From: Lysobacter sp. FW306-1B-D06B
GTDB taxonomy: Bacteria; Pseudomonadota; Gammaproteobacteria; Xanthomonadales; Xanthomonadaceae
NCBI RefSeq assembly: GCF_038446665.1
Contig: NZ_CP151802.1
Location: 3,906,001 to 3,970,000, forward strand
Reading direction: 5' to 3'
DNA: 64,000 bases
Made by a program: the position numbers and the translations under genes
Notes under the pieces: model-generated
What the model saw: only the letters and a program-made list of their open reading frames with translations
The model's database searches: none
Told to the model about the DNA's origin: nothing
Shown here: positions 1 to 64,000 of the stretch, in pieces
Position numbering within the stretch: the stretch's first letter is position 1
Layout: each line of letters begins with the position of its first letter

Positions 1-35
1 CGCTGTTCGAACGGCGTTTCGACGAAGACAGCTGA
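1..35 (+). CDS. ptsH: C-terminal end of HPr phosphocarrier protein (partial)
   Basis: The first bases read in frame as LFERRFDEDS followed by TGA at 33-35, which fits the end of an HPr-type phosphocarrier. The stop lies 7 bases before the ptsI start, the usual ptsH-ptsI arrangement. Only about ten residues are visible, so the call rests mainly on that position. HPr would pass phosphate from enzyme I to a regulatory or sugar-specific EIIA. Confidence 0.6.
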   Translation, partial: LFERRFDEDS

Positions 36-42
36 GGCGCGG

Positions 43-1770
43 ATGAGGCAGGAGTTCACCGGACATGGCGCATCGCGCGGAAGCGCACTCGGTCGCGCCC
101 GTGTCCGCCTGCCCCATGCCCTGGAGGTTGCCGAGGAGCACATCCCGGCCAAGCGCGTGGAAGGCGAGATCAAGCGCCTGCACACGGCCATCGCCACCGT
201 GCGCGAGGAGATGTTCGCCCTGCGCGAGCGCCTGCACGGCGCACTGGCGCACGAGGTCGGCGAATTCCTAGACCTGCACAGCCTGCTTCTGGACGATCCG
301 GAACTGCTGCAGGGCCTGGACGAACTGATCCGCAAGGGCCGTTATTCGGCCGACTACGCGCTGCGCCTGCAACGCGACCGCATCGCCTCCGTGTTCCAGA
401 ACATGGACGACGCCTATTTCCGCAGCCGTGTGGACGACATCGACCAGGTCATCGGCCGCATCCACGCCGCGCTGCATCGTCGCGACGCGGCCATGCCGGG
501 CGTGGCCGGCGAAATCCTGGTGACCGACAACGTCGCTCCGGCCGAGATCGCCCAATTGCAGGCGCAGGGCGTGATGGCCATCGTCATCGCCTCCGGCAGC
601 GTGCTCTCGCACAGCGCGATCCTCGCGCGCAGCCTGCACCTGCCGCTGGTGGTCGGCGCGGCGCAGGCGATGCAGAAGATCAACGACGGCGATGTGCTCG
701 CGGTCGACGGCACCAGCGGCCGCGTGATCCTGGAACCCGATGCCGCCGACCTGCGCGCGCATCGCGCCCGCGTGCGCGAACTGGCGCGCGAGCGCAAACA
801 GCTGCACCGCCTTCGCCGCGAGCCCACGCGCACGCTCGACGGCGCCGACATCAAGCTCTACGCCAACGCCGAATCGCGCGAGGACGTGGCCGAAGCCCAC
901 GCGCTCGGCGCGGCCGGCGTGGGCCTGTACCGCACCGAGTTCCTGTTCCTGCAACGCAACGAGCTGCCGGACGAGGAAGAGCAGTTCCGCGTCTACCGCG
1001 ACGTCGTGCTCGGCATGACCGGTCGCACGGTGACGATCCGCACGCTGGACCTGGGGGCCGACAAGGCCGACCGCACCGGCCTTGCGCTGCGCGACGAGCC
1101 CAACCCGGCGCTGGGGCTGCGCGGCGTGCGCCTGTCGCTGGCGCGCGAGGGCCTGCTGGAAGCACAGCTGCGCGCACTGGTGCGGGCATCGGGTTACGGG
1201 CCGGTGCGCATCCTGCTGCCGATGATCAGCACGCGCGAGGAAGTCCGCTCGGTCCGTGCCACGCTCAAGCGCGTCACGGCGCAGCTGCGCGAACAGGGGC
1301 ACGAAATCGCCGACAGCGTTCCGCTGGGCGCGATGATCGAAGTGCCCGCCGCGGCGGTCGCACTGCCCACCTTCATCGGCAGCGTGGATTTCCTCTCCAT
1401 CGGCACGAACGACCTCGTCCAGTACCTGCTCGCCGCCGATCGCAACAACGAGGCGCTCATCGATCTCTACACGCCGCTGCATCCGGCGGTGATCCGCCTG
1501 ATCCGCAGCGTGATCCACCTGGGCCAGAAGCGTGGCAAGCCGGTGGCCGTGTGCGGCGAGATGGCCGGCGATCCGCACTTCGCGCCGATGCTGCTCGCGC
1601 TGGGCCTGACGGAGTTCAGCCTGCACCCCGCCACGCTGCTGGAGCTGCGGCGCACGATCCGCCACTGCGACCTCGCGCAATTGCAGGCGCGCGCGCCGAC
1701 CCTGCTGCGCGCGCGTGACCGCGCCGCGATCGAGGCGTGGATCGCGGAGAACGCGCCGACGGTGGCGTGA
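43..1770 (+). CDS. ptsI: phosphoenolpyruvate-protein phosphotransferase (PTS enzyme I)
   Basis: Cytoplasmic enzyme I transfers phosphate from PEP to HPr. The 575-residue protein has the family's full length. The phosphohistidine is H190 in VLSHSAILARS. The PEP-binding barrel shows GVGLYRTEFLF, DFLSIGTNDLVQY and the active-site cysteine motif VAVCGEMAGDP. It follows ptsH by 7 bases and precedes mgtE. In xanthomonads this cluster encodes a largely regulatory PTS (family knowledge). No sugar permease is visible here. Confidence 0.97.
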   Translation: MRQEFTGHGASRGSALGRARVRLPHALEVAEEHIPAKRVEGEIKRLHTAIATVREEMFALRERLHGALAHEVGEFLDLHSLLLDDPELLQGLDELIRKGRYSADYALRLQRDRIASVFQNMDDAYFRSRVDDIDQVIGRIHAALHRRDAAMPGVAGEILVTDNVAPAEIAQLQAQGVMAIVIASGSVLSHSAILARSLHLPLVVGAAQAMQKINDGDVLAVDGTSGRVILEPDAADLRAHRARVRELARERKQLHRLRREPTRTLDGADIKLYANAESREDVAEAHALGAAGVGLYRTEFLFLQRNELPDEEEQFRVYRDVVLGMTGRTVTIRTLDLGADKADRTGLALRDEPNPALGLRGVRLSLAREGLLEAQLRALVRASGYGPVRILLPMISTREEVRSVRATLKRVTAQLREQGHEIADSVPLGAMIEVPAAAVALPTFIGSVDFLSIGTNDLVQYLLAADRNNEALIDLYTPLHPAVIRLIRSVIHLGQKRGKPVAVCGEMAGDPHFAPMLLALGLTEFSLHPATLLELRRTIRHCDLAQLQARAPTLLRARDRAAIEAWIAENAPTVA

Positions 1771-1812
1771 TCGGGAATCGGGAATCGGGAATCGGGAATC
1801 GGGAATCGGGAA
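1771..1812 (+). repeat. heptamer tandem array (TCGGGAA)x6
   Basis: Six perfect head-to-tail copies of tcgggaa begin at the first base after the ptsI stop codon; a seventh degenerate unit, tcgcaag, follows. The same unit, also in six copies, recurs at 16391-16432, and three copies in the opposite orientation occur at 13108-13128. Confidence 0.9.
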
Positions 1813-1825
1813 TCGCAAGAGCATG

Positions 1826-1923
1826 GCATTCCCGCGTAGGCGGGAATCCACGGATCCGACGACATTCCGGCCTACGTCAGCGGTGAGGCACGCAAGCCTG
1901 GATCCCCGCCTTCGTGGGGATGG
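1826..1923. repeat. short palindromic intergenic repeats (array A)
   Basis: Two short inverted repeats lie in the 324-bp ptsI-mgtE gap: cattcccgcg/cgggaatcc around 1827-1850, and gcctggatcccc...gtggggatgg at 1896-1923. They belong to the same general palindrome family as the arrays near 16.5, 37, 48.5, 54.6 and 58.2 kb. The rest of the gap, up to the mgtE start, shows degenerate heptamer-like AT-richer sequence and no gene. Confidence 0.7.
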
Positions 1924-2094
1924 ACAGCTAAAGGCAACCCTCCGCGCCTTTGCGATTCCCAATTCCCGATTCCCAAATCTGAAATCCCACAACCCAAAGG
2001 GGTGGGCATCCCCAACGATCAGGGCGATAATGCGCGCCATGAACGCCTGACCCTGTCGTGCCAGTCCGGCTCGACGCGCCACCGGAAGCCCCGC

Positions 2095-3456
2095 ATGGCC
2101 GAAGCCGTCCGCCACGACAAGACCGCACGCCAGCTGCGCCTGCTTTCCGACGCGCTCGACAGCGGTCGTCTGGGGCCCGTGCGCCGGCTGGTCAACACGC
2201 TCTCGCCCGCCGAGATCGGCAACCTCCTCGAATCGCTCCCGCCGGCCAAGCGCACCATCGTCTGGGGCCTGGTCGACGCCGAGGACGACGGCGAAGTGCT
2301 GGTGCACGTCGGCGACGAAGTGCGCGAAAGCCTGCTGGCCGAGATGGACCCCGACGAAATCGTCGCGGCCGTCGAAGACCTGGACATCGACGACCTCGCC
2401 GACCTGGTCGAGGACCTGCCCGACACGGTCATCGACGAAGTCCTCAAGTCGATGGACCGCGAGAACCGCGAACGGCTCGAACAGGTGCTGTCGTACCCGG
2501 AGGACACCGCCGGCCGCCTGATGAACCCCGACGTGGTGACGGTTCGCGCCGACACCACCATCGACGTCGTCCTGCGCTACCTGCGCCTGCGCGGCGAGCT
2601 GCCCGAGCACACCGACCACCTGTACGTCGTCAGCCGCCGCCACCAGTACCTGGGGCGCATCGCGCTGGCCGCGCTGCTCACGCACGAGCCGGGCACGCCG
2701 ATCAACAAGCTGATCGACGACGAGCAACCGGCCATCGACGTGGAAGAGTCGGCGAACGAAGTCGCGCGCAAGTTCTCCGACCACGACTGGCTCAGCGCGC
2801 CGGTCGTGGACGACAACAACATCCTGCTCGGCCGCATCACCATCGACGACGTCGTCGACATCATCCGCAGCCAGGCCGAGCACCAGGCATTGAGCGCCGC
2901 CGGCCTGGACGAGGACGAAGACCTCTTCAGCCCGGTGTGGCGCGCGATGCGCCGTCGCCTGATCTGGCTGTCGATCAACCTGGGCACCGCGTTCCTCGCC
3001 GCCAGCGTGGTGGGCGAGTTCGCCGACACCATCGATAAGCTCGTGGCGCTGGCCGTGCTGATGCCCATCGTCGCCGGCATGGGCGGCAACGCCGGCACGC
3101 AGGTGCTGGCGCTGATGGTGCGCGGCCTGGCGCTGGGCCAGGTGGGCGCGGCCAACGTGCGCACGTTGCTTTGGAAGGAAGTCCGCGTCGCCCTGCTCAA
3201 CGGGCTGGTGCTGGGCAGCCTGCTGGCGCTGATCGTGCTCATCTGGTTCCACAGCTTCGGCTTGTCGCTGGTCATCGGCGTCGCGCTTACCGCCAACCTG
3301 TTCTTCGCCGCGGTGGCGGGCGTGCTGGTGCCGGTGGCGATCAAGCGAGCCGGCTACGACCCCGCGCTGGCGTCGGGCATCTTCCTGACGACGGTGACCG
3401 ACGTGATGGGTTTCTTCACCTTCCTCGGATTGGCGACGATCATCCTGCTGCGCTGA
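2095..3456 (+). CDS. mgtE: MgtE-family magnesium transporter
   Basis: Inner-membrane Mg2+ channel/transporter, 453 residues from the ATG at 2095. An upstream ATG at 2002 is in frame, but the extra residues do not look like MgtE and run through repeat-derived DNA. In order there is an acidic helical MgtE_N domain (about 1-130), a CBS pair (about 135-255) and five hydrophobic segments in the last 180 residues. The selectivity motif GMGGNAGTQ and the SGIFLTTVTD segment of the pore are intact. It follows ptsI, as in other xanthomonads. Confidence 0.95.
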   Translation: MAEAVRHDKTARQLRLLSDALDSGRLGPVRRLVNTLSPAEIGNLLESLPPAKRTIVWGLVDAEDDGEVLVHVGDEVRESLLAEMDPDEIVAAVEDLDIDDLADLVEDLPDTVIDEVLKSMDRENRERLEQVLSYPEDTAGRLMNPDVVTVRADTTIDVVLRYLRLRGELPEHTDHLYVVSRRHQYLGRIALAALLTHEPGTPINKLIDDEQPAIDVEESANEVARKFSDHDWLSAPVVDDNNILLGRITIDDVVDIIRSQAEHQALSAAGLDEDEDLFSPVWRAMRRRLIWLSINLGTAFLAASVVGEFADTIDKLVALAVLMPIVAGMGGNAGTQVLALMVRGLALGQVGAANVRTLLWKEVRVALLNGLVLGSLLALIVLIWFHSFGLSLVIGVALTANLFFAAVAGVLVPVAIKRAGYDPALASGIFLTTVTDVMGFFTFLGLATIILLR

Positions 3457-3544
3457 ACGCAGGCGACTCGCGCGATCTGCGACGCATGCCATTGCAGCGC
3501 GCCGGACGAACGCCAATCATGCCGGCCGTCGCCAGGAGTCCCGC

Positions 3545-4360
3545 ATGCCTTCGTCCTTCCGCCGCCCCTTCCCTGCCCTGTTCCGCCTTGCCGTCGTGGC
3601 GCTGGCCCTGATGCTCGGCGCCTGCGCGACGACGCCGCGCGAGGAACCGCCGGGCTACTTCGTCGAACGCAGCGTGGTCGTGGACGGCGCGGCGCATCGC
3701 TACCAGGTGTTCGTGCCCTCCAGGAAGGCGGGCGGCCGTCATCCGCCGGTGGTGCTGTTCCTGCACGGTTCGGGCGAGCGCGGCACCGACAACCAGAAGC
3801 AGGTCGCGGTCGGCCTGGGCCCGCACGTGCGCACGCATGCGGCGGATTTCCCGGCGATCGCCGTCTTCCCGCAGGCGCGGGAGGGCACGTCGTGGACCGG
3901 CACGCAGGCGCGCGTCGCGCTGGCCGCGCTCGAGGCCTCGGTGGATGAGTTCAACGGCGACGACGACCGCATCGTGCTGACCGGCATGTCGCGCGGCGGC
4001 TACGGCGTGTTCGAACTGGCGATCATGGAGCCGCGGATGTTCGCCGCCCTGGTGCCCGTCTGCGGCGGCGTCACCCAGCCACCGGCGCTGAAGGAACATC
4101 TGCAGGTCGAGAGCGTGGCGCTGGCGCCGGATCCGTTTACCGCTGCCGCGCAGAAGCTGCAGCGCATGCCGGTCTGGGCCTTCCACGGCGCGAAGGACGA
4201 TGTGGTGACGCCGGACCAGTCGCGCCACATGGTCGAAGCGCTGCGCAAGGTCGGCGGCAACGTGCGTTACACCGAGTTCGCCGAGGCGGGGCACAACGCG
4301 TGGGATGCGGCGTATGCGACGCCGGAGCTGTGGGGCTGGGCGTTCGCGCAGCGGCGGTGA
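3545..4360 (+). CDS. lipoprotein alpha/beta hydrolase (esterase/dienelactone-hydrolase-like)
   Basis: A 271-residue protein with a type II signal peptide; the lipobox LGAC puts the lipidated cysteine at C27. The alpha/beta-hydrolase triad is visible as S149 in GMSRGG, D219 in GAKDDV and H250 in EAGHNAW, with an oxyanion-type LFLHGSGERG near residue 74. The layout resembles PHB-depolymerase or phospholipase/carboxylesterase-like periplasmic hydrolases. The substrate cannot be told from sequence. It lies 88 bp downstream of mgtE and converges on pyrB. Confidence 0.85.
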   Translation: MPSSFRRPFPALFRLAVVALALMLGACATTPREEPPGYFVERSVVVDGAAHRYQVFVPSRKAGGRHPPVVLFLHGSGERGTDNQKQVAVGLGPHVRTHAADFPAIAVFPQAREGTSWTGTQARVALAALEASVDEFNGDDDRIVLTGMSRGGYGVFELAIMEPRMFAALVPVCGGVTQPPALKEHLQVESVALAPDPFTAAAQKLQRMPVWAFHGAKDDVVTPDQSRHMVEALRKVGGNVRYTEFAEAGHNAWDAAYATPELWGWAFAQRR

Positions 4361-4388
4361 GGCGCTGCGAAGTCGAGGGATGCGGGAC

Positions 4389-4550
4389 CGTCCATCCTTC
4401 GACTTCGGCGCTTCGCGCCTACGCTCAGGACGAACGGTGAGCGGTGGCTGTCGTGCGGCACGGAGCGGGCTGGAATTCGACGAGCGCTTTCGCGCAGAAC
4501 GAAATCACCGTTCGTCCTGAGCGTAGCGCAGCGAAGTCGAAGGACGGACG
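4389..4550. repeat. paired inverted REP-like element between convergent genes
   Basis: About 50 bp at 4389-4440 (containing ccttcgacttcg and acgctcaggacgaacggtga) reappears in reverse complement at 4505-4550 (tcaccgttcgtcctgagcgt...gaagtcgaagga). The core between the conserved ends differs. The gap separates the 3' ends of the hydrolase gene and pyrB, so it may act as a bidirectional transcript end. A related pair sits at 8381-8502. Confidence 0.8.
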
Positions 4551-4575
4551 GGCCCACCGCCCATCCTCAACCGCC

Positions 4576-5505
4576 TCACCCCTTCAGCAAAGCCTCCAGC
4601 ACCGCCATCCGCACCGCCACGCCATTGGTGACCTGACGCAGGATCAGCGACTGCGGACCATCGGCCACGTCGTCGGTGATCTCCACGCCGCGGTTGATCG
4701 GCCCCGGATGCATCACCACCGCATCGCCCGCCGCGCGCTTCAAGCGCGTGGCCGTCAGGCCGTAGTCGCGGTGATAGTCATCGAGCGAAGCGATCAGCCC
4801 TTCTTCCATGCGCTCGCGTTGCAGGCGCAGCATCATCACCGCATCCACGCCGTCCAGCGCATCGTCGAGGTCGTGCGACACGACGCAGCCGGACAGCGTT
4901 TCATCCTGCGGCAGCAGCGACGCCGGTCCGCACACGCGGATCTCGCCCGTGCCCAGCGTGCGCAGCGCCTGAAGGTCCGAGCGCGCCACGCGCGAATGCT
5001 TCACGTCGCCGACGATGGCGACTTTCAGCTTTCCGAAATCGCGTCCCTTCGCCTGCCGCAGCGTGAGCATGTCCAGCAGCCCCTGCGTGGGATGCGCACT
5101 GCGTCCGTCGCCGGCGTTCACCAGCACGGTGCCGTCGTCGACATGCTGCGAGAGCGCGGCGACCGCGCCGTCGTCGTGATGGCGGATGACGAAGCCGCGC
5201 ACGCCCATCGCTTCCAGGTTCTTCAGCGTGTCCAGCGCGGTCTCGCCCTTGCGCGTGGACGAGGTGGAGGCGTCGAAGTTCAGCACGTCCGCGCCCAGGC
5301 GCTGCGCAGCCAGCGTGAAGCTCATGCGTGTGCGCGTGGACGGTTCGAAGAACAGCGTGCACACGGCGATGCCGTCCAGCGCGCGGCGGTCGTAATGGCC
5401 TTCCGCGAAGGCCTGCGCGCGGATCAGCAGCGCGTTGAGTGCGTCGGACGGGAGGCCGTCGAGCGTGAGCAGGTGGCGCGGGAGATGCGTATGCGGTGCG
5501 TTCAT
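4576..5505 (-). CDS. pyrB: aspartate carbamoyltransferase catalytic subunit
   Basis: Condenses carbamoyl phosphate with L-aspartate in pyrimidine synthesis. The start was set at the ATG at 5505 (MNAPHTHLPRH), giving 309 residues, the family's length; the longer frame runs through ruvX. Visible motifs are the carbamoyl-phosphate loop FFEPSTRTRMSF, NAGDGRSAHPTQGLLD, VGDVKHSRVARS and VMHPGPINRGVE. It follows ruvX by 25 bases in a yqgE-ruvX-pyrB operon. No pyrI or pyrC is adjacent. Confidence 0.96.
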   Translation of the reverse strand: MNAPHTHLPRHLLTLDGLPSDALNALLIRAQAFAEGHYDRRALDGIAVCTLFFEPSTRTRMSFTLAAQRLGADVLNFDASTSSTRKGETALDTLKNLEAMGVRGFVIRHHDDGAVAALSQHVDDGTVLVNAGDGRSAHPTQGLLDMLTLRQAKGRDFGKLKVAIVGDVKHSRVARSDLQALRTLGTGEIRVCGPASLLPQDETLSGCVVSHDLDDALDGVDAVMMLRLQRERMEEGLIASLDDYHRDYGLTATRLKRAAGDAVVMHPGPINRGVEITDDVADGPQSLILRQVTNGVAVRMAVLEALLKG

Positions 5506-5530
5506 GCGGTGGGCGGCGTGCGCGGGTGTT

Positions 5531-6022
5531 CTAAGACGGAGTGTTGAGGTCGGAAAGGTCGAGGGCTTCGTCCGGTGCGGCAAGCCAGCGTTCGATGATG
5601 ACCGCGGCCGCGACGGCATCGAGCGCTTCCGCATCGCGCCGGCGTTTGCGGCCCTCGGCGCGATCGGAGGCGAAACGCTGCGCCGCCTCGATCGAACTCA
5701 TGCGTTCGTCCACGAGCACCACCGGCAGGTTGTAGCGCTGCGCCAGTTCGCGCGCGAAGGCATGCGCACGCAGGCGGATCGGCTGGTCGCCGCCGTCCAG
5801 CGCCATCGGGTCGCCGACGATCAGGCCGTCGGGCCGCCATTCGCTGCGCAGGCGATCGATCGACGCCCAGTCCGGGCCATGGCCGTGCACGTCGATCACC
5901 GCCAGCGCGCGCGCGCCGTGGCCGAATGCACTTCCGACCGCCACGCCAATGCGACGCGCGCCGACGTCGAAACCCAGGACGGTGCCGTCGCGTCGGATGT
6001 GGGACTTGTCGCTCGGAGCCAT
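5531..6022 (-). CDS. ruvX: Holliday-junction resolvase-like protein YqgF/RuvX
   Basis: A 163-residue RNase H-fold protein; the family is implicated in pre-16S rRNA 5'-end processing. The start [13 protein letters not shown] is the ATG at 6022, which overlaps the yqgE stop by one base (TGATG), so translation is probably coupled. Motifs include LGFDVGARRIGVAVG near the N-terminus (first catalytic Asp) and VVLVDERMSSIEAAQRF. It ends 25 bases before pyrB. Confidence 0.94.
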   Translation of the reverse strand: MAPSDKSHIRRDGTVLGFDVGARRIGVAVGSAFGHGARALAVIDVHGHGPDWASIDRLRSEWRPDGLIVGDPMALDGGDQPIRLRAHAFARELAQRYNLPVVLVDERMSSIEAAQRFASDRAEGRKRRRDAEALDAVAAAVIIERWLAAPDEALDLSDLNTPS

Positions 6023-6588
6023 CAGGCGTGACCGGCGTAGTCGGCCAGGTGCGCGAAATCCACGCCGATGCGGCCGGCGGCAGCCTGCCAGCGCGCATCC
6101 AGCGGCAGCTCGAACAGCAACTCGGCGTCGGCCGGTGCGGTGAGCCAGTCGTTCTCGGTCAGCTCGTGCTCGAGCTGCCCCGAGCCCCACCCGGCGCAGC
6201 CCAGCGCGACGATCGCGTTGTCGGGGCCTTCGCCGCGCGCCATCGCTTCCAGGATGTCGCGCGAGGTGGTGAGGAACAGGTGCTCGGTGATGGCCATCGT
6301 GGAATCCCACTGCATGCCGCCGTCGTGCAGCACGAAACCGCGCTCGGGATGCACCGGGCCGCCGGCGAGCACGGGCTGCGCGCGCATGGACTCGTCGCCA
6401 CCTTCCAGGCCCATCTGGCCGAGGACTTCGCCCAGCGTGTACTCCGAGGCGCGATTGACCACGATGCCCATCGCTCCGTCCGAATCGTGCTGGCAGATCA
6501 ACGCCACGCTGCGCGCGAAGTTGGAATCGGCGAGCGCCGGCAGCGCGATCAGCAGCTGGTTGGCCAGAGGTGTGGGCGTTACGGACAT
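6022..6588 (-). CDS. yqgE: YqgE/AlgH family protein (DUF179)
   Basis: A 188-residue cytoplasmic protein from the ATG at 6588 ([19 protein letters not shown]); an in-frame MRP start lies 3 codons upstream. DUF179 signatures are visible: [20 protein letters not shown] and a GGPV loop. The family occurs next to ruvX in most gammaproteobacteria; AlgH was linked to alginate regulation in Pseudomonas, but its biochemistry is unknown. First gene of the coupled yqgE-ruvX-pyrB unit. Confidence 0.93.
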
Positions 6589-6673
6589 GGGTCGCATTCT
6601 ATCGCGGGCCGCGTGATGCGTGCCGCATCCGGGCGGGCGTAGGATGGCGACTTTCCCCTGCCCTCGTGCCGCC

Positions 6674-8374
6674 ATGCCCTCGTTCCCATCGCGCCCGCTC
6701 GGGCTGGCCTGCCTCGCCGTCCTCGCCCTCGCCGCCTGCCAGCCCGCCACGCCGCCCGAAGCGGCCCCGCAGCCTGCCACGCCCGCCCCCGCTGCGGCCT
6801 CGTATGCCGCCGCGCACGCCGGCGATTACGCCGTCGTACCGCTCAAGGCCGATCTCTCGCGCTTCGACGAGAACACCCGGCGCATGATCGCCAAGCTGGT
6901 GGAAGCCAGCGAGCTCACCAACGATCTGTACTGGAAGCAATCCTGGGAAGGCGACCGCGCCGCGCTGCTGGCGCGCGCACCCGATGCGGCCACGCGCGAG
7001 CTGGCGGAAATCAACTTCGGCCCGTGGGATCGCCTCAACGAGGACACGCCCTTCATCGACGGCGTAGGCCCGCGTCCGCCGGGCGGCCCGTTCTATCCGG
7101 CCGATATCACCAAGGCCGAGTTCGAAGCGGCGCAACTGCCCGACAAGACCTCCAACTACACGCTGTTGCGCCGCGAGAACGGCAAGCTCGTCACCGTGCC
7201 CTACCACGTCGCCTACAAGGCGGACCTGGAGCGCATCGCCGCACTGCTGCGCGAAGCCGCCGCGCTCAGCGCCGACAAATCGTTCGCGAACTACCTGAAC
7301 ATGCGCGCCGAGGCGTTGCTGAGCGACGACTTCCGCCCCAGCGACATGGCCTGGATGGACATGAAGACCAATCCGGTCGACATCGTCATCGGTCCGATCG
7401 AGACGTACGAAGATCAGTTGTTCGGCTACAAGGCCGCCTACGAAGGCCTGGTGCTGATCAAGGACGTGGAGTGGAGCCAGAAGCTCGCGCGCTTCGCCAG
7501 CTTCCTGCCCGCGCTGCAGAAGGGCCTGCCGGTGGACGCGAAGTACAAGGCCGAGATGCCCGGCTCCGACGCCGACCTCAACGCCTACCAGGTCGTCTAC
7601 TACGGCGGCAACGCCAACGTCGGCGGCAAGACCATCGCGATCAACCTGCCCAACGACGAGGAAGTGCAGCTGAAGAAGGGCACGCGCCGCCTGCAGCTGG
7701 AGAACGTGATGAAGGCGAAGTTCGACACCATCCTGGTGCCGATCGCCAACCAGCTCATCGCCAAGGACCAGCTCAAGCACGTGACGTTCGATGCGTTCTT
7801 CGAGGACGTGATGTTCCATGAAGTCGCGCACGGCCTGGGCATCAAGAAGACGCTCGACGGCAAGGGCACGGTGGACGAGGCGCTGAAGGAGTACGCCTCC
7901 AGCTTCGAGGAAGGCAAGGCCGACATCCTCGGGCTGTACATGATCGACGCGCTCAGCCGCCAGGGCGAACTCGACGAAAGCAAGCTGATGGACGGCTACG
8001 TCACCTTCCTCGCCGGCATCCTGCGTTCGGTGCGCTTCGGTGCGAGCGACGCGCACGGCAAGGCGAACATGGTGCGCTTCAACTTCTTCGCCGAGCATGG
8101 CGCATTCACTCGCGACGCCGACGGCCGCTACCGCGTCGACTTCGACAAGATGCGCGAGGCGATGAACGCGCTCAGCGCCAAGCTGCTCACCGTGCAGGGC
8201 GACGGCGATTATGCCGAGGCCAAGCGCATGACCGAGACGATGGGCGTGATCAAGCCGGAACTGGCGGCGGACCTTGCGCGGTTGAAGGACGCGAAGATTC
8301 CGGTGGACATCCGCTTCGAACAGGGCTTGGAGACGCTGGGGCTGCAGGAGTATCGCTCCACGCGAGCGCGCTGA
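6674..8374 (+). CDS. M49-like (dipeptidyl-peptidase III-type) zinc metallopeptidase lipoprotein
   Basis: A 566-residue exported lipoprotein from the ATG at 6674; the lipobox LAAC gives C22, and a Pro/Ala-rich linker follows. The zinc site is H382-E383-V-A-H386 plus EEGKAD at 412-417, where E413 would be the third ligand. The EE(x)2AD motif is typical of peptidase family M49. However, the first motif is HEXXH rather than M49's six-residue HEXXGH, and the motifs are only about 30 residues apart. The substrate is unknown; digestion of short peptides in the periplasm is an inference. Confidence 0.8.
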
Positions 8375-8380
8375 CGCGAC

Positions 8381-8502
8381 CACCGTTCGTCCTGAGCGTA
8401 GCGCCGCAGGCGCGAAGTCGAAGGGTGAACGGGCCCGCGTGGTGTCCGGCCCGTTCACCCTTCGACGTCGGTGCTTGGCACCTACGCTCGTGGCGAACGG
8501 TG
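8381..8502. repeat. paired inverted REP-like element
   Basis: caccgttcgtcctgagcgta at 8381-8400, continuing to gggtgaacgggcc at about 8434, is repeated imperfectly in reverse complement at 8448-8502 (ggcccgttcaccc...gcgaacggtg). It is the second copy of the paired element at 4389-4550 and occupies almost all of the gap between the peptidase gene and tag. Confidence 0.8.
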
Positions 8503-8536
8503 CAACTCATTTCGTCCAGAAGGCAACCCGAACGCC

Positions 8537-9106
8537 ATGTCCGGCTACTGCGACTACGCCCCCGGCCACCCGCTCCACGGCCCGTACCACGACACCGAGT
8601 ACGGATTCCCGCAACGCGATGAGGCGGTGCTGTTCGAGCGCCTGATCCTGGAAATCAACCAGGCCGGCCTGAGCTGGGAAACGATGCTGCGCAAGCGCGA
8701 CGGATTCCGGAAGGCGTACCACGGCTTCGACGTCGACAAGGTGGCCCGATACGGCGACAAGGATCGCGAGCGTCTGCTCAACGACGCCGGCATCATCCGC
8801 AACCGTCTGAAAGTCGATGCGGCGATCCACAACGCACAAGTGATCCGCGAGTTGCGCAAGTCGCACGGAAGCTTCGCGCAGTGGCTCGATGCGCACCTGC
8901 TCGACGAATCCGGCAAGCGCCGCGACAAGGCCGGCTGGATCAAGCTGTTCAAGAAGACCTTCCGCTTCACCGGCGGCGAGATCACCAACGAATTCCTGAT
9001 GAGCCTGGGCTACCTGCCCGGCGCGCACCGCGACGATTGCCCGGCGCAGAAGACGATCCTCAAGCTCAAGCCGCCGCTGGATCCGGCCTGGCGCCGCAAA
9101 CTCTGA
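8537..9106 (+). CDS. tag: DNA-3-methyladenine glycosylase I
   Basis: Base-excision repair enzyme that removes 3-methyladenine from alkylated DNA. The ATG at 8537 (MSGYCDYAPGHP) gives 189 residues, close to E. coli Tag (187). The zinc-snap ligands are C5 and H18 at the N-terminus and an H-x3-C pair in GAHRDDCPAQ near the C-terminus. The substrate-pocket glutamate lies in LILEINQAGLSWETML. The longer frame upstream is repeat-derived. Confidence 0.95.
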   Translation: MSGYCDYAPGHPLHGPYHDTEYGFPQRDEAVLFERLILEINQAGLSWETMLRKRDGFRKAYHGFDVDKVARYGDKDRERLLNDAGIIRNRLKVDAAIHNAQVIRELRKSHGSFAQWLDAHLLDESGKRRDKAGWIKLFKKTFRFTGGEITNEFLMSLGYLPGAHRDDCPAQKTILKLKPPLDPAWRRKL

Positions 9107-9174
9107 GCGAGGCCTTCACATCCCGTCCACGTCGCCGGGCGCATTTCCGCTGTTCGTTTCCACGGAGGACGGCC

Positions 9175-10287
9175 ATGCGCATTTCGCTTCCGGCGTTGCT
9201 GATCGGTTCGACCCTGCTCGCCGCATGCCAGCGCGAGCAGCCGCCCACCGCACCGACGCCCGCCGCCGATACCGCCGCACCGGCACCCGCGCCGGCCGCA
9301 GCGCCGGCCAGCGAACCGGCGGCGACGCCCGCGCCCGGTTCGGTCCCCGTCACGGTCGACAACTACGGCCGCGCCGCCACCGACCTCGCCTTCGCAGGCG
9401 TGGTGAAGGACGGCTTCGGCAAGTTCAACCATTTCCGCGAACTCTCGCCGCTGGACAAGCAGATCGTCATCCGCCAGAACCGCGACACGCTCTACTCGCC
9501 GGCGGTGTTCGACCTGGACGCGGGGCCCGTAACAATCACGCTGCCGGACCCGGGCAAGCGTTTCATGTCCATGCAGGTGTTCGATGAAGACCAGTACACG
9601 CACATGGTTGCCTACAAGCCGGGCACCTACACGTTGCGCAAGTCCGATATCGGCACGCGCTACGCGCTCGCGGCGTTGCGCATCCTGGTCGATCCGAACA
9701 ACCCGGAAGACCTGAAGGCCGTGCACGCGTTGCAGGATTCGGTGAAGATCAGCCAGCCGGGCGGTCCCGGCACGTTCGACGTTCCCAAGTGGGACACCGT
9801 GAGCCTTGGAAAACTCACCGACGCGCTGACCGTGCTCGGCGACACGCTGCCCGACAAGAACAACATGTTCGGCAGCAAGAAGGATGTGGATCCGGTGCGC
9901 CGCCTGATCGGCCTGGCCACAGCATGGGGCGGCAATCCCGCCAAGGACGCCACCTACCTCAACTTCGTGCCGGCGAAGAACGACGGCTCCACCGTCTACC
10001 ACCTCGACGTGAAGGACGTGCCAGTGGATGGGTTCTGGTCGGTGACGGTCTACAACGCCAAGGGATTCTTCGACCCGAATCCGCAGAACGCGTACTCGCT
10101 CAACAACCTCACGGCGAAGAAGGCCGACGACGGTTCCGTGCGCATCCAGTTCGGCGGTTGCGACGGACAGGTCCCCAACTGCCTGCCGATCACACCGGGC
10201 TGGAATTACCTGGTTCGCCTGTATCGCCCGCGGGCCGAGGTGCTCAACGGCCAGTGGAAATTCCCGGAAGCGGTGCCCGCGTCCTGA
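9175..10287 (+). CDS. DUF1254/DUF1214 lipoprotein, first of a tandem pair
   Basis: A 370-residue exported protein from the ATG at 9175, with a strong Shine-Dalgarno ggagg at 9163-9167. The lipobox is LLAAC, followed by an Ala/Pro-rich linker. The body matches the DUF1254 (IVIRQNRDTLYSPAVFDL) plus DUF1214 (GFWSVTVYNAKGFFDPN) layout. Function is unknown for the family. The next gene encodes a longer member 40 bp downstream, so the two are probably co-transcribed up to the terminator at 11792. Confidence 0.85.
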   Translation: MRISLPALLIGSTLLAACQREQPPTAPTPAADTAAPAPAPAAAPASEPAATPAPGSVPVTVDNYGRAATDLAFAGVVKDGFGKFNHFRELSPLDKQIVIRQNRDTLYSPAVFDLDAGPVTITLPDPGKRFMSMQVFDEDQYTHMVAYKPGTYTLRKSDIGTRYALAALRILVDPNNPEDLKAVHALQDSVKISQPGGPGTFDVPKWDTVSLGKLTDALTVLGDTLPDKNNMFGSKKDVDPVRRLIGLATAWGGNPAKDATYLNFVPAKNDGSTVYHLDVKDVPVDGFWSVTVYNAKGFFDPNPQNAYSLNNLTAKKADDGSVRIQFGGCDGQVPNCLPITPGWNYLVRLYRPRAEVLNGQWKFPEAVPAS

Positions 10288-10327
10288 CCGCGCGTTTCGC
10301 CTCCGACCACGTCCCGGGAGTTGTCCG

Positions 10328-11779
10328 ATGAACCGCCTGACGATGCCGCTCCTCGCGAGCGCCGCGTTGTGCCTCGCCCTCGTTGCCTGCAACCGCCAGA
10401 CCCCGACGGAGCCCGCTGCCGGCGCGCCGGCCAGCGCACCGGCGGCAGCCGGTGAACCCACCGCCGATGAAGCGCGCGCCATCGCCAAGGACGCGTACAT
10501 CTGGGGCTACCCGCTGGTGGAGAACTACAAGACGCTCTACCAGCAGGCCCTCGACCAGGGCGGGCCCAACTTCCATGCACCGCTGAACCAGATCGGCCAT
10601 TCGGCCAACGTCGCCACGCCCAAGGACACGGCGATCATCACGCCGAATTCGGACACGCCGTACTCGTTCCTGTGGATGGACCTGCGCGCCGAGCCGCTGG
10701 TGCTGTCGATTCCCGCGATGGGCGACAAGCGCTATTTCTCCGTGCAACTGATCGACCTGTACACGTTCAACTTCGACTACATCAACCAGGCGCTGACGAA
10801 GGGCAAGGCGGGCAACTTCCTCATCGCAGGCCCCGACTGGAAAGGCGAAACGCCCAAGGGTGTCGACAAGGTGATCCGCTCCGAGACGCCGTTCGCCTAC
10901 GCGCTGTTCCGCACGCAGCTGTTCGATCCCAAGGACCTGGACAACGTCAAACGCCTGCAATCGCAGTACAAGGTGCAGCCGCTGAGCGCCTTCGCCGGCA
11001 CGCCCGCGCCGGCCGCGCCGCCGGCGGTGCAGTTCCCGCCGTACGACGCGCGCAAGGCCAACGACGTGGGCTTCTTCTCTTACCTCTCCTTCCTGCTGCC
11101 GTATGCGCCGCTGGACGACAGCGAGGCCGCGTTGCGCGATCGGCTGGCGAAGATCGGCGTGGTGCCGGGCAAGCCGTTCGACGAAAACGCGCTGTCTCAC
11201 GCGATGCGCCAGGCCCTGCTGGATGGCATCGGTGATGCGAACAAGGAGTTCGAGAACTTCGCCGCCACGCAGATGAGCACCGACAAGGTGCGCAGCGCCG
11301 ACATGTTCGGTACGCGCGCGCACCTCAAGGGCAACGCGTTGTACCGCTTCGCCGGTGCCAAGCAGGGCATCTATGGCAATTCGGCGTCCGAGGCCGATTA
11401 CCAGGGCTATCTGGTGGACGCGAAGGGCCAGCCCCTGGACGCTTCCAGGCACGACTACGCGCTGCGCTTCCCCAAGGACGGGCTGCCGCCGACGAACGCG
11501 TTCTGGTCGATCACGATGTACGACGGCCCGACCAAGCTGCTGGTGGACAATCCGTTGAACCGGTATCTCATCAACTCACCGATGCTGGGTTCGCTCAAGC
11601 GCGACGCCGACGGCGGAATCACGCTGTACCTGCAGCATGCATCGCCCGGCAAGGACAAGGAAGCGAACTGGCTGCCCGCACCGGACGGCCCGTTCTACGC
11701 GATCCTGCGCAACTACAGCCCCAAGCCCGAGGTGATCGACCGCACCTGGACACGGCCGCCGCTAGAAACCACGCGCTGA
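10328..11779 (+). CDS. DUF1254/DUF1214 lipoprotein, second of a tandem pair
   Basis: A 483-residue lipoprotein (lipobox ALVAC) with an N-terminal DUF1254 region (AYIWGYPLVENYKTLYQQAL, ITPNSDTPYSFLWMDLR) and a C-terminal DUF1214 region (AFWSITMYDGPTKLLVDNP). It is more complete at the N-terminus than the preceding paralogue, which lacks the IWGYPLVE segment. The start at 10328 follows a ggag Shine-Dalgarno. No catalytic motif is recognisable. Confidence 0.86.
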   Translation: MNRLTMPLLASAALCLALVACNRQTPTEPAAGAPASAPAAAGEPTADEARAIAKDAYIWGYPLVENYKTLYQQALDQGGPNFHAPLNQIGHSANVATPKDTAIITPNSDTPYSFLWMDLRAEPLVLSIPAMGDKRYFSVQLIDLYTFNFDYINQALTKGKAGNFLIAGPDWKGETPKGVDKVIRSETPFAYALFRTQLFDPKDLDNVKRLQSQYKVQPLSAFAGTPAPAAPPAVQFPPYDARKANDVGFFSYLSFLLPYAPLDDSEAALRDRLAKIGVVPGKPFDENALSHAMRQALLDGIGDANKEFENFAATQMSTDKVRSADMFGTRAHLKGNALYRFAGAKQGIYGNSASEADYQGYLVDAKGQPLDASRHDYALRFPKDGLPPTNAFWSITMYDGPTKLLVDNPLNRYLINSPMLGSLKRDADGGITLYLQHASPGKDKEANWLPAPDGPFYAILRNYSPKPEVIDRTWTRPPLETTR

Positions 11780-11791
11780 GGCAGCGCCACA

Positions 11792-11819
11792 AAAAAGCCC
11801 CGCAATCGCGGGGCTTTTT
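11792..11819. terminator. bidirectional intrinsic terminator
   Basis: Perfect stem gccccgc/gcggggc with an AATC loop, flanked by an A run on the left and a T run on the right, so it can terminate both the DUF1254 operon (plus) and pilU (minus). It sits in the 61-bp gap between their convergent ends. Confidence 0.95.
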
Positions 11820-11840
11820 GTCTGCCGGCGAACGTCCGGC

Positions 11841-13010
11841 TCAGCGCACTTCCGCCACTTCCACGCCGTCCAGACCCGCGGCCAGCGTCTTCGCGTCGCC
11901 GCCCTGGGCGAGCTTGATGCGCAGGCGCACTTCGTTCTGCGAGTCGGCGTAGCGCAGTGCGTCCTCGTAAGAGATCTCGCCGGCCTGGTACAGCTCGAAC
12001 AGGGCCTGGTCGAAGGTCTTCATGCCCAGCTGCACGGATTCCTTCATCAGCTCCTTGAGCTTGTGGATCTCGCCGTCGCGGATGTAGTCCTGCACCAGCG
12101 GCGTGCCCAGCAGGATTTCCATCGCCACGCGACGGCCCTTGCCGTCCGGCGTCGGGATCAGCTGCTGCGCGACCACGCCCTTGAGGTTCAAGGACAAGTC
12201 CATCAGCAGCTGCTGGCGGCGGTCTTCCGGGAAGAAGTTGATGATGCGGTCCATCGCCTGGTTGGCGTTGTTGGCGTGCAGCGTGCACAGCACCAGGTGA
12301 CCGGTTTCGGCGAAGGCGATGGCGTGGTCCATGCCCTCGCGCGTGCGCACCTCGCCGATCATGATCACGTCCGGCGCCTGGCGCAGCGTGTTCTTCAGCG
12401 CCGCTTCCCAGCTATCGGTGTCGATGCCGACCTCGCGCTGCGTGATGATGCAGCCCTCGTGCTTGTGCACGAACTCGATCGGGTCTTCGATGGTGATGAT
12501 GTGGCCGGTCGAATTGAGGTTGCGGTAGCCGATCATCGCCGCGAGCGAGGTCGACTTACCCGTGCCCGTCGCGCCGACGAAGATGATGATGCCGCGCTTG
12601 GTCATCGCCAGCGTCTTGATCACCGGCGGCAGGTTGAGTTCTTCGACCGTCGGGATCTTGGTCTCGATGCGACGCAGGACCATGCCGACCTGGTTGCGCT
12701 GGTAGAAGCAGCTCACGCGGAAGCGGCCGACACCGGCCACGCCGATGGCGAAGTTGCACTCGTGCGTCTTCTCGAACTCCTCGCGCTGCTGCGGGTTCAT
12801 CACGTTGAGCACCATGTCGCGCGACTGCTGCGGCGTCAGCGGGTTCTGCGTGATCGGCGCGATCTTGCCGTGGACCTTCATCGACGGCGGCATGCCGGCG
12901 GTGATGAACAGGTCCGAAGCCTTCTGATGCGCCATCAGCTTCAGGAACGAGGTGAAGTCGATGCTGCCGCCGGTGGCGGCGGACGCGGTGCCGTTGGTGC
13001 TGGTGTTCAT
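11841..13010 (-). CDS. pilU: type IV pilus retraction ATPase accessory protein PilU
   Basis: A 389-residue hexameric secretion ATPase that helps PilT retract type IV pili. Walker A is GATGTGKS (146-153); Walker B/Asp box is DVIMIGEVRTRE; the His box is TLHANNANQAM. The long Ser/Thr-rich N-terminus and the C-terminal tail after GMKTFDQALFELY distinguish PilU from PilT. It lies downstream of pilT on the same strand with a 130-bp gap containing short heptamer repeats. Confidence 0.95.
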   Translation of the reverse strand: MNTSTNGTASAATGGSIDFTSFLKLMAHQKASDLFITAGMPPSMKVHGKIAPITQNPLTPQQSRDMVLNVMNPQQREEFEKTHECNFAIGVAGVGRFRVSCFYQRNQVGMVLRRIETKIPTVEELNLPPVIKTLAMTKRGIIIFVGATGTGKSTSLAAMIGYRNLNSTGHIITIEDPIEFVHKHEGCIITQREVGIDTDSWEAALKNTLRQAPDVIMIGEVRTREGMDHAIAFAETGHLVLCTLHANNANQAMDRIINFFPEDRRQQLLMDLSLNLKGVVAQQLIPTPDGKGRRVAMEILLGTPLVQDYIRDGEIHKLKELMKESVQLGMKTFDQALFELYQAGEISYEDALRYADSQNEVRLRIKLAQGGDAKTLAAGLDGVEVAEVR

Positions 13011-13107
13011 GCATTGCTCCCCTGGGCCGGGATTCGAGATTCGGGGTAGGGGATTTGCAGGAGCAAACGCTCGTGCTTCCCGACCCGATCACGCTCCACG
13101 GCTTTTA

Positions 13108-13128
13108 CGAATCCCGAATCCCGAATCC
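13108..13128 (-). repeat. short heptamer array in the pilT-pilU gap
   Basis: Three copies of cgaatcc, the reverse-complement phase of the gggaatc-type heptamer seen at 1771 and 16391. A degenerate copy (gggattcgagattcgggg) lies at about 13030. The array separates pilT and pilU. Confidence 0.7.
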
Positions 13129-13140
13129 CCACTCCCGGAA

Positions 13141-14178
13141 TCACTCGAACAACCGCTTGTCCTTCGCGTATTCCTTCGCCTGCGGACGCAGGATCAGGCC
13201 GCGCTTGACGAGGTCCTGCAGGTGCTGGTCGAGGGTCATCATTCCGTAGTTCTGGCCGGTCTGGATCGCCGAGTACATCTGCGCGACCTTGTCCTCGCGG
13301 ATCAGGTTACGGATGGCCGGGATGCCGACCATGATTTCCCACGCCGCGGTACGACCGCCGCCGACCTTCTTCAACAGCGCCTGCGAGATGACCGCGCGCA
13401 GCGATTCGGACAGCATCGAGCGCACCATCGGCTTCTCACCGGCGGGGAACACGTCGATGATGCGGTCCACCGTCTTGGCGGCCGAGGAGGTGTGCAGCGT
13501 GCCGAACACCAGGTGGCCCGTTTCCGCGGCGGTCAGCGCCAGGCGGATGGTTTCCAGGTCGCGCAATTCGCCCACGAGGATGTAGTCGGGGTCTTCGCGC
13601 AGTGCCGAGCGCAGCGCTTCGTTGAAGCCGTGCGTGTCGCGGTGCACCTCGCGCTGGTTGATCAGGCACTTCTGCGAGGTGTGGACGAATTCGATCGGGT
13701 CCTCGACGGAGAGGATGTGGCCGTATTCGTTCTTGTTGATGTGATCGAGCATTGCCGCCAGCGTGGTCGACTTGCCCGAACCCGTCGGGCCGGTCACCAG
13801 GATCAGGCCCTGCGGCTGGTCGATCAGCTCGCGGAAGATCGGCGGGCAGCCCAGGTCGTCCAGCGACAGCACTTCCGAGGGAATCGTACGGAACACCGCA
13901 CCGGCACCGCGGTTCTGGTTGAACGCGTTGACGCGGAAGCGGGCCAGGCCGGGAATCTCGAACGAGAAGTCGACTTCGAGGAATTCCTCGTAGTCGCGGC
14001 GCTGCTTGTCCGACATGATGTCGTACACCAGCGCGTGGACCTGCTTGTGGTCCAGTGCCGGGATGTTGATGCGTCGCACGTCGCCGTCCACGCGGATCAT
14101 GGGCGGCAGGCCGGCGGACAGGTGCAGGTCGGAAGCTTTGTTCTTGACTGAGAACGCCAGAAGTTCGGCGATATCCAT
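13141..14178 (-). CDS. pilT: type IV pilus retraction ATPase PilT
   Basis: Cytoplasmic hexameric ATPase that depolymerises the pilus for twitching motility. The ATG at 14178 (MDIAELLAFSVKNKASDLHL) gives 345 residues, the family's standard length; the longer upstream frame is antisense to yggS. Walker A is GPTGSGKST (130-138), the Asp box region reads DPDYILVGELRDLET, and the PilT-specific AIRNLIRE helix is intact. It is transcribed divergently from yggS. Confidence 0.97.
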   Translation of the reverse strand: MDIAELLAFSVKNKASDLHLSAGLPPMIRVDGDVRRINIPALDHKQVHALVYDIMSDKQRRDYEEFLEVDFSFEIPGLARFRVNAFNQNRGAGAVFRTIPSEVLSLDDLGCPPIFRELIDQPQGLILVTGPTGSGKSTTLAAMLDHINKNEYGHILSVEDPIEFVHTSQKCLINQREVHRDTHGFNEALRSALREDPDYILVGELRDLETIRLALTAAETGHLVFGTLHTSSAAKTVDRIIDVFPAGEKPMVRSMLSESLRAVISQALLKKVGGGRTAAWEIMVGIPAIRNLIREDKVAQMYSAIQTGQNYGMMTLDQHLQDLVKRGLILRPQAKEYAKDKRLFE

Positions 14179-14289
14179 GCGTGCTCCCCTGCACTGCTGG
14201 AGTGAAACGGTGGAACGGAAGTACCCCTGGACCGCAGTATAGCCCTCACCCCTTGCCTTATTTCCACCACTTTCGACGGGAACTGAGAC

Positions 14290-14985
14290 GTGCGCGCGCG
14301 CGCCCTTGAGGACATCCTGCTCCAACTGAAGAACGCTGCCGATGCCAGCGGCAGGCCAGAGCCGCGCCTGCTCGCAGTCAGCAAGACCCAGGATGCGACC
14401 GCCGTCGCGGAACTGGCCGATGCCGGCCAACGGGCCTTCGGCGAGAACTACGTCCAGGAAGCCGCCGCCAAACAGGCGGCCCTGGCCGACCGCGGCCTGG
14501 AATGGCACCTGATCGGCCACCTGCAGTCGAACAAGGCCCGCGAGGCGGCGGCCCAGTTCGACTGGGTCCAGACCGTGGACCGGCCCAAGCTGGTGGAGGC
14601 GCTCGCCCGCCATCGCGCCACCGACCGCGCACCGCTGAACGTGCTCATCCAGGTCAACATCGACGACGAGGCCAGCAAGCACGGCTGCCAGCCGGACGAT
14701 GTCCCGGCGCTGGCGCAGGCCATCGCCGCGCAATCGCGGCTGCGCCTGCGCGGGCTGATGGTCATCCCCACTCCGCACCCCGACCCCGAACAGCGCCGCG
14801 GCGCCTTTCGCCGCACCCGTGCGCTGTTCGAGGCGCTGCGCGCGGGGCATCCGGGCGTGGACACGCTGTCGATGGGCATGAGCGACGACTTCGCCGTGGC
14901 CATCGCCGAGGGCGCGACGATGGTGCGCATCGGCACGGCGCTGTTCGGGGCGCGTCCGCGCAAGGACCCGCCCGACCCGGCGTGA
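14290..14985 (+). CDS. yggS: PLP homeostasis protein (YggS/PLPBP)
   Basis: A 231-residue type III-fold protein that binds pyridoxal phosphate and buffers free PLP. K32 in LLAVSKTQ is the PLP lysine; GENYVQEA, WHLIGHLQSNK, LSMGMSDDF and VRIGTALFG are the conserved cofactor and barrel motifs. The start is a GTG at 14290. It stands 66 bp upstream of proC, the usual pairing, and opposite pilT. Confidence 0.95.
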   Translation: MRARALEDILLQLKNAADASGRPEPRLLAVSKTQDATAVAELADAGQRAFGENYVQEAAAKQAALADRGLEWHLIGHLQSNKAREAAAQFDWVQTVDRPKLVEALARHRATDRAPLNVLIQVNIDDEASKHGCQPDDVPALAQAIAAQSRLRLRGLMVIPTPHPDPEQRRGAFRRTRALFEALRAGHPGVDTLSMGMSDDFAVAIAEGATMVRIGTALFGARPRKDPPDPA

Positions 14986-15050
14986 CGGGGAACCAGACCG
15001 GTTCCCCGGCCACAACAGTCGCGGCCGGACGGGTTGCTATCCTGCCGCGC

Positions 15051-15893
15051 ATGAGCCACTCCAGCCCCTCGCCTTCTTCCGACCGCATCGCCTTCATCGG
15101 CGGCGGCAACATGGCCCGCAGCCTCATCGGCGGACTGGTCGCGCGCGGCCGTCCTGCCGACGCGATCCGCGTCGCCGAACCCGTGCCGGCCCTGCGCGAC
15201 GCCCTCCAGCGCGACTTCGGCGTGGCGTGCGCAGACCATGCGACCAGTGCCGCCGAAGGCGCCGGCGTGTGGGTGCTGGCGGTCAAGCCGCAGGTCATGC
15301 GCGAGGTCTGCACGGCGCTTGCCGGGTTGGCGCAATCGCAGCGACCGCTGGTGATTTCCATCGCCGCCGGCATCACGGCCGGCCAGCTCGACCGTTGGCT
15401 GGGCGGCGGACTGCCGATCGTGCGCGCGATGCCGAACACGCCCGCGCTGCTCGGCGCCGGCATCACCGGGCTGTTCGCCAATGCCAGGACGGATGCGGCG
15501 CAACGTGCGGGCGCGAGCGCGCTGCTGGAGGCGGTCGGCCCGACGGTGTGGATCGAAGACGAACACCTGATGGATGCCGTCACCGCGGTGTCCGGCAGCG
15601 GCCCGGCCTATGTGTTCCTGCTGGCCGAAGCGATGCAGGCCGCCGGCATCGCGCAGGGACTTCCGCCCGAAGCCGCACGCGCATTGGTGCAACAGACGCT
15701 GCTCGGTGCGGCGACCATGCTCACCCGCCAGGACGAGCCCGCCGACGTGCTTCGCACGCGCGTCACTTCGCCGGGCGGGACCACGCAGGCGGCGATCGAA
15801 ACCTTCGAAGCGGGCGGTTTCCGCGATCTGGTTGCACGCGCGATTGCCGCCGCGACCGAGCGCGGCCGCCAGCTCTCCGCCGCCAACGATTGA
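15051..15893 (+). CDS. proC: pyrroline-5-carboxylate reductase
   Basis: Last step of proline synthesis, reducing P5C with NAD(P)H. The ATG at 15051 (MSHSSPSPSSDRIAFIGGGN) gives 280 residues. The Rossmann glycine motif is FIGGGNMARSLIGGL; VRAMPNTPALLGAGITG and VSGSGPAYVFLLAEAM form the active site, and VTSPGGTTQAAI the C-terminal substrate loop. It lies between yggS and a DUF4426 lipoprotein. The membrane gene yggT, common at this point in related bacteria, is absent. Confidence 0.96.
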   Translation: MSHSSPSPSSDRIAFIGGGNMARSLIGGLVARGRPADAIRVAEPVPALRDALQRDFGVACADHATSAAEGAGVWVLAVKPQVMREVCTALAGLAQSQRPLVISIAAGITAGQLDRWLGGGLPIVRAMPNTPALLGAGITGLFANARTDAAQRAGASALLEAVGPTVWIEDEHLMDAVTAVSGSGPAYVFLLAEAMQAAGIAQGLPPEAARALVQQTLLGAATMLTRQDEPADVLRTRVTSPGGTTQAAIETFEAGGFRDLVARAIAAATERGRQLSAAND

Positions 15894-15906
15894 ACGGAGC
15901 GACCCC

Positions 15907-16383
15907 ATGCGCCATGCCCTTGCCCTTTCCCTGATGTGCGCCGCGACGCTCGTCGCCTGCGGCGGCAACGCACCGCCGGCACCGTCGTCGGGCAGCGCGG
16001 CGGCCTCGCAGGAAGCCGTCAGCCGCATCGGCGACGTGACCATCCGCGCCAGCGCCATTCCCACCGCCACCTTGTCCGAACAGATCGCCACGCAGTACGG
16101 CATCGCCCGCGCGGACAACACGGTGATGCTGCTGATCGGCGTGCGCCAGGGCAGCGACGCGCAGGAAACCGCCCTGCCCGCACGCATCACCGCCACTGCC
16201 ACCGACCTGCGCGGACGTCAGCACCCCATCGAGATGCGCGAGCTGCGCAGCGGCGACTTGCTGGATTACGTCGGCACGATCGACATCTCGCCGCCGGACA
16301 CGGTGCGCTTCGACGTAACGGTGGTGCGCGAAGGCGGCGCAACGTCGCAGATGCAGTTCACGCGGGATTTTTATCCGCGGTAG
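15907..16383 (+). CDS. DUF4426-type lipoprotein
   Basis: A 158-residue exported protein starting 13 bases after proC; the lipobox LVAC gives a lipidated cysteine at about residue 18, followed by GGNAPPAP. The beta-rich body (IRASAIPTATLSEQIATQYG, ... LLDYVGTIDISPPDTVRFDV) fits DUF4426 proteins, which are often encoded next to yggS-proC. Function is unknown. It ends in a repeat-rich gap facing the BtuF-like gene. Confidence 0.75.
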   Translation: MRHALALSLMCAATLVACGGNAPPAPSSGSAAASQEAVSRIGDVTIRASAIPTATLSEQIATQYGIARADNTVMLLIGVRQGSDAQETALPARITATATDLRGRQHPIEMRELRSGDLLDYVGTIDISPPDTVRFDVTVVREGGATSQMQFTRDFYPR

Positions 16384-16390
16384 TGGGAGG

Positions 16391-16432
16391 TCGGGAATCG
16401 GGAATCGGGAATCGGGAATCGGGAATCGGGAA
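16391..16432 (+). repeat. heptamer tandem array (TCGGGAA)x6
   Basis: Six perfect copies of tcgggaa, identical in unit and copy number to the array after ptsI, starting 8 bases after the DUF4426 gene's stop codon. Confidence 0.9.
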
Positions 16433-16447
16433 AGCGTCTCCGAAGCC

Positions 16448-16602
16448 GTCATCCCGGCGAAGGCCGGGACCCAGGCCCGTAACGCTCGGGCACTCCCTCG
16501 CAGGTGAACCACGTCACCTCACGGATTCCAGCCTCCGCTGGAATGACGAAATGCAGCAGATGACGCGACAGCCTGGATCCCGGCCCTCGCCGGGATGGCG
16601 GT
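16448..16602. repeat. short palindromic intergenic repeats (array B)
   Basis: Contains gtcatcccggcgaaggccgg (16448), ggattccagc/gctggaatga (about 16523) and gcctggatcccgg/ccgggatgg (about 16571). These are three successive palindromes of the family spread through the window. They fill the gap between convergent genes. Confidence 0.8.
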
Positions 16603-16619
16603 CGAGGCGGAGCGGACCC

Positions 16620-17420
16620 TCAACCCCGCCGCACACCCCACGCCGCGATCACCCGCGCAATCTCCCGCACGCCATCCGTCAGCGCCGCCGGGCCCGGTTG
16701 CAGGATGATCGGCGACTTGATCTCGTGCAGCTCGCCATCGCGCACCGCGGGAATCGCGTCCCAACCTTCGCGCGCGGCGACCTTCTCGGGCCGGAATTTC
16801 TTCCCGCACCACGAACCCAGCACGATGTCCGGCGCACGCCGGACCACCTCGGACGGATCTTCCAGGATGCGCTGCTTCGCCAGCGACTCGGCCGCGCGTT
16901 CGGGAAAGATGTCGTCGCCGCCGGCGATGCGCACCAGCTCGGCGACCCACTGGATGCCGCTGATCAGCGGCTCGTCCCATTCCTCGAAATACACCTTCGG
17001 CCGGCACGGCAACGCGGCGGCCTGCGCCTGGATCGCATCGAGCCCGCGCCGCAACTCGTCCGCGTACGCGTTCGCGCGATCGGCCGCGCCGACCAGCGCG
17101 CCCAGGCGCCGCACGTAGTCGATGATGCCGTCCACGCTGCGATGGTTGCTGATCCACACTTCCACGCCATGACGGATCAGTTCGCCGGCGATCTCGGCCT
17201 GGATGTCGGAAAACCCGATCACGAAATCGGGCTTCAACTTGAGGATCTCGCCGATCTTCGCGCTGGTGAACGCGCTGACCTTGGGCTTTTCCTTTCGCGC
17301 GACGGCGGGCCGCACGGTGAAACCGCTGATGCCGACGATGCGGTCCTGCTCGCCCAGCGCGTAGAGCGTTTCGGTCGGCTCTTCGGTGAGGCAGACGATG
17401 CGGCGCGGCCCGTGCGTCAC
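16620..17420 (-). CDS. BtuF-like cobalamin/metal-chelate-binding protein without signal peptide
   Basis: About 266 residues. It matches class III periplasmic binding proteins of the BtuF type: RIVCLTEEPTETLYALGEQD at the N-terminus, then KIGEILKLKPDFVIGFSDIQ and RRAPDIVLGSWCGKK. No secretion signal precedes the fold, unlike true BtuF. Starts at GTG 17444 and GTG 17420 are both possible; 17420 was preferred because it overlaps the preceding short ORF by GTGA and follows an AGGTGG. No BtuC/BtuD genes are near. A cytosolic corrinoid-binding role is speculative. Confidence 0.75.
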   Translation of the reverse strand: MTHGPRRIVCLTEEPTETLYALGEQDRIVGISGFTVRPAVARKEKPKVSAFTSAKIGEILKLKPDFVIGFSDIQAEIAGELIRHGVEVWISNHRSVDGIIDYVRRLGALVGAADRANAYADELRRGLDAIQAQAAALPCRPKVYFEEWDEPLISGIQWVAELVRIAGGDDIFPERAAESLAKQRILEDPSEVVRRAPDIVLGSWCGKKFRPEKVAAREGWDAIPAVRDGELHEIKSPIILQPGPAALTDGVREIARVIAAWGVRRG

Positions 17421-17527
17421 GATGCCACCTGCTTGCGGAAACACACCACGCGCTCGGCTTCATCGAAGAAGTGCGCGGCGTCGGCGGGCTGCGCAGGACG
17501 CACCTGGATCGCGCGCGTCGCGATCAC
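17417..17527 (-). CDS. possible 36-residue ORF coupled to pdxH and the BtuF-like gene
   Basis: A GTG-initiated ORF overlaps the pdxH stop by four bases (GTGA) at its start, and its own TGA overlaps the GTG of the BtuF-like gene in the same way. The peptide begins [20 protein letters not shown] and ends [11 protein letters not shown] recognise no family. The double GTGA junction is what suggests a real coding segment; it could be a decayed gene or chance. Conservation in relatives would decide. Confidence 0.35.
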
Positions 17528-18126
17528 GGGAACAGCATCCGGCGATGCCACTCGCCGGCGATGTCGCGCTCGTAGGCCTGGCGCTCGTGCAGGCGGAAGT
17601 CGGCGCCGTACCAGAACTCGATCACGTCCGGCTTCACGCGCAATCCCGTCCAGCGCGGCGGGCGCGGCACGTCGCGTCCTTCGAACTCGCTCTCGGCATG
17701 GGCCAGGCGATGCTCGAACTGCTCGCGCGATTCCAGCGTTTCCGACTGCTTCGACGCCCAGGCGCCGAGCTGGCTGCCGCGCGGACGCGAGGCGAAGTAC
17801 GCGTCGGCTTCCGCGTCACTGACGATTTCCACCGCCCCTTCGATCCGCACCTGCACGCCGTTGCGCACGCGCGGCCAGTGGAACAGCAGCGCCGCGTGCG
17901 GATTGGCCTGGAGTTCGCGACCCTTGCGGCCGTCCAGGTGCGTGTAGAAGACGAAACCGCGTGCGTCGTGCGCCTTGAGCAGCACGACGCGCGCCGACGG
18001 GCGCGCATCGAGGCTGGCGGTGGCGAGCGTCATCGCGGTGCGGTCGGGCTCGCCGGCGTGCTGTGCTTCGTCGAACAGCACATCGAACGTGGCGAGGGCT
18101 TCTTTGAGCAGGGCGGGGGTATCCAT
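17524..18126 (-). CDS. pdxH: pyridoxamine 5'-phosphate oxidase
   Basis: FMN-dependent oxidation of PNP/PMP to PLP. The ATG at 18126 ([18 protein letters not shown]) gives 200 residues. Typical motifs are [20 protein letters not shown] (FMN contacts), [37 protein letters not shown] and the C-terminal [17 protein letters not shown]. It is transcribed divergently from a kinase gene, with only 17 bases between the two start codons. Confidence 0.96.
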
Positions 18127-18143
18127 TGCGCTATTGTGGGCCG

Positions 18144-18950
18144 ATGCCGCCCCGTCTGCACCCCGCCGCCGGATTCGACGCGCCGCTGGTGGAACGCGTG
18201 CTCGCCGACGCGCTTGCGCCCGGGGTGAAGGTGTACGGCATCTGCGGCCTGCAGGGCTCGGGGAAATCGACGTTGGCCGCGCAGGTCGCCGCATTGGCGC
18301 GTTCGCGCGGGCAACGCGTGGCGGTGCTGTCGGTGGACGACGTCTACCTCGGGCGTGGCGAACGCCAGCGTCTGGCACGCCGCGTGCACCCGCTGCTGGC
18401 CACGCGCGGGCCGCCGGGCACGCACGATGTCGCGTTGGCTTGCACGACACTCGATGCCCTGCGCGCAGGCAGGCCGGTGCCATTGCCGCGCTTCGACAAA
18501 CTGGCCGATACGCGCCTGCCTCCGTCGCGCTGGCGTCGCGTGGACACGGTCGACCTGGTGCTGTTCGAAGGCTGGTTCCTGGCCACGCCGCCGCAATCGC
18601 CCGACGACCTTCGCGAACCGATCAACGCGATCGAACGCGACGAGGATCGCGACGGCGTGTGGCGTCATTACTGCAACGAAGCACTTGGGCGCGATTACCC
18701 ATCGCTGTGGTCGCGCATCGACCGTTTGCTGTTCCTGCAGCCGCCGGGGTTCGAGACCGTGCCGCAGTGGCGCTGGCAACAGGAGCAGGCGTTGCAGTCG
18801 CGCCGCGTAGGCCCGCACGCGATGGACCGGCCGCGTGTGGAGCGCTTCGTGCAGCTGTTCGAACGCGTGAGCCGGCAGGCGCTGCGCACGCTGCCGGGCA
18901 TCGCCGACTGGACCCTGCGCCTGGACGCGCAGCGACGTCCGCTGGATTGA
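18144..18950 (+). CDS. P-loop kinase of the Tda10/glycerate 3-kinase type
   Basis: A 268-residue protein from the ATG at 18144. Walker A is [12 protein letters not shown]. The following [20 protein letters not shown] and the [20 protein letters not shown] segment are hallmarks of the Tda10/plant-type D-glycerate 3-kinase group; [10 protein letters not shown] is the Walker B-like strand. The substrate in bacteria is not settled; D-glycerate is one possibility. With 17 bases to the divergent pdxH start, its promoter must overlap that gene. Confidence 0.8.
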
Positions 18951-19009
18951 AGGCGCGTACGGCCGCACTGCGCGATGGCGCCAAGGAATCGCGAGGTTAG
19001 AATCCAACC

Positions 19010-19627
19010 ATGAATCCCGCCCCCAACCTCGTTCTCGTAGGCCCAATGGGCGCAGGCAAGACCTGCGTCGGTCGACGCGTGGCGGAGCAGTTCGGGTTGC
19101 GGCTGGTCGATGCCGACCGCGAGATCGAACGCATCGCCGGCACGAGCATCAACACCATCTTCGAGATCGAAGGCGAGGCCGGTTTCCGCGCCCGCGAGCG
19201 CGCGGTGCTGGCGACGCTGCTGGGCGAGGACGGCATCGTGCTGTCCACCGGCGGCGGCGCGGTGCTCGATCCCGACAACCGCCGCCTCATGCGCGAACGC
19301 GGCTTCGTCGTGCACCTGATGGTGAGCGTTGAGCAGCAGCTGGCGCGGCTGGCGCGCGACCGCAGCCGCCCGCTGCTCGCCAGCGGCGACCGCGAGCAGG
19401 TGCTGCGCGACCTGTCGACACGGCGTGCGCCGCTGTACGCGGAGGTCGCCGACCTGGTCTTCGACACCGACCGCCACGACAGCACCGCCGCCGCCGAATG
19501 GCTGACGCGGGCGCTGGAGGCCCAGTGGCAACGGACGGCCGACACGCGGGCTTCATCCGCCACGGCGGGACAATGCGAAGACGGACCGGCGACCGTCCCC
19601 TCCCCTCCCAATCCGGAAACACGATGA
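19010..19627 (+). CDS. aroK: shikimate kinase
   Basis: Phosphorylates shikimate in chorismate synthesis. The P-loop is GPMGAGKT (11-18), VDADREIER carries the shikimate/Mg site, [20 protein letters not shown] the substrate glycine motif, and RDRSRPLL the lid. The length, 205 residues, exceeds the usual 170-180 because of a low-complexity tail after about residue 175 ([18 protein letters not shown]). The stop overlaps the aroB start (ATGA). Confidence 0.95.
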
Positions 19628-20730
19628 GCACCATGCGCACGGTCAAGGTCGAGGGCGAGGCGCGCTACGACATCTGCATCGGACCGAACCTGATGGGCGA
19701 TTCGGCGCTGTTCGCGCACGCGTTGCGCGGTCGTCATGCGCTGATCGTGAGCGACGAGAACGTCGCGCCGCTGTACGCCGACCGCGTGGAGGCCACGCTG
19801 CGCGCGGGGCGTCCGACGCTGGAGATCGCCTGCTTCGTCATTCCCGCCGGAGAGCAGGAAAAGACATTGGCGCGTTTCTGCCAGGCGCTGGACGCCCTGG
19901 CCACGCTGGGCGCCACGCGCGATGCGACGGTGGTCGCGCTGGGCGGCGGCGTGGTGGGCGACCTGGCCGGCTTCGCCGCGGCCTGCTGGATGCGCGGCAT
20001 CGACGTGGTGCAGCTGCCGACGACGCTGCTGGCGATGGTGGATTCCTCCGTCGGCGGCAAGACCGCGGTGGACCTGCCCGCCGGCAAGAACCTCGTCGGC
20101 GCCTTCCACGCGCCGCGTGCGGTGATCGCCGACACGTCCTCGCTGCGTACCCTGCCCGATCGCGAACTGCGCGCGGGCCTGGCCGAAGTGGTGAAGTACG
20201 GGGCGATCTTCGACGCGGAATTCCTGACCTGGCTGGAAGCGCATGCGCAGGCGCTGCTGTCGGGCGACGACGCGGCGTTGTCGGAGGCGATCGCGCGCTC
20301 GTGCCGTTACAAGGCCGAAGTGGTCTCGCGCGATCCGTACGAACACGGCGAGCGGGCGCTGCTCAACTTCGGTCACACCTTCGGCCATGCGATCGAGGCC
20401 GAACAGGGTTATGCCGGTGCCGGCAGTGCGGCGCTGAACCATGGCGAGGCGGTGGCCGTGGGCATGGTGCTGGCGGCGCGACTGTCGGCTGCACTGGGCC
20501 GGGCGCCGTCGTCGGATACGGCGCGCCTGCAGGCCTTGCTGCAACGCCTGGGGCTGCCGACGGTGGTGCCCGCGGGGCTGGATCCGGAAGCGCTGGTCGC
20601 GCGCATGCGCCTGGACAAGAAGGCCGACGCGGCGGGCCTGCGCTTCGTGCTGTGGGAGCGCGCGGGGCAGGCCAAGGTGTGCGCGGGCGTGCCGGACGAA
20701 CGCGTGCTGGACGTGCTGCGGGCGCGCTGA
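19624..20730 (+). CDS. aroB: 3-dehydroquinate synthase
   Basis: NAD- and metal-dependent cyclisation of DAHP to 3-dehydroquinate. The ATG at 19624 ([20 protein letters not shown]) overlaps the aroK stop by four bases, so the pair is translationally coupled. It has 368 residues. Motifs are [69 protein letters not shown] and [11 protein letters not shown] with the metal-binding histidines. Confidence 0.97.
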
Positions 20731-20825
20731 GGCGCTTCGCGTGAGACTTCCCCTCCCCTTGCGGTAGCGGGACGGCCCGCCGAAGGCGGCCTGCGACCGG
20801 GGAGCGGGAAGTACAATCCCCCACC

Positions 20826-21080
20826 ATGCGCCTGCTCCTGCAACAACGGCCCGACGGCCGCGAAGCGCCCCGCTTCGTGCAACTGATGCTGCAGCCCGAC
20901 CTGCTGGGCGGCTGGACACTGGTGCGCGAAAGCGGGCAGATCGGCGGACGCAGTACGTTGCGGCGCGAGCAGTTCCTCGACCAGGCCAGCGCCCTGGCCG
21001 CACTGGAAGCCGCCCGCGATCAGCAGCTCAAGCGCGGTTTCCAGCTGATGTTCGTGCAGGGCGCCGACGCTCCGAAGTAG
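20826..21080 (+). CDS. small WGR-like domain protein
   Basis: An 84-residue soluble protein with no signal peptide. FVQLMLQPDLLGGWTLVRES followed by GQIGG and an alpha-helical ASALAALEAARDQQLKRGF resembles a stand-alone WGR domain, a nucleic-acid-binding module of PARPs. However, the WGR triplet itself reads SGQ here, so the call is tentative. It lies alone between aroB and hemE; its role is unknown. Confidence 0.6.
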   Translation: MRLLLQQRPDGREAPRFVQLMLQPDLLGGWTLVRESGQIGGRSTLRREQFLDQASALAALEAARDQQLKRGFQLMFVQGADAPK

Positions 21081-21205
21081 CCCGTCCGGTAAAGCCGGGC
21101 GCCCGCAACAGTCCGGTGCGCACAGCCGCACCGCCCCCGCGCGGCGCGAACCGCGATAATGCCGCCCTCGCGCCGTAGCCGCGCCCCCGCGCCGAAGGAT
21201 CCCCG

Positions 21206-22276
21206 ATGACCGCCTCGCCCCTGAAGAACGACCGTTTCCTGCGCGCCCTGCGGCGCGAGCCCGTCGACCACACCCCGGTGTGGCTGATGCGCCAGGCCGG
21301 CCGCTACCTGCCGGAGTACCGCGCCACCCGCGCCGCGGCCGGCAGCTTCCTGGGCATGGCGAAGAATCCGGAACTGGCCTGCGAAGTGACGCTGCAGCCG
21401 CTGCGCCGCTTTCCGCTGGACGCGGCGATCCTGTTCTCCGACATCCTGACCGTGCCCGATGCGATGGGCCTGGGCTTGTACTTCGTCGAAGGCGAAGGCC
21501 CGAAGTTCGAGCGCCCGGTGCGCACGCACGAGGACATCGCCAAGCTCGCCGTGCCCGACATGGACCGCGAGCTGCGCTACGTCACCGACGCGGTGCGCAC
21601 GATCCGCCGCGAACTCGACGGCGCCGTGCCGCTGATCGGTTTCTCCGGCAGCCCGTGGACGCTGGCCTGCTACATGATCGAAGGCGGCGGCAGCGAGAAC
21701 TTCTCGAAGGTGAAGGCGCTGGCGCTCAACGACCCGGCGGCGATGCACCGCCTGCTGGACGTGGTGACCGACGCCGTCATCGCCTACCTCGACGCGCAGC
21801 GCCAGGCCGGCGCGCAGGCGCTGCAGGTGTTCGACACCTGGGGCGGCGTGCTGTCGCCGTCGATGTACCGCGAGTTCTCGCTGCGTTACCTGCACAAGAT
21901 CGCGCAGGCGCTGCCGCGCGGTGATGAGAAGACGCCGCTGATCCTGTTCGGCAAGGGCAACGGCGCGTACCTGGAAGAACTCGCCGCCACCGGCGCCGAA
22001 GGCGTCGGCGTCGACTGGACCGTCGGCCTGGGCGATGCCGCGCGTCGCACGGGCGGCAAGGTTGCCCTGCAGGGCAACCTTGATCCGGTGACGCTGTACG
22101 CGCAGCCGGACGCGATCCGCCGCGAAGTCGGCCGCGCCCTGGACGACTACGCCGCGGGCAACGGCGACTCGCGCGAAGGCCACGTTTTCAACCTCGGCCA
22201 CGGCATGTCGCCCGACATGAGCCCGGACCACGTCGCCGCGCTGGTGCAGGCGGTGCATGAGTTGAGCGCGCGCTGA
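21206..22276 (+). CDS. hemE: uroporphyrinogen decarboxylase
   Basis: Decarboxylates uroporphyrinogen III to coproporphyrinogen III in haem synthesis. It has 356 residues, the full family length. The signature [19 protein letters not shown] is at the N-terminus; [17 protein letters not shown] holds the catalytic Asp region; [19 protein letters not shown] and [19 protein letters not shown] are the other conserved blocks. It is transcribed alone and converges on the TonB-dependent receptor gene. Confidence 0.97.
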
Positions 22277-22300
22277 TACACGCGCTCCACTGCGCGACGC

Positions 22301-22336
22301 GACGGAGCGACGAGGCCGCAGCCTGCCCGCTCCGTC
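22301..22336. terminator. possible hairpin terminator between hemE and the receptor gene
   Basis: Perfect 9-bp arms gacggagcg/cgctccgtc with an 18-base loop in the 79-bp convergent gap. There is no T run on either side, so factor-independent termination is uncertain. Confidence 0.35.
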
Positions 22337-22355
22337 CGCCTCGTGACGGCTTGCC

Positions 22356-25226
22356 TCAGAACTTGAGATTGACGCTGGTGAACAGGTACCGCCCGGCCTG
22401 GTCGTAGCCGCGCGGCGCATTGGCATTCTCTGCCAACGTGTTGCCCACCATCGGCGGCGCCCTGTCGAAGAGGTTGTTGATGCCGACGGTCCACTCCGCC
22501 ATAGAGCCGAGCTGGAACGTGCCGGAAAGGTCGAACCAGCTGTAGGCATCGATTCCGTTCCCGCGGGAAACGAGCAGCTGGTCCGTGGTCAGGTCCTTTC
22601 CGGTCAGCTCGTCCCTGTAGTCCAGCGAACCGTAGTAGCGCCAGCGCAGGTTGACGCTCCACGCGTCACGCGAGTAACGGAAGTTGGCGATGTGCCGCCA
22701 CTTCGGGTTCTGGCAGGCGATGCTGATCAAGCCTGTGCAGTCGTAATCGAAAGCGTCCACGCCCGGCAGCGGCTTGACGGTGGATTCGAGTTCGCGCGTG
22801 CCCACGATGGACGCCATGGCGCGCCCGCCGAACATCTCCCAGCGGTAACTGGCATTGAGATCGAGACCACGGACCTGCTGATGGCCGATGTTGGCGCGCT
22901 GGTTATCGATGTAGCCGGTCGAACCCAGCCACAAGTCGCCGGAAGCGGGATTGCGATGGATGCGATCGCACAGGAACGGCGTACCCGAAGTCGCACAGCC
23001 GTTGAGAATGTTCTGCGCGCCCACGGAATCGATGCGGTTGTCGATCCGGATGTCGAAGTAGTCCAGCGCGATGTCCAGCCCCTTGAGCGGGCTCGCGACG
23101 AAACCGAGCGTGTAGGTGTCGGCTTCCTCCGGGGTGAGTGTGGGGTCCCCACCGGTGAAATTGTTGTACTGGCCGGCCGGGCTGTCCGGAATCTTCCCGT
23201 ACTGCGCCGTAGTCACGCCCGTCCGCTGGCATTCGACCAGGGAGAATACGGGCGAGGTCCCTGCGCATCCGTCCGTGCCGCTGAACAGACCCAGCGACAG
23301 CGGCGAGAACAGCTCAACGATGCCCGGTGCGCGAATAGCCCGGTTGTACCCGCCGCGGACCTTGTAGTGCTCGAGGAAGTCGCCACCGAATCCAAGCTTG
23401 TAGGTGCTCGCCGAACCCGAACGGTCGTAATCGGAGTACCGATAGCCCAGGTCGAGGTTGAGGCGATCGACGATACCCACCTCCTTGAGGACGGGCAGCG
23501 CGGCCTCAGCGAAGAGTTCCTTCACTTCGATCTGCCCGGAAATCGGCGGCGAAGTACCGCCCGAGCCGGCGAAGTTCCCGGCTTCGGAGTTGCTGTCCGC
23601 GCGATAGTGCAGCTCCTCCCTGCGCCATTCGGCGCCCGAGACCAGCGATATGGTGTCGCCCCCGGCCCACGGCAAACCCACGCCAAGGTCGCCGGACACG
23701 TAGCCGTTGACGCCGGTCAGACTGGTTTCCGTCACCTCGGTGCTCACGCCCGCCAGCGTGTCCGCCGCCGCCCGGGTGACGCCGCCGGGCGACCAGACGT
23801 TGTACGGAACGCATCCCCGAAAGGATCCAGCCGGACAACCAAGCAACGCCTCCTCGACACGATCAGAGAGGAAATCGTTGACGCCGACCGCAGTGCGGTC
23901 GGTGCGCCCGAAAACGCCTGACACGTTGTACGACCAGTTGCCGTTGATCGCGCCTTCGGCGCCGGTCACCACACGGTATGCGTCGTCCTTGGCGTCCCAG
24001 AAGCGCGGGCCGCCCTCCACATTTCGCTTTCCGACGTTGATCGTCAGGGGTTCGCTGGCGTCGAGGCCAAGGTCCGCGCACATCGTGCCCAAAAGCGGGT
24101 CGCTGCAACGCAACGACAGGTCCTGGGCGAAGAACGTGCCGGACTCGGCGATCTGGGTCGAGGTGGTGCGATGGGTGAACATCAGATCGACGAACGGACG
24201 AAAATGCTGGTTCACTTCCAGCTTCAACGACGCGCCAAAGTTCAACCGGTCCTCCGGCCGCTGGTAATAGTTGATCGGGGCGTAGTTGTAGACGTCGTCG
24301 GTACCTGGCGCCCAGGAACCGTTCGGATTGAGATGCGCACCGAAGCCGTACTGCGCGAGCGTGTCGGCCGCGTCGAAGACATAGAAGTTGGGGCGCCCCG
24401 CGGTGCCCGAGCCTCCGCACGCCTTTCCCGACGCATTCAGCGCACACGAGGAGTAGTCGCGTTCACCTTGGAACAGGGCATCGTTTCGCCGCCACGTCAG
24501 CCATGCACTGGCATGGCCCAACCCTTCGGCGAGGCTGCTTCCCCAGATCAGGTCGATGTTCCTCGACTTGCCGTCCAAGCCGGAATTGCCCGTGGGATAG
24601 CGGAAGCCCCGCTTATCCATCAGGCCCTGGATGTAGCCGTTGTCGTTGTCGTGCTGGAACCCCGAATAGCCGAGGTTGACCTGGAACCCCTCGAACGCAT
24701 CATCGATCACGAAATTGACCACGCCCGCGACGGCATCCGCGCCGTATACCGCGGAGGCGCCGCCGGTGAGGATGTCCACGCGTTTGATGAGGCCGGCGGG
24801 AACCTGGCTCAGGTCCACGCCTCCGCTCGTCCCGCCGGCCTGAGCGCGCTGTCCGTTGATCAGCGTCAGCGTCCGGTCGTTACCGAGCCCGCGCAGGCTC
24901 GCGGTCGGATAGCCGGTGGCCCCATTGTTGGCGAAGGAATCGAAGTACGGCGTCAACTGCGGCATCTGATTTACCAGATCCTCGACGCGTGTGGTGCCAG
25001 TGACCTTGAACTCTTCCCTGTCGATCTCGGCAACCGGACTGGAAGCAGTGACGGTCTGACTCTGGATGCGAGTACCCGTAACGGTGACGGCATCGAGGTC
25101 GGTGGCCGCCTGCCCCGACGGCGAGGTTTCCTGCGCCTGCGCGTTGGTGGGAATGACGAGAATGGGGGTGGTCAACGCAAGTGAAAGAACGATCGCGTCG
25201 CGCAGCTTGGAGGTGTTCGGGATCAT
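22356..25226 (-). CDS. TonB-dependent outer-membrane receptor
   Basis: The ATG at 25226 (MIPNTSKLRDAIVLSLALTT) gives 956 residues with a signal peptide ending near NAQAQ. A plug domain begins at DLDAVTVTGTRI, with TLINGQRAQAGG and VDILTGGASAVYGADAVAGV typical of the plug. The rest is a 22-strand barrel ending in aromatic F (FTSVNLKF). Long size and the GGxS(A/V)xYGxDAxAG block fit the xanthomonad/SusC-like receptors for peptides or glycans; the ligand is not predictable. The two sensor kinases lie directly upstream on the same strand. Confidence 0.93.
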   Translation of the reverse strand: MIPNTSKLRDAIVLSLALTTPILVIPTNAQAQETSPSGQAATDLDAVTVTGTRIQSQTVTASSPVAEIDREEFKVTGTTRVEDLVNQMPQLTPYFDSFANNGATGYPTASLRGLGNDRTLTLINGQRAQAGGTSGGVDLSQVPAGLIKRVDILTGGASAVYGADAVAGVVNFVIDDAFEGFQVNLGYSGFQHDNDNGYIQGLMDKRGFRYPTGNSGLDGKSRNIDLIWGSSLAEGLGHASAWLTWRRNDALFQGERDYSSCALNASGKACGGSGTAGRPNFYVFDAADTLAQYGFGAHLNPNGSWAPGTDDVYNYAPINYYQRPEDRLNFGASLKLEVNQHFRPFVDLMFTHRTTSTQIAESGTFFAQDLSLRCSDPLLGTMCADLGLDASEPLTINVGKRNVEGGPRFWDAKDDAYRVVTGAEGAINGNWSYNVSGVFGRTDRTAVGVNDFLSDRVEEALLGCPAGSFRGCVPYNVWSPGGVTRAAADTLAGVSTEVTETSLTGVNGYVSGDLGVGLPWAGGDTISLVSGAEWRREELHYRADSNSEAGNFAGSGGTSPPISGQIEVKELFAEAALPVLKEVGIVDRLNLDLGYRYSDYDRSGSASTYKLGFGGDFLEHYKVRGGYNRAIRAPGIVELFSPLSLGLFSGTDGCAGTSPVFSLVECQRTGVTTAQYGKIPDSPAGQYNNFTGGDPTLTPEEADTYTLGFVASPLKGLDIALDYFDIRIDNRIDSVGAQNILNGCATSGTPFLCDRIHRNPASGDLWLGSTGYIDNQRANIGHQQVRGLDLNASYRWEMFGGRAMASIVGTRELESTVKPLPGVDAFDYDCTGLISIACQNPKWRHIANFRYSRDAWSVNLRWRYYGSLDYRDELTGKDLTTDQLLVSRGNGIDAYSWFDLSGTFQLGSMAEWTVGINNLFDRAPPMVGNTLAENANAPRGYDQAGRYLFTSVNLKF

Positions 25227-25678
25227 CTCTTCTGATACTCCGGCAGGTAATGGCGGAACCGTGGACTTCCACAGCCGCGGCCGGGCGTTCGAAGGAGCGA
25301 ATCGGTGATCGAATCGCATGACGTACGGGAATGCCGCCGCCATCGCGCCGCAAACAGCGGCACCGCATGCGGTGCTTGCATTCTGGTCGTGCTTGTTCCC
25401 CTGCCCAGCCACAAACTGCGTGACTGCGCTATGAATTGCACAAGCAACGGCACGCAATCATTTAGAAAATGTCGTCCACTGCAGCGCGATGCCGTCGCCG
25501 CGGCCAAAGCGATATCGCGGGAACACGCCTGCGAAACCCAGAACCGCACGCGAGCGCAGCCATCATGTCGCGCAGGTTGGCCGCTGCAGACGCACAGTCC
25601 GGATGGCGATGGAGGTTTCGAAAGGGGGCTGCGTCCGTCATTTCGACGGGGTCCAACGGCGAGGTTAGGCGAATCGGG
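25227..25678. other. 452-bp gap upstream of the TonB-dependent receptor gene
   Basis: No convincing gene. It holds the receptor's leader, including a purine-rich agaagag just before the start and a perfect 16-base palindrome, gcaccgcatgcggtgc, at 25360-25375 that could be a regulator site or a hairpin. An AT-richer patch around 25430-25460 is a plausible promoter location, but I could not assign -35/-10 boxes. Confidence 0.4.
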
Positions 25679-28600
25679 TTAGCGTCGCGGCACGCTCGCC
25701 AGCAACCCCGCCAGCATCCCGCCCGTCACCGGCTTGCGCAGGAAGCCCTGGAATCCCGCGGCCGTCGCCTGCGGTTCCACCTCCGCATCCGCACGCGCGG
25801 TGATCGCCAGCAGCGGGCGCGTGAAGCCCTGCAGGCGCAACTGTTGCGCCAGCGCGAAGCCGTCCATCCCCGGCAGGTCCAGGTCCAGCAGCGCCGCATC
25901 GAACCCGCCCGTCGTCGCCTCCGCCAGCGCCGCCAGCGCGTGCGCGACGTGCACCACGCGATGGCCCTGCACACGCAGCAGGCCGCAGATCACCTCCGCC
26001 ACCGTCGGATCGTCTTCCACCAGCAGCAGCGACAGCGGCCCGCCGCGCGCGGCCAGCAGCGCTTCGGCGCCGTCGTGCGCGTCCGGCGCCGCCACCGACG
26101 GCAACGGCAGTTCGACCAGGAACCGCGCGCCTTCGCCCGGCGCACTCTCCACTCCGATCGTGCCGCCCATCTCCGCCGTGAGTTCCTGGCAGATCGCCAG
26201 GCCCAGGCCGCTGCCGCCGTAACGCGCCGCCGTGCGTGCGCCCTCGGCCTGTTCGAACCGGCGGAACAGCCGCGCCTGCTGCTCCTCGCTCAGGCCCGGG
26301 CCGGTGTCGGCGATCTCGAACCGCACGCCCTGCGGCGACAACGCCGACACCCGCAGCGACACCGATCCCTGCTCGGTGAACTTGATCGCGTTCGCCAGCA
26401 AATTCAGCAGGATCTGGCACACGCGATTCACATCGCCGCGCAGGCCGCGCGGCGCGTCCGGATCGACCGTGATCAGGAACGACAGCCCGCGCTGTCGTGC
26501 CAGCGGCGCCATCAGCGTGGCGGCTTCGTCCACGACCGTGCGCAGGTCGAACGGTGCGTCGGCCAGTTCCAGGCGGCCCGACTCGATGCGCGCCAGGTCG
26601 AGCGCGTCGTTGACCAGGCGCAGCAGATGGCGGCCGGCGCGGCGGATCGAATCGACGTAACCGCGTTGCTGCTGATCCAGCGGCGTGTCCATCAGCAACT
26701 CGCTCATGCCCAGCACGCCGGTCATCGGCGTGCGCACTTCGTGGCCCAGCGTGGCGAGGAAACGCGTCTTGGCCAGCGACGCCTGCTCGGCGACTTCGCG
26801 TTCGTGTTCCGACCACTGCCAGGCATGGCGACGCTTCAGGCGCCGGCGGTACACATCCGCCGTCCACCAACCCACCAGCAACGCCAATCCCGCGAATCCC
26901 GCCGTCGCCGTCCACGTCTGCCACCACGGCGGCGACACCGCGAACGACACCGACTGCGGCTGCGACCACACCTGGTCCGCGCCGCGTGCGATCACTTCGA
27001 GCCGGTAGTCGCCGGGCGGCAGCTGCGAAAAAACGCGCTCGCCGGTGGACTCCACTTCGATCCAGCCCGGATCGTAGCCGGCAAGGCGGAAACGGTAAGT
27101 GTGATTGCTCGCATCGTTGAACGTGAGCAGCCGCGCCACGATGCGCAGGTCGCGATCGCCCGGCGAGATGCGCACGGACTGCGAGGGATCGAGCGCGATG
27201 CGCGCTTCGCCGCGGCGCACGTCCACGCTTTCGATCACCAGCGGCGGCGGTTGCAGGTCCGGATGCACGGCGGCGGGATCGAACATCACCAGCCCTTCGG
27301 TCGAGCCGACCACCACGCGGCCGTCGCGCGCGCGCATGCGCGGAAGCGAATCGAACTCCTGGCTGGGCAAGCCGTCGCGCACGCCGTACACGCGGGTCGC
27401 GCGGCGCACCGGATCCACGCGCATCAGGCCGCGCACGGTGGCCAGCCACGCGACGCCGGCGCCGTCGACGACGATGCCGCTGGGTGCCAGCAGCGGTACG
27501 CCTTCCTCCGCGCCCAGTTTCACTTCGCGACGCAGCGTTCCGCCTTCCTGGGCGTAGGCTTCCACGGCGCCGAACCGCGTCAGCCAGACACGCCGGTTCG
27601 CATCGATCGCAAACCCATGCACGCGCGTGGCGGGAATGCCGGGCACCGGTTCGAACTGCCGCGCCTGCGCATTCCAGCGCGAGATGCCCTGCGATCCGGC
27701 GACCCACAGCGCACCGTCCACACCGGGCGCGATCTGCTCCACGAACACGCCCTTCGGCAAGCCACCGGCATCGCCGGCCTTCAACACCAGGCGCACGCGC
27801 CCCTGTGCGTCGCGCGCCTGCACGGCGCCTTCCTCGCTCACCGTCCACAGCGTGCCATCGCGGGTGCGTGCGAGTTTCGCCTCGCCCACCAGTGGGGAAT
27901 CGGTGCCGCTGGATTCGTTCCAGCGCGTGATCTGCGCGGTGGCCGGATCGATGCGCGCCAATCCGCTCTGGTAGCTCACCCAGACCTGGCCCGCGTCGTC
28001 CTCGACGACATCGAACAACCAGAAGCCTTCGCCGACATCACGCGCGACATGCGTGACCGCACCGGTGTCCGGATCCAGGCGATCGAGCACACCGCCGGTG
28101 CCCACCAGCCACATGCCGCCGTCGGCCGAAGGAGCGATGCCGCGCACGCTGGCATTGGCGATGGAGGCCGGATCGTCGAGCCGCCGCGACAGCACGGCGA
28201 ACTGGCGCCATGTTCCGGGCAGGTACCAAAGGCCGTTGCTGCTGCTGGCGAACCACAGGCCGCCTTCGCGGTCCTCATAGCCGCTGACCCACGACGGCCG
28301 CACCAGGCCCTGCGCGGCGCCGCTGTACAACGGCACCACGCGCATCTTGCCGGCGTCCTCGCGCCCCAGGCCCTGGGCCACATCGAACCAGTACGTGCCG
28401 GCGCGATCGCGCAGCAGCACGTGCAGGATGGTGTCTTCGATGCCCGCTTCGCGCCACGGCGTCGCCGAATAGCGGCCGTCGGGCCTGCGCACGCTCACGC
28501 CGCGCGGCGTGGCGAACCACAGCGTGCCGTCGCGTTCCGCGCTCAGTCCGTTGGTGAGCGGCGAGGCGAGCGCGTCCTTGGGAACGCGTTCGAAATCGTG

Positions 28601-29209
28601 TCCGGTCCAACGCGCTACGCCGCCCTTCGTGCCGACCCACAGCGCGCCATCGGGCGCGACCAGCAACTGCGAGACTTCGGCATCGGGCAGGCTGCGTTCG
28701 TCGCCTTCCCTGGGCATGAAGCGCGTGACCGTGCCGTCCGGCGCGATGCGGTGCAGGCCGCCGAATGCCGTGCCGAACCAGACCGCGCCGTCGCGCGTGG
28801 AGGTGACGGCCCAGATGTTGTCGTCGCCCATCTGCGGCGTGTTGGCGCGGTTGTAGTAGCGGAAGTGCTTGCGCTCGGCGTCCAGCACCGCGAGCCCGGC
28901 CTGCGCCGTCGCCACCCAGACGCGATTGCGCGCATCGGCGTGAACTGCCCAGACGAAGCTGTCGCGCAGGCCCTGCTCGGTGCGCCAGATGCGGAAGCCG
29001 CTGCCGTCGTAGCGCGCCAGGCCGTCACTGGTGGCGATCCACAGATAGCCGTTGGCGTCCTGGGTGATGCCGTTGATGCGGTTGGACGGCAGGCCGTCGG
29101 CGACGGTGATCTGCCGCGGGCGCGGTGTTTCCGGCAGGGTGGCCCGGGCCGGGAACGCGAGCGCACACGCACACGCCAGCCACAGCCACGCGATTGCCTT
29201 TGCCAGCAT
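25679..29209 (-). CDS. hybrid sensor histidine kinase with Reg_prop beta-propeller sensor (copy 1)
   Basis: 1176 residues from the ATG at 29209 (MLAKAIAWLWLACACALAF, signal peptide). The periplasmic part contains many two-component-propeller repeats of the form GYLWIATSDGLARYDG, then a Y_Y_Y domain (HTYRFRLAGYDPGW) up to about 760. One transmembrane helix lies near 768-786. HisKA has H823 in LGHEVRTPM; HATPase_c shows NLLANAIKF, ADTGPGL and GGSGLGLA. The C-terminal receiver has D1109. No DNA-binding domain is present, so the phosphoryl group must go to another protein. The kinase half is shared with the next gene. Confidence 0.95.
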   Translation of the reverse strand: MLAKAIAWLWLACACALAFPARATLPETPRPRQITVADGLPSNRINGITQDANGYLWIATSDGLARYDGSGFRIWRTEQGLRDSFVWAVHADARNRVWVATAQAGLAVLDAERKHFRYYNRANTPQMGDDNIWAVTSTRDGAVWFGTAFGGLHRIAPDGTVTRFMPREGDERSLPDAEVSQLLVAPDGALWVGTKGGVARWTGHDFERVPKDALASPLTNGLSAERDGTLWFATPRGVSVRRPDGRYSATPWREAGIEDTILHVLLRDRAGTYWFDVAQGLGREDAGKMRVVPLYSGAAQGLVRPSWVSGYEDREGGLWFASSSNGLWYLPGTWRQFAVLSRRLDDPASIANASVRGIAPSADGGMWLVGTGGVLDRLDPDTGAVTHVARDVGEGFWLFDVVEDDAGQVWVSYQSGLARIDPATAQITRWNESSGTDSPLVGEAKLARTRDGTLWTVSEEGAVQARDAQGRVRLVLKAGDAGGLPKGVFVEQIAPGVDGALWVAGSQGISRWNAQARQFEPVPGIPATRVHGFAIDANRRVWLTRFGAVEAYAQEGGTLRREVKLGAEEGVPLLAPSGIVVDGAGVAWLATVRGLMRVDPVRRATRVYGVRDGLPSQEFDSLPRMRARDGRVVVGSTEGLVMFDPAAVHPDLQPPPLVIESVDVRRGEARIALDPSQSVRISPGDRDLRIVARLLTFNDASNHTYRFRLAGYDPGWIEVESTGERVFSQLPPGDYRLEVIARGADQVWSQPQSVSFAVSPPWWQTWTATAGFAGLALLVGWWTADVYRRRLKRRHAWQWSEHEREVAEQASLAKTRFLATLGHEVRTPMTGVLGMSELLMDTPLDQQQRGYVDSIRRAGRHLLRLVNDALDLARIESGRLELADAPFDLRTVVDEAATLMAPLARQRGLSFLITVDPDAPRGLRGDVNRVCQILLNLLANAIKFTEQGSVSLRVSALSPQGVRFEIADTGPGLSEEQQARLFRRFEQAEGARTAARYGGSGLGLAICQELTAEMGGTIGVESAPGEGARFLVELPLPSVAAPDAHDGAEALLAARGGPLSLLLVEDDPTVAEVICGLLRVQGHRVVHVAHALAALAEATTGGFDAALLDLDLPGMDGFALAQQLRLQGFTRPLLAITARADAEVEPQATAAGFQGFLRKPVTGGMLAGLLASVPRR
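25689..26989 (-). repeat. 1.3-kb identical tract, copy 1 (kinase/receiver half)
   Basis: Matches 29391-30691 at a constant offset of 3702 bases. Every segment I compared is identical, and the translated products are the same from ARGADQVWSQ to LLASVP. Identity stops abruptly inside the codons after GADQVWSQ's upstream alanine, where the Y_Y_Y domains diverge. Confidence 0.9.
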
Positions 29210-29277
29210 GTGCGACGAATCCGACGGTAAGAGCCCCGCGCCTAGGCTCGGCGAAGGCGTGCGGCGGCGCAAGTCCG

Positions 29278-29380
29278 CCCTCACCCCAACCCCTCTCCCG
29301 CAAGCGGGAGAGGGGCTTTCGGCCCACTCTCTCGTACTTGGCCCCTCTCCCGTTTACGGGAGAGGGGCTGGGGTGAGGGC
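29278..29380. repeat. nested inverted repeat with two hairpins between the kinase genes
   Basis: Hairpin 1 (29290-29315) has arms cccctctcccgc/gcgggagagggg; hairpin 2 (29342-29367) has arms cccctctcccgt/acgggagagggg. The outer flanks ccctcaccccaa and ctggggtgaggg are also complementary, so the whole block is one larger inverted repeat. Elements of this kind are dispersed repeats in many proteobacteria. The right hairpin carries the stop codon of the second kinase gene. Confidence 0.85.
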
Positions 29381-32300
29381 CTGACGCCCCGGCACGCTCG
29401 CCAGCAACCCCGCCAGCATCCCGCCCGTCACCGGCTTGCGCAGGAAGCCCTGGAATCCCGCGGCCGTCGCCTGCGGTTCCACCTCCGCATCCGCACGCGC
29501 GGTGATCGCCAGCAGCGGGCGCGTGAAGCCCTGCAGGCGCAACTGTTGCGCCAGCGCGAAGCCGTCCATCCCCGGCAGGTCCAGGTCCAGCAGCGCCGCA
29601 TCGAACCCGCCCGTCGTCGCCTCCGCCAGCGCCGCCAGCGCGTGCGCGACGTGCACCACGCGATGGCCCTGCACACGCAGCAGGCCGCAGATCACCTCCG
29701 CCACCGTCGGATCGTCTTCCACCAGCAGCAGCGACAGCGGCCCGCCGCGCGCGGCCAGCAGCGCTTCGGCGCCGTCGTGCGCGTCCGGCGCCGCCACCGA
29801 CGGCAACGGCAGTTCGACCAGGAACCGCGCGCCTTCGCCCGGCGCACTCTCCACTCCGATCGTGCCGCCCATCTCCGCCGTGAGTTCCTGGCAGATCGCC
29901 AGGCCCAGGCCGCTGCCGCCGTAACGCGCCGCCGTGCGTGCGCCCTCGGCCTGTTCGAACCGGCGGAACAGCCGCGCCTGCTGCTCCTCGCTCAGGCCCG
30001 GGCCGGTGTCGGCGATCTCGAACCGCACGCCCTGCGGCGACAACGCCGACACCCGCAGCGACACCGATCCCTGCTCGGTGAACTTGATCGCGTTCGCCAG
30101 CAAATTCAGCAGGATCTGGCACACGCGATTCACATCGCCGCGCAGGCCGCGCGGCGCGTCCGGATCGACCGTGATCAGGAACGACAGCCCGCGCTGTCGT
30201 GCCAGCGGCGCCATCAGCGTGGCGGCTTCGTCCACGACCGTGCGCAGGTCGAACGGTGCGTCGGCCAGTTCCAGGCGGCCCGACTCGATGCGCGCCAGGT
30301 CGAGCGCGTCGTTGACCAGGCGCAGCAGATGGCGGCCGGCGCGGCGGATCGAATCGACGTAACCGCGTTGCTGCTGATCCAGCGGCGTGTCCATCAGCAA
30401 CTCGCTCATGCCCAGCACGCCGGTCATCGGCGTGCGCACTTCGTGGCCCAGCGTGGCGAGGAAACGCGTCTTGGCCAGCGACGCCTGCTCGGCGACTTCG
30501 CGTTCGTGTTCCGACCACTGCCAGGCATGGCGACGCTTCAGGCGCCGGCGGTACACATCCGCCGTCCACCAACCCACCAGCAACGCCAATCCCGCGAATC
30601 CCGCCGTCGCCGTCCACGTCTGCCACCACGGCGGCGACACCGCGAACGACACCGACTGCGGCTGCGACCACACCTGGTCCGCGCCGCGTGCCTGGAATTC
30701 CAGACGGTAACGGCCCGGTGGAAGCTGCGAGAACACGCGCTCTCCCGACGCGCCGTTGTTCACCCATTCGGTGTCGAAACCGACCAGCCGCGAGCGGTAC
30801 AGATGATGGCGCGCGTCGTTGAACGAGAGCAGCCGGGCCACGATGCGCAGATCGCGATCGTCGTGGCGCAGGCGGAACGGCACGCCCGCATCGAAGCGCA
30901 CGCGCCGGCCGTCGCGATGCACTTCGATCGTATCGAGCGCGAGGCGCGGCTCGTTATCGTTCGGCCGCACCTGCCGGGGTTGGAACATCACCAGCCCTTC
31001 CGGTGTTCCGACCAGAATCAAACCGTCGGAACCGCGCGCAACGGGTGCCTCGGCGAGTTCCTGGCTCGGCAGGCCATCGCGCACGCCGTAGACCCGCACG
31101 CGTTGGCGCGCGGGATCGGCGCGTATCAGGCCGCGCATGCTGGTGACCCACAGGATCCCTTCGGCGTCGATCACGATGCCCTCGGCCGCGATCAACGGCA
31201 TGCCATGGCGCGTGTCCACACCGCCTGGCAGCGGGATCAGTCCCGGCCCTTGCCATCGATAGGGCTGCAACGCGCCGAAGCGGGCCAACCAGACGTCGTT
31301 GCCCTTCCACGCGAAAGCATGCGTCTCGCGCCGATCCACACCGGGCACCGGCTCGAAGCGATGCAGCAGCGCATTCCACGCGAACAATCCCTGCGAGCCC
31401 GCCACCCAAAGCGCCCCGTCCGGCCCCGGCGCGGTCTGCGCGACGCTCATCTCGCGCGGCAAACCGCCGTCACTGCCGGCCGGCAGAGACTCAAGGATGC
31501 GTCCGTCGTAATCGCGCGCCTGCGCGGAGCCTTGTTCGTCGATCAGCCAGATGCGTCCGTCCGGCGTTTCCACGGGAATGTTGAGGGAACCCAGGATCGG
31601 CGCGCGCGCATCGTTCGACAGCCAGCGCACGTAGCGCCCGCTGCGCGGATCGATCCGTGCCACGCCGCCAGCGAAGGTGACCCACACCTGGCCGCGACGG
31701 TCCTGCAGAACGTGCTGCCAGCTCAGGCCGCCGCTCACGCGCTGGTCGTCGTCGATGACATGACGGATGTGGCCCGTGTCGGGATCCAGACGATCCAGCG
31801 AACCGCCGTTGCCCACCAGCCACATGCCGCCGTCGGCCGTGGGCGCGATCCCGTTGACCTGGGCGTTCGCCATCGTCGTGCGATCACCGACGCGACGCGT
31901 CAACACCGCGAACTGGCGCCAGTCCGGATTGAGATACCACAGGCCGTGCGTGTAGCTGACGAACCACAGGCCGCCTTCGTGATCTTCGAACGCGCTGACC
32001 CACGACGGCCGCACCAGCCCGTGCGAGGCCTGGCTGTACAACGGAGCCACCTCGGCCTTTCCGCCGTTCTCGAAACCCAGTCCCTTGAGGATGTCGAACC
32101 AGCGCAGGCCGCTGCGGTCGCGCAACAGCAGCTGCAGGATCGCAGGATCCTGCGTCGGTGCCGGGCCGTAGGTCCCGTCGGGATGGCGCACGGAAACGCC
32201 TTCGTCGGTGCCGAACCACACGGTGCCGTCGGGCTCCACCGTCAGTCCGTTGAGGTGCGGCGACTTCAACGCCGTGGCGGGAACGCGTTCGAAACGCGTG

Positions 32301-32914
32301 CCCGTCCATCGCGCCGCGCCGCTCAGCGTTCCGACCCACAGCTCGCCCTTCGCGCTGACCGCAAGCTGGCCGACTTCCGCGCCCGGCAGGCTGCCCGCAT
32401 CACGGGCGGCGGGCATGAACCGGTCGACGCGCCCCCGCACATCCAGGCGATGCAGTCCGCCGGGCGAGGTGCCGAACCACAAGGCGCCGTCCGGCGTCGA
32501 GACGATGGACCACACGCGATCGCTGCCCATCGATGGCGTGTTGCTGCGATCGTAGAAACGGAAGTGCGTGCGGTCGACGTCGAGCATCGCCAGTCCGGCC
32601 CGATCGGTCCCCACCCACACGCGGTTGCGCGCATCGACGTGCACGGCCCACAGCAGGTTGTCGCGCAGACCATCTTCCGCCTGCCACACGCGAAAGCCCG
32701 TTCCGTCGTAACTGGCCAGCCCGTCCCCGGTGGCGATCCACAGGGTGCCGGTGCGGTCCTCGGCGATGCCGTGGATCCGACTGGAAGGCAGTCCGTCATC
32801 GATCGTCAATTGACGCAGTCGCGGCACCGTGGACATGGCCCCCGCATCGATCATCCATGAAGCCCACAACAGCAGGATCCATCCGGTCCTGCGCCACCAC
32901 GACGTACTTTTCAT
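29354..32914 (-). CDS. hybrid sensor histidine kinase with Reg_prop beta-propeller sensor (copy 2)
   Basis: 1186 residues; MKSTSWWRRTGWILLLWASW is a signal anchor. The architecture equals copy 1: propeller repeats (TLWIATGDGLASYDG), Y_Y_Y domain (HLYRSRLVGFDTEW), one TM helix, HisKA (H824), HATPase_c and receiver (D1110). The sensor half is clearly related to copy 1 but divergent, whereas the cytoplasmic half is identical. The C-terminus has an extra GRQALTPAPLP encoded by the intergenic hairpin. Two sensors probably feed one shared output. Confidence 0.95.
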   Translation of the reverse strand: MKSTSWWRRTGWILLLWASWMIDAGAMSTVPRLRQLTIDDGLPSSRIHGIAEDRTGTLWIATGDGLASYDGTGFRVWQAEDGLRDNLLWAVHVDARNRVWVGTDRAGLAMLDVDRTHFRFYDRSNTPSMGSDRVWSIVSTPDGALWFGTSPGGLHRLDVRGRVDRFMPAARDAGSLPGAEVGQLAVSAKGELWVGTLSGAARWTGTRFERVPATALKSPHLNGLTVEPDGTVWFGTDEGVSVRHPDGTYGPAPTQDPAILQLLLRDRSGLRWFDILKGLGFENGGKAEVAPLYSQASHGLVRPSWVSAFEDHEGGLWFVSYTHGLWYLNPDWRQFAVLTRRVGDRTTMANAQVNGIAPTADGGMWLVGNGGSLDRLDPDTGHIRHVIDDDQRVSGGLSWQHVLQDRRGQVWVTFAGGVARIDPRSGRYVRWLSNDARAPILGSLNIPVETPDGRIWLIDEQGSAQARDYDGRILESLPAGSDGGLPREMSVAQTAPGPDGALWVAGSQGLFAWNALLHRFEPVPGVDRRETHAFAWKGNDVWLARFGALQPYRWQGPGLIPLPGGVDTRHGMPLIAAEGIVIDAEGILWVTSMRGLIRADPARQRVRVYGVRDGLPSQELAEAPVARGSDGLILVGTPEGLVMFQPRQVRPNDNEPRLALDTIEVHRDGRRVRFDAGVPFRLRHDDRDLRIVARLLSFNDARHHLYRSRLVGFDTEWVNNGASGERVFSQLPPGRYRLEFQARGADQVWSQPQSVSFAVSPPWWQTWTATAGFAGLALLVGWWTADVYRRRLKRRHAWQWSEHEREVAEQASLAKTRFLATLGHEVRTPMTGVLGMSELLMDTPLDQQQRGYVDSIRRAGRHLLRLVNDALDLARIESGRLELADAPFDLRTVVDEAATLMAPLARQRGLSFLITVDPDAPRGLRGDVNRVCQILLNLLANAIKFTEQGSVSLRVSALSPQGVRFEIADTGPGLSEEQQARLFRRFEQAEGARTAARYGGSGLGLAICQELTAEMGGTIGVESAPGEGARFLVELPLPSVAAPDAHDGAEALLAARGGPLSLLLVEDDPTVAEVICGLLRVQGHRVVHVAHALAALAEATTGGFDAALLDLDLPGMDGFALAQQLRLQGFTRPLLAITARADAEVEPQATAAGFQGFLRKPVTGGMLAGLLASVPGRQALTPAPLP
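29391..30691 (-). repeat. 1.3-kb identical tract, copy 2 (kinase/receiver half)
   Basis: Partner of 25689-26989. It covers the end of the Y_Y_Y domain, the TM helix, HisKA, HATPase_c and the receiver of the second kinase. Confidence 0.9.
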
Positions 32915-33061
32915 GCCCGTTACGCTGAGCGATCACCCCGACGCTCGGCAAGGCGATTTCATGCGAAGCTTCCTCAGCGCAACGGTTCGTTACACCGATC
33001 GCCCGCCCCGTTCACCCGTCTGCGCCTAGAATCCCGCCCATCGTCAACACGGGAGCGCCGC

Positions 33062-33796
33062 ATGTCCGCAAGCCGCAAGCCCGTCCGCCCCGTCTGGCCG
33101 GCCGGCACGGCGCGCACCGGGTTACTGCTGGCCATCGTGGCCGCCGCCGCGATACCGGCCGCGCACGCCGCGCAAGCGCAGACGTATTCGCTCGATCCCG
33201 TACACACGCGCGTGCTGTTCGCGATCAGCCATGCGGGCTTCTCCCAGGCCATGGGCACGGTGTCGGGCAGCACGGGCACGCTGGTGTTCGACCGCGAGGA
33301 CTGGCGCAGCGCAAAGCTCGACGTGCGCGTGCCGCTGGAGCGCCTGGACATGGGCGATGCGAAGTGGAACGACGCCGTTCGCGCGGCCAACCTGCTCGAC
33401 ACGAAACGGCATCCCGAAGCGCATTTCGTCTCCACCTCGGTGGAGCCGTCCGATGCGGACCACGCCAAGGTCTGCGGCGATCTCACCCTGCGCGGCGTGA
33501 CCAAGCCGGTGTGCCTGGACGTCACGCTCAATGCGCTCAAGCGGCATCCGCTGCCGCCGTTCCACCGAACCGCGGGTTTCTCCGCGACGACCACGCTCAA
33601 CCGCGCGGACTTCGGCATGAACGCATGGAAGAACGTCATCGGCGACACGGTGGAACTGCGCATCGAAGCCGAGGCCGAACGCGCGCGCAATGGCGCGCAG
33701 GACGAGTCGCCATCGCCGCAGCCCGAGGCGATGCCATCGCAGGATGCACCGGAACCGTCGACCGACCCCACGACCGAACCCGAGCCCACACCATGA
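33062..33796 (+). CDS. YceI-family periplasmic lipid-binding protein with acidic Pro-rich tail
   Basis: 244 residues. A signal peptide ends near AAHAAQAQ; the YceI lipocalin-like fold then shows YSLDPVHTRVLFAISHAGFS and GDLTLRGVTKPVCLDVTLNA. After about residue 205 comes a disordered tail of Pro, Glu, Ser and Asp not seen in ordinary YceI. YceI proteins bind polyisoprenoids or amphiphiles in the periplasm. The stop overlaps the cytochrome b561 start (ATGA). Confidence 0.9.
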   Translation: MSASRKPVRPVWPAGTARTGLLLAIVAAAAIPAAHAAQAQTYSLDPVHTRVLFAISHAGFSQAMGTVSGSTGTLVFDREDWRSAKLDVRVPLERLDMGDAKWNDAVRAANLLDTKRHPEAHFVSTSVEPSDADHAKVCGDLTLRGVTKPVCLDVTLNALKRHPLPPFHRTAGFSATTTLNRADFGMNAWKNVIGDTVELRIEAEAERARNGAQDESPSPQPEAMPSQDAPEPSTDPTTEPEPTP

Positions 33797-34386
33797 TGCT
33801 GAGAAATTCCGCCGAACGCTGGGGCTCCGTCAGCCAGTTCCTGCACTGGCTGATCGTGCTGCTGATCCTGTGCCTGGGCGTGGTCGGCCTGGTGATGGTC
33901 GAGCTGCCGAAATCGCCGCGTTATTTCTGGGTGTACGACCTGCACAAATCCTTCGGCCTGAGCGTGCTCGCACTGGTGACGCTGCGCTTGCTGTGGCGCC
34001 TGGTCGCCGGGGCGCCGCGCCCGGTGGAAGGCACGCCGCGCTGGCAGGAACGCGCCGCTTCGATCACGCACTGGCTGCTGTACGCGCTCACCTTTGCCGT
34101 GCCGTTGTCGGGCTGGCTGTACGACTCGCTGAGCGGCCTGCGCCCGCTGCGCTGGTTCTGGCAGTTCAAGGTGCCCAAGCTCGCCGATCCCAGCCAGGAG
34201 CTCGCGCCGCTGATGCGCGACACGCACGAATGGCTGTTCTGGGCGCTGATCGCGCTGGTCGCCGTGCATGCTGCCGCCGCGTTCTACCACCACCTTTTCC
34301 AGCACGACGTCACGCTCACGCGCATGCTGCCGCGTCGTCGCGCGCCCGCCCCCGCCGACCTGCCCCCCGCTTCGGAGATCCATTGA
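33793..34386 (+). CDS. cytochrome b561 family membrane protein
   Basis: 197 residues with four transmembrane helices and the di-haem histidines of the CybB type: H in SQFLHWLIVLL, H in YDLHKSFGL, H in SITHWLLYALT and H in VAVHAAAAFYHH. It would carry electrons between quinol and a periplasmic partner. It is coupled to both flanking yceI genes: ATGA overlap upstream and TGATG downstream. Pairing of YceI with b561 is common in proteobacteria; the electron acceptor is not known. Confidence 0.92.
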   Translation: MMLRNSAERWGSVSQFLHWLIVLLILCLGVVGLVMVELPKSPRYFWVYDLHKSFGLSVLALVTLRLLWRLVAGAPRPVEGTPRWQERAASITHWLLYALTFAVPLSGWLYDSLSGLRPLRWFWQFKVPKLADPSQELAPLMRDTHEWLFWALIALVAVHAAAAFYHHLFQHDVTLTRMLPRRRAPAPADLPPASEIH

Positions 34387-34940
34387 TGTCGATCAAGCCC
34401 GTCCTGTTCGCGACCGCGCTCGCCGCGTTCGCTTTCCCCGCCTTCGCCGCCGACTACGTGCAGGCCGGTGGTTCGTCGCTGACGTTCGCCACGAAGTACG
34501 AAGGCGAAACCTTCACCGGCAAGTTCCCCAGCTTCACCACGAAGCTGAGTTTCGACCCGGCGAAGCTGGCGACCTCCAAGCTGGACGTGGTGATCCCGCT
34601 GGCCGGCACCACCACCGCCAACAGCGATCGCGACGACGCATTGCGCGGCGATGATTTCTTCGCCATCGCCAAGTTCCCGCAGGCGCGCTACACGGCGACG
34701 AAGTTCCGCAGCCTGGGCGGGAACCAGTACGCCGCCGACGGCACGCTGACCCTGCGCGGCGCGAGCAAGCCGGTGACGCTGACGTTCACCTGGACGCCCG
34801 GCGCGCAGCCGGTGCTCACCGGCAAGGCGACCGTGAAGCGCCTGGATTTCGGCGTCGGCGGCGGCGACTGGGCCGACACGGCGCTCATTCCGAACGAAGT
34901 GGCGGTGAGCACGAAGGTGGTGTTCGCGCCAGCGAAGTAG
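34386..34940 (+). CDS. YceI-family periplasmic protein
   Basis: 184 residues: signal peptide MSIKPVLFATALAAFAFPAF cleaved after AFA, then a YceI barrel (SSLTFATKYEGETFTGKF, GTLTLRGASKPVTLTFTW). It is the more typical length of the two YceI proteins. Its ATG overlaps the b561 stop by one base. The last gene of the trio; a candidate hairpin terminator follows at 34963. Confidence 0.92.
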   Translation: MSIKPVLFATALAAFAFPAFAADYVQAGGSSLTFATKYEGETFTGKFPSFTTKLSFDPAKLATSKLDVVIPLAGTTTANSDRDDALRGDDFFAIAKFPQARYTATKFRSLGGNQYAADGTLTLRGASKPVTLTFTWTPGAQPVLTGKATVKRLDFGVGGGDWADTALIPNEVAVSTKVVFAPAK

Positions 34941-34962
34941 CGCCTGCCCGCAGGTTTCGCCT

Positions 34963-34986
34963 GAACGGAGCCGAAAGGCTCCGTTC
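34963..34986 (+). terminator. GNRA-capped hairpin after the yceI operon
   Basis: Perfect 10-bp arms gaacggagcc/ggctccgttc with a GAAA tetraloop, 22 bases after the stop codon. No T run follows (gcgtttgcg), so it may be an RNA-stabilising hairpin rather than an intrinsic terminator. Confidence 0.5.
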
Positions 34987-35025
34987 GCGTTTGCGCGCAT
35001 CGCACCGGCGGCGGGCTCGCTCCAA

Positions 35026-35062
35026 CCGTCATCCCGGCGAATGCCGGAATCCAGGCTGTCAC
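35026..35062. repeat. single short palindromic repeat
   Basis: One unit of the ccgtcatcccggcg/tgccggaatccagg family in the convergent gap between yceI and the glutaredoxin-like gene. Confidence 0.7.
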
Positions 35063-35094
35063 CGCGGGCCCGCGCGATCAAGTGTTGAACCGAC

Positions 35095-35352
35095 TCAATC
35101 GCCCATCAGGAACGCCGCCAGCCGCTCCGCATCGAACGGCCAGTCCAGCTCCGTCCCGCGCGTCTCATCGCGCAGCACCGGCACCCGCACGCCATAGCGC
35201 GCCTCCAGCCCGTCGTCGTCGTCGATGAAGACGCTCTCGAAGTCCGGCACGCGCGCCTGCGCCAGCACTTCCAGCGCCAGATCGCACAGATGGCAGTCGT
35301 CACGCTGGAACAGCGTCAGGGCGGGCGCTACGGCAGGCACGGCGTCATGCAT
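35095..35352 (-). CDS. glutaredoxin-like protein (DUF836 type)
   Basis: 85 residues from the ATG at 35352 (MHDAVPAVAPALTLFQRDDC). A thioredoxin-fold redox motif C-H-L-C follows the first strand, and the cis-proline loop is YGVRVPVLRDE. These features match the short glutaredoxin-like DUF836 proteins. It is divergent from sdaA. The partner and substrate are unknown. Confidence 0.85.
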   Translation of the reverse strand: MHDAVPAVAPALTLFQRDDCHLCDLALEVLAQARVPDFESVFIDDDDGLEARYGVRVPVLRDETRGTELDWPFDAERLAAFLMGD

Positions 35353-35455
35353 CGCAATCCGGCACGGTATGGCGGGGTGGGGCCCGCGGGGCGCGTAGAA
35401 TAACGGGATTCCCGCCGCCCACGTCGTGCGCGCGGTCCTCATCCCGGAGCAGTAC

Positions 35456-36853
35456 GTGGCCGTCAGCAGTTTCGACCTCTTCAAGATCGGCATCGGGCCG
35501 AGCTCCTCCCACACCGTCGGCCCGATGCGCGCCGCCGCGCGCTTCGTGCAGCGCTGGCTGCTGGAAGGCGGCGACGGCAACGGCAGCGAACTGGCGCGCA
35601 CCGCGCGCGTTCGCGCCGAAGTGTTCGGCTCGCTCGCCCTCACCGGCCGCGGCCACGGCACCGACAAGGCCGTGCTGATGGGCCTGGAAGGCCACCTGCC
35701 CAACGAAATCGACCCGGACCTCATTCCGGCCGCGCTGGAACGCATTCGCGCGAGCAAGCGCATCCGCCTGTTCGACCGCCACGAGATCGGCTTCGACGAG
35801 AAGCACGACCTCATCATGAACAAGCGCCAGAAGCTGCCGTTCCACACCAACGGCATGCGCTTCACCGCGTTCGACGCGGACGGCGGCGTGATCGCCACGC
35901 GCGATTACTACTCCGTCGGCGGCGGCTTCGTGGTGAACCAGGACGAAGCGGCCGAAGACCGCATCGTCGCCGACACCACCGACCTGCCCTACCCGTTCCA
36001 CTCCGGCGACGAACTGCTCGCGCGCAGCCGCGACAGCGGTTTGAGCATCGCCCAACTGATGTACGCCAACGAGCAGGTGTGGCGCACGCCGGAGCAGATC
36101 GACGCGGGCCTGGACGAAATCTGGAATGCGATGCAGGCCTGCGTGGCGCGCGGCATCCGCGAGAAGGGCACGTTGCCCGGCGGCCTGCATGTGTCGCGTC
36201 GCGCGCCCGCGCTGCATTCGGAACTGTCGTCGCGTCCGGAAGCGGCGATGCGCGATCCGCTCACCACGCTGGATTGGGTCAACCTCTACGCACTGGCGGT
36301 GAACGAAGAGAACGCCGCAGGTGGCCGTGTCGTCACGGCGCCGACCAATGGCGCGGCGGGCATCATTCCCTCGGTGCTTCATTACTACGATCGCTTCTGC
36401 CCGGGCGCGAACATCCAGGGCGTGCGCACGTTCCTGCTGACGGCCGCGGCGGTGGGCATCCTCTACAAGGAAAACGCCAGCATTTCCGGCGCGGAAGTGG
36501 GCTGCCAGGGCGAAGTCGGCGTGGCCTGTTCGATGGCCGCGGCAGGTTTGACGGCGGCCATCGGCGGCACGTCGAGCCAGATCGAGAATGCCGCGGAAAT
36601 CGGCATGGAACACAACCTGGGCCTGACCTGCGACCCGATCGGCGGCCTGGTGCAGATCCCGTGCATCGAACGCAATGCGATGGGCGCGGTGAAGGCCATC
36701 AACGCCAGCCGCATGGCGATGCGCGGCGACGGCAAGCACAAGGTCTCGCTCGACAAGGTCATCAAGACCATGCGCGACACCGGCCGCGACATGCAGGACA
36801 AGTACAAGGAAACCTCGCGCGGCGGGTTGGCGGTTAACGTCATCGAGTGCTGA
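35456..36853 (+). CDS. sdaA: L-serine dehydratase, iron-sulfur type
   Basis: Deaminates L-serine to pyruvate and ammonia using a 4Fe-4S cluster. The GTG at 35456 ([20 protein letters not shown]) was chosen because ggag sits 6 bases upstream and it gives the usual single-chain length (465 residues); an in-frame GTG at 35426 is also possible. The cluster cysteines are in [23 protein letters not shown] and QIPCIERN. The N-terminal domain has the conserved [11 protein letters not shown] loop. Confidence 0.96.
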
Positions 36854-36984
36854 GGATTCGGTGCGTGCAATGATGCGATCCGGGCCGCGTCAGCGGCCCG
36901 TTTTGTTTGTGGGTTCGTCTTGGCGGCGGAAGGTGGCGGGGATCGGGACTTCATGCCGTCCAGGAAGAACATCATGCCGTTCGA

Positions 36985-37440
36985 TGCGTCACGCCGTCCG
37001 AAACATCACGTCATCCGGAGTATCACGTCATCCCGGCGAAGGCCGGGATCCAGGCTGTCACAGCCTTCCGACACCTCTCGTCATTCCAGCGAAAGCTGGA
37101 ATCCATTTTGCTGTTGCTGTTCATAGGCAGCGGGCAAGCGTGAAAAGACCCTGGAGAGTGCCGCCATGCGGCGGCCCAAAAGCCCCCGCCTTCGTGGGAA
37201 TGACGAGCAACGTCATCCCGGCGAAGGCCGGGATCCAGGCTGTCACGCCTTCCGCCATCTCACGTCATTCCAGCGAAGGCTGGAATCCATCTTGCTGTTG
37301 ATAGCCAACGGGGAAAGCGTGGAACGTCCCTGGATTCCCGCCTACGCGGGAATGACGGTGACGTGGTTTGCCGCGCAGGGAGTGCCCGCACGTTGAGGCC
37401 CTGGATCCCGGCCTTCGCCGGGATGACGGTGAGGGTAGGT
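36985..37440. repeat. composite palindromic repeat array C1
   Basis: A run of short palindromes between sdaA and the GGDEF-EAL gene: cgtcatcccggcgaaggccg (about 37028 and 37211), cattccagcgaaagctggaa (about 37084 and a variant at 37265), the block from tgaaaagaccctggagagtg to gcggcggccc (37141-37177), and cctggatcccggccttcgcc (about 37400). Frames read across this DNA are repeat-derived and not genes. The first 130 bases after sdaA (36854-36984) hold a gcc/ggc-rich stretch and nothing else recognisable. Confidence 0.85.
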
Positions 37441-37500
37441 GGCGGTGGCGGTGGCGGTGGCGGTGGCGGTGGCGGTGGCGGTGACGGTGACGGTGACGGT
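37441..37500 (+). repeat. hexanucleotide microsatellite (GGCGGT)x7 then (GACGGT)x3
   Basis: Ten contiguous hexamers with a single-base variant in the last three. A looser ctgttg repeat follows at about 37529-37548. The only ORFs across it are poly-Ala-Val or poly-Pro artefacts. Confidence 0.95.
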
Positions 37501-37696
37501 GGCTGTTGCTTTTGCTGCTGATATTTCTGTTGCTGTTGCTGTTGCAATCGAACAGCCTTTCAGGTCACTAGCCCCGAAGGGCGCCGCACATGGATGTGCG
37601 GCGGTGAGCGCTGAGCCATGGATGGCGAATCGCGAACGCGCCCTTGCGCTGTCCGGTCGTGGGATTGATCTGGGCCCACTGCCCTTTCTTTTGGTT

Positions 37697-37724
37697 ACTT
37701 TTCTTTGGGCAAGCAAAGAAAAGT
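37697..37724. repeat. AT-rich 11-bp hairpin
   Basis: Arms acttttctttg/caaagaaaagt around a ggcaag loop, perfect pairing, unusual for its low GC in this genome. Elements with this wording are common at transcript ends in xanthomonads and pseudomonads (recollection). Its neighbour gccgatcggaagct (37740) recurs at 54537. Confidence 0.8.
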
Positions 37725-37738
37725 GACCCGAGCGGCGT

Positions 37739-37966
37739 AGCCGATCGGAAGCTTTGCTATTGCTCCTTCTTTGAGAAGCCTGAGAAAGCCAAATCAAAAT
37801 GGATTCCAGCTTTCGCTGGAATGACGGTGACAAGGTTTGCCGTCATCGGAGTGCCCGCGCGCTGCGGGCCTGGATCCCGGCCTTCGCCGGGATGACGGTG
37901 GGTCGCCGCACAGGGAGTGCCCGTGCGCTACGGGCTTGGGTCCCGGCCTTCGCCAAGATGACGGAC
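37739..37966. repeat. composite palindromic repeat array C2
   Basis: Order of modules: gccgatcggaagct plus ctattgctccttcttt, then ggattccagctttcgctgga, then ggagtgcccgcgcg, then gcctggatcccggccttcgc, then a second ggagtgcccg/ggtcccgg unit. The same order of modules is found in array E at 54535-54766. Between 37966 and the FliA promoter there is only low-complexity C-rich DNA. Confidence 0.85.
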
Positions 37967-38084
37967 AGTGCCGAGCGGCGCCCCCACACGCGCCCTCCCA
38001 AGCCCCGCCCTACCGCCCACCGCGCCCAACCCACCGCCCGCACCACTCGCCAGATCCCATCAGACGAAAGTGCGAAATCCCCCC

Positions 38085-38111
38085 TAAAGTTTTCCCGGCC
38101 GCTGCCGATGG
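38085..38111 (+). promoter_or_regulatory. sigma-28 (FliA) type promoter
   Basis: taaagttt at 38085-38092, exactly 11 bases, then gccgatgg at 38104-38111. The family consensus is TAAAGTTT-N11-GCCGATAA, so 14 of 16 consensus bases match with perfect spacing. The start codon of the GGDEF-EAL gene is 43 bases downstream, preceded by a strong ggggagggg Shine-Dalgarno stretch. Confidence 0.85.
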
Positions 38112-38153
38112 TCATTGAGACCATAGGTCTGCTTCTCTGGGGAGGGGAGCGGC

Positions 38154-40550
38154 ATGCAGGGTACTTACGACTTCAGGGCGATCGTCCTGTCGTTTCTCAT
38201 CGCGTGGTTCGCGGCCTTCGTCGCGGTCCAACTGGCAGGCCGCGTACGCAGTGCGTCCGGACGCACCATGCCGGTGTGGGTGTGGGCCGGCGGCGCCGCC
38301 TTCGGGCTGGGCATCTGGTCGATGCATTTCACCGGCATGCTGGCCTTCCGCTTGCCCGTGCCGATGTACTACGACGTGCGCATGACCGTCGTGTCGCTGG
38401 TCGCCGCCGTGCTGTCGTGCGTGCTGGCGCTGTACGTGGCCGGCACGCGCCGGCGCAGCTTCGCGCAATTGCTGCTCGCCGCCGCGTTCATGGCGATGGG
38501 CATCGTCAGCATGCATTACCTGGGCATGGCCTCGATCACCTTCAGCCCCGGCGCGCTGTACTCGCCGTTCTGGGTGATCGCCTCGATCGTCGTCGCCCTT
38601 GCGGTGTCGCTGGTCGCGCTGCACCTGCTGACGCGCTTTTCGTGGATCGGCAACGAACCCAGCTTCGGCGTGCAGGTCGGTGCCGCCGCGTTGATGGCGC
38701 TGGGCGTGTGCGGCACGCATTACACGGGCATGGCAGCACTGCAGGTGGGGCCGGGCACGTTCTGCCTGACATCGCCGGGCGCTGTCCCGGGCGAACAACT
38801 GAGCCTGGTGATCGTCAGCATCGCCCTGCTCTACCTGGCGGCCATCACCATCGGCTCGCAGCGCGACCTGCATGCCAGCGAGCAGCGCTTCCGCGCGCTC
38901 GTCGACGGCGCGCCCGGCGCGATGATCATCGTGGAAGCCAACGGCCGCATTTCGCTGGCGAACGTGGAAGCCGAGCGCCTGCTCGGCTACACGCGCGGCG
39001 AGCTGGCCGGCCGCCCGATCGAGGTGCTGATCCCCTCGCGCCTGGTGCCCCGTTGCCCGGACGAACGCGCGCGCTTCCTGCAGGTGCAGCGCAAGCTGCA
39101 TGTGAGCGGCGGCGAGCACGAGCTGCACTGCCTGCGTCGCGATGGCAGCGAAATCCCGGTCGAATTCGGCCTGAGCCCGCTCGTCGTCCAGGGCCGGCGC
39201 GTCGTGGTGGCCTCGATCATGGACCTCACCGAGCGCAAGCAGGCCGAGGAGCGCATCGCGCGCCTGGCCTATTTCGACACGCTTACCGGCCTGCCGAACC
39301 GCAGCAAGTTCGAACTGCGCATGGAACAGGCGCTCGCCAGCGCCGGCACCGACGGCTTCGGCCTGATCTTCGCCGACCTGGACGGTTTCAAGGAGATCAA
39401 CGATTCGCTAGGCCACAGCGCCGGTGACCGCGTGCTGGCGCAGATCGCGCACCGTCTTCGCGAAGGCGTCGGCGAGCGCGGCGAGGTGTTCCGCTTCGGT
39501 GGCGACGAATTCATCGTCCTGCTGCCCAGCGGCTCGCCCACGCGCGATGCGGGCATCGCCGAAGAACTGATCCGCCGCGTCGCCGTGCCGATGTGGATGG
39601 AAGGCGAGCAGCTCGGCGTCACGCTGAGCCTGGGCAGCGTGCGCCATCCCGAGCACGGCCGCGATCACGACCAGTTGCTCAAGCGCGCCGACATCGCGAT
39701 GTACCAGGCCAAGGGCGCCGGCAAGAACGTGCACCTGCGCTTCCTGCCCGACATGGAAGCCTCGGTGACGCGCCGCTTCGCCATGCTCAACGAACTGCGC
39801 AACGCGCAGGAGCTGGGGCAGCTGGTGCTGCTCTACCAGCCGATGATCGAACTGCGCACGCGCCGCATCATCGGCGCCGAAGCGCTGGTGTACTGGGATC
39901 ATCCGCGCCACGGCCGCATCACGCCGTCCACGTTCATTCCGGTGGCCGAAGAACACGGTCTGATCGAATCGCTCGGCGAATGGGTGCTGGAAGAAGCCGT
40001 GCGCCAGTCCGCCGCGTGGCGCGCGAACGGGCTGCCGCCGCTGCGACTGGCGGTGAACGTCTCCAGCGCGCAGTTCCGCGACGCGTCCCGCCTGCGCAAC
40101 GCGGTCGACCGCGTGCTGCGCCGCCACGGCTTTCCGGCCGACAGCCTGGAGCTGGAGATCACCGAGCGCCAGATCATGCACGACCCGCAATCCAGCATCG
40201 CCACGATGGTCGCGCTGTCCGAACTGGGCGTGGCGATGGCGCTGGACGACTTCGGCACCGGCTATTCCAGCCTGAGCCACCTGCGCGACTTCCCGCTGCG
40301 CAAGCTCAAGATCGACCGCAGCTTCACCGACCAGATCGACCGCGACCCGCAGGGGCTGGCGATCGTGCGTGCGGTGTGCGAACTGGGCCGCAACCTGGGC
40401 ATGCAGGTCGTCGCCGAGGGCGTGGAGCGCGAGGCGCAGGTCGCGCCGCTGTTGGGGGTGGACTGCGCGCTTGTGCAGGGCTTCCTGTTCGGCGCGCCGA
40501 TGTCGGCGGCGGAGTTCGAGCGGCGCATGCCTCGCCCCGTGCCGGCCTGA
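38154..40550 (+). CDS. MHYT-PAS-GGDEF-EAL cyclic-di-GMP enzyme
   Basis: 798 residues. The N-terminal seven-helix MHYT sensor (about 1-240) carries SMHFTGM, SMHYLGM and THYTGM, thought to bind copper and sense a diatomic gas. A PAS domain follows (about 245-360), then GGDEF with intact GGDEF at 449-453, then EAL with E576-A577-L578, VNVSSAQFR, ELEITE, LDDFGTGYSSL and LKIDRS all present. Both diguanylate cyclase and phosphodiesterase activities look possible. The FliA-type promoter upstream suggests co-regulation with late flagellar genes. Confidence 0.96.
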   Translation: MQGTYDFRAIVLSFLIAWFAAFVAVQLAGRVRSASGRTMPVWVWAGGAAFGLGIWSMHFTGMLAFRLPVPMYYDVRMTVVSLVAAVLSCVLALYVAGTRRRSFAQLLLAAAFMAMGIVSMHYLGMASITFSPGALYSPFWVIASIVVALAVSLVALHLLTRFSWIGNEPSFGVQVGAAALMALGVCGTHYTGMAALQVGPGTFCLTSPGAVPGEQLSLVIVSIALLYLAAITIGSQRDLHASEQRFRALVDGAPGAMIIVEANGRISLANVEAERLLGYTRGELAGRPIEVLIPSRLVPRCPDERARFLQVQRKLHVSGGEHELHCLRRDGSEIPVEFGLSPLVVQGRRVVVASIMDLTERKQAEERIARLAYFDTLTGLPNRSKFELRMEQALASAGTDGFGLIFADLDGFKEINDSLGHSAGDRVLAQIAHRLREGVGERGEVFRFGGDEFIVLLPSGSPTRDAGIAEELIRRVAVPMWMEGEQLGVTLSLGSVRHPEHGRDHDQLLKRADIAMYQAKGAGKNVHLRFLPDMEASVTRRFAMLNELRNAQELGQLVLLYQPMIELRTRRIIGAEALVYWDHPRHGRITPSTFIPVAEEHGLIESLGEWVLEEAVRQSAAWRANGLPPLRLAVNVSSAQFRDASRLRNAVDRVLRRHGFPADSLELEITERQIMHDPQSSIATMVALSELGVAMALDDFGTGYSSLSHLRDFPLRKLKIDRSFTDQIDRDPQGLAIVRAVCELGRNLGMQVVAEGVEREAQVAPLLGVDCALVQGFLFGAPMSAAEFERRMPRPVPA

Positions 40551-40644
40551 CGCGACTGGATGGCGGCGGAATGGGGCCGAGCCCTCATCCCGCCTGCGCA
40601 CCCCCGCGCGTACCATCCGGCCACGCCCGCCGGAGCGCCCGCCC

Positions 40645-43476
40645 ATGCCAGCCCCCCGCCTGAGTCGCAGGGATTTCCTCAAGAGCAGCGTGATCGCCGG
40701 CATCGGCGTCTACATCGCCGCGCCGGGAAGCGCCGCGCTGGCGGCGTTGTTCGAACGCGAGCGCCTGCGGCCCCTGCCCTGGGACGCGCGCAACGGCACG
40801 ATCCGCTACCGCACCGATGCCACGGCCAAGGTCACCGGCGAGAAGGTCTTCAGCTTCGACATGCGCGGGCGCGACCTGCCCGGCTGGCCGGACACGCAAT
40901 CGCACGCGATGCTGCTGCGCGCCACGCGCGCCGACCGCGTGTATGCCGGCGTCGACCTGTCGGTGCTCGGCGATGCGCTCAAGCCCGACCGCATCGTCAC
41001 CGCCGCCGACTTGCAACGCGATGGCGTGGCATTCCCCGCGTTCTACGGGCAGGACATGCTGCTGCCGGAAGGCAGCACGCCCGCCTACCTCGGCCACGCG
41101 GTGGCGCTGCTGGTGTGGCACGACTTCGCGCGTTTCCGCGCCGCCAAGAACGCGCTGCGCTTCCGCGACGACATCGTCCGCTGGGGCGCGCAGACCGGGC
41201 CGCTGGATCGCCCGCCGTGGGCGGCGTTCCGCTACGTGCGCGTCGGCGGCGCGACGGCGTTCGATGGCGACGCGTATTCGAGCCTGAAGGACACGCCGCT
41301 GTTTCCTTCCGGCTTCGATCGCAAGCGCCCGCTGTGGCCGCAGGCCAACCCGAACGGCGCGCTGGACGCGCAGGGCGCCGCGTTCGCCGCGCGCATGGCC
41401 GAAGAACTGTCGAATCCTTCCGACGCCACGCTGGTGCTGGAGCGTGAGTACTTCTCGCAATCCATCGACACCGCCGCGCTGGAACCCGACAACGGCAACG
41501 CCTGGTTCGATGCGGCCACCGCGACGCTGCACCTGGTCAGCGCCACGCAGTCGCCGCAGGAAGTGGCCGCGGCCGGCGCGCGGATGCTGGCCGACAGCCG
41601 CCTTGGCGTGCGCAACCTCGTGCTGCATCCCTGCTACACCGTCGGTTACGGCTCCAAGGATCACAACCCGTTTCCGTTCATTGCATTGATGGCCGGCCTG
41701 TACGGCGACGGCCGGCCGGTGCGGCTGGCGAACGATCGCTACGAGCAGTTCCAGACCAGCCTCAAGCGCCACAGCTTCCGCATGCGCTATCGCATGTCGG
41801 TGGACCGCGCGAGCGGCAAGTTCCAGGTGTTCCAGGCCGACATGACCGGCGACGGCGGCGGGCGCCAGAACTTCTCGCCATCGGTGTGCCTGGTCGCGGC
41901 GACGGCGGCGCAGTCGATCTACTACTTCCCGCGCAGCGACCTGGCGAGCACGGTGATCTCTTCGCGCGCGCTCGATGCAGGATCGGCACGCGGCTACGGC
42001 ACGCTCCAGAGCATGGGCGCGACCGAGATGATGGTCGACGAGATCGCCTCGCAGCTGGGCGTGGATCCGATCGAACTTCGCCAGCGCAACGTCTTCACCT
42101 CGGGGATGAAGAACACGCAGGGCGCGATTCCCGGCGGCGCGCAGCGTGCCGACGAAGTGCTCGCACGCTGCCGCGCGCATCCGCTGTGGACGGAGCGCGA
42201 ACAGCGCAAGAAGGACTTCGAGGCCGCCCATCCGGGTCGTCGCTACGGCGTGGGCTTCGGTTGCGTGCAGAAGGATTTCGGAACGGGCGCAGAAGCCGCA
42301 TTCGCCGAAGTGTCCCTGTCGAAGGACGGCCGCCTGCTGCTGCGCCACATCGGCGTTGAAATGGGCACCGGCATGGCGACGAGCCAGGCGGCGGTGTGCA
42401 TTGGCTGGCTCGGCCGGCCGGCCGACGAAGTCCGCACGGGCGAGAGCGAGTGGCCCGAACTGCCGATGATCGAAACCGGCGACCCGTGGCTGATGGCGCA
42501 GGCCGAACAGGACCGCCACGTCGGCGATCCGCGCTGGACGCCCAACCGCGTCAGCCCGAGCAGCGCGAGCAATTCCGCTTACTTCTTCAGCCATGCCACG
42601 CGCGAAGCGGCGCGACTGCTGTTCACGCAGGGGCTGTGGCCGGCGGCATTGGCGATCTGGGGACGCGGGTTCGGCGGCGGCCAGCTCGCGCCGCTCATCG
42701 TGCGTCGCGAAGACGCACGCTGGATCGACGGCAAGCTCACCGCCGGCGGCATGACGCCGCTGCCGCTGGCGTCGCTGGTGACCACGGCTTACGAGATGGG
42801 CCTGGCGACGGGCGCGATCGTGCACACGTTCAATCGCTGGCAGTGGGCGGAGGCGGAGTTCCCGCTCGACGGCGACGACGCGCGACTGCCGCTGGACGGC
42901 ATCGCGCTGCGCTGGGGCGACGGCAGCGGCGCCGGCAAGGGCACCCCCACCGCCAACGGCTATCGCATGATCGAACGCACGCGCGCGCACTACCCGCCCA
43001 CGCAGCGCAACAACGCCGGCGTCGTGTACTACAGCGCGATCGGCACCCTCGCCGAGGTCGCCGTGGACACCGGCAACGGCCGCGTCGAACTGCTCAACCA
43101 CCATTCGGTTCTGGAGTGCGGCAACGCGATCGTGCCGCAGCTGGTTTCCGGCCAGTTGCAGGGCGGGCTGGCGATGGGCATCGGCCACGCGCTGCACGAA
43201 TACCTGCCGTTGTACGAGGACGGCCCCGGCAACGGCACCTGGAACTTCAACCGCTACACGCTGCCGCGCGCGCGCGACGTCGCCGTCTGGTCGCAGAGCG
43301 GCGAGGTGCTGCCGCCGCTGTCGGACACCGACCCGCCCAAGGGCATGGCCGAAGTGGTGATGATCGCCGTCGTCCCCGCCATCGTGAACGCCCTCGCGCA
43401 TGCGACGGGCCATCGTTTCCGCGAACTCCCGGTCACGCCGGAGAAGGTGCGCGCCGCACTGGAGCAGGCGACATGA
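40645..43476 (+). CDS. molybdopterin-dependent aldehyde oxidoreductase large subunit, Tat-exported
   Basis: 943 residues from the ATG at 40645. The Tat signal SRRDFLKSSVIAGIGVYIAA indicates export of the folded enzyme. The body belongs to the xanthine dehydrogenase/isoquinoline 1-oxidoreductase large-subunit family: ARGYGTLQSMGATEMMVDEI, VEMGTGMATSQA, and the late active-site stretch TDPPKGMAEVV with the conserved glutamate. It overlaps the 2Fe-2S subunit gene (ATGA), and a triheme cytochrome follows. The substrate, an aldehyde or N-heterocycle, cannot be specified. Confidence 0.92.
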   Translation: MPAPRLSRRDFLKSSVIAGIGVYIAAPGSAALAALFERERLRPLPWDARNGTIRYRTDATAKVTGEKVFSFDMRGRDLPGWPDTQSHAMLLRATRADRVYAGVDLSVLGDALKPDRIVTAADLQRDGVAFPAFYGQDMLLPEGSTPAYLGHAVALLVWHDFARFRAAKNALRFRDDIVRWGAQTGPLDRPPWAAFRYVRVGGATAFDGDAYSSLKDTPLFPSGFDRKRPLWPQANPNGALDAQGAAFAARMAEELSNPSDATLVLEREYFSQSIDTAALEPDNGNAWFDAATATLHLVSATQSPQEVAAAGARMLADSRLGVRNLVLHPCYTVGYGSKDHNPFPFIALMAGLYGDGRPVRLANDRYEQFQTSLKRHSFRMRYRMSVDRASGKFQVFQADMTGDGGGRQNFSPSVCLVAATAAQSIYYFPRSDLASTVISSRALDAGSARGYGTLQSMGATEMMVDEIASQLGVDPIELRQRNVFTSGMKNTQGAIPGGAQRADEVLARCRAHPLWTEREQRKKDFEAAHPGRRYGVGFGCVQKDFGTGAEAAFAEVSLSKDGRLLLRHIGVEMGTGMATSQAAVCIGWLGRPADEVRTGESEWPELPMIETGDPWLMAQAEQDRHVGDPRWTPNRVSPSSASNSAYFFSHATREAARLLFTQGLWPAALAIWGRGFGGGQLAPLIVRREDARWIDGKLTAGGMTPLPLASLVTTAYEMGLATGAIVHTFNRWQWAEAEFPLDGDDARLPLDGIALRWGDGSGAGKGTPTANGYRMIERTRAHYPPTQRNNAGVVYYSAIGTLAEVAVDTGNGRVELLNHHSVLECGNAIVPQLVSGQLQGGLAMGIGHALHEYLPLYEDGPGNGTWNFNRYTLPRARDVAVWSQSGEVLPPLSDTDPPKGMAEVVMIAVVPAIVNALAHATGHRFRELPVTPEKVRAALEQAT

Positions 43477-44033
43477 GCACCCTCCCCGCCCGCACGCGCC
43501 CGCTCACGCTGAAGGTCAACGGCCGTTCGCACGGGCCGATCGACGTGCCCGAGGACATGATGCTGGTCGATGTCCTGCACGAGTACCTCGGCCTCACCGG
43601 CACGCGTTTCGCCTGCGGGCAGGGCGAATGCCGCGCGTGCACGGTGATCGTCGACGACGCGCACGGCACGCGCGAGATGCGCAGTTGCATCACCGGCGCG
43701 CACTACTTCGCCGACAAGCCTATCCGCACCGTTGAAGGCCATGCGCGACGCGATGAGTCCGGTCGCATCGTGGAACTCTCGCCGGTGCAGCAAACCTTCC
43801 TCGATCACTTCAGCTTCCAGTGCGGCTATTGCACGCCCGGCTTCGTCAACGCGGCGACGGTCTTGCTGGAGAAGCTGGCGAAGGCGCCGGTGGCGAAGGC
43901 GCGCGTGGAGGCGACGATCCTGGAAGCGCTCGACCCGCACCTGTGCCGTTGCACGGGTTACGTGCGCTACTTCGAGGCGGTGAAGGAACTGGTGTTGAAG
44001 ACGCCCGGCCTGGTGCGGGAGGACGCGCCATGA
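43473..44033 (+). CDS. 2Fe-2S subunit of molybdenum hydroxylase
   Basis: 186 residues. The first cluster (plant-ferredoxin type) is ligated by C48, C53, C56 and C72; the second by C117, C120, C158 and C160 in CGYCTPGF and CRCTGY. This is the standard two-cluster small subunit of the xanthine-dehydrogenase family. It lacks its own signal peptide, so it is probably co-exported with the Tat-tagged large subunit. It overlaps both neighbours by ATGA. Confidence 0.94.
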   Translation: MSTLPARTRPLTLKVNGRSHGPIDVPEDMMLVDVLHEYLGLTGTRFACGQGECRACTVIVDDAHGTREMRSCITGAHYFADKPIRTVEGHARRDESGRIVELSPVQQTFLDHFSFQCGYCTPGFVNAATVLLEKLAKAPVAKARVEATILEALDPHLCRCTGYVRYFEAVKELVLKTPGLVREDAP

Positions 44034-45304
44034 ACCGGTCCTTCGCGCATGTGGCGCTCAAGTTGCTCGCGCTGATCGTGCTCGCCGTGCTGTTGATCGC
44101 CGCAGCGACGGCGGTGTCGCGCTGGTGGCATTCGCGCGGCCCGGTGCAGAAGGCCGCCGCGACCGCGGAACAGCTCGAGCGTGGCCGCACTCTCGTGCTC
44201 GCCGCCGATTGCGCCGCCTGCCACACCGCCGACAACGGCGCGCCCTTCGCCGGCGGCGTGCCGCTGGCATCGGCGTTCGGCACGCTGCACGGCACCAACA
44301 TCACGCCCGATCCCGAACACGGCATCGGCCGCTACACGGCCGATGATTTCTTCGACGCGTTGACGAAGGGCAAGGCGCGCGACGGCCATCCGCTCTACCC
44401 GGCGATGCCGTACGTGTCCTACCGCCGCATGGCGCGCGAGGACAGCGACGCGATGTATGCGTACCTGATGAACCGGCCCGCGGTGAACGTGGCCAACGCG
44501 CGCAACGACGTGAACTTCCCCGCGAACATCCGCACCTTCCTGCACGGCTGGAAGCTGCTGTTCGCGCGGCGCGACATCCCGGCTTCATCGCAGGGCGACT
44601 CCGCGCAATGGCAGCGCGGCCGCTACCTCGTCGACACGCTCGGCCACTGCGGCGAATGCCACACGCCACGCGGCGTGCTCGGCCAGCTCAAGGTCGACCG
44701 CACGCTGCACGGCAACGCCGACTTCGGCCGCTTCGCCGTGCCGGACATCACGCCCGCGGGCCTCGCCGCGCGCGGCTGGGACGCGGCGACGCTGCACCAG
44801 TACCTGTCCACCGGCGTGAGCCCGCGCGCGGTGGCGTCGGACGAGATGCTCAAGGTGGTGAACCTGTCGACGAGCCGGCTGGCACCGGCCGATGTCGAGG
44901 CGATCGTCACTTACCTGCTCGGCGATCGCGCGCCCGCGCCGACGCCGTTCGCCGTAGCGGCCGCGACCGACGACGCGCCTGCGCGACGCACCTACTTCGA
45001 CCTCTGCGCCGGCTGCCACGGCCGCGACGGCGAAGGCGTGCCGAACGTCGCCCCCGACCTTCGCGCCAACAGCAGCGTGCGCGAAGCCAATCCGCACAAC
45101 CTCATCGTCGCCATGCTCGACGGCCTGCCCGTGCACGACCTGCCCGGCATCGCGCGGATGCAGGACATGCCGGCGTTCGGCGAGGAACTGGACGACGCAC
45201 AGATCGCGTCGCTCGCCACGTGGATGCGCCAGCGTTACGGCGGGCAGGACGCGGTCGTCGATGCCTCGGCGGTGCGGGAGCTGCGCGAGGCGGACTCGCA
45301 CTGA
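44030..45304 (+). CDS. membrane-anchored triheme c-type cytochrome
   Basis: 424 residues. One N-terminal TM helix (about 8-27) anchors three cytochrome c domains with haem sites C61-A-A-C-H65, C207-G-E-C-H211 and C326-A-G-C-H330. This matches the triheme subunits of alcohol/aldehyde dehydrogenases such as AdhB and the IorAB-linked cytochromes. The start overlaps the 2Fe-2S gene's stop. It probably passes electrons from the molybdenum enzyme to ubiquinone or an oxidase at the periplasmic face. Confidence 0.94.
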   Translation: MNRSFAHVALKLLALIVLAVLLIAAATAVSRWWHSRGPVQKAAATAEQLERGRTLVLAADCAACHTADNGAPFAGGVPLASAFGTLHGTNITPDPEHGIGRYTADDFFDALTKGKARDGHPLYPAMPYVSYRRMAREDSDAMYAYLMNRPAVNVANARNDVNFPANIRTFLHGWKLLFARRDIPASSQGDSAQWQRGRYLVDTLGHCGECHTPRGVLGQLKVDRTLHGNADFGRFAVPDITPAGLAARGWDAATLHQYLSTGVSPRAVASDEMLKVVNLSTSRLAPADVEAIVTYLLGDRAPAPTPFAVAAATDDAPARRTYFDLCAGCHGRDGEGVPNVAPDLRANSSVREANPHNLIVAMLDGLPVHDLPGIARMQDMPAFGEELDDAQIASLATWMRQRYGGQDAVVDASAVRELREADSH

Positions 45305-45362
45305 AGCCGGCGGCAAGCCGGGCGAGTCCACTCGACATACGGCCTGTCCGATCCGGCCCGCT

Positions 45363-45383
45363 CGAATGTCTGCAAGACATTCG
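45363..45383. promoter_or_regulatory. perfect inverted repeat downstream of the cytochrome gene
   Basis: Nine-base arms cgaatgtct and agacattcg separated by gca. There is no T run, so it is as likely to be an operator as a terminator. It lies in the 428-bp gap that leads to the chitinase gene, 115 bases upstream of the second palindrome. Confidence 0.55.
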
Positions 45384-45498
45384 TTAAACCCCTGTGATGC
45401 CCGGCCTTAATCGGTGTGACCGGCGTTCGCGTCCGTCGGCAAAGCCCGATGCGTCGGCAGAAATTGCGGGATGGATCACGGTTTAACGCCGATCACGC

Positions 45499-45512
45499 TG
45501 ACAACGTTGTCA
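45499..45512. promoter_or_regulatory. LacI-family-type operator upstream of the chitinase gene
   Basis: Perfect 14-base palindrome tgacaacgttgtca with the central CG typical of LacI/PurR-family sites. It resembles the NagR operators I recall for N-acetylglucosamine regulons in Shewanella. The chitinase starts 220 bases downstream. The regulator gene is not in this window. Confidence 0.6.
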
Positions 45513-45732
45513 CCCATCGACCCGGCCTCCCCACTCGGCACGAAGCCGTCGGCCCAGGTCGCCTACTCGCCGGAGGTGAGCGTGTCGGATCCGAACCGCC
45601 AGTACGGCCGCATTCGACACGCGCACCGCGTGCGACGCCCCGCGTCGCACCGCTCCGGCAGCACCGACAAGGACTAGGCGCCGGCCCGTTCCGGGTCCGG
45701 CATGTGTGTGGCGGTCAATGGGAGGGAAGCTC

Positions 45733-47817
45733 GTGAAAGACGCAAGCAGGAATGCCGCAAGACCGGTCGCGTTGGCGCTTTCGACGGTGTTGGCGTTGAC
45801 GGTCATGATTCCCACGGTGCACGCGCAGACGGTTTCCTGCGCCGCGATACCGGCGTGGAACCAGTCCACCATCTACAACCCCGGCGACAAGCTGGTGTAT
45901 CAGAACCGCCTGTACCAGGCGAACATCCAGATCTGGAACGCGCCGCCGACGCACTGTCCCACCTGCGGCTGGTACACGGACCTGGGCGCCTGCGGCACGG
46001 GCGGCACCAACCAGCCGCCGAGCGTGACGCTGACCTCGCCCAGCAACGGCGCCAGCTACAACGCCGGCAGCAGCATCGCCGTCACCGCCAATGCAAGCGA
46101 CAGCGACGGCAGCGTGGCGAGCGTGGAGTTCTTCAGGGGCACGGTCTCGCTGGGCGTGGACACCACCTCGCCGTACGCGGTGACGTGGAGTAATGCCACC
46201 GCCGGCAGCCACAGCTTCACCGCGAAGGCCACCGACAACCAGGGCGCCACGACGACGACGGCTGCGGCGACGATCACCGTCACCACCGTCAATCCGCCGA
46301 CCGACACCACGCCACCGAGCGTGCCGACGGGACTGGCCGCGACGGCGCTGTCGTCCAGCAGCATCGCGCTGAGCTGGAACGCCTCGACCGACAACGCCGG
46401 CGGTGCGGGCGTCGCCGGCTACGACGTGTACCGCGGCGGCACGCTGATCGCCTCGCCGACCACGACCAGCTACACCAACACCGGCCTGGCGGCGAACACG
46501 ACCTACAGCTACACCGTGCGTGCGCGCGATGCGGCCAATCCGTCCAACGCTTCGGCGCAGAGCGGCGTGGTCAGCGCCAAGACGCTCGAAGGCGGCGGTG
46601 GCGGCAACAAGCGCGTGATCGGCTACTTCGCGCAGTGGGGCATCTACGCCCGCAACTACCGCGTGAAGAACATCGACACCAGCGGTTCGGCGTCGAAGAT
46701 CACGCACATCAACTATGCCTTCGGCAACGTGCGCAACAACCGCTGCGAAGTGGGCGTGGTCCAGCCGACCAACGAAGCCACCGGCGTGGGCGGCGATGCA
46801 TTCGCCGACTACACCAAGGCCTTCGGCGCGGGTGAAAGCGTGAGCGGCGCGGCCGACACCTGGGACCAGCCGCTGCGCGGCAACTGGAACCAGCTCAAGC
46901 AGCTCAAGGCGAAGTATCCGAACCTCAAGGTGCTGATCTCGCTGGGCGGATGGACCTGGTCACGCGGTTTCGCCAGCGCGGCGCGTCCGGAGAACCGCGT
47001 GGCGTTCGTGTCCTCGTGCATCGACGCCTACATCCGCGGCAACCTGCCCCTCACCGACGGTGCGGGTGGCACGGCGGCGGCGGCGGGCGTGTTCGACGGC
47101 ATCGACCTGGACTGGGAATACCCGTCCGCCTGCGGCCTGACCTGCGGCACGCCGGAGGAAAGCGCCAACTTCACCGCACTGCTGGCCGAGTTCCGCCGCC
47201 AGCTCAACGCGGTGCGCCCGGGCCTGTTGCTGACCATCGCTGCCGGTGCGGGCGTGGACAAGGTGCGCGTCACCGATCCGGGCACGTACAGCCAGTACCT
47301 GGATTACATCAACGTGATGACGTACGACTTCCACGGCACGTGGGATTCGCGCACCAACCATCACTCGCCGCTGTTCGACTCGCCCAACGATCCGCGCACG
47401 GGCGACCAGAAGTTCTACAACAGCAACGATGCGATGGAAGCGTTCCTGACGCGCGGTGTGCCGGCGTCCAAGCTCAACCTCGGCATCGGCTTCTACGGCC
47501 GCGGCTGGACGGGTGTGGCCAACGTAAACAACGGCCTGTACCAGACCGGTTCCGCCGCGCCCGGCACGTATGAAGCGGGCAACGAGGACTACAAGGTCCT
47601 GAAGGACCGCCCGGGCACGATCTACACCGACGCGAACGCGCGCGCCACGTGGAAGTACGACGGCAACACGTTCTGGAGCTACGACACGCCGGCGATGGTC
47701 ACCGAGAAGATGAGCTACGTGAAGGCGCAGAACCTCGGCGGCGCGTTCTTCTGGGAATTCAGCGGCGACGACGCGGCCGGCACGCTGGTCAACACGATCA
47801 ACAACGGCCTGAAGTAA
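45733..47817 (+). CDS. secreted GH18 chitinase with CBM5/12 and Ig/FnIII linker domains
   Basis: 694 residues from the GTG at 45733, chosen because ggaggg lies 6 bases upstream; in-frame starts at 45706 and 45718 exist. The signal peptide ends near VHAQT. Domains: CBM5/12 (AWNQSTIYNPGDKLVYQN ... CGWYTDLGAC), a bacterial Ig-like domain (VTLTSPSNGASYNAGSS), FnIII (IALSWNASTDNAGG) and GH18 (about 290-694) with DGIDLDWEY, where E462 is the acid/base and D458 and D460 complete DxDxE. It hydrolyses chitin outside the cell. An intrinsic terminator follows. Confidence 0.96.
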   Translation: MKDASRNAARPVALALSTVLALTVMIPTVHAQTVSCAAIPAWNQSTIYNPGDKLVYQNRLYQANIQIWNAPPTHCPTCGWYTDLGACGTGGTNQPPSVTLTSPSNGASYNAGSSIAVTANASDSDGSVASVEFFRGTVSLGVDTTSPYAVTWSNATAGSHSFTAKATDNQGATTTTAAATITVTTVNPPTDTTPPSVPTGLAATALSSSSIALSWNASTDNAGGAGVAGYDVYRGGTLIASPTTTSYTNTGLAANTTYSYTVRARDAANPSNASAQSGVVSAKTLEGGGGGNKRVIGYFAQWGIYARNYRVKNIDTSGSASKITHINYAFGNVRNNRCEVGVVQPTNEATGVGGDAFADYTKAFGAGESVSGAADTWDQPLRGNWNQLKQLKAKYPNLKVLISLGGWTWSRGFASAARPENRVAFVSSCIDAYIRGNLPLTDGAGGTAAAAGVFDGIDLDWEYPSACGLTCGTPEESANFTALLAEFRRQLNAVRPGLLLTIAAGAGVDKVRVTDPGTYSQYLDYINVMTYDFHGTWDSRTNHHSPLFDSPNDPRTGDQKFYNSNDAMEAFLTRGVPASKLNLGIGFYGRGWTGVANVNNGLYQTGSAAPGTYEAGNEDYKVLKDRPGTIYTDANARATWKYDGNTFWSYDTPAMVTEKMSYVKAQNLGGAFFWEFSGDDAAGTLVNTINNGLK

Positions 47818-47865
47818 GCGGCCGGGACAACGCACTCTCCAGACCCGACAACGGGTTTGCCCCTC

Positions 47866-47895
47866 GGCGCCGATCGCAGGATCGGCGCCTTTTTT
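47866..47895 (+). terminator. intrinsic terminator of the chitinase gene
   Basis: Perfect 10-bp stem ggcgccgatc/gatcggcgcc with a GCAG loop followed by six T residues, 48 bases after the stop codon. Confidence 0.95.
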
Positions 47896-47932
47896 CTGAA
47901 GCGCGCCCAATGCGCCGCGCGGCGCGTTGCGC

Positions 47933-48250
47933 TCAGCGGGTGTCGTCGAACACGTAGCCCTCGCCGTGGATGGCATCCAGCGGCAACGGCAACTCGCACC
48001 CATCGGCGACCTTGCGGCGCAGCCGATACACCAGCGAATCGAGCCGGTGCGAGTCGAACTCGCCGTCCGTCAGCGACACGACAAGGTCCTCGCGCGTCAC
48101 CAGTTGCCCGGGCGTGAGCAGCAGCCTGGCGAGCACGCGGCGCTCGGTGCGGGTGAGCGCGACCGCGTGGCCATCGGGACACAACAGCGACCAGCCTGCC
48201 TCGTCCAGGCGCCAGCGCGTGTGGGGTTCGGGCGTAGTCGGTCGATCCAT
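47933..48250 (-). CDS. stand-alone OmpR/PhoB-type winged-helix DNA-binding protein
   Basis: 105 residues made of almost nothing but a Trans_reg_C domain: ALTRTERRVLARLLLTPGQL, VTREDLVVSL, then SHRLDSLVYRLRRKVADG (recognition helix) and IHGEGYVFD (wing). There is no receiver domain and no room for one upstream, so it is not a complete response regulator. Target genes are unknown; the chitinase next door, transcribed toward it, is one candidate. Confidence 0.85.
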   Translation of the reverse strand: MDRPTTPEPHTRWRLDEAGWSLLCPDGHAVALTRTERRVLARLLLTPGQLVTREDLVVSLTDGEFDSHRLDSLVYRLRRKVADGCELPLPLDAIHGEGYVFDDTR

Positions 48251-48429
48251 CGAGGGCGCACCGCAGCCTGAAGCTGCGACCGATCCTAGCCAGCCTTCCG
48301 CGCGCGGGCATGGGCCAAACGTCTGGCTTGTTCGTGAACGGGCGAGGCAGGAGTGCGTTGCGCGGGGTGATATGTGGAGGTCGATATGTGCGACCCAATA
48401 CGTGCAGTCCGCTACATCACGTCATCGAT

Positions 48430-48692
48430 CCTTCACGTCATCCCGGCGAAGGCCGGGATCCAGGCTGCCATGCCTTCCGACGCATCACGTCATTCCAGCG
48501 GAAGCTGGAATCCATTTTGCTGTTGCTGCTCAAGCGCAACAGGTAAAGCGTGAAAAGTCCCTGGAGAGTGCCGCCATGCGGCGGCCCAAAAGACCCCGCC
48601 TTCGCGGGAATGACGGTGGATGGTTTGCCACAGAGGGAGTGCCCAAACACAACGAGCCTGGATCCCGGCCTTCGCCGGGATGACGGCTGGGA
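48430..48692. repeat. composite palindromic repeat array D
   Basis: Modules in order: cacgtcatcccggcgaaggc, cattccagcggaagctggaa, ttttgctgttgctgctc, tgaaaagtccctggagagtg (48551) with gccgccatgcggcggcccaa, ttcgcgggaatgacgg, and gatcccggccttcgccggga. This is nearly the order seen at 37028-37205. It fills the gap between the winged-helix gene and hom. Confidence 0.88.
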
Positions 48693-48702
48693 GGGTGCAC
48701 CC

Positions 48703-49791
48703 TCAGCGCGTCATCCGCAGCACATCGTCCAGCAACCCCGCCGCCGTGACCTCCGCCCCCGCACCCGGCCCCTGGATCACCAGCGGCTGCACCGCATAGC
48801 GGTCCGACCAGATCGCCACGCGATTGTCGGTGCCGGCCCCGCCCGCCAGCGGATGATCCGCCGGCAGCGATTCCAGCCCCACGCTCGCGCGTCCGTCCTG
48901 CAAACGCGCGATGAAACGCAGCCGCTCGCCGCGCTTGTACGCCTGTGCGTAACGCTCGCGCAGCGGCGCGTCGAGGGCGGGGAGCGCCGCATCGAGGGCG
49001 TCCTTCGAAAGGATCGCCAGTTCCGGCGGTACCAGCGAGGCGACCTGCACGTCCGCCGCCTCCAGCTCCACGCCGGCCGTGCGCGCGAGGATCAGCAGCT
49101 TGCGGCGCACGTCTTCACCGGAGAGGTCATCGCGCGGATCCGGTTCGGTGTAGCCGGCATCGCGCGCCTGCCGCACCAGCGCGGAGAACGGCCGCATGCC
49201 GTCGTAGTGATTGAACAGCCACGCCAGCGAGCCCGACAGCACACCGGCGATGGAGTGGATGCGATCGCCGCCGGCCTGCAAGTCGCGCAGGCTGCGCAAC
49301 AGCGGCAGTCCCGCGCCGACGGTCGCGCTGTCGCCGTAGCCCGCGCCGCCGATGCCGGCGGCCGCACGGATCGCGCGCCAGCGCGGCAGCGTTGTGCCCT
49401 GCCCGATCTTGCATGCGGTGGCGACATGGATGCCCTGCGCGAGCCAGTGTGCGTGACGCTCGGCGACGGCTTCGCTGGCCGTCGCGTCGATCACCACGCG
49501 CGGACCGTCGCCGCGCAACACGGCGTCGACGGCTTCGAGCGAACTGTCCTGCGGCGCGAGCGCCAGCCGCCGCGCGGCTTCATCCGGTGCGAGGCCCGCA
49601 CGATCGCTCGTGCCGACGCGCGAGTTGGCCACATGCACCAGCGCCAGGCGCTCGCCCAGCGTCGCGCCCTGCCAGGAGGCCAGTCGCGCCATCACCGCGC
49701 TGCCGACCGTGCCGGTGCCCAGCAGCGCGACGCGCGCGGGTGAGCGCTGCGCGGCGAGATCGCGCGCGACGCCCAGCGCAGCCAGGCTCAT
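48703..49791 (-). CDS. hom: homoserine dehydrogenase
   Basis: Reduces aspartate semialdehyde to homoserine. 362 residues from the ATG at 49791 (MSLAALGVARDLAAQRSPAR), which overlaps the metB stop (ATGA). NAD(P)-binding GTGTVGSAVMARL; catalytic region VLSGSLAWLFNHYDGMRPFS and EPDPRDDLSGEDVRRKL as in the dehydrogenase half of ThrA/MetL. There is no aspartokinase domain and no ACT domain, so lysine/threonine feedback via ACT is not expected. Third gene of the S-box-controlled metX-metB-hom operon. Confidence 0.95.
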   Translation of the reverse strand: MSLAALGVARDLAAQRSPARVALLGTGTVGSAVMARLASWQGATLGERLALVHVANSRVGTSDRAGLAPDEAARRLALAPQDSSLEAVDAVLRGDGPRVVIDATASEAVAERHAHWLAQGIHVATACKIGQGTTLPRWRAIRAAAGIGGAGYGDSATVGAGLPLLRSLRDLQAGGDRIHSIAGVLSGSLAWLFNHYDGMRPFSALVRQARDAGYTEPDPRDDLSGEDVRRKLLILARTAGVELEAADVQVASLVPPELAILSKDALDAALPALDAPLRERYAQAYKRGERLRFIARLQDGRASVGLESLPADHPLAGGAGTDNRVAIWSDRYAVQPLVIQGPGAGAEVTAAGLLDDVLRMTR

Positions 49792-50981
49792 CGTTTCACA
49801 CGCTCGGCGATCGCGACGGCCTGCTCGGCGCGTTCCAGCGCGGCGGCGATGTCGGCCACCAGATCGTCCACGTGCTCGATGCCGACCGACAGGCGCAGCA
49901 GACCATCGCCGATACCGGCGGCCTCGCGCGCTTCGGCGGACATCGCCGCGTGCGTCATCGTCGCCGGATGCGCGACCAGGCTTTCCACGCCACCCAACGA
50001 TTCGGCCAGCGTGAAGCACTGCAGCCCATCGAGGAACGCGCGCACGGCGTCCACGCCGCCGTCCAGCTCCACGCTCAACATCGCGCCGAAACCTTCCTGC
50101 TGGCGCGCCGCAAGCGCGTGGCCGGGGTGCGATTCCAGTCCCGGGTAATGCACGGTGAGCACCGCCGGATGCGCGTCCAGCAGCGACACCAGCGCCTGCG
50201 TGTTCTCCTGGTGCACGCGCAGGCGCGCGTCGAGCGTGCGCAGGCCGCGCAGGGTGAGGAAGCTGTCGAACGGCGAGCCGGTGAGGCCCAGCGCGTTGGC
50301 CCACCACACCAGCTGCTGGTGCTGTTCGGCATCGCGCGCGACCACCGCGCCGCCGACGACGTCGCTGTGTCCGTTGATGTACTTGGTCGTGGAGTGCACG
50401 ACGAAATCCGCGCCGAACGCCAGCGGCTGCTGCAATGCGGGTGAGAGGAAGGTGTTGTCCACCACCGTCAGCGCGCCCTTGGCCTGCGCGGCTTCGATCA
50501 CGAAGCGCAGATCGGTGATGCGCAGCAGCGGGTTGGACGGCGTTTCGATCCACACCACCGTCGGATTGCTCGCCAGCGCTTCGGTCAGCGCGCGCGGGTC
50601 GGTGAGGTCGGCGGTGATGAGTTCGAATGCGCCCTTCTTCGCCAGCGCATTGAACAAGCGCCAGCTGCCGCCGTAGCCGTCGTGCGGCACCACCAGGCGA
50701 TCGCCCGGCTTGAGCAGCGCGTGCAGCAGCAGCGTGATGGCGCCCATGCCCGTGGCGGTGACGACGCCGCCGGCGCCGCCTTCCAGTTCGGCCAGCGCTT
50801 CGCCGAGCAGGTCGCGCGTGGGGTTGCCGCTGCGCGTGTAGTCGTACTGCCGCTTCTCGTTGAAGCCGGCGAAGCTGAAGTTGGACGACAGCACGATCGC
50901 AGGCGTCACCGCGCCGAAGGCAGTATCGCGGTCGATGCCGGCGCGGACGGCGGCGGTACAGCGGTTGCGCGTGGTGCTCAT
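49788..50981 (-). CDS. metB: cystathionine gamma-synthase (MetB-type, PLP)
   Basis: 397 residues. Cys/Met-metabolism PLP fold with YDYTRSGNPTRDLLGEALAE, GMGAITLLLHALLKPGD, WIETPSNPLLRITD and the PLP-lysine segment VVHSTTKYINGHSDVVGGAV. It uses acyl-homoserine plus cysteine to make cystathionine. Both junctions with metX and hom are four-base ATGA overlaps, so the three proteins are probably made in fixed proportion. Confidence 0.93.
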   Translation of the reverse strand: MSTTRNRCTAAVRAGIDRDTAFGAVTPAIVLSSNFSFAGFNEKRQYDYTRSGNPTRDLLGEALAELEGGAGGVVTATGMGAITLLLHALLKPGDRLVVPHDGYGGSWRLFNALAKKGAFELITADLTDPRALTEALASNPTVVWIETPSNPLLRITDLRFVIEAAQAKGALTVVDNTFLSPALQQPLAFGADFVVHSTTKYINGHSDVVGGAVVARDAEQHQQLVWWANALGLTGSPFDSFLTLRGLRTLDARLRVHQENTQALVSLLDAHPAVLTVHYPGLESHPGHALAARQQEGFGAMLSVELDGGVDAVRAFLDGLQCFTLAESLGGVESLVAHPATMTHAAMSAEAREAAGIGDGLLRLSVGIEHVDDLVADIAAALERAEQAVAIAERVKR

Positions 50982-52042
50982 GCCGCCACCTCCAGCACGT
51001 CGTCGAGGGCTTCGCCGAGGATCGCGCCGATCTCGGCCTCCTCCTTCAGGAAGGCGTCGTGGCCGTACAACGAACGCACCACGCGCAGGCGCGTTTCACC
51101 GCGCAGGCGTTCGACCAGGTCGTAGGCGTCCGACAGCGGCACCAGGCGATCCTCGGCGACGGCGACGACGGTCACCGGCAGGCGGATGGTGGTCGGGTCC
51201 ACGTCCTGCAGGTCGATGGATTCGGACAGGCGCAGGTACGCGGTGGGCGAAGTGCGCTGCACATAGGAAGCGCCGCAGTGGTCGAGGTAATCCTCCGCCC
51301 CCACGCGCACGCGGCCTTCGCTCACCTGCGCGGCTTCGAAGCGCGCGGCGAACTCTTCCGGCGTGCGGTAGCTCAGGATCGCGAACTGGCGCGCCAGCGC
51401 GAGGCCGTGCGTCTCGTCGCACTGCAGCGCGCCCAGCGCGACGGCGCGGCGCTGCAGCGCGCGCCAGGCGCTTGCATACGGATGGGCGCGATGCACGCCG
51501 CTGATCGCGATGAGCTGGCCCAGGCGATCACCGTGGCGCGCGGCGAACTGCAGGCCGACCATCGCGCCGTAGGAGCAGCCGACGAAGGCCTGCAGGCGCG
51601 CGATGCGCAGCGTGTCGAGCAGCGCGCTGATCGCGTCGGCCTGGTCGGACGGGTCCAGCGGCGCGTCGAGCGTGCCGTCGGCGCCGAGCCAATCGAAAGC
51701 CACCAGGCACTGCTCGCGCGGATCCAGCGCCTTGCCTGTGCCGACCTGCTGCTCCCACCAGCCCTGCTCGGCGAACGCGGCGCTCGCGGCGAGGTGGCGG
51801 TGCGCGGAGATCCCGCCGGCCACGAACACCGCCGGCAGCGTGCGGTCACCGAGGATTTCGTAACGCAGCGCGACGGTGCGGCGACCGGCATGGCGAAGGT
51901 CGAGTTCGACCGTGCATTCGCCACGCAGCGCAGGCACGGCATGCACCTGCGAAGCGGCGTGGGCGATGGCATCGAGGACTTCGACGCGGTCGACCGTGGC
52001 GGCGGCGGAATCGAACTGGAGGGCGGTGGGGGCGAAGCTCAT
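50978..52042 (-). CDS. metX: MetX-family O-acyltransferase (homoserine or serine O-succinyltransferase)
   Basis: 354 residues from the ATG at 52042 (MSFAPTALQFDSA), with AAGGA upstream. Alpha/beta-hydrolase acyltransferase with nucleophile loop GCSYGAMVGLQFAARHG, acid AEDRLVP and histidine YGHDAFLKEE. Acyl specificity differs between MetX subgroups. In Xanthomonadales some members are L-serine O-succinyltransferases, so homoserine succinylation here is likely from the metB/hom context but not proven. The SAM-I riboswitch lies directly upstream. Confidence 0.9.
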   Translation of the reverse strand: MSFAPTALQFDSAAATVDRVEVLDAIAHAASQVHAVPALRGECTVELDLRHAGRRTVALRYEILGDRTLPAVFVAGGISAHRHLAASAAFAEQGWWEQQVGTGKALDPREQCLVAFDWLGADGTLDAPLDPSDQADAISALLDTLRIARLQAFVGCSYGAMVGLQFAARHGDRLGQLIAISGVHRAHPYASAWRALQRRAVALGALQCDETHGLALARQFAILSYRTPEEFAARFEAAQVSEGRVRVGAEDYLDHCGASYVQRTSPTAYLRLSESIDLQDVDPTTIRLPVTVVAVAEDRLVPLSDAYDLVERLRGETRLRVVRSLYGHDAFLKEEAEIGAILGEALDDVLEVAA

Positions 52043-52122
52043 GGCGGCATCCTTGAACGAAGGGGCCATCGAGCCTGCGAGTCGCACACGCACCGCGTGG
52101 GTGCGTGTTGCAACCATCTTCC

Positions 52123-52227
52123 GACCGGCGCTGGAAAGCGCCTCGTCGCAGGAATTGGCACCTTCGCCCCGCATTGCTGCGTGAGTTGGGTTGCCCCGGC
52201 TTCAAAGGGCCTGTCCCTCTGCCGGTC
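52123..52227 (-). ncRNA. SAM-I (S-box) riboswitch controlling metX-metB-hom
   Basis: On the minus strand the RNA begins with P1 (gaccggc, 52227-52221) closing with gccggtc (52129-52123). The conserved S-box core is present in order: gagggacaggccc, tgaagccggggcaacc, gcgaaggtgcc, aattcctgc. A P4 hairpin ggcgct-ttcc-agcgcc precedes the 3' P1 strand. A strong hairpin with arms cacgcacc/ggtgcgtg (about 52085-52108) follows without a T run, so control is more likely at translation initiation. SAM binding would switch off methionine synthesis. Confidence 0.92.
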
Positions 52228-52242
52228 TCGATGGATGGCCGC

Positions 52243-52271
52243 AGTCTGCCCCCGTCCGGGGGCGGTGTCAA
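52243..52271 (-). promoter_or_regulatory. sigma-70 promoter of the metX operon
   Basis: Perfect -35 TTGACA (52271-52266), a 17-base spacer and a weak -10 CAGACT (52248-52243) on the minus strand. The expected start is about 10 bases before P1 of the riboswitch. The spacer contains the short palindrome cccccggacggggg. Confidence 0.7.
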
Positions 52272-52356
52272 TCGCTTCATCCGCATATAGCGATTTATTA
52301 TTTCGGTCACGTATCCGCCTCCCGATGTGAAGGCGGCTTGCATACACTTCGGCTCC

Positions 52357-53463
52357 ATGACTCCCCGCCTTTCCGTCTCCGTCGCCCTCGCACTGGCGAC
52401 CCTCATCACCGCCTGCTCCACCACCCGCCCGGTCGCGCCGCCGCCCGCCACGGCACAGGTCGCCACGCCCGAACCGCGCACGGTGCTGGAGCGCTACGTC
52501 TCGCCCGAAAGCGCGCAGGACGAGCTCGACTCCCTGGCCACCTGGACCGCCGAGGACGGCGCGACGTGGCTGATCGCCACCGCCAAGTCCACGCACCGTC
52601 TGGTCGTGTTCGACGCCGACAGCGGCCAGCGCCTGCGCGACGTCGGCGGTGAGGGCGCCAAGCCCGGCGAGTTCAATCGCCCCAACGGCATCGCCGTCTA
52701 TGGCGACTACGCATTCGTGGTGGAGCGCGACAACCACCGCGTGCAGGTGTTGTCCCTGCCCGATTTCAAGCCGGTGGGCAGCTTCGGCGACAAACAACTG
52801 CGCAGCCCGTACGGCATCTGGCTGACCGAGACCGAGCCGGGCGAGCTGGAGGTCTACATCACCGACAGCTTCATGTACGGCAAGAAATTCGACGAAGTGC
52901 CGCCGCTGGCGGAACTCGACCAGCGCGTGCGCCGCTTCCGCGTGCAGTTCGACCAGGCCGGGCGCCTGCGCTCGACCTACGCGGGCTCTTTCGGCGACAC
53001 CACGCAGGAAGCGGGGCTGCGCATGGTCGAATCGATCGCGGGCGATCCGGGCAACGACCGGCTGCTGATCGCCGACGAGGATCGCCGCCACGAATCCACG
53101 CTGCGCGAGTACAGCTTCAGCGGCAAGTACACCGGCCGCAGCCTGCCGCAGGACAGCTTCGGTGCCGAAGCCGAGGGCGTCGCGCTATGGAGCTGCGCCG
53201 ACGGCAGCGGCTACTGGATCGCGGTGGACCAGCTCGCACCGCTGACGATCTTCCACCTGTTCGACCGTGCCACGCTGGAACCGCGCGGCAGCTTCGAGGG
53301 CGAGACCACCGCGCACACCGACGGCGTCGCGTTGCACGCGGCTTCGACGAAGACCTTCCCGAGCGGCGCGCTGTTCGCGGTGCACGACGACAAGTCGGTC
53401 ACCGCGTTCGACCTGGCGGAGGTCGCACGCGTTCTGCAGCTTTCGCCCACCTGCGCACCGTGA
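52357..53463 (+). CDS. phytase-like beta-propeller lipoprotein
   Basis: 368 residues from the ATG at 52357; the lipobox LITAC is followed by a Pro-rich linker. Propeller-type repeats are seen (RPNGIAVYGDYAFVVERDNH, SPYGIWLTET). The segment AEGVALWSCADGSGYWIAVD plus FDRATLEPRGSFEGE matches the 3-phytase family, which hydrolyses phytate with Ca2+. Whether the Ca2+ and phosphate residues are complete cannot be judged by eye. It is divergent from metX and followed 4 bases later by an M23 peptidase gene. Confidence 0.8.
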   Translation: MTPRLSVSVALALATLITACSTTRPVAPPPATAQVATPEPRTVLERYVSPESAQDELDSLATWTAEDGATWLIATAKSTHRLVVFDADSGQRLRDVGGEGAKPGEFNRPNGIAVYGDYAFVVERDNHRVQVLSLPDFKPVGSFGDKQLRSPYGIWLTETEPGELEVYITDSFMYGKKFDEVPPLAELDQRVRRFRVQFDQAGRLRSTYAGSFGDTTQEAGLRMVESIAGDPGNDRLLIADEDRRHESTLREYSFSGKYTGRSLPQDSFGAEAEGVALWSCADGSGYWIAVDQLAPLTIFHLFDRATLEPRGSFEGETTAHTDGVALHAASTKTFPSGALFAVHDDKSVTAFDLAEVARVLQLSPTCAP

Positions 53464-53467
53464 TGCG

Positions 53468-54385
53468 ATGAGGCGCGCGTCCCGCCAGGCGGTCTGGATC
53501 ATCGGCGGCGCCGCGCTGCTGATGGCCTTCGGCGCGGGCGCGGCGAAGATCTACCGCTGGACCGACCGCAGCGGCGTCACGCACTACGGCGACCACGTTC
53601 CCAACGCGCCGCCGTCGCAGGTGAGGACGATCCCGGTCGAAGGCGAACCCAGCGCGATCGCGCAGCTGCGCATCGAGAACGACGGCGAGCGTTTCCTCGC
53701 GTTCGCCGACAACCGGCTCTCCGGCCCGGTGCAGGTGCAACTGGATTTCAGCCGCAGCGACAACGTGATCGGCAGCCCGGTGCTGCCCGCGCGGGCGACG
53801 GTGGCGGCCAGAAGCAGCGCGCTGGTGGCGGTGCTCAGTTCGGCCGATCCGGACCGCGGGTTCGATTTCGAGCTGCAGATGGACAGCCTGCCCGGCGACC
53901 CGTCCGCGCGCCCGCGCGACGTCGACTACTTGCTGCCGCTGCAGCAGGCGCAGTTCCGCATCGACCAGGGCTACGGCGGGCATTTCAGCCACCGCGACGA
54001 GCAGAACCGCTATGCGGTGGATTTCGCCGCCGACATCGGCACGCCCGTGCTGGCCGCGCGCGAGGGCGTGGTGATGCAGGTGGAATCGGATTTCGACAAG
54101 GCCGGGCTCAACCTGGAACGCTACGGCGGCCGCGCGAACTTCGTGCGCATCCTCCACGAGGACGGCACGATGACGCTGTACGCGCACCTGAAATCCGAAG
54201 GCGCACTGGTGCGCGTGGGCCAGCGCGTGCGCGCCGGCCAGCAGATCGGCCTGTCGGGCAACACCGGTTTCACCACCGGCCCGCACCTGCATTTCGCCGT
54301 GCAGGTGAACCGCGGGATGAAGCTGGAGTCGATCCCGTTCCGCATGATCGGACCGCAGGGGCCGTTGCGGATATCGGGGGGTTGA
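53468..54385 (+). CDS. M23 (LytM) peptidase with N-terminal DUF4124 domain
   Basis: 305 residues. Signal anchor at 8-26, then DUF4124 (AKIYRWTDRSGVTHYGDHVP), a beta-rich middle, and a C-terminal LytM domain. The zinc ligands are visible: H in GYGGHFSHRDE, D in RYAVDFAADIGTPV, and the last H of TGPHLHFAVQ, with LYAHLKSEG supplying the general base. All catalytic positions look intact, so it is probably an active periplasmic peptidoglycan endopeptidase rather than an activator. It starts 4 bases after the phytase-like gene. Confidence 0.92.
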   Translation: MRRASRQAVWIIGGAALLMAFGAGAAKIYRWTDRSGVTHYGDHVPNAPPSQVRTIPVEGEPSAIAQLRIENDGERFLAFADNRLSGPVQVQLDFSRSDNVIGSPVLPARATVAARSSALVAVLSSADPDRGFDFELQMDSLPGDPSARPRDVDYLLPLQQAQFRIDQGYGGHFSHRDEQNRYAVDFAADIGTPVLAAREGVVMQVESDFDKAGLNLERYGGRANFVRILHEDGTMTLYAHLKSEGALVRVGQRVRAGQQIGLSGNTGFTTGPHLHFAVQVNRGMKLESIPFRMIGPQGPLRISGG

Positions 54386-54440
54386 AGGCGGGCGGTGATA
54401 CCGGCGAAGCGACTTGTCGCCTAAGCAGACCACGCACAGA

Positions 54441-54766
54441 ACCGTCATCCGGCGAAGACCGGAATCCAGGCTGTCACGCGCACACACACATCGCGTCATT
54501 CCAGCGAAAGCTGGAATCCGTTTGAATTTGCTCGCAGCCGATCGGAAGCTTGGCTATTGCTCCTTCTTTGGGAGGCGGGCCAAAGCCAAGTCAACATGGA
54601 TCCCAGCTTTCGCTGGGATGACGGTGACAGGGCTCACCGCCGTCGGAGTGCCCGCGCGTTACGGGCCCGGATCCCGGCCTTCACCGAGATGACGGTGACA
54701 GCGTTCACCGCCATCGGAGTGCCCGCACGCTACAGGCCTGGATCCCGACCTTCGACGGGATGACAG
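54441..54766. repeat. composite palindromic repeat array E
   Basis: Order: ccgtcatccggcgaagaccg, cattccagcgaaagctggaa, gccgatcggaagct plus ctattgctccttcttt (54537), ggatcccagctttcgctggg, then two rounds of ggagtgcccg followed by a gatcccg palindrome. It mirrors array C2 and fills the gap between the convergent M23 and HDOD genes. Confidence 0.88.
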
Positions 54767-54779
54767 GACTCTTGGGCGA

Positions 54780-55877
54780 TCAGGCCGCCTGCGCCGCCGC
54801 CGGCTCCACCATGTCGCGCCACTGCGGCAAACGATCGATCACGTTGACGTTGCGCAGATAGCCCTCGTCCACCGGCCTCCCGGCGACCAGCGTCGAGGCC
54901 ACGTGCACCGCGCCGGCGACCCAGAAACCGCTGGCCTTCAGGCGGCCCGGGCGGTGCTGGAACGCCACGCCTTCGACGATCGGCATCGGCAGGCCCCACA
55001 GGCCCAGCAGGTAGGCACCGGCTTCCGCGTAATGCGGGCCGGTCGAACCTTCCGATCCGTCGGACACGCCCGGCAACAGCTTGCCCACTTCCGCCAGCAG
55101 GCCCGCCGTGGCGGCGAGTTCCGCACTCGGCCCGGCCAGCAGGCGACGCGCCAGTCGCGAGGTGCGCAGCGCACGGTCCTGGATCGCCTCGCGCTCCTTG
55201 CCCGCCAGTTGCGTCGGTCCGAACGCTTCGCTCGCCAGCACCAGGCGCAGCAGCGTCTGGTGGCCCAGGCGCGTGACCGCGGCGCGGATGTCGGTGATCT
55301 CGCGACCGCCGGAGAAGTACGCCGAATTGCACAGGCGCAGCACCTTGGCGACGATCGCCGGATCTTGCGAAAGCATCTGCGCAATCGCCGCGTTACTCGC
55401 ATCCGGATCGCGCAGCAGGCGGCTCAGTTCCAGGTACAGGCGCGGCGGCGGCGGCAGCGAGCCGACCCGACCTACGGCCTGCTTCAGTTCCTCGCTGCCC
55501 AGCACCTGGCGCAGCTCGGCCACGCTGTCCACGGCCTCGATCAGCTCGCCCGCGTCGAGCGGGCGCGACAGCAGCCGGTGGGCGCAGTCCAGGCCCTGCA
55601 TCGAGCCGCTGTCCTCTTCCGGGTCCAGCAGCAGGATGCGCACCGCCTGCGGATGCAGCGCGGCGACCTGGCTCAGCAGCACCGGGCCCGGCACGGCGCC
55701 CAGGCGCAATCCGCACAGGAACACGTCGATCGGCTCGCCCGACGACAGCGCGGCGTCCGGTTCGGCCAGCCACTGCACGTCCCAGCCCAGATCGAAATAG
55801 CTCAGCGATTCCTCGAATTCGCCGGCGCGGCCGGCGTCCTCACCCACGATCACGATGCGCACTGCAACCCCCGGCAT
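54780..55877 (-). CDS. HDOD-domain protein with degenerate receiver domain
   Basis: 365 residues. The first about 120 fold like a response-regulator receiver (VRIVIVGEDAGRAGEFEES), but the phospho-acceptor position reads FLCG56LRL instead of LLDLRL, so it is a pseudo-receiver. An HDOD domain follows (about 140-340): SQDPAIVAKVLRLCNSAYF and RAAVTRLGHQTLLRLVLASE. The usual HD pair is replaced by AE in LLAEVGKLL. Such proteins are signalling scaffolds rather than hydrolases; partners are unknown. Confidence 0.88.
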   Translation of the reverse strand: MPGVAVRIVIVGEDAGRAGEFEESLSYFDLGWDVQWLAEPDAALSSGEPIDVFLCGLRLGAVPGPVLLSQVAALHPQAVRILLLDPEEDSGSMQGLDCAHRLLSRPLDAGELIEAVDSVAELRQVLGSEELKQAVGRVGSLPPPPRLYLELSRLLRDPDASNAAIAQMLSQDPAIVAKVLRLCNSAYFSGGREITDIRAAVTRLGHQTLLRLVLASEAFGPTQLAGKEREAIQDRALRTSRLARRLLAGPSAELAATAGLLAEVGKLLPGVSDGSEGSTGPHYAEAGAYLLGLWGLPMPIVEGVAFQHRPGRLKASGFWVAGAVHVASTLVAGRPVDEGYLRNVNVIDRLPQWRDMVEPAAAQAA

Positions 55878-56178
55878 TACGGATATCCAAGACGGGTAGC
55901 GGCGCAGTGGGGCCGAGCTTTAGGGTCGGCTGAATGGGCAAATACGGAAATGAGAGGTAGCGCACACTTTGCCCGCCCCGCCCCTGGCGAACCCGGAGAC
56001 CCGCAGGACGGCATGAAGGCGGTACCGCCACCGTCCGGCTCCCGAGCCGGTGCGGCTTAGTCCCCCGGCCTTGCCCTCCACGCCGGGCAAGGGAACCGCC
56101 GCCAGCCCGTATACTTCCCGCCCTTCCCGACTTCCGATGCGCGGACCGCCGTCCGGCCCGTCCGCGCCCGCCGTTTCC
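55878..56178. other. 301-bp divergent gap between the HDOD gene and prfC
   Basis: It must carry both promoters. A weak hairpin gccga/tcggc occurs near 55912. I see no repeats of the families found in other gaps and no clear -35/-10 pair. Longer in-frame starts for prfC at 56050 and 56137 would encode low-complexity sequence and were not used. Confidence 0.4.
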
Positions 56179-57783
56179 ATGTCCGACGTTTCCCTCGAAG
56201 CCGCCCGCCGCCGCACGTTCGCGATCATTTCGCACCCCGACGCGGGCAAGACCACGCTCACCGAAAAGCTGCTGCTGTTCGGCGGTGCGATCCAGATGGC
56301 CGGCTCGGTCAAGGGCCGCAAGGCCGCGCGCCATGCGACGTCCGACTGGATGGCGCTGGAAAAGGAGCGCGGCATCTCGGTGACCAGCTCGGTGATGCAG
56401 TTCCCCTACGAGGGGCGCATCGTCAACCTCCTCGACACGCCCGGCCACGCCGACTTCGGCGAGGACACCTACCGCGTGCTCACCGCGGTGGACTCCGCGC
56501 TCATGGTCATCGACGTGGCCAAGGGCGTGGAAGAACGCACGATCAAGCTGATGGAGGTGTGCCGCCTGCGCGACACGCCGATCATGACCTTCATCAACAA
56601 GCTCGATCGCGAGGGCAAGAACCCGATCGACCTGCTCGACGAGGTGGAGAGCGTGCTGGGCATCCAGTGCGCGCCGATCACCTGGCCGATCGGCATGGGC
56701 CAGCGCCTGAAGGGCGTGGTCCACCTGGTCACCGGCGAGGTGCACCTGTACGAACAAGGCCGCAACTTCACGCGCCAGGACTCGACCATCTTCGCGTCCA
56801 TCGACGACCCGGCGCTTGAAGCGCGCATCGGCGCGCAGATGCTGCAGGAGCTGCGCGAAGAACTGGAGCTGGTGGAAGGCGCCTCGCACCCGTTCGATGT
56901 CGCCAAATACCTGTCGGGCGAGCAGACGCCGGTGTTCTTCGGTTCGGCCGTGAACAATTTCGGCGTGCAGCTGCTGCTGGACTTCTTCGTCGAGCACGCA
57001 CCCTCGCCGCGCCCGCGCGCGACCACCTCGCGCGAAGTGGCGTCGTACGAGCCCAAGCTCACCGGCTTCGTCTTCAAGATCCAGGCCAACATGGACCCGC
57101 AGCATCGCGACCGCGTGGCGTTCATGCGCGTGTGCTCGGGCCAGTTCAGCGCCGGCATGAAGGCCTTCCACGTGCGCAGCGGCAAGGAAGTGAAGCTCGC
57201 CAACGCGCTGACCTTCATGGCGAGCGACCGCGAGATCGCCGAGAGCGCGTGGCCGGGCGATGTCATCGGCATCCACAACCACGGCACGATCTCCATCGGC
57301 GACAGCTTCACCGAGGGCGAGGCGCTGAGCTTCACCGGCATTCCGAACTTCGCACCGGAGCTCTTCCGCCGTGCGCGCCTGCGCGATCCCCTCAAGCTGA
57401 AGCAGTTGCAGAAGGGCCTGGCGCAGTTGTCGGAGGAAGGCGCCACGCAGTTCTTCCGTCCGCTGATGAGCAACGACCTGATCCTGGGTGCGGTGGGCGT
57501 GCTGCAGTTCGACGTGGTCGCCTACCGACTGAAGGACGAGTACGGCGTGGACGCGAGCTTCGAGCAGGTCAGCGTCGCCACGGCGCGCTGGATCCGCTGC
57601 GACAACGAGAAGAAGCTCGAAGAGTTCCGCGACAAGAACGCGATGAACCTCGCGGTCGACGCCGCCGGTGAGCTGGTCTACCTCGCGCCGACCCGCGTGA
57701 ACCTGCAGCTGGCGCAGGAGCGCGCCCCGGACGTGAAGTTCCTCGCCACGCGCGAGCACGCGCACGCGGCGGCGTTCGACTGA
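56179..57783 (+). CDS. prfC: peptide chain release factor 3
   Basis: GTPase that recycles RF1/RF2 from the ribosome. The ATG at 56179 ([20 protein letters not shown]) gives 534 residues. G1 [10 protein letters not shown], the RF3-specific switch I sequence ([20 protein letters not shown]), G3 [16 protein letters not shown] and G4 FINKLDREG are all present, followed by the C-terminal RF3 domain. The stop overlaps the next gene's ATG (TGATG). Confidence 0.97.
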
Positions 57784-58052
57784 TGCCCGCATGGCTGGTG
57801 TGGTGGCTGGTGCTCAACCTCGCCACCGTGCTGGTGTACGGCTATGACAAGGCGATCGCCGGCGGCAAGCGCCGGCGTGTTCCGGAACGCTGGCTGCTCG
57901 CGCTGGCGCTGCTCGGCGGCTCGCCGGGCGCGTTGTTCGCGATGGGGCTGTTCCGGCACAAGACGGCCAAGCCGTCGTTCCGACGGGCGATGATGCTGAT
58001 CGTCACGGCGCAGGTGGTGGTGATGCTGGTGCTGTTCACGCGCAATCCGTAG
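57783..58052 (+). CDS. DUF1294 small membrane protein
   Basis: 89 residues with three hydrophobic segments. The DUF1294 hallmark is YGYDKAIAGGKRRRVPERWL, then LLGGSPGALFAMGLFRHKTA and KPSFRRAMM. Function is unknown; in other bacteria the domain is often fused to a cold-shock domain, which is absent here. One-base overlap with prfC implies coupling. Confidence 0.9.
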   Translation: MPAWLVWWLVLNLATVLVYGYDKAIAGGKRRRVPERWLLALALLGGSPGALFAMGLFRHKTAKPSFRRAMMLIVTAQVVVMLVLFTRNP

Positions 58053-58070
58053 ATCGCAGATCAGTAACTC

Positions 58071-58335
58071 CGTCATCCCGGCGTAGGCCGGGACCCAGGC
58101 TGCACGTCCTCCGACACATCACGTCATTCCAGCGAAAGCTGGAATCCATTTTTCTGCAGTTGCTCACGAGGCAACGGGGCAAGCGCGGAAAGTCCCTGGA
58201 GAGTGCCGCCCTACGGCGACCCCAAAGACCCCGCTTTCGCGGGAATGACGTGAGATGGATTGCCCGATGGGAAGTGCCCGCGCGCTGCGCCATGCGCAAC
58301 GAGCCTGGGTCCCGGCCTACACCGGGATGACGGGT
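58071..58335. repeat. composite palindromic repeat array F
   Basis: Order: cgtcatcccggcgtaggccg, cattccagcgaaagctggaa, ttttctgcagttgctca, ggaaagtccctggagagtg (about 58188), gccgccctacggcgacccca, ttcgcgggaatgacg, then ggtcccggcctacaccgggat. Same module order as arrays C1 and D but more diverged. It lies between convergent genes. Confidence 0.88.
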
Positions 58336-58397
58336 TGAGAGAGTCGTCCATCTTTGCGAGGACCGACCACGGCCAGTCCGGCCCCGCACTCGCCCGA

Positions 58398-59030
58398 TCA
58401 CTTCCGCGCCGGCAACTTCCCCACCCACGGCGGCGTCGGCTGATCGGCGTCGAAGTACTCGAAGATCAGGTGGATGCGATCGGCGTCGCCGTTGTTTTCC
58501 ACCGCGTGCACGGCCATGTTGCTGACCTCCACCGCTTCGCCTTCGATGAAGTGATAGCCGGTGCCGTCGATGAAGAACACCACCTTCTCGTTGGTGAGCA
58601 GCGGCACATGGATCTTGTGCGGCCACTTCGCCGCGGGATTCGCATCCCGGTGCGGCTTGATCACGCCTCCCGGCGCCATGCGCGCGAGCATCACGCGCGG
58701 GAATTCGCCGCGCGCATAACCGTAAGGCGCGACGGCCTGCGCCAACACCGGTTCGAGCAATTCGCGCCATGACGCCCACAGCGGGCGCTCGTAATGCTTG
58801 CGCCAATCCTGGAAATCGCTGACGAAGCGGAACACGATGTGGCGCGTACGGTCCAGCGCTTCGAAACGGTTGGGCTTGTCGGCGTTCTCCGCGTCCCAGG
58901 TCGCTTCGGGAATGGCGAGCACCGCCTCGCGCAGACGCGCGATGTCGACATGGCCGAGCCGGCGCACCGAAGTGGTCTTGCGCGGGTTCGGCTGGACGTC
59001 GGCAGACGAAAAGGCGGCGGTGGCGGTCAT
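58398..59030 (-). CDS. aspartyl/asparaginyl beta-hydroxylase family protein
   Basis: 210 residues, cytoplasmic. Fe(II)/2-oxoglutarate-type double-stranded helix: GGVIKPHRDANPAAKWPHK contains the metal-binding HxD, and MAVHAVENNGDADRIHLI supplies the distal histidine and the 2-oxoglutarate arginine. It starts 2 bases after a sulfotransferase-like gene on the same strand, so the two are likely co-expressed. The substrate is unknown. Confidence 0.88.
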   Translation of the reverse strand: MTATAAFSSADVQPNPRKTTSVRRLGHVDIARLREAVLAIPEATWDAENADKPNRFEALDRTRHIVFRFVSDFQDWRKHYERPLWASWRELLEPVLAQAVAPYGYARGEFPRVMLARMAPGGVIKPHRDANPAAKWPHKIHVPLLTNEKVVFFIDGTGYHFIEGEAVEVSNMAVHAVENNGDADRIHLIFEYFDADQPTPPWVGKLPARK

Positions 59031-59032
59031 GG

Positions 59033-59656
59033 TCAGAACTCGTATCCGAACAGTTCCAGGTCGCGCCGGTAGAGCTCGGCGACGCCGTCGATCAGCGCCT
59101 GGTCATAGTAGTCCCGGTAACCGCCGCGGCGCGAACTGTTGACCTGCCCCAGCGTCGCGGACGGCAGGCCCAGCCGCTCGCAGATCGCGTCGTAGGACGC
59201 CTGCATGTCTTCCACGCGCCCGACGTGATCGGCCAGCATCGTGCCATCCTCGTCGGTGACGAACGTGTGCTGCGGCTGGAACAGGATGTGCTGCATCGGA
59301 CGCGCCTGGAACAGGATGTAACGCATCACCTGCTGCGGGTTCTTCAGGAACGCCCCGTCGGCGCGCGTCATGAACGCGCAGTAGGAGACGAAGCGGTCGA
59401 AGGGATTGCGCACGAACGCGAACTTGAAATACGAGGCGAAGGGTTCCTCGCCGAGGAACGGGCGTATCTGGGCCAGCGTGATGTGGCCGTGCTTGATGGC
59501 TGCCAGCTCCTCGAACGGAAACCGCTTGTTCACGAACAGGCCGACCTGCTCCAGGTCCTCCTCGCTGAGGTGTTCGCGCAATGCCTGGCGCACCGAATGC
59601 GTGCCGGTCTTGGGAATGGCGGCGAAGACGAAGCGGTGCTGGTGCGAAATGATCAT
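59033..59656 (-). CDS. sulfotransferase family protein
   Basis: 207 residues from the ATG at 59656 (MIISHQHRFVFAAIPKTGTH). The PAPS 5'-phosphosulfate loop is IPKTGTHSVRQAL and the 3'-phosphate motif is FAFVRNPFDRFVSY, as in the sulfotransferase family 2 group. The acceptor is unknown; there are no glycan or lipid genes beside it except the beta-hydroxylase 2 bases downstream. The pairing suggests joint modification of one substrate, but this is inference. Confidence 0.88.
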   Translation of the reverse strand: MIISHQHRFVFAAIPKTGTHSVRQALREHLSEEDLEQVGLFVNKRFPFEELAAIKHGHITLAQIRPFLGEEPFASYFKFAFVRNPFDRFVSYCAFMTRADGAFLKNPQQVMRYILFQARPMQHILFQPQHTFVTDEDGTMLADHVGRVEDMQASYDAICERLGLPSATLGQVNSSRRGGYRDYYDQALIDGVAELYRRDLELFGYEF

Positions 59657-59808
59657 CGGGGCCGGGTTCGGGATGGGGCGGACGGGCAAGGCAGTGCCCG
59701 CATCATAGAGGCTGGCGGGCGCGTCCTGAGGCCGGCGTCACAGCCTCGCCTTTGTCTCGGCCAGCGATCCCGAGCATTTGCTCCAGCGTGCGCTAGGATG
59801 CTCGCACC

Positions 59809-60510
59809 ATGCCCCCCGCCCGATCCGTCCACGACGGTTCCGCGTCCGTTGCGCCGCACGACCTGCATTCGGTGCGCGAGGAATTCGTCAATGCCCTGAC
59901 CCACGGCCTGGGCGCGACCGCCGCGCTCGCCGGTGGTGCCGTCCTCATTACATTGGCCGCCCTGTACGGCGATGGCTGGCAACTGGCGGGGGCGATCGTC
60001 TTCGGCATCTGCCTGCTCCTGCTCTACCTCGCCTCCACGCTCTACCACGCGATCCAGCACCCGGTCGCCAAGGCGCGGCTGAAGGTCTTCGATCACTGCG
60101 CGATCTATCTGCTGATCGCCGGCACCTACACTCCCTTCACGCTGATCGGCCTGCGCGGGCCGTGGGGCTGGGGGCTGTTCGCGGCGATCTGGACGCTGGC
60201 CCTGGCCGGAGTGGTGTTCAAGCTGTTCTTCACGGGTCGTTTCAAGCTGCTTTCCACCGGCATCTACATCGCGATGGGCTGGCTGGTGATCGTGGCGATC
60301 AAGCCGCTGCTGGGGGCGCTGGACGGCTGGACCATCGGATGGCTGTTCGGCGGCGGCGTGTTCTACACGCTGGGCACGGTGTTCTATCACCGGCCATCGC
60401 TGCCCTATTCGCACGCGATCTGGCACCTGTTCGTGGTGGCCGGCAGCGTGTGCCATTACGTCGCCGTGATGGCGCAGGTGGTCACGCCGGGCAGCATCCT
60501 GCCGAGCTGA
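59809..60510 (+). CDS. hemolysin III / PAQR-type seven-helix membrane protein
   Basis: 233 residues. A short cytoplasmic N-terminus (HSVREEFVNALTHGLGA) leads into seven transmembrane helices. The zinc-site motifs of the PAQR superfamily are present: LASTLYHAIQH, FDHCAIYLLIAGTYTPFTL and YSHAIWHLFVVAG. Bacterial members (YqfA/TrhA) influence membrane fluidity or energetics rather than lysing cells. Transcribed alone. Confidence 0.93.
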   Translation: MPPARSVHDGSASVAPHDLHSVREEFVNALTHGLGATAALAGGAVLITLAALYGDGWQLAGAIVFGICLLLLYLASTLYHAIQHPVAKARLKVFDHCAIYLLIAGTYTPFTLIGLRGPWGWGLFAAIWTLALAGVVFKLFFTGRFKLLSTGIYIAMGWLVIVAIKPLLGALDGWTIGWLFGGGVFYTLGTVFYHRPSLPYSHAIWHLFVVAGSVCHYVAVMAQVVTPGSILPS

Positions 60511-60650
60511 ACTGCGCACAACGCGTTCACTTTCGCTTGACCGCGCGCCGCCGATGGTGGGGCGGTATCCAGGCGGATCTGCGGTGAACGCTTTGCTATC
60601 TCCTTTCATGACAACGGCACGCGCGCACTGCGTCGCGTGCAGATGACGGC

Positions 60651-62618
60651 ATGCGCTGGCGCGGTCCTCGAAACGCGGGGTCTGGCGGTGCGGACGCCGG
60701 CCGCGCATGGCCGCATCGCCATCCGGTGATGACGGCGCTGGCGATCGTCGCGGCGCTGCTCGCCATTCTTATCGCCATCTGGGACTGGAATTGGTTCAAA
60801 GGCCCGCTGGAGCGCCAGGTCGAGGCGCGCACCGGCCGCGAGTTCCACATCGACGGCAACCTCGACGTCGACCTGGGTTGGATACCGGTGGTGTCGGGCG
60901 AACGCGTGCGTTTCGGCAACGCCTCGTGGGCGCGCGAACCCGTGATGGCCTCGGCCGATCGTGCGGAAATCGGCATCGCGCTGCGCCCGCTGTTGCGCCG
61001 GCAGGTGCTGTTGCCGCTGATCCGCCTGGACCGTCCGCGCCTGCTGCTGGAGACCAACCCCAAAGGTGGCGACGGCAACTGGGTGTTCGGCGACCAGAGC
61101 AGCGAGACCAACGTGCAGTTCCGCCGCGTCGACATCCAGCGTGGCTTCCTGCAGTTCCTCGACGCGCCCAAGCGCACCGACATCCGCATCGGCGTGAGCA
61201 GCCAGGGCGCGCGCACGCGGGATGCGTCCGCGCCGGTGTCGGTCATCGGCGGAGGGCTGTGGCAGAACAACAAGTTCGTGCTGGAGGGCACGGCCGCTTC
61301 GCCGTTGCTGTTGCGCGATCGCGAGGCGCCGTACCGGATCGACGTGCGCGCCTCCGCGGGCCCGACCCACGCGCATGCGCGTGGCACGCTGCTGGATCCT
61401 CTGTGGCTGCGCGGTTTCGACCTGCAGATGAAACTCTCCGGTCGCGACCTCGCCGACCTGTATCCGCTGCTGGGACTGGCCATCCCGCACACGCCGCCGT
61501 ACACGCTCGACGGACGTTTCAGCCGCGAAGGCAACGTGTGGCACTACCGCGACTTCGACGGCCGCATCGGCGACAGCGACATGCACGGCGACGCCAGCGT
61601 GACGACCGGCGGCAAGCGTCCCTATCTGCGCGCCAACCTCACCTCGCAGCGCCTGGACTTCGACGACCTGGCCGGCTTCGTCGGTGGCGCGCCGCAGAGC
61701 GGCCGCGGCGAGACGGCCAATGCCGAGCAGAGCGCGAAGGCCGCGCAGGAACAGGCCAGCGCGCGCCTGCTTCCGCACACGCCGTACGAGCTCGACAAGC
61801 TGCGCGCGATGGACGCCGACGTGCGCCTGCGCGCGGTGCGGATCAACGCGCCCAGCCTGCCGCTGGACGACATGGACGCGCACCTGCTGCTGGAAGGCGG
61901 GCTTTTGAAACTGGATCCGCTGAACTTCGGCGTGGCCGACGGCGACATCCGTTCGCGCATCCGCATGGACGCGCGCACCGACACGATCCGCACGCGCGCC
62001 GATGCGAAGCTCGCCGGGCTCAATCTCTCCAAGCTCCTTCCCAAGGTGGAACTTGCGCAGAACGCGATCGGCAAGATCAGCGGCGATGTCGGCATCGAAG
62101 GCACGGGCAATTCCATCGCGGCGATGCTGGGCAGCAGTGACGGCAACATCTCCGTCGGCATGGGTCGGGGGCGCATCAGCAACCTGCTGATGGAAATGGC
62201 CGGCATCGACCTGGCGGAGATCATCAAGTTCAAGCTCGGCGGCGACCGGCAGATTCCGGTGCGCTGCGCGTTCGCGGACTTCGGCGTGGACAACGGACTG
62301 ATGACGGCGCGCTCGCTGGCGTTCGATACGACCGACACCATCCTCATCGGCTCGGGCACGGTGAACCTGCGCGATGAAACGCTTGATCTCACCATCCGCC
62401 CGCGCCCGAAGGACCGCAGCCTGCTCACCTTCCGCACGCCGCTGCGCGTGGACGGCACGTTCAAGCAGCCCAAGGTGCATCCGGATCTGGCGGGCGTGGG
62501 GTTGCGCGGCGCGATCGCGCTCACGCTGGGGACGATCACACCGCCGGCCGCGCTGCTGGCGACGCTGGAACTGGGCCCGGGCGAGGACTCGGGCTGCGGC
62601 GGTCGTTACGCCAAATGA
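60651..62618 (+). CDS. AsmA-family inner-membrane/periplasmic protein
   Basis: 655 residues. One N-terminal TM helix (MTALAIVAALLAILIAIWDW, about 27-46) anchors a long periplasmic body with the AsmA N-terminal signature (LERQVEARTGREFHIDG) and the C-terminal AsmA_2 region (DGNISVGMGRGRISNLLMEM, LTIRPRPKDRSLLTFRTPL). A start at 60729 would remove 26 residues and leave the TM helix intact. The family acts in phospholipid traffic or outer-membrane assembly. It ends 9 bases from the convergent CBS gene. Confidence 0.92.
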   Translation: MRWRGPRNAGSGGADAGRAWPHRHPVMTALAIVAALLAILIAIWDWNWFKGPLERQVEARTGREFHIDGNLDVDLGWIPVVSGERVRFGNASWAREPVMASADRAEIGIALRPLLRRQVLLPLIRLDRPRLLLETNPKGGDGNWVFGDQSSETNVQFRRVDIQRGFLQFLDAPKRTDIRIGVSSQGARTRDASAPVSVIGGGLWQNNKFVLEGTAASPLLLRDREAPYRIDVRASAGPTHAHARGTLLDPLWLRGFDLQMKLSGRDLADLYPLLGLAIPHTPPYTLDGRFSREGNVWHYRDFDGRIGDSDMHGDASVTTGGKRPYLRANLTSQRLDFDDLAGFVGGAPQSGRGETANAEQSAKAAQEQASARLLPHTPYELDKLRAMDADVRLRAVRINAPSLPLDDMDAHLLLEGGLLKLDPLNFGVADGDIRSRIRMDARTDTIRTRADAKLAGLNLSKLLPKVELAQNAIGKISGDVGIEGTGNSIAAMLGSSDGNISVGMGRGRISNLLMEMAGIDLAEIIKFKLGGDRQIPVRCAFADFGVDNGLMTARSLAFDTTDTILIGSGTVNLRDETLDLTIRPRPKDRSLLTFRTPLRVDGTFKQPKVHPDLAGVGLRGAIALTLGTITPPAALLATLELGPGEDSGCGGRYAK

Positions 62619-62627
62619 GCCGCTGAC

Positions 62628-63056
62628 TCAGCTGGCGATGTAGCGCTGCAACTGGTCCAGTTCGACCTGCTGGTCTTCGATCACCGCCTTGACCAGATCG
62701 CCGATGGACACCACGCCCAGCACCTGGCCGTTGTGCACGACCGGCAGGTGGCGGATGCGGCGGTCGGTGACGATCTGCATGCAGCGGTCGGTGGTGTCGT
62801 CCAGTCCGATGCTGATGACCTGGCCGGTCATGATGGTGCGCACGGGCGTGTCGGCCGAAGAGCGTCCCTGCAGCACGATCTTGCGCGCGTAATCGCGCTC
62901 GGACAGGATGCCCACCAGTCGTCCTGCATCCAGCACCAGTACGGCGCCAATGTGCTTTTCGGCCATCAACCTGATCGCGTCGATCACCGGTGCGTCCGGG
63001 CCGATCGCGAACACTTCCGGCGCTTTGGCTTCGAGCAATTGCCGCACGGTGCGCAT
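62628..63056 (-). CDS. CBS-domain-pair protein
   Basis: 142 residues consisting of two CBS motifs: PVIDAIRLMAEKHIGAVLVL...GILSERDYARKIVLQG and DDTTDRCMQIVTDRRIRHLPV...GVVSIGDLVKAVI. Such stand-alone pairs bind adenosyl nucleotides and regulate partner proteins; no partner is identifiable here. It follows the glycosyltransferase gene on the same strand with a 78-bp gap. Confidence 0.92.
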   Translation of the reverse strand: MRTVRQLLEAKAPEVFAIGPDAPVIDAIRLMAEKHIGAVLVLDAGRLVGILSERDYARKIVLQGRSSADTPVRTIMTGQVISIGLDDTTDRCMQIVTDRRIRHLPVVHNGQVLGVVSIGDLVKAVIEDQQVELDQLQRYIAS

Positions 63057-63134
63057 GGCCGTCTCCTTCCGCCAGGGGGCTTGCGGCCGAGCATACTCCA
63101 GGGCGACGTCAACGCATGCGAAGACGGACGAGCG

Positions 63135-64000
63135 TCAATCCACCCTGGATCCGTGCAGGCGCTGCACGCGATCGCCCTCGTTCGGCGCCTCGGCCGGGCG
63201 CGCCGGGCGTGCGGGCTGCCAGGTGTCCACCAGGTAGAGCGGACGCTGCTTGGATTCGTCGTACAGGCGTCCCAGGTACTCGCCGATCACGCCCAGCGCG
63301 ATCAGCTGCACGCCGCCGAGGAACAGGATCACCGACATCATCGTCGGCCAGCCCGCCACGGGATCTCCGAGCAGCATCGCCTTGACGATGATCCACACGC
63401 CGTAGAGGAAGGCGACCATCGCCGTCAGCAGGCCCATGTACGTCGCCAGTCGCAGCGGCGCGGTGGAGAAGCTGGTGATGCCTTCCAGCGCGAGGTTCCA
63501 CAGCCTCCAGAAATTGAACTTGCTGCGTCCGGCCACGCGCGGATCGCGGTGATACGGAATGGAGATGCGGTTGTAGCCGACCCAGCCGAACAGGCCCTTC
63601 ATGAACCGATGACGTTCGCGCAGCTGACGCAGCCCCTCCAGCGCGCGCGGCGACAGCAGGCGGAAATCGCCGGTATCGGCCGGAATCGGCGTCTTCGACA
63701 GACGGCCGATCAAGCGGTAGAACGCGTGCGCCGTGGAACGCTTGAGCCAGCCCTCGCCTTCGCGCTCCATGCGGGTGCCGTGGACGTCGTCGTAGCCTTC
63801 GCGCCACTTCGCGATGAACTGCGGGATGAGCTCCGGCGGGTCCTGCCCGTCGGCATCCAGGATCAGCGCGGCGCCTTCCTCCACGCGGTCCAGCCCGGCG
63901 GTGAGGGCGAGCTCCTTGCCGAAATTGCGCGACAGCCGCAGCAGTGCGACGCGACGGTCTGCGGCCGCGAGCTGCTGCATCAGCGGCCAGGTCGCATCGG
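63135..64000 (-). CDS. polyprenyl-phosphate glycosyltransferase (GtrB/DPM1-like), 5' end outside window
   Basis: At least 288 residues; the reading frame stays open to the window edge, so the N-terminus is missing. GT2 fold with LSRNFGKELALTAGLD, the DxD-type LILDADGQDPPELIPQ, GDFRLLSPRALEGL and MKGLFGWVGY. Two C-terminal TM helices follow (ATYMGLLTAMVAFLYGVWII and SVILFLGGVQLIALGVIGEY). Transfers a sugar, typically glucose or an aminosugar, from a nucleotide donor to a polyprenyl phosphate. The donor is not determinable. Confidence 0.92.
   Translation of the reverse strand, partial: DATWPLMQQLAAADRRVALLRLSRNFGKELALTAGLDRVEEGAALILDADGQDPPELIPQFIAKWREGYDDVHGTRMEREGEGWLKRSTAHAFYRLIGRLSKTPIPADTGDFRLLSPRALEGLRQLRERHRFMKGLFGWVGYNRISIPYHRDPRVAGRSKFNFWRLWNLALEGITSFSTAPLRLATYMGLLTAMVAFLYGVWIIVKAMLLGDPVAGWPTMMSVILFLGGVQLIALGVIGEYLGRLYDESKQRPLYLVDTWQPARPARPAEAPNEGDRVQRLHGSRVD

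Follow-up and report, generated by a model that had tools for sequence, protein, structure and literature searches.

The window analysed here is a stretch of 64,000 nucleotides from Lysobacter sp. FW306-1B-D06B (contig NZ_CP151802.1, positions 3,906,001 to 3,970,000 of the forward strand), and all coordinates below are those of the window. Two neighbouring genes on the same strand, A and B, were both found to encode hybrid kinases. Five Pfam families (Reg_prop, Y_Y_Y, HisKA, HATPase_c and receiver) scored above the cut-off in each of them, and by visual inspection the presumed kinase and receiver motifs LGHEVRTPM (H-box), GSGLGL and LLDLDLPGMDG (receiver) seem intact in the two proteins. Neither an AraC-type nor any other DNA-binding domain was detected in the two proteins by Pfam at E<=0.001, and both end shortly after the receiver. 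The open reading frame of B is open to 29284, and the ATG near 29209 is the start conserved with the genome G009, where the gene is present in a single copy. The features of the locus, compared with G009 and with Lysobacter sp. MMG2, which belongs to the same species as the window genome, are as follows:

29354..32914, minus strand: kinase A, with signal peptide (by eye), Reg_prop propeller sensor, Y_Y_Y, transmembrane segment (by eye), HisKA, HATPase_c and receiver
25679..~29209, minus strand: kinase B, same architecture as kinase A; the syntenic gene of the locus
29390..30691, minus strand: tract in A, identical to the B tract; probable recipient of conversion
25688..26989, minus strand: tract in B; probable donor
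30692..32914, minus strand: sensor half of A; its sister in the tree is a non-syntenic L. arvi gene (58.8% amino acid identity), not the B sensor
26990..29209, minus strand: sensor half of B; its orthologue is the single-copy gene of G009 (74.5% amino acid identity)
29274..32978: A together with the REP pair, inserted relative to G009; in G009 the flanking blocks are 27 bp apart
32979..33094: native upstream block, 87% identical to G009, now ahead of A; the divergent YceI gene starts within it
29130..29273, minus strand: leader and first codons of B as native to the locus, with 76% identity to G009; the REP pair now precedes them
29277..29380: two REP-type palindromes in inverted orientation (stems 29291-29314 and 29343-29366), lying between A and B and overlapping the 3′ end of A
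22356..25457, minus strand: TonB-dependent receptor gene, downstream of B; beside the kinase in genome G008 too, mostly deleted in MMG2

An earlier note on this DNA had described about 1.3 kb of base-for-base identity between the two adjacent kinases. Such a tract was indeed found; it measures 1302 bp, one base more than the 1301 bp noted. The tract in B (25688-26989) matches that in A (29390-30691) at an offset of 3702 with 0 mismatches in this one assembly, and the identity includes synonymous sites. A genome search revealed no third full copy of the tract in the 4,235,567-bp single-contig genome, the next-best match being 77% over 99 bp (40 of the 588 first-look candidates were scored). The propeller sensors are clearly diverged, as had also been noticed, with 55.4% identity at the amino acid level, 64.5% at the nucleotide level and a pS of 0.48. 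The boundary is as sharp as described, but its placement at the end of the Y_Y_Y domain was not borne out: the 5′ edge corresponds to A residue 742, inside Y_Y_Y (Pfam 698-759) and about 18 residues short of the domain end, so that the transmembrane segment assigned by eye falls within the tract. The 3′ edge lies 6 bp ahead of the B stop codon; the last ~10 residues of A run into the REP palindrome, without a B-type stop.

The same A/B pair is carried by MMG2, at 99.2-99.6% identity in the pieces compared. The number of differences between the A and B tracts is 19 in MMG2 and 0 in the window genome, and the output halves are 98.5% and 100% identical, respectively. When the A and B tracts of the two strains were compared in a four-way manner, 24 sites were variable; A of MMG2 alone was deviant at 15 of them and B of MMG2 alone at 4, and the other 5 split the strains, both copies agreeing within each strain. 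The earlier note had named, as an outcome speaking against its reading, that over the kinase half each copy would group with the orthologue of its own kind. This orthologue pattern was seen at 0 of the 24 sites, and it came back at the first differing base beyond the tract on both edges, which points to a copying from B to A after the strain split. As for the direction, A differed between the strains at 20/1302 positions in the tract versus 9/2223 in the sensor (Fisher p=0.0007), and B at 9/1302 (0.69%) versus 13/2220 (0.59%; p=0.83). Since the A tract is raised between the strains and the B tract is normal, B is taken as the donor; only A being raised and the donor unchanged, the transfer is non-reciprocal. 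Within the genome the paralogues are closer to each other than each is to its orthologue, in a bounded tract, and partial gene conversion is well supported. B would then have been copied over A in the window's lineage, after its split from MMG2.

The 15 sites private to A of MMG2 also bear on what happened before that split. Compared with G009 as outgroup, 12 of them are derived in A of MMG2, while G009 matches A of MMG2 at 2 and neither state at 1; 13 of the 15 are synonymous. The idea that the MMG2 tract is a left-over A-type kinase was not favoured, as 12 of the 15 sites carry the B state in G009. These changes appear rather to have gathered after an older homogenisation and to have been erased in the window's lineage by a second one. 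Between the A and B tracts of MMG2 the changes are mostly synonymous (Ka 0.003, Ks 0.046), and such few, mostly synonymous changes are as expected if both kinases work. The synonymous distances are graded, at 0.01-0.02 for the orthologous sensors and the B tracts between strains, 0.046 for the A-B tract in MMG2, 0.45 for B to the G009 kinase and 0.77 for the A-B sensors, and this gradation gives the order of events.

Phylogenetic trees of 26 family homologues were in agreement with an older transfer. In the sensor tree, A and the Lysobacter arvi gene G002a were sisters (100/100), as were B and G009 (100/100). In the kinase tree, A and B of both strains formed one clade (100/99) next to G009 (97/91); G009 adjoined the A/B kinases at 84/86 in a 24-row tree and at 99/97 in a DNA tree. 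Across species, too, the kinase half of A thus joins B and the B orthologue, and the sensor of A does not. A clade of A and B was rejected by the sensor data (p-AU 4.7e-4), and again, at p 6e-12, with the nearest relatives of A removed. The kinase data, conversely, rejected the placement of A with its sensor relatives (p-AU 0.003) in a five-row test in which the identical window rows were left free, so that the result rests on A of MMG2. A narrower kinase test, with A and G002a alone, gave p-AU 0.0006 and also splits G002a from its own sisters; the five-row test was used for this reason. The tree tool warned that A might be drawn to its sensor relatives, the L. arvi gene among them, by the joining of long branches; once those relatives were removed, A fell beside P0006/P0008 and not beside B. 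The trees place the A sensor apart from the B sensor and the A kinase in the B lineage, and an older B-to-A transfer would accordingly predate the strain split. The earlier suggestion that conversion was repeated was upheld in that at least one event preceded the split and another followed it, though the first may have been the formation of a chimera.

Several explanations without conversion were weighed against these data. If B had recently been duplicated in tandem and the sensor of A had then diverged very fast, the kinase halves could be identical, and the copies are adjacent and on the same strand; this is hardly credible all the same, since the synonymous distance of the sensors (0.77) exceeds that from B to G009 (0.63), both being near saturation, and since the MMG2 site patterns demand a transfer after the strain split. 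For this explanation to hold, both the synonymous distances and the sensor trees that reject A+B would have to be misleading. Strong purifying selection alone has next to no chance of being the cause: kinase halves are conserved in arrays, whereas here the identity extends to the synonymous sites, 34% of which differ between B and its orthologue in G009 (pS 0.34 in the kinase against 0 in the A/B tract). We also considered that the true A tract differs and was overwritten in the consensus during assembly or polishing, an assembly artefact also being a concern of the earlier note. The identity is known from assembled sequence, and near-identical repeats may be polished wrongly. The genome is a single contig, however, and the separate assembly of MMG2 has both copies, with 19 differences, so the species does have a duplicated kinase half; even with an artefact, the 98.5% found in MMG2 would leave the older homogenisation standing. 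An artefact is, in our view, improbable.

Synteny supports a secondary arrival of A. In 19 of the 20 loci examined, the kinase was flanked on at least one side by the neighbours of B, which are YceI, cytochrome b561, a glutaredoxin-like gene and serine dehydratase on one side and hemE and aroB on the other; the queries included mechanical open reading frames antisense to hemE, aroB, YceI and cytochrome b561, which still mark the position. The sole exception was A's relative in L. arvi, which has NlpE, DUF4010/MgtC and radical SAM genes nearby. As A and the REP pair replace 27 bp between conserved leader blocks, A was inserted in front of B.

To see the pair in the context of the family, 159 genomes sampled from a larger group were surveyed. 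A kinase match at E<=1e-180 was present in 141 of the 159 and two or more matches in 29, counts in which one split gene can appear twice (G123, G169 and G187). The 28 other multi-match genomes were fetched and carry adjacent copies or pieces of copies. The kinase half was more alike than the sensor half in all 50 of the 50 pairs above the length thresholds, a count that includes the window and MMG2 pairs as well as two pairs with a broken G027 open reading frame, and from which seven partial pairs of G125, G065 and G027 were set aside; the same held for 39 of 39 pairs from 17 further genomes. Part of such an excess is ordinary constraint, and sensor and kinase trees were therefore compared. 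The 73-row trees left out all G125 rows, the cut first copy of G065 and two G027 fragments. In the sensor tree there were two deep clades, largely by position, with the order reversed in five g17 genomes. The upstream clade of this tree was rejected by the kinase data (p 1.6e-47), and the lineage clades for G188, g16 and g7 were rejected by the sensor data (p 3e-30 or less). Single kinase tests were significant for G188 (p 0.002), g16 copy 1 (p 6e-5) and g16 copy 2 (p 1.5e-7); the kinase test for genus g7, with six array genomes, was not (p-AU 0.10).

Arrays were present in 15 of the 20 genomes of genus g16. In trees of 45 rows, among them a G189 copy 3 whose match stops at query residue 672, the g16 sensors need 2 changes of position and the kinases 5. 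The kinases of copies 1 and 3 formed a clade at 100/100 in five species and at 82/99 in five others, this support covering two five-species groups and not the other five array species. Within both clades copies 1 and 3 mostly separate again, which suggests that these transfers lie in the ancestors of the species groups and that the copies have since mostly diverged separately. In 11 species of the genus, the sensors share 35-39% and the kinases 79-90% amino acid identity. The kinase pairs of G188 and of G203 were each sisters at 100/100; G203 was not counted as a case of conversion, as its sensors also join (88, flagged). In six other pairs that show a clear step in similarity (G188, G169 1-3, G123, G148, G092 and G143) the step lies just after the transmembrane segment (A residue ~785-790) and not at 742, so that only the cytoplasmic module is common to the copies. 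None of the 45 other array genomes that were fetched showed a fresh identity comparable to the tract of the window. Homogenisation as in concerted evolution thus recurs, having been found two times in this species, in g16 copies 1 and 3 and in G188, and in other members of the family some tandem arrays of the kinase appear to show the same tendency.

These arrays bear on the nature of the older event. It may have been the birth of a chimera, in which the A sensor was joined to a duplicated kinase half of B on arrival, with conversion limited to the later event. Relative to G009, A is an insertion of 3.7 kb whose 3′ end goes straight into the REP palindrome without a B-type stop, no remnant of an A-type kinase is evident, and the 15 private bases of A in MMG2 match the L. 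arvi gene at 4 sites. In g16, on the other hand, kinase halves were homogenised between copies whose sensors stayed put, and we hold the chimera to be unlikely, if far from negligible. A different doubt concerns the cause of the homogenisation, which may be a neutral side effect: conversion is likely between tandem copies that have a conserved kinase half, even without selection for a shared output. The tract limits coincide with the loss of homology, and with kinase halves better conserved in 50/50 and 39/39 pairs recombination is expected there. The g16 sensors, kept apart at 35-39% while their kinases share 79-90%, speak against it and are nevertheless compatible with neutrality, so that its chance falls not far short of even.

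It is highly probable, in our judgement, that recurrent partial gene conversion has written the 3′ part of B over A in this tandem kinase pair. B would be the old single gene at a family-conserved locus, and A, another kinase, whose propeller sensor is distantly related, would have been inserted into the leader of B in this species. The 3′ 1.3 kb of B, from the end of Y_Y_Y through the transmembrane segment, HisKA and HATPase_c to the receiver, would have overwritten that of A at least once before the MMG2 split and again in the window's lineage, presumably by homologous recombination between the tandem copies. Low homology between the sensors probably ends the tract, so that the sensors would stay separate. 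The result would be a pair of receptors that differ in the periplasmic sensor and are identical in the kinase/receiver. Judged from the sequence, two inputs would feed one pathway, as A and B should have the same downstream partner; mixed A/B dimers could form, and the two may pool their signals. No response-regulator gene was found among the 16 neighbouring open reading frames scanned, and with no recognised DNA-binding domain in the proteins either, the partner is probably unlinked and the output probably passes to it by phosphotransfer.

The sensor domains gave structure matches to 3v9f, 4a2l and 3ott, which we take to be Bacteroides hybrid two-component systems (HTCS). A and B share with the Bacteroides HTCS a Reg_prop propeller and Y_Y_Y sensor, HisKA, HATPase_c and a receiver in one chain. 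The HTCS are defined by a C-terminal AraC-type DNA-binding domain; A and B, unlike them, have no DNA-binding domain in Pfam and do not belong to the class. Shuffling and duplication of histidine kinase domains are known to yield new sensor-kinase combinations, whereas in A and B the same output module would be re-imposed on a neighbour that keeps its old, distinct sensor. Among the literature matches listed, there was no report of such conversion in histidine kinase arrays.

Two known cases come close. Tlp2, Tlp3 and Tlp4 of Campylobacter jejuni are, like A and B, paralogous receptors with identical signalling domains and diverged sensors (~30% identity); their signalling-domain tree largely mirrors the genome tree, and the sensor tree has another topology (PMC9769880). 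They are chemoreceptors and not kinases, and in the available part of that article gene conversion is named once, for a change to a pseudogene, homogenisation of the signalling domains not being analysed there (PMC9769880). In Ehrlichia ruminantium, ntrX and its partial duplicate have undergone recurrent segmental gene conversion strain by strain (PMC9937504). There, as for A and B, a two-component gene shows similarity within strains that exceeds orthology; ntrX differs in that it encodes a response regulator and that its inverted partial duplicate is thought to be unexpressed, with no second functional sensor (PMC9937504). Conversion as such is therefore known; for its recurrence in a kinase pair there is good evidence in this species, with supporting cases elsewhere.

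For the family as a whole we suggest, tentatively, a "shared output bus", in which tandem propeller kinases at the conserved locus are selected for separate old sensors while conversion re-imposes one cytoplasmic kinase/receiver. If so, these would be deliberately uninsulated receptors that pool signals, perhaps as mixed-sensor dimers. Paralogous kinases are usually held to be driven apart, avoiding crosstalk. A, B and their relatives form a natural series showing the opposite of such insulation, with output halves at 100% and 98.5% in the two strains and down to 79-90% in the 11 g16 species. With them one could ask whether duplicated kinases can retain crosstalk instead of losing it, and whether mixed receptors arise from sensors that have a dimerisation domain in common.

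The gene for YceI is separated from the adjacent kinase by a block at 32979-33010, and matches to this block were found in nine of the ten genus loci searched, the one lacking a match being the non-syntenic Lysobacter arvi gene (G002a). An inverted repeat, AACG-N3-CGTT, was present within the block in all six relatives compared; its N3 spacer was AAC in five of them and GAT in the remaining relative (G010). This inverted repeat may be a regulator site. The block carrying it now precedes kinase A, the inserted copy, and no longer kinase B, the syntenic gene of the locus.

Downstream of B, the TonB-dependent receptor gene (22356-25457) was found to be largely lost in MMG2, the second strain of the species; comparison with the window revealed that MMG2 is without the stretch 22505-25049, the first 130 and last 57 residues of the receptor still being matched. 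The relative G008 carries an 81% homologue of this receptor at the same position.

A dispersed repeat family was also observed in the window, its pieces being about 78-100% identical, lying in both orientations and clustering near 37 kb; the interval 37.0-37.5 kb holds 24 differences between the window and MMG2.

Pieces of the dispersed repeat family (both orientations occur within the family)
16446-16607, repeat piece
35022-35066, repeat piece
36993-37435, repeat piece
37736-37966, repeat piece
48404-48691, repeat piece
54440-54769, repeat piece
58066-58342, repeat piece

Elsewhere, a perfect 26-bp palindrome (22057-22082) lies within the hemE coding region, and a 42-bp exact repeat occurs at two distant positions (1770-1815 and 16391-16432), whose copies, made up of short tandem repeats, also match in a shifted register.

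In the relative G027 (locus L075, 9000-12697), a single array member, which appears to be a broken kinase, is divided into two ORFs with lengths of 711 and 595 codons. At the B locus of four other relatives (L057, L059, L061 and L064; G001, G002b, G004 and G007), the kinase halves were B-like (80-83% amino acid identity) and the sensors were distant (56-58%). It is possible that in these relatives the sensor was swapped onto the same output half, or that the sensor is changing faster.
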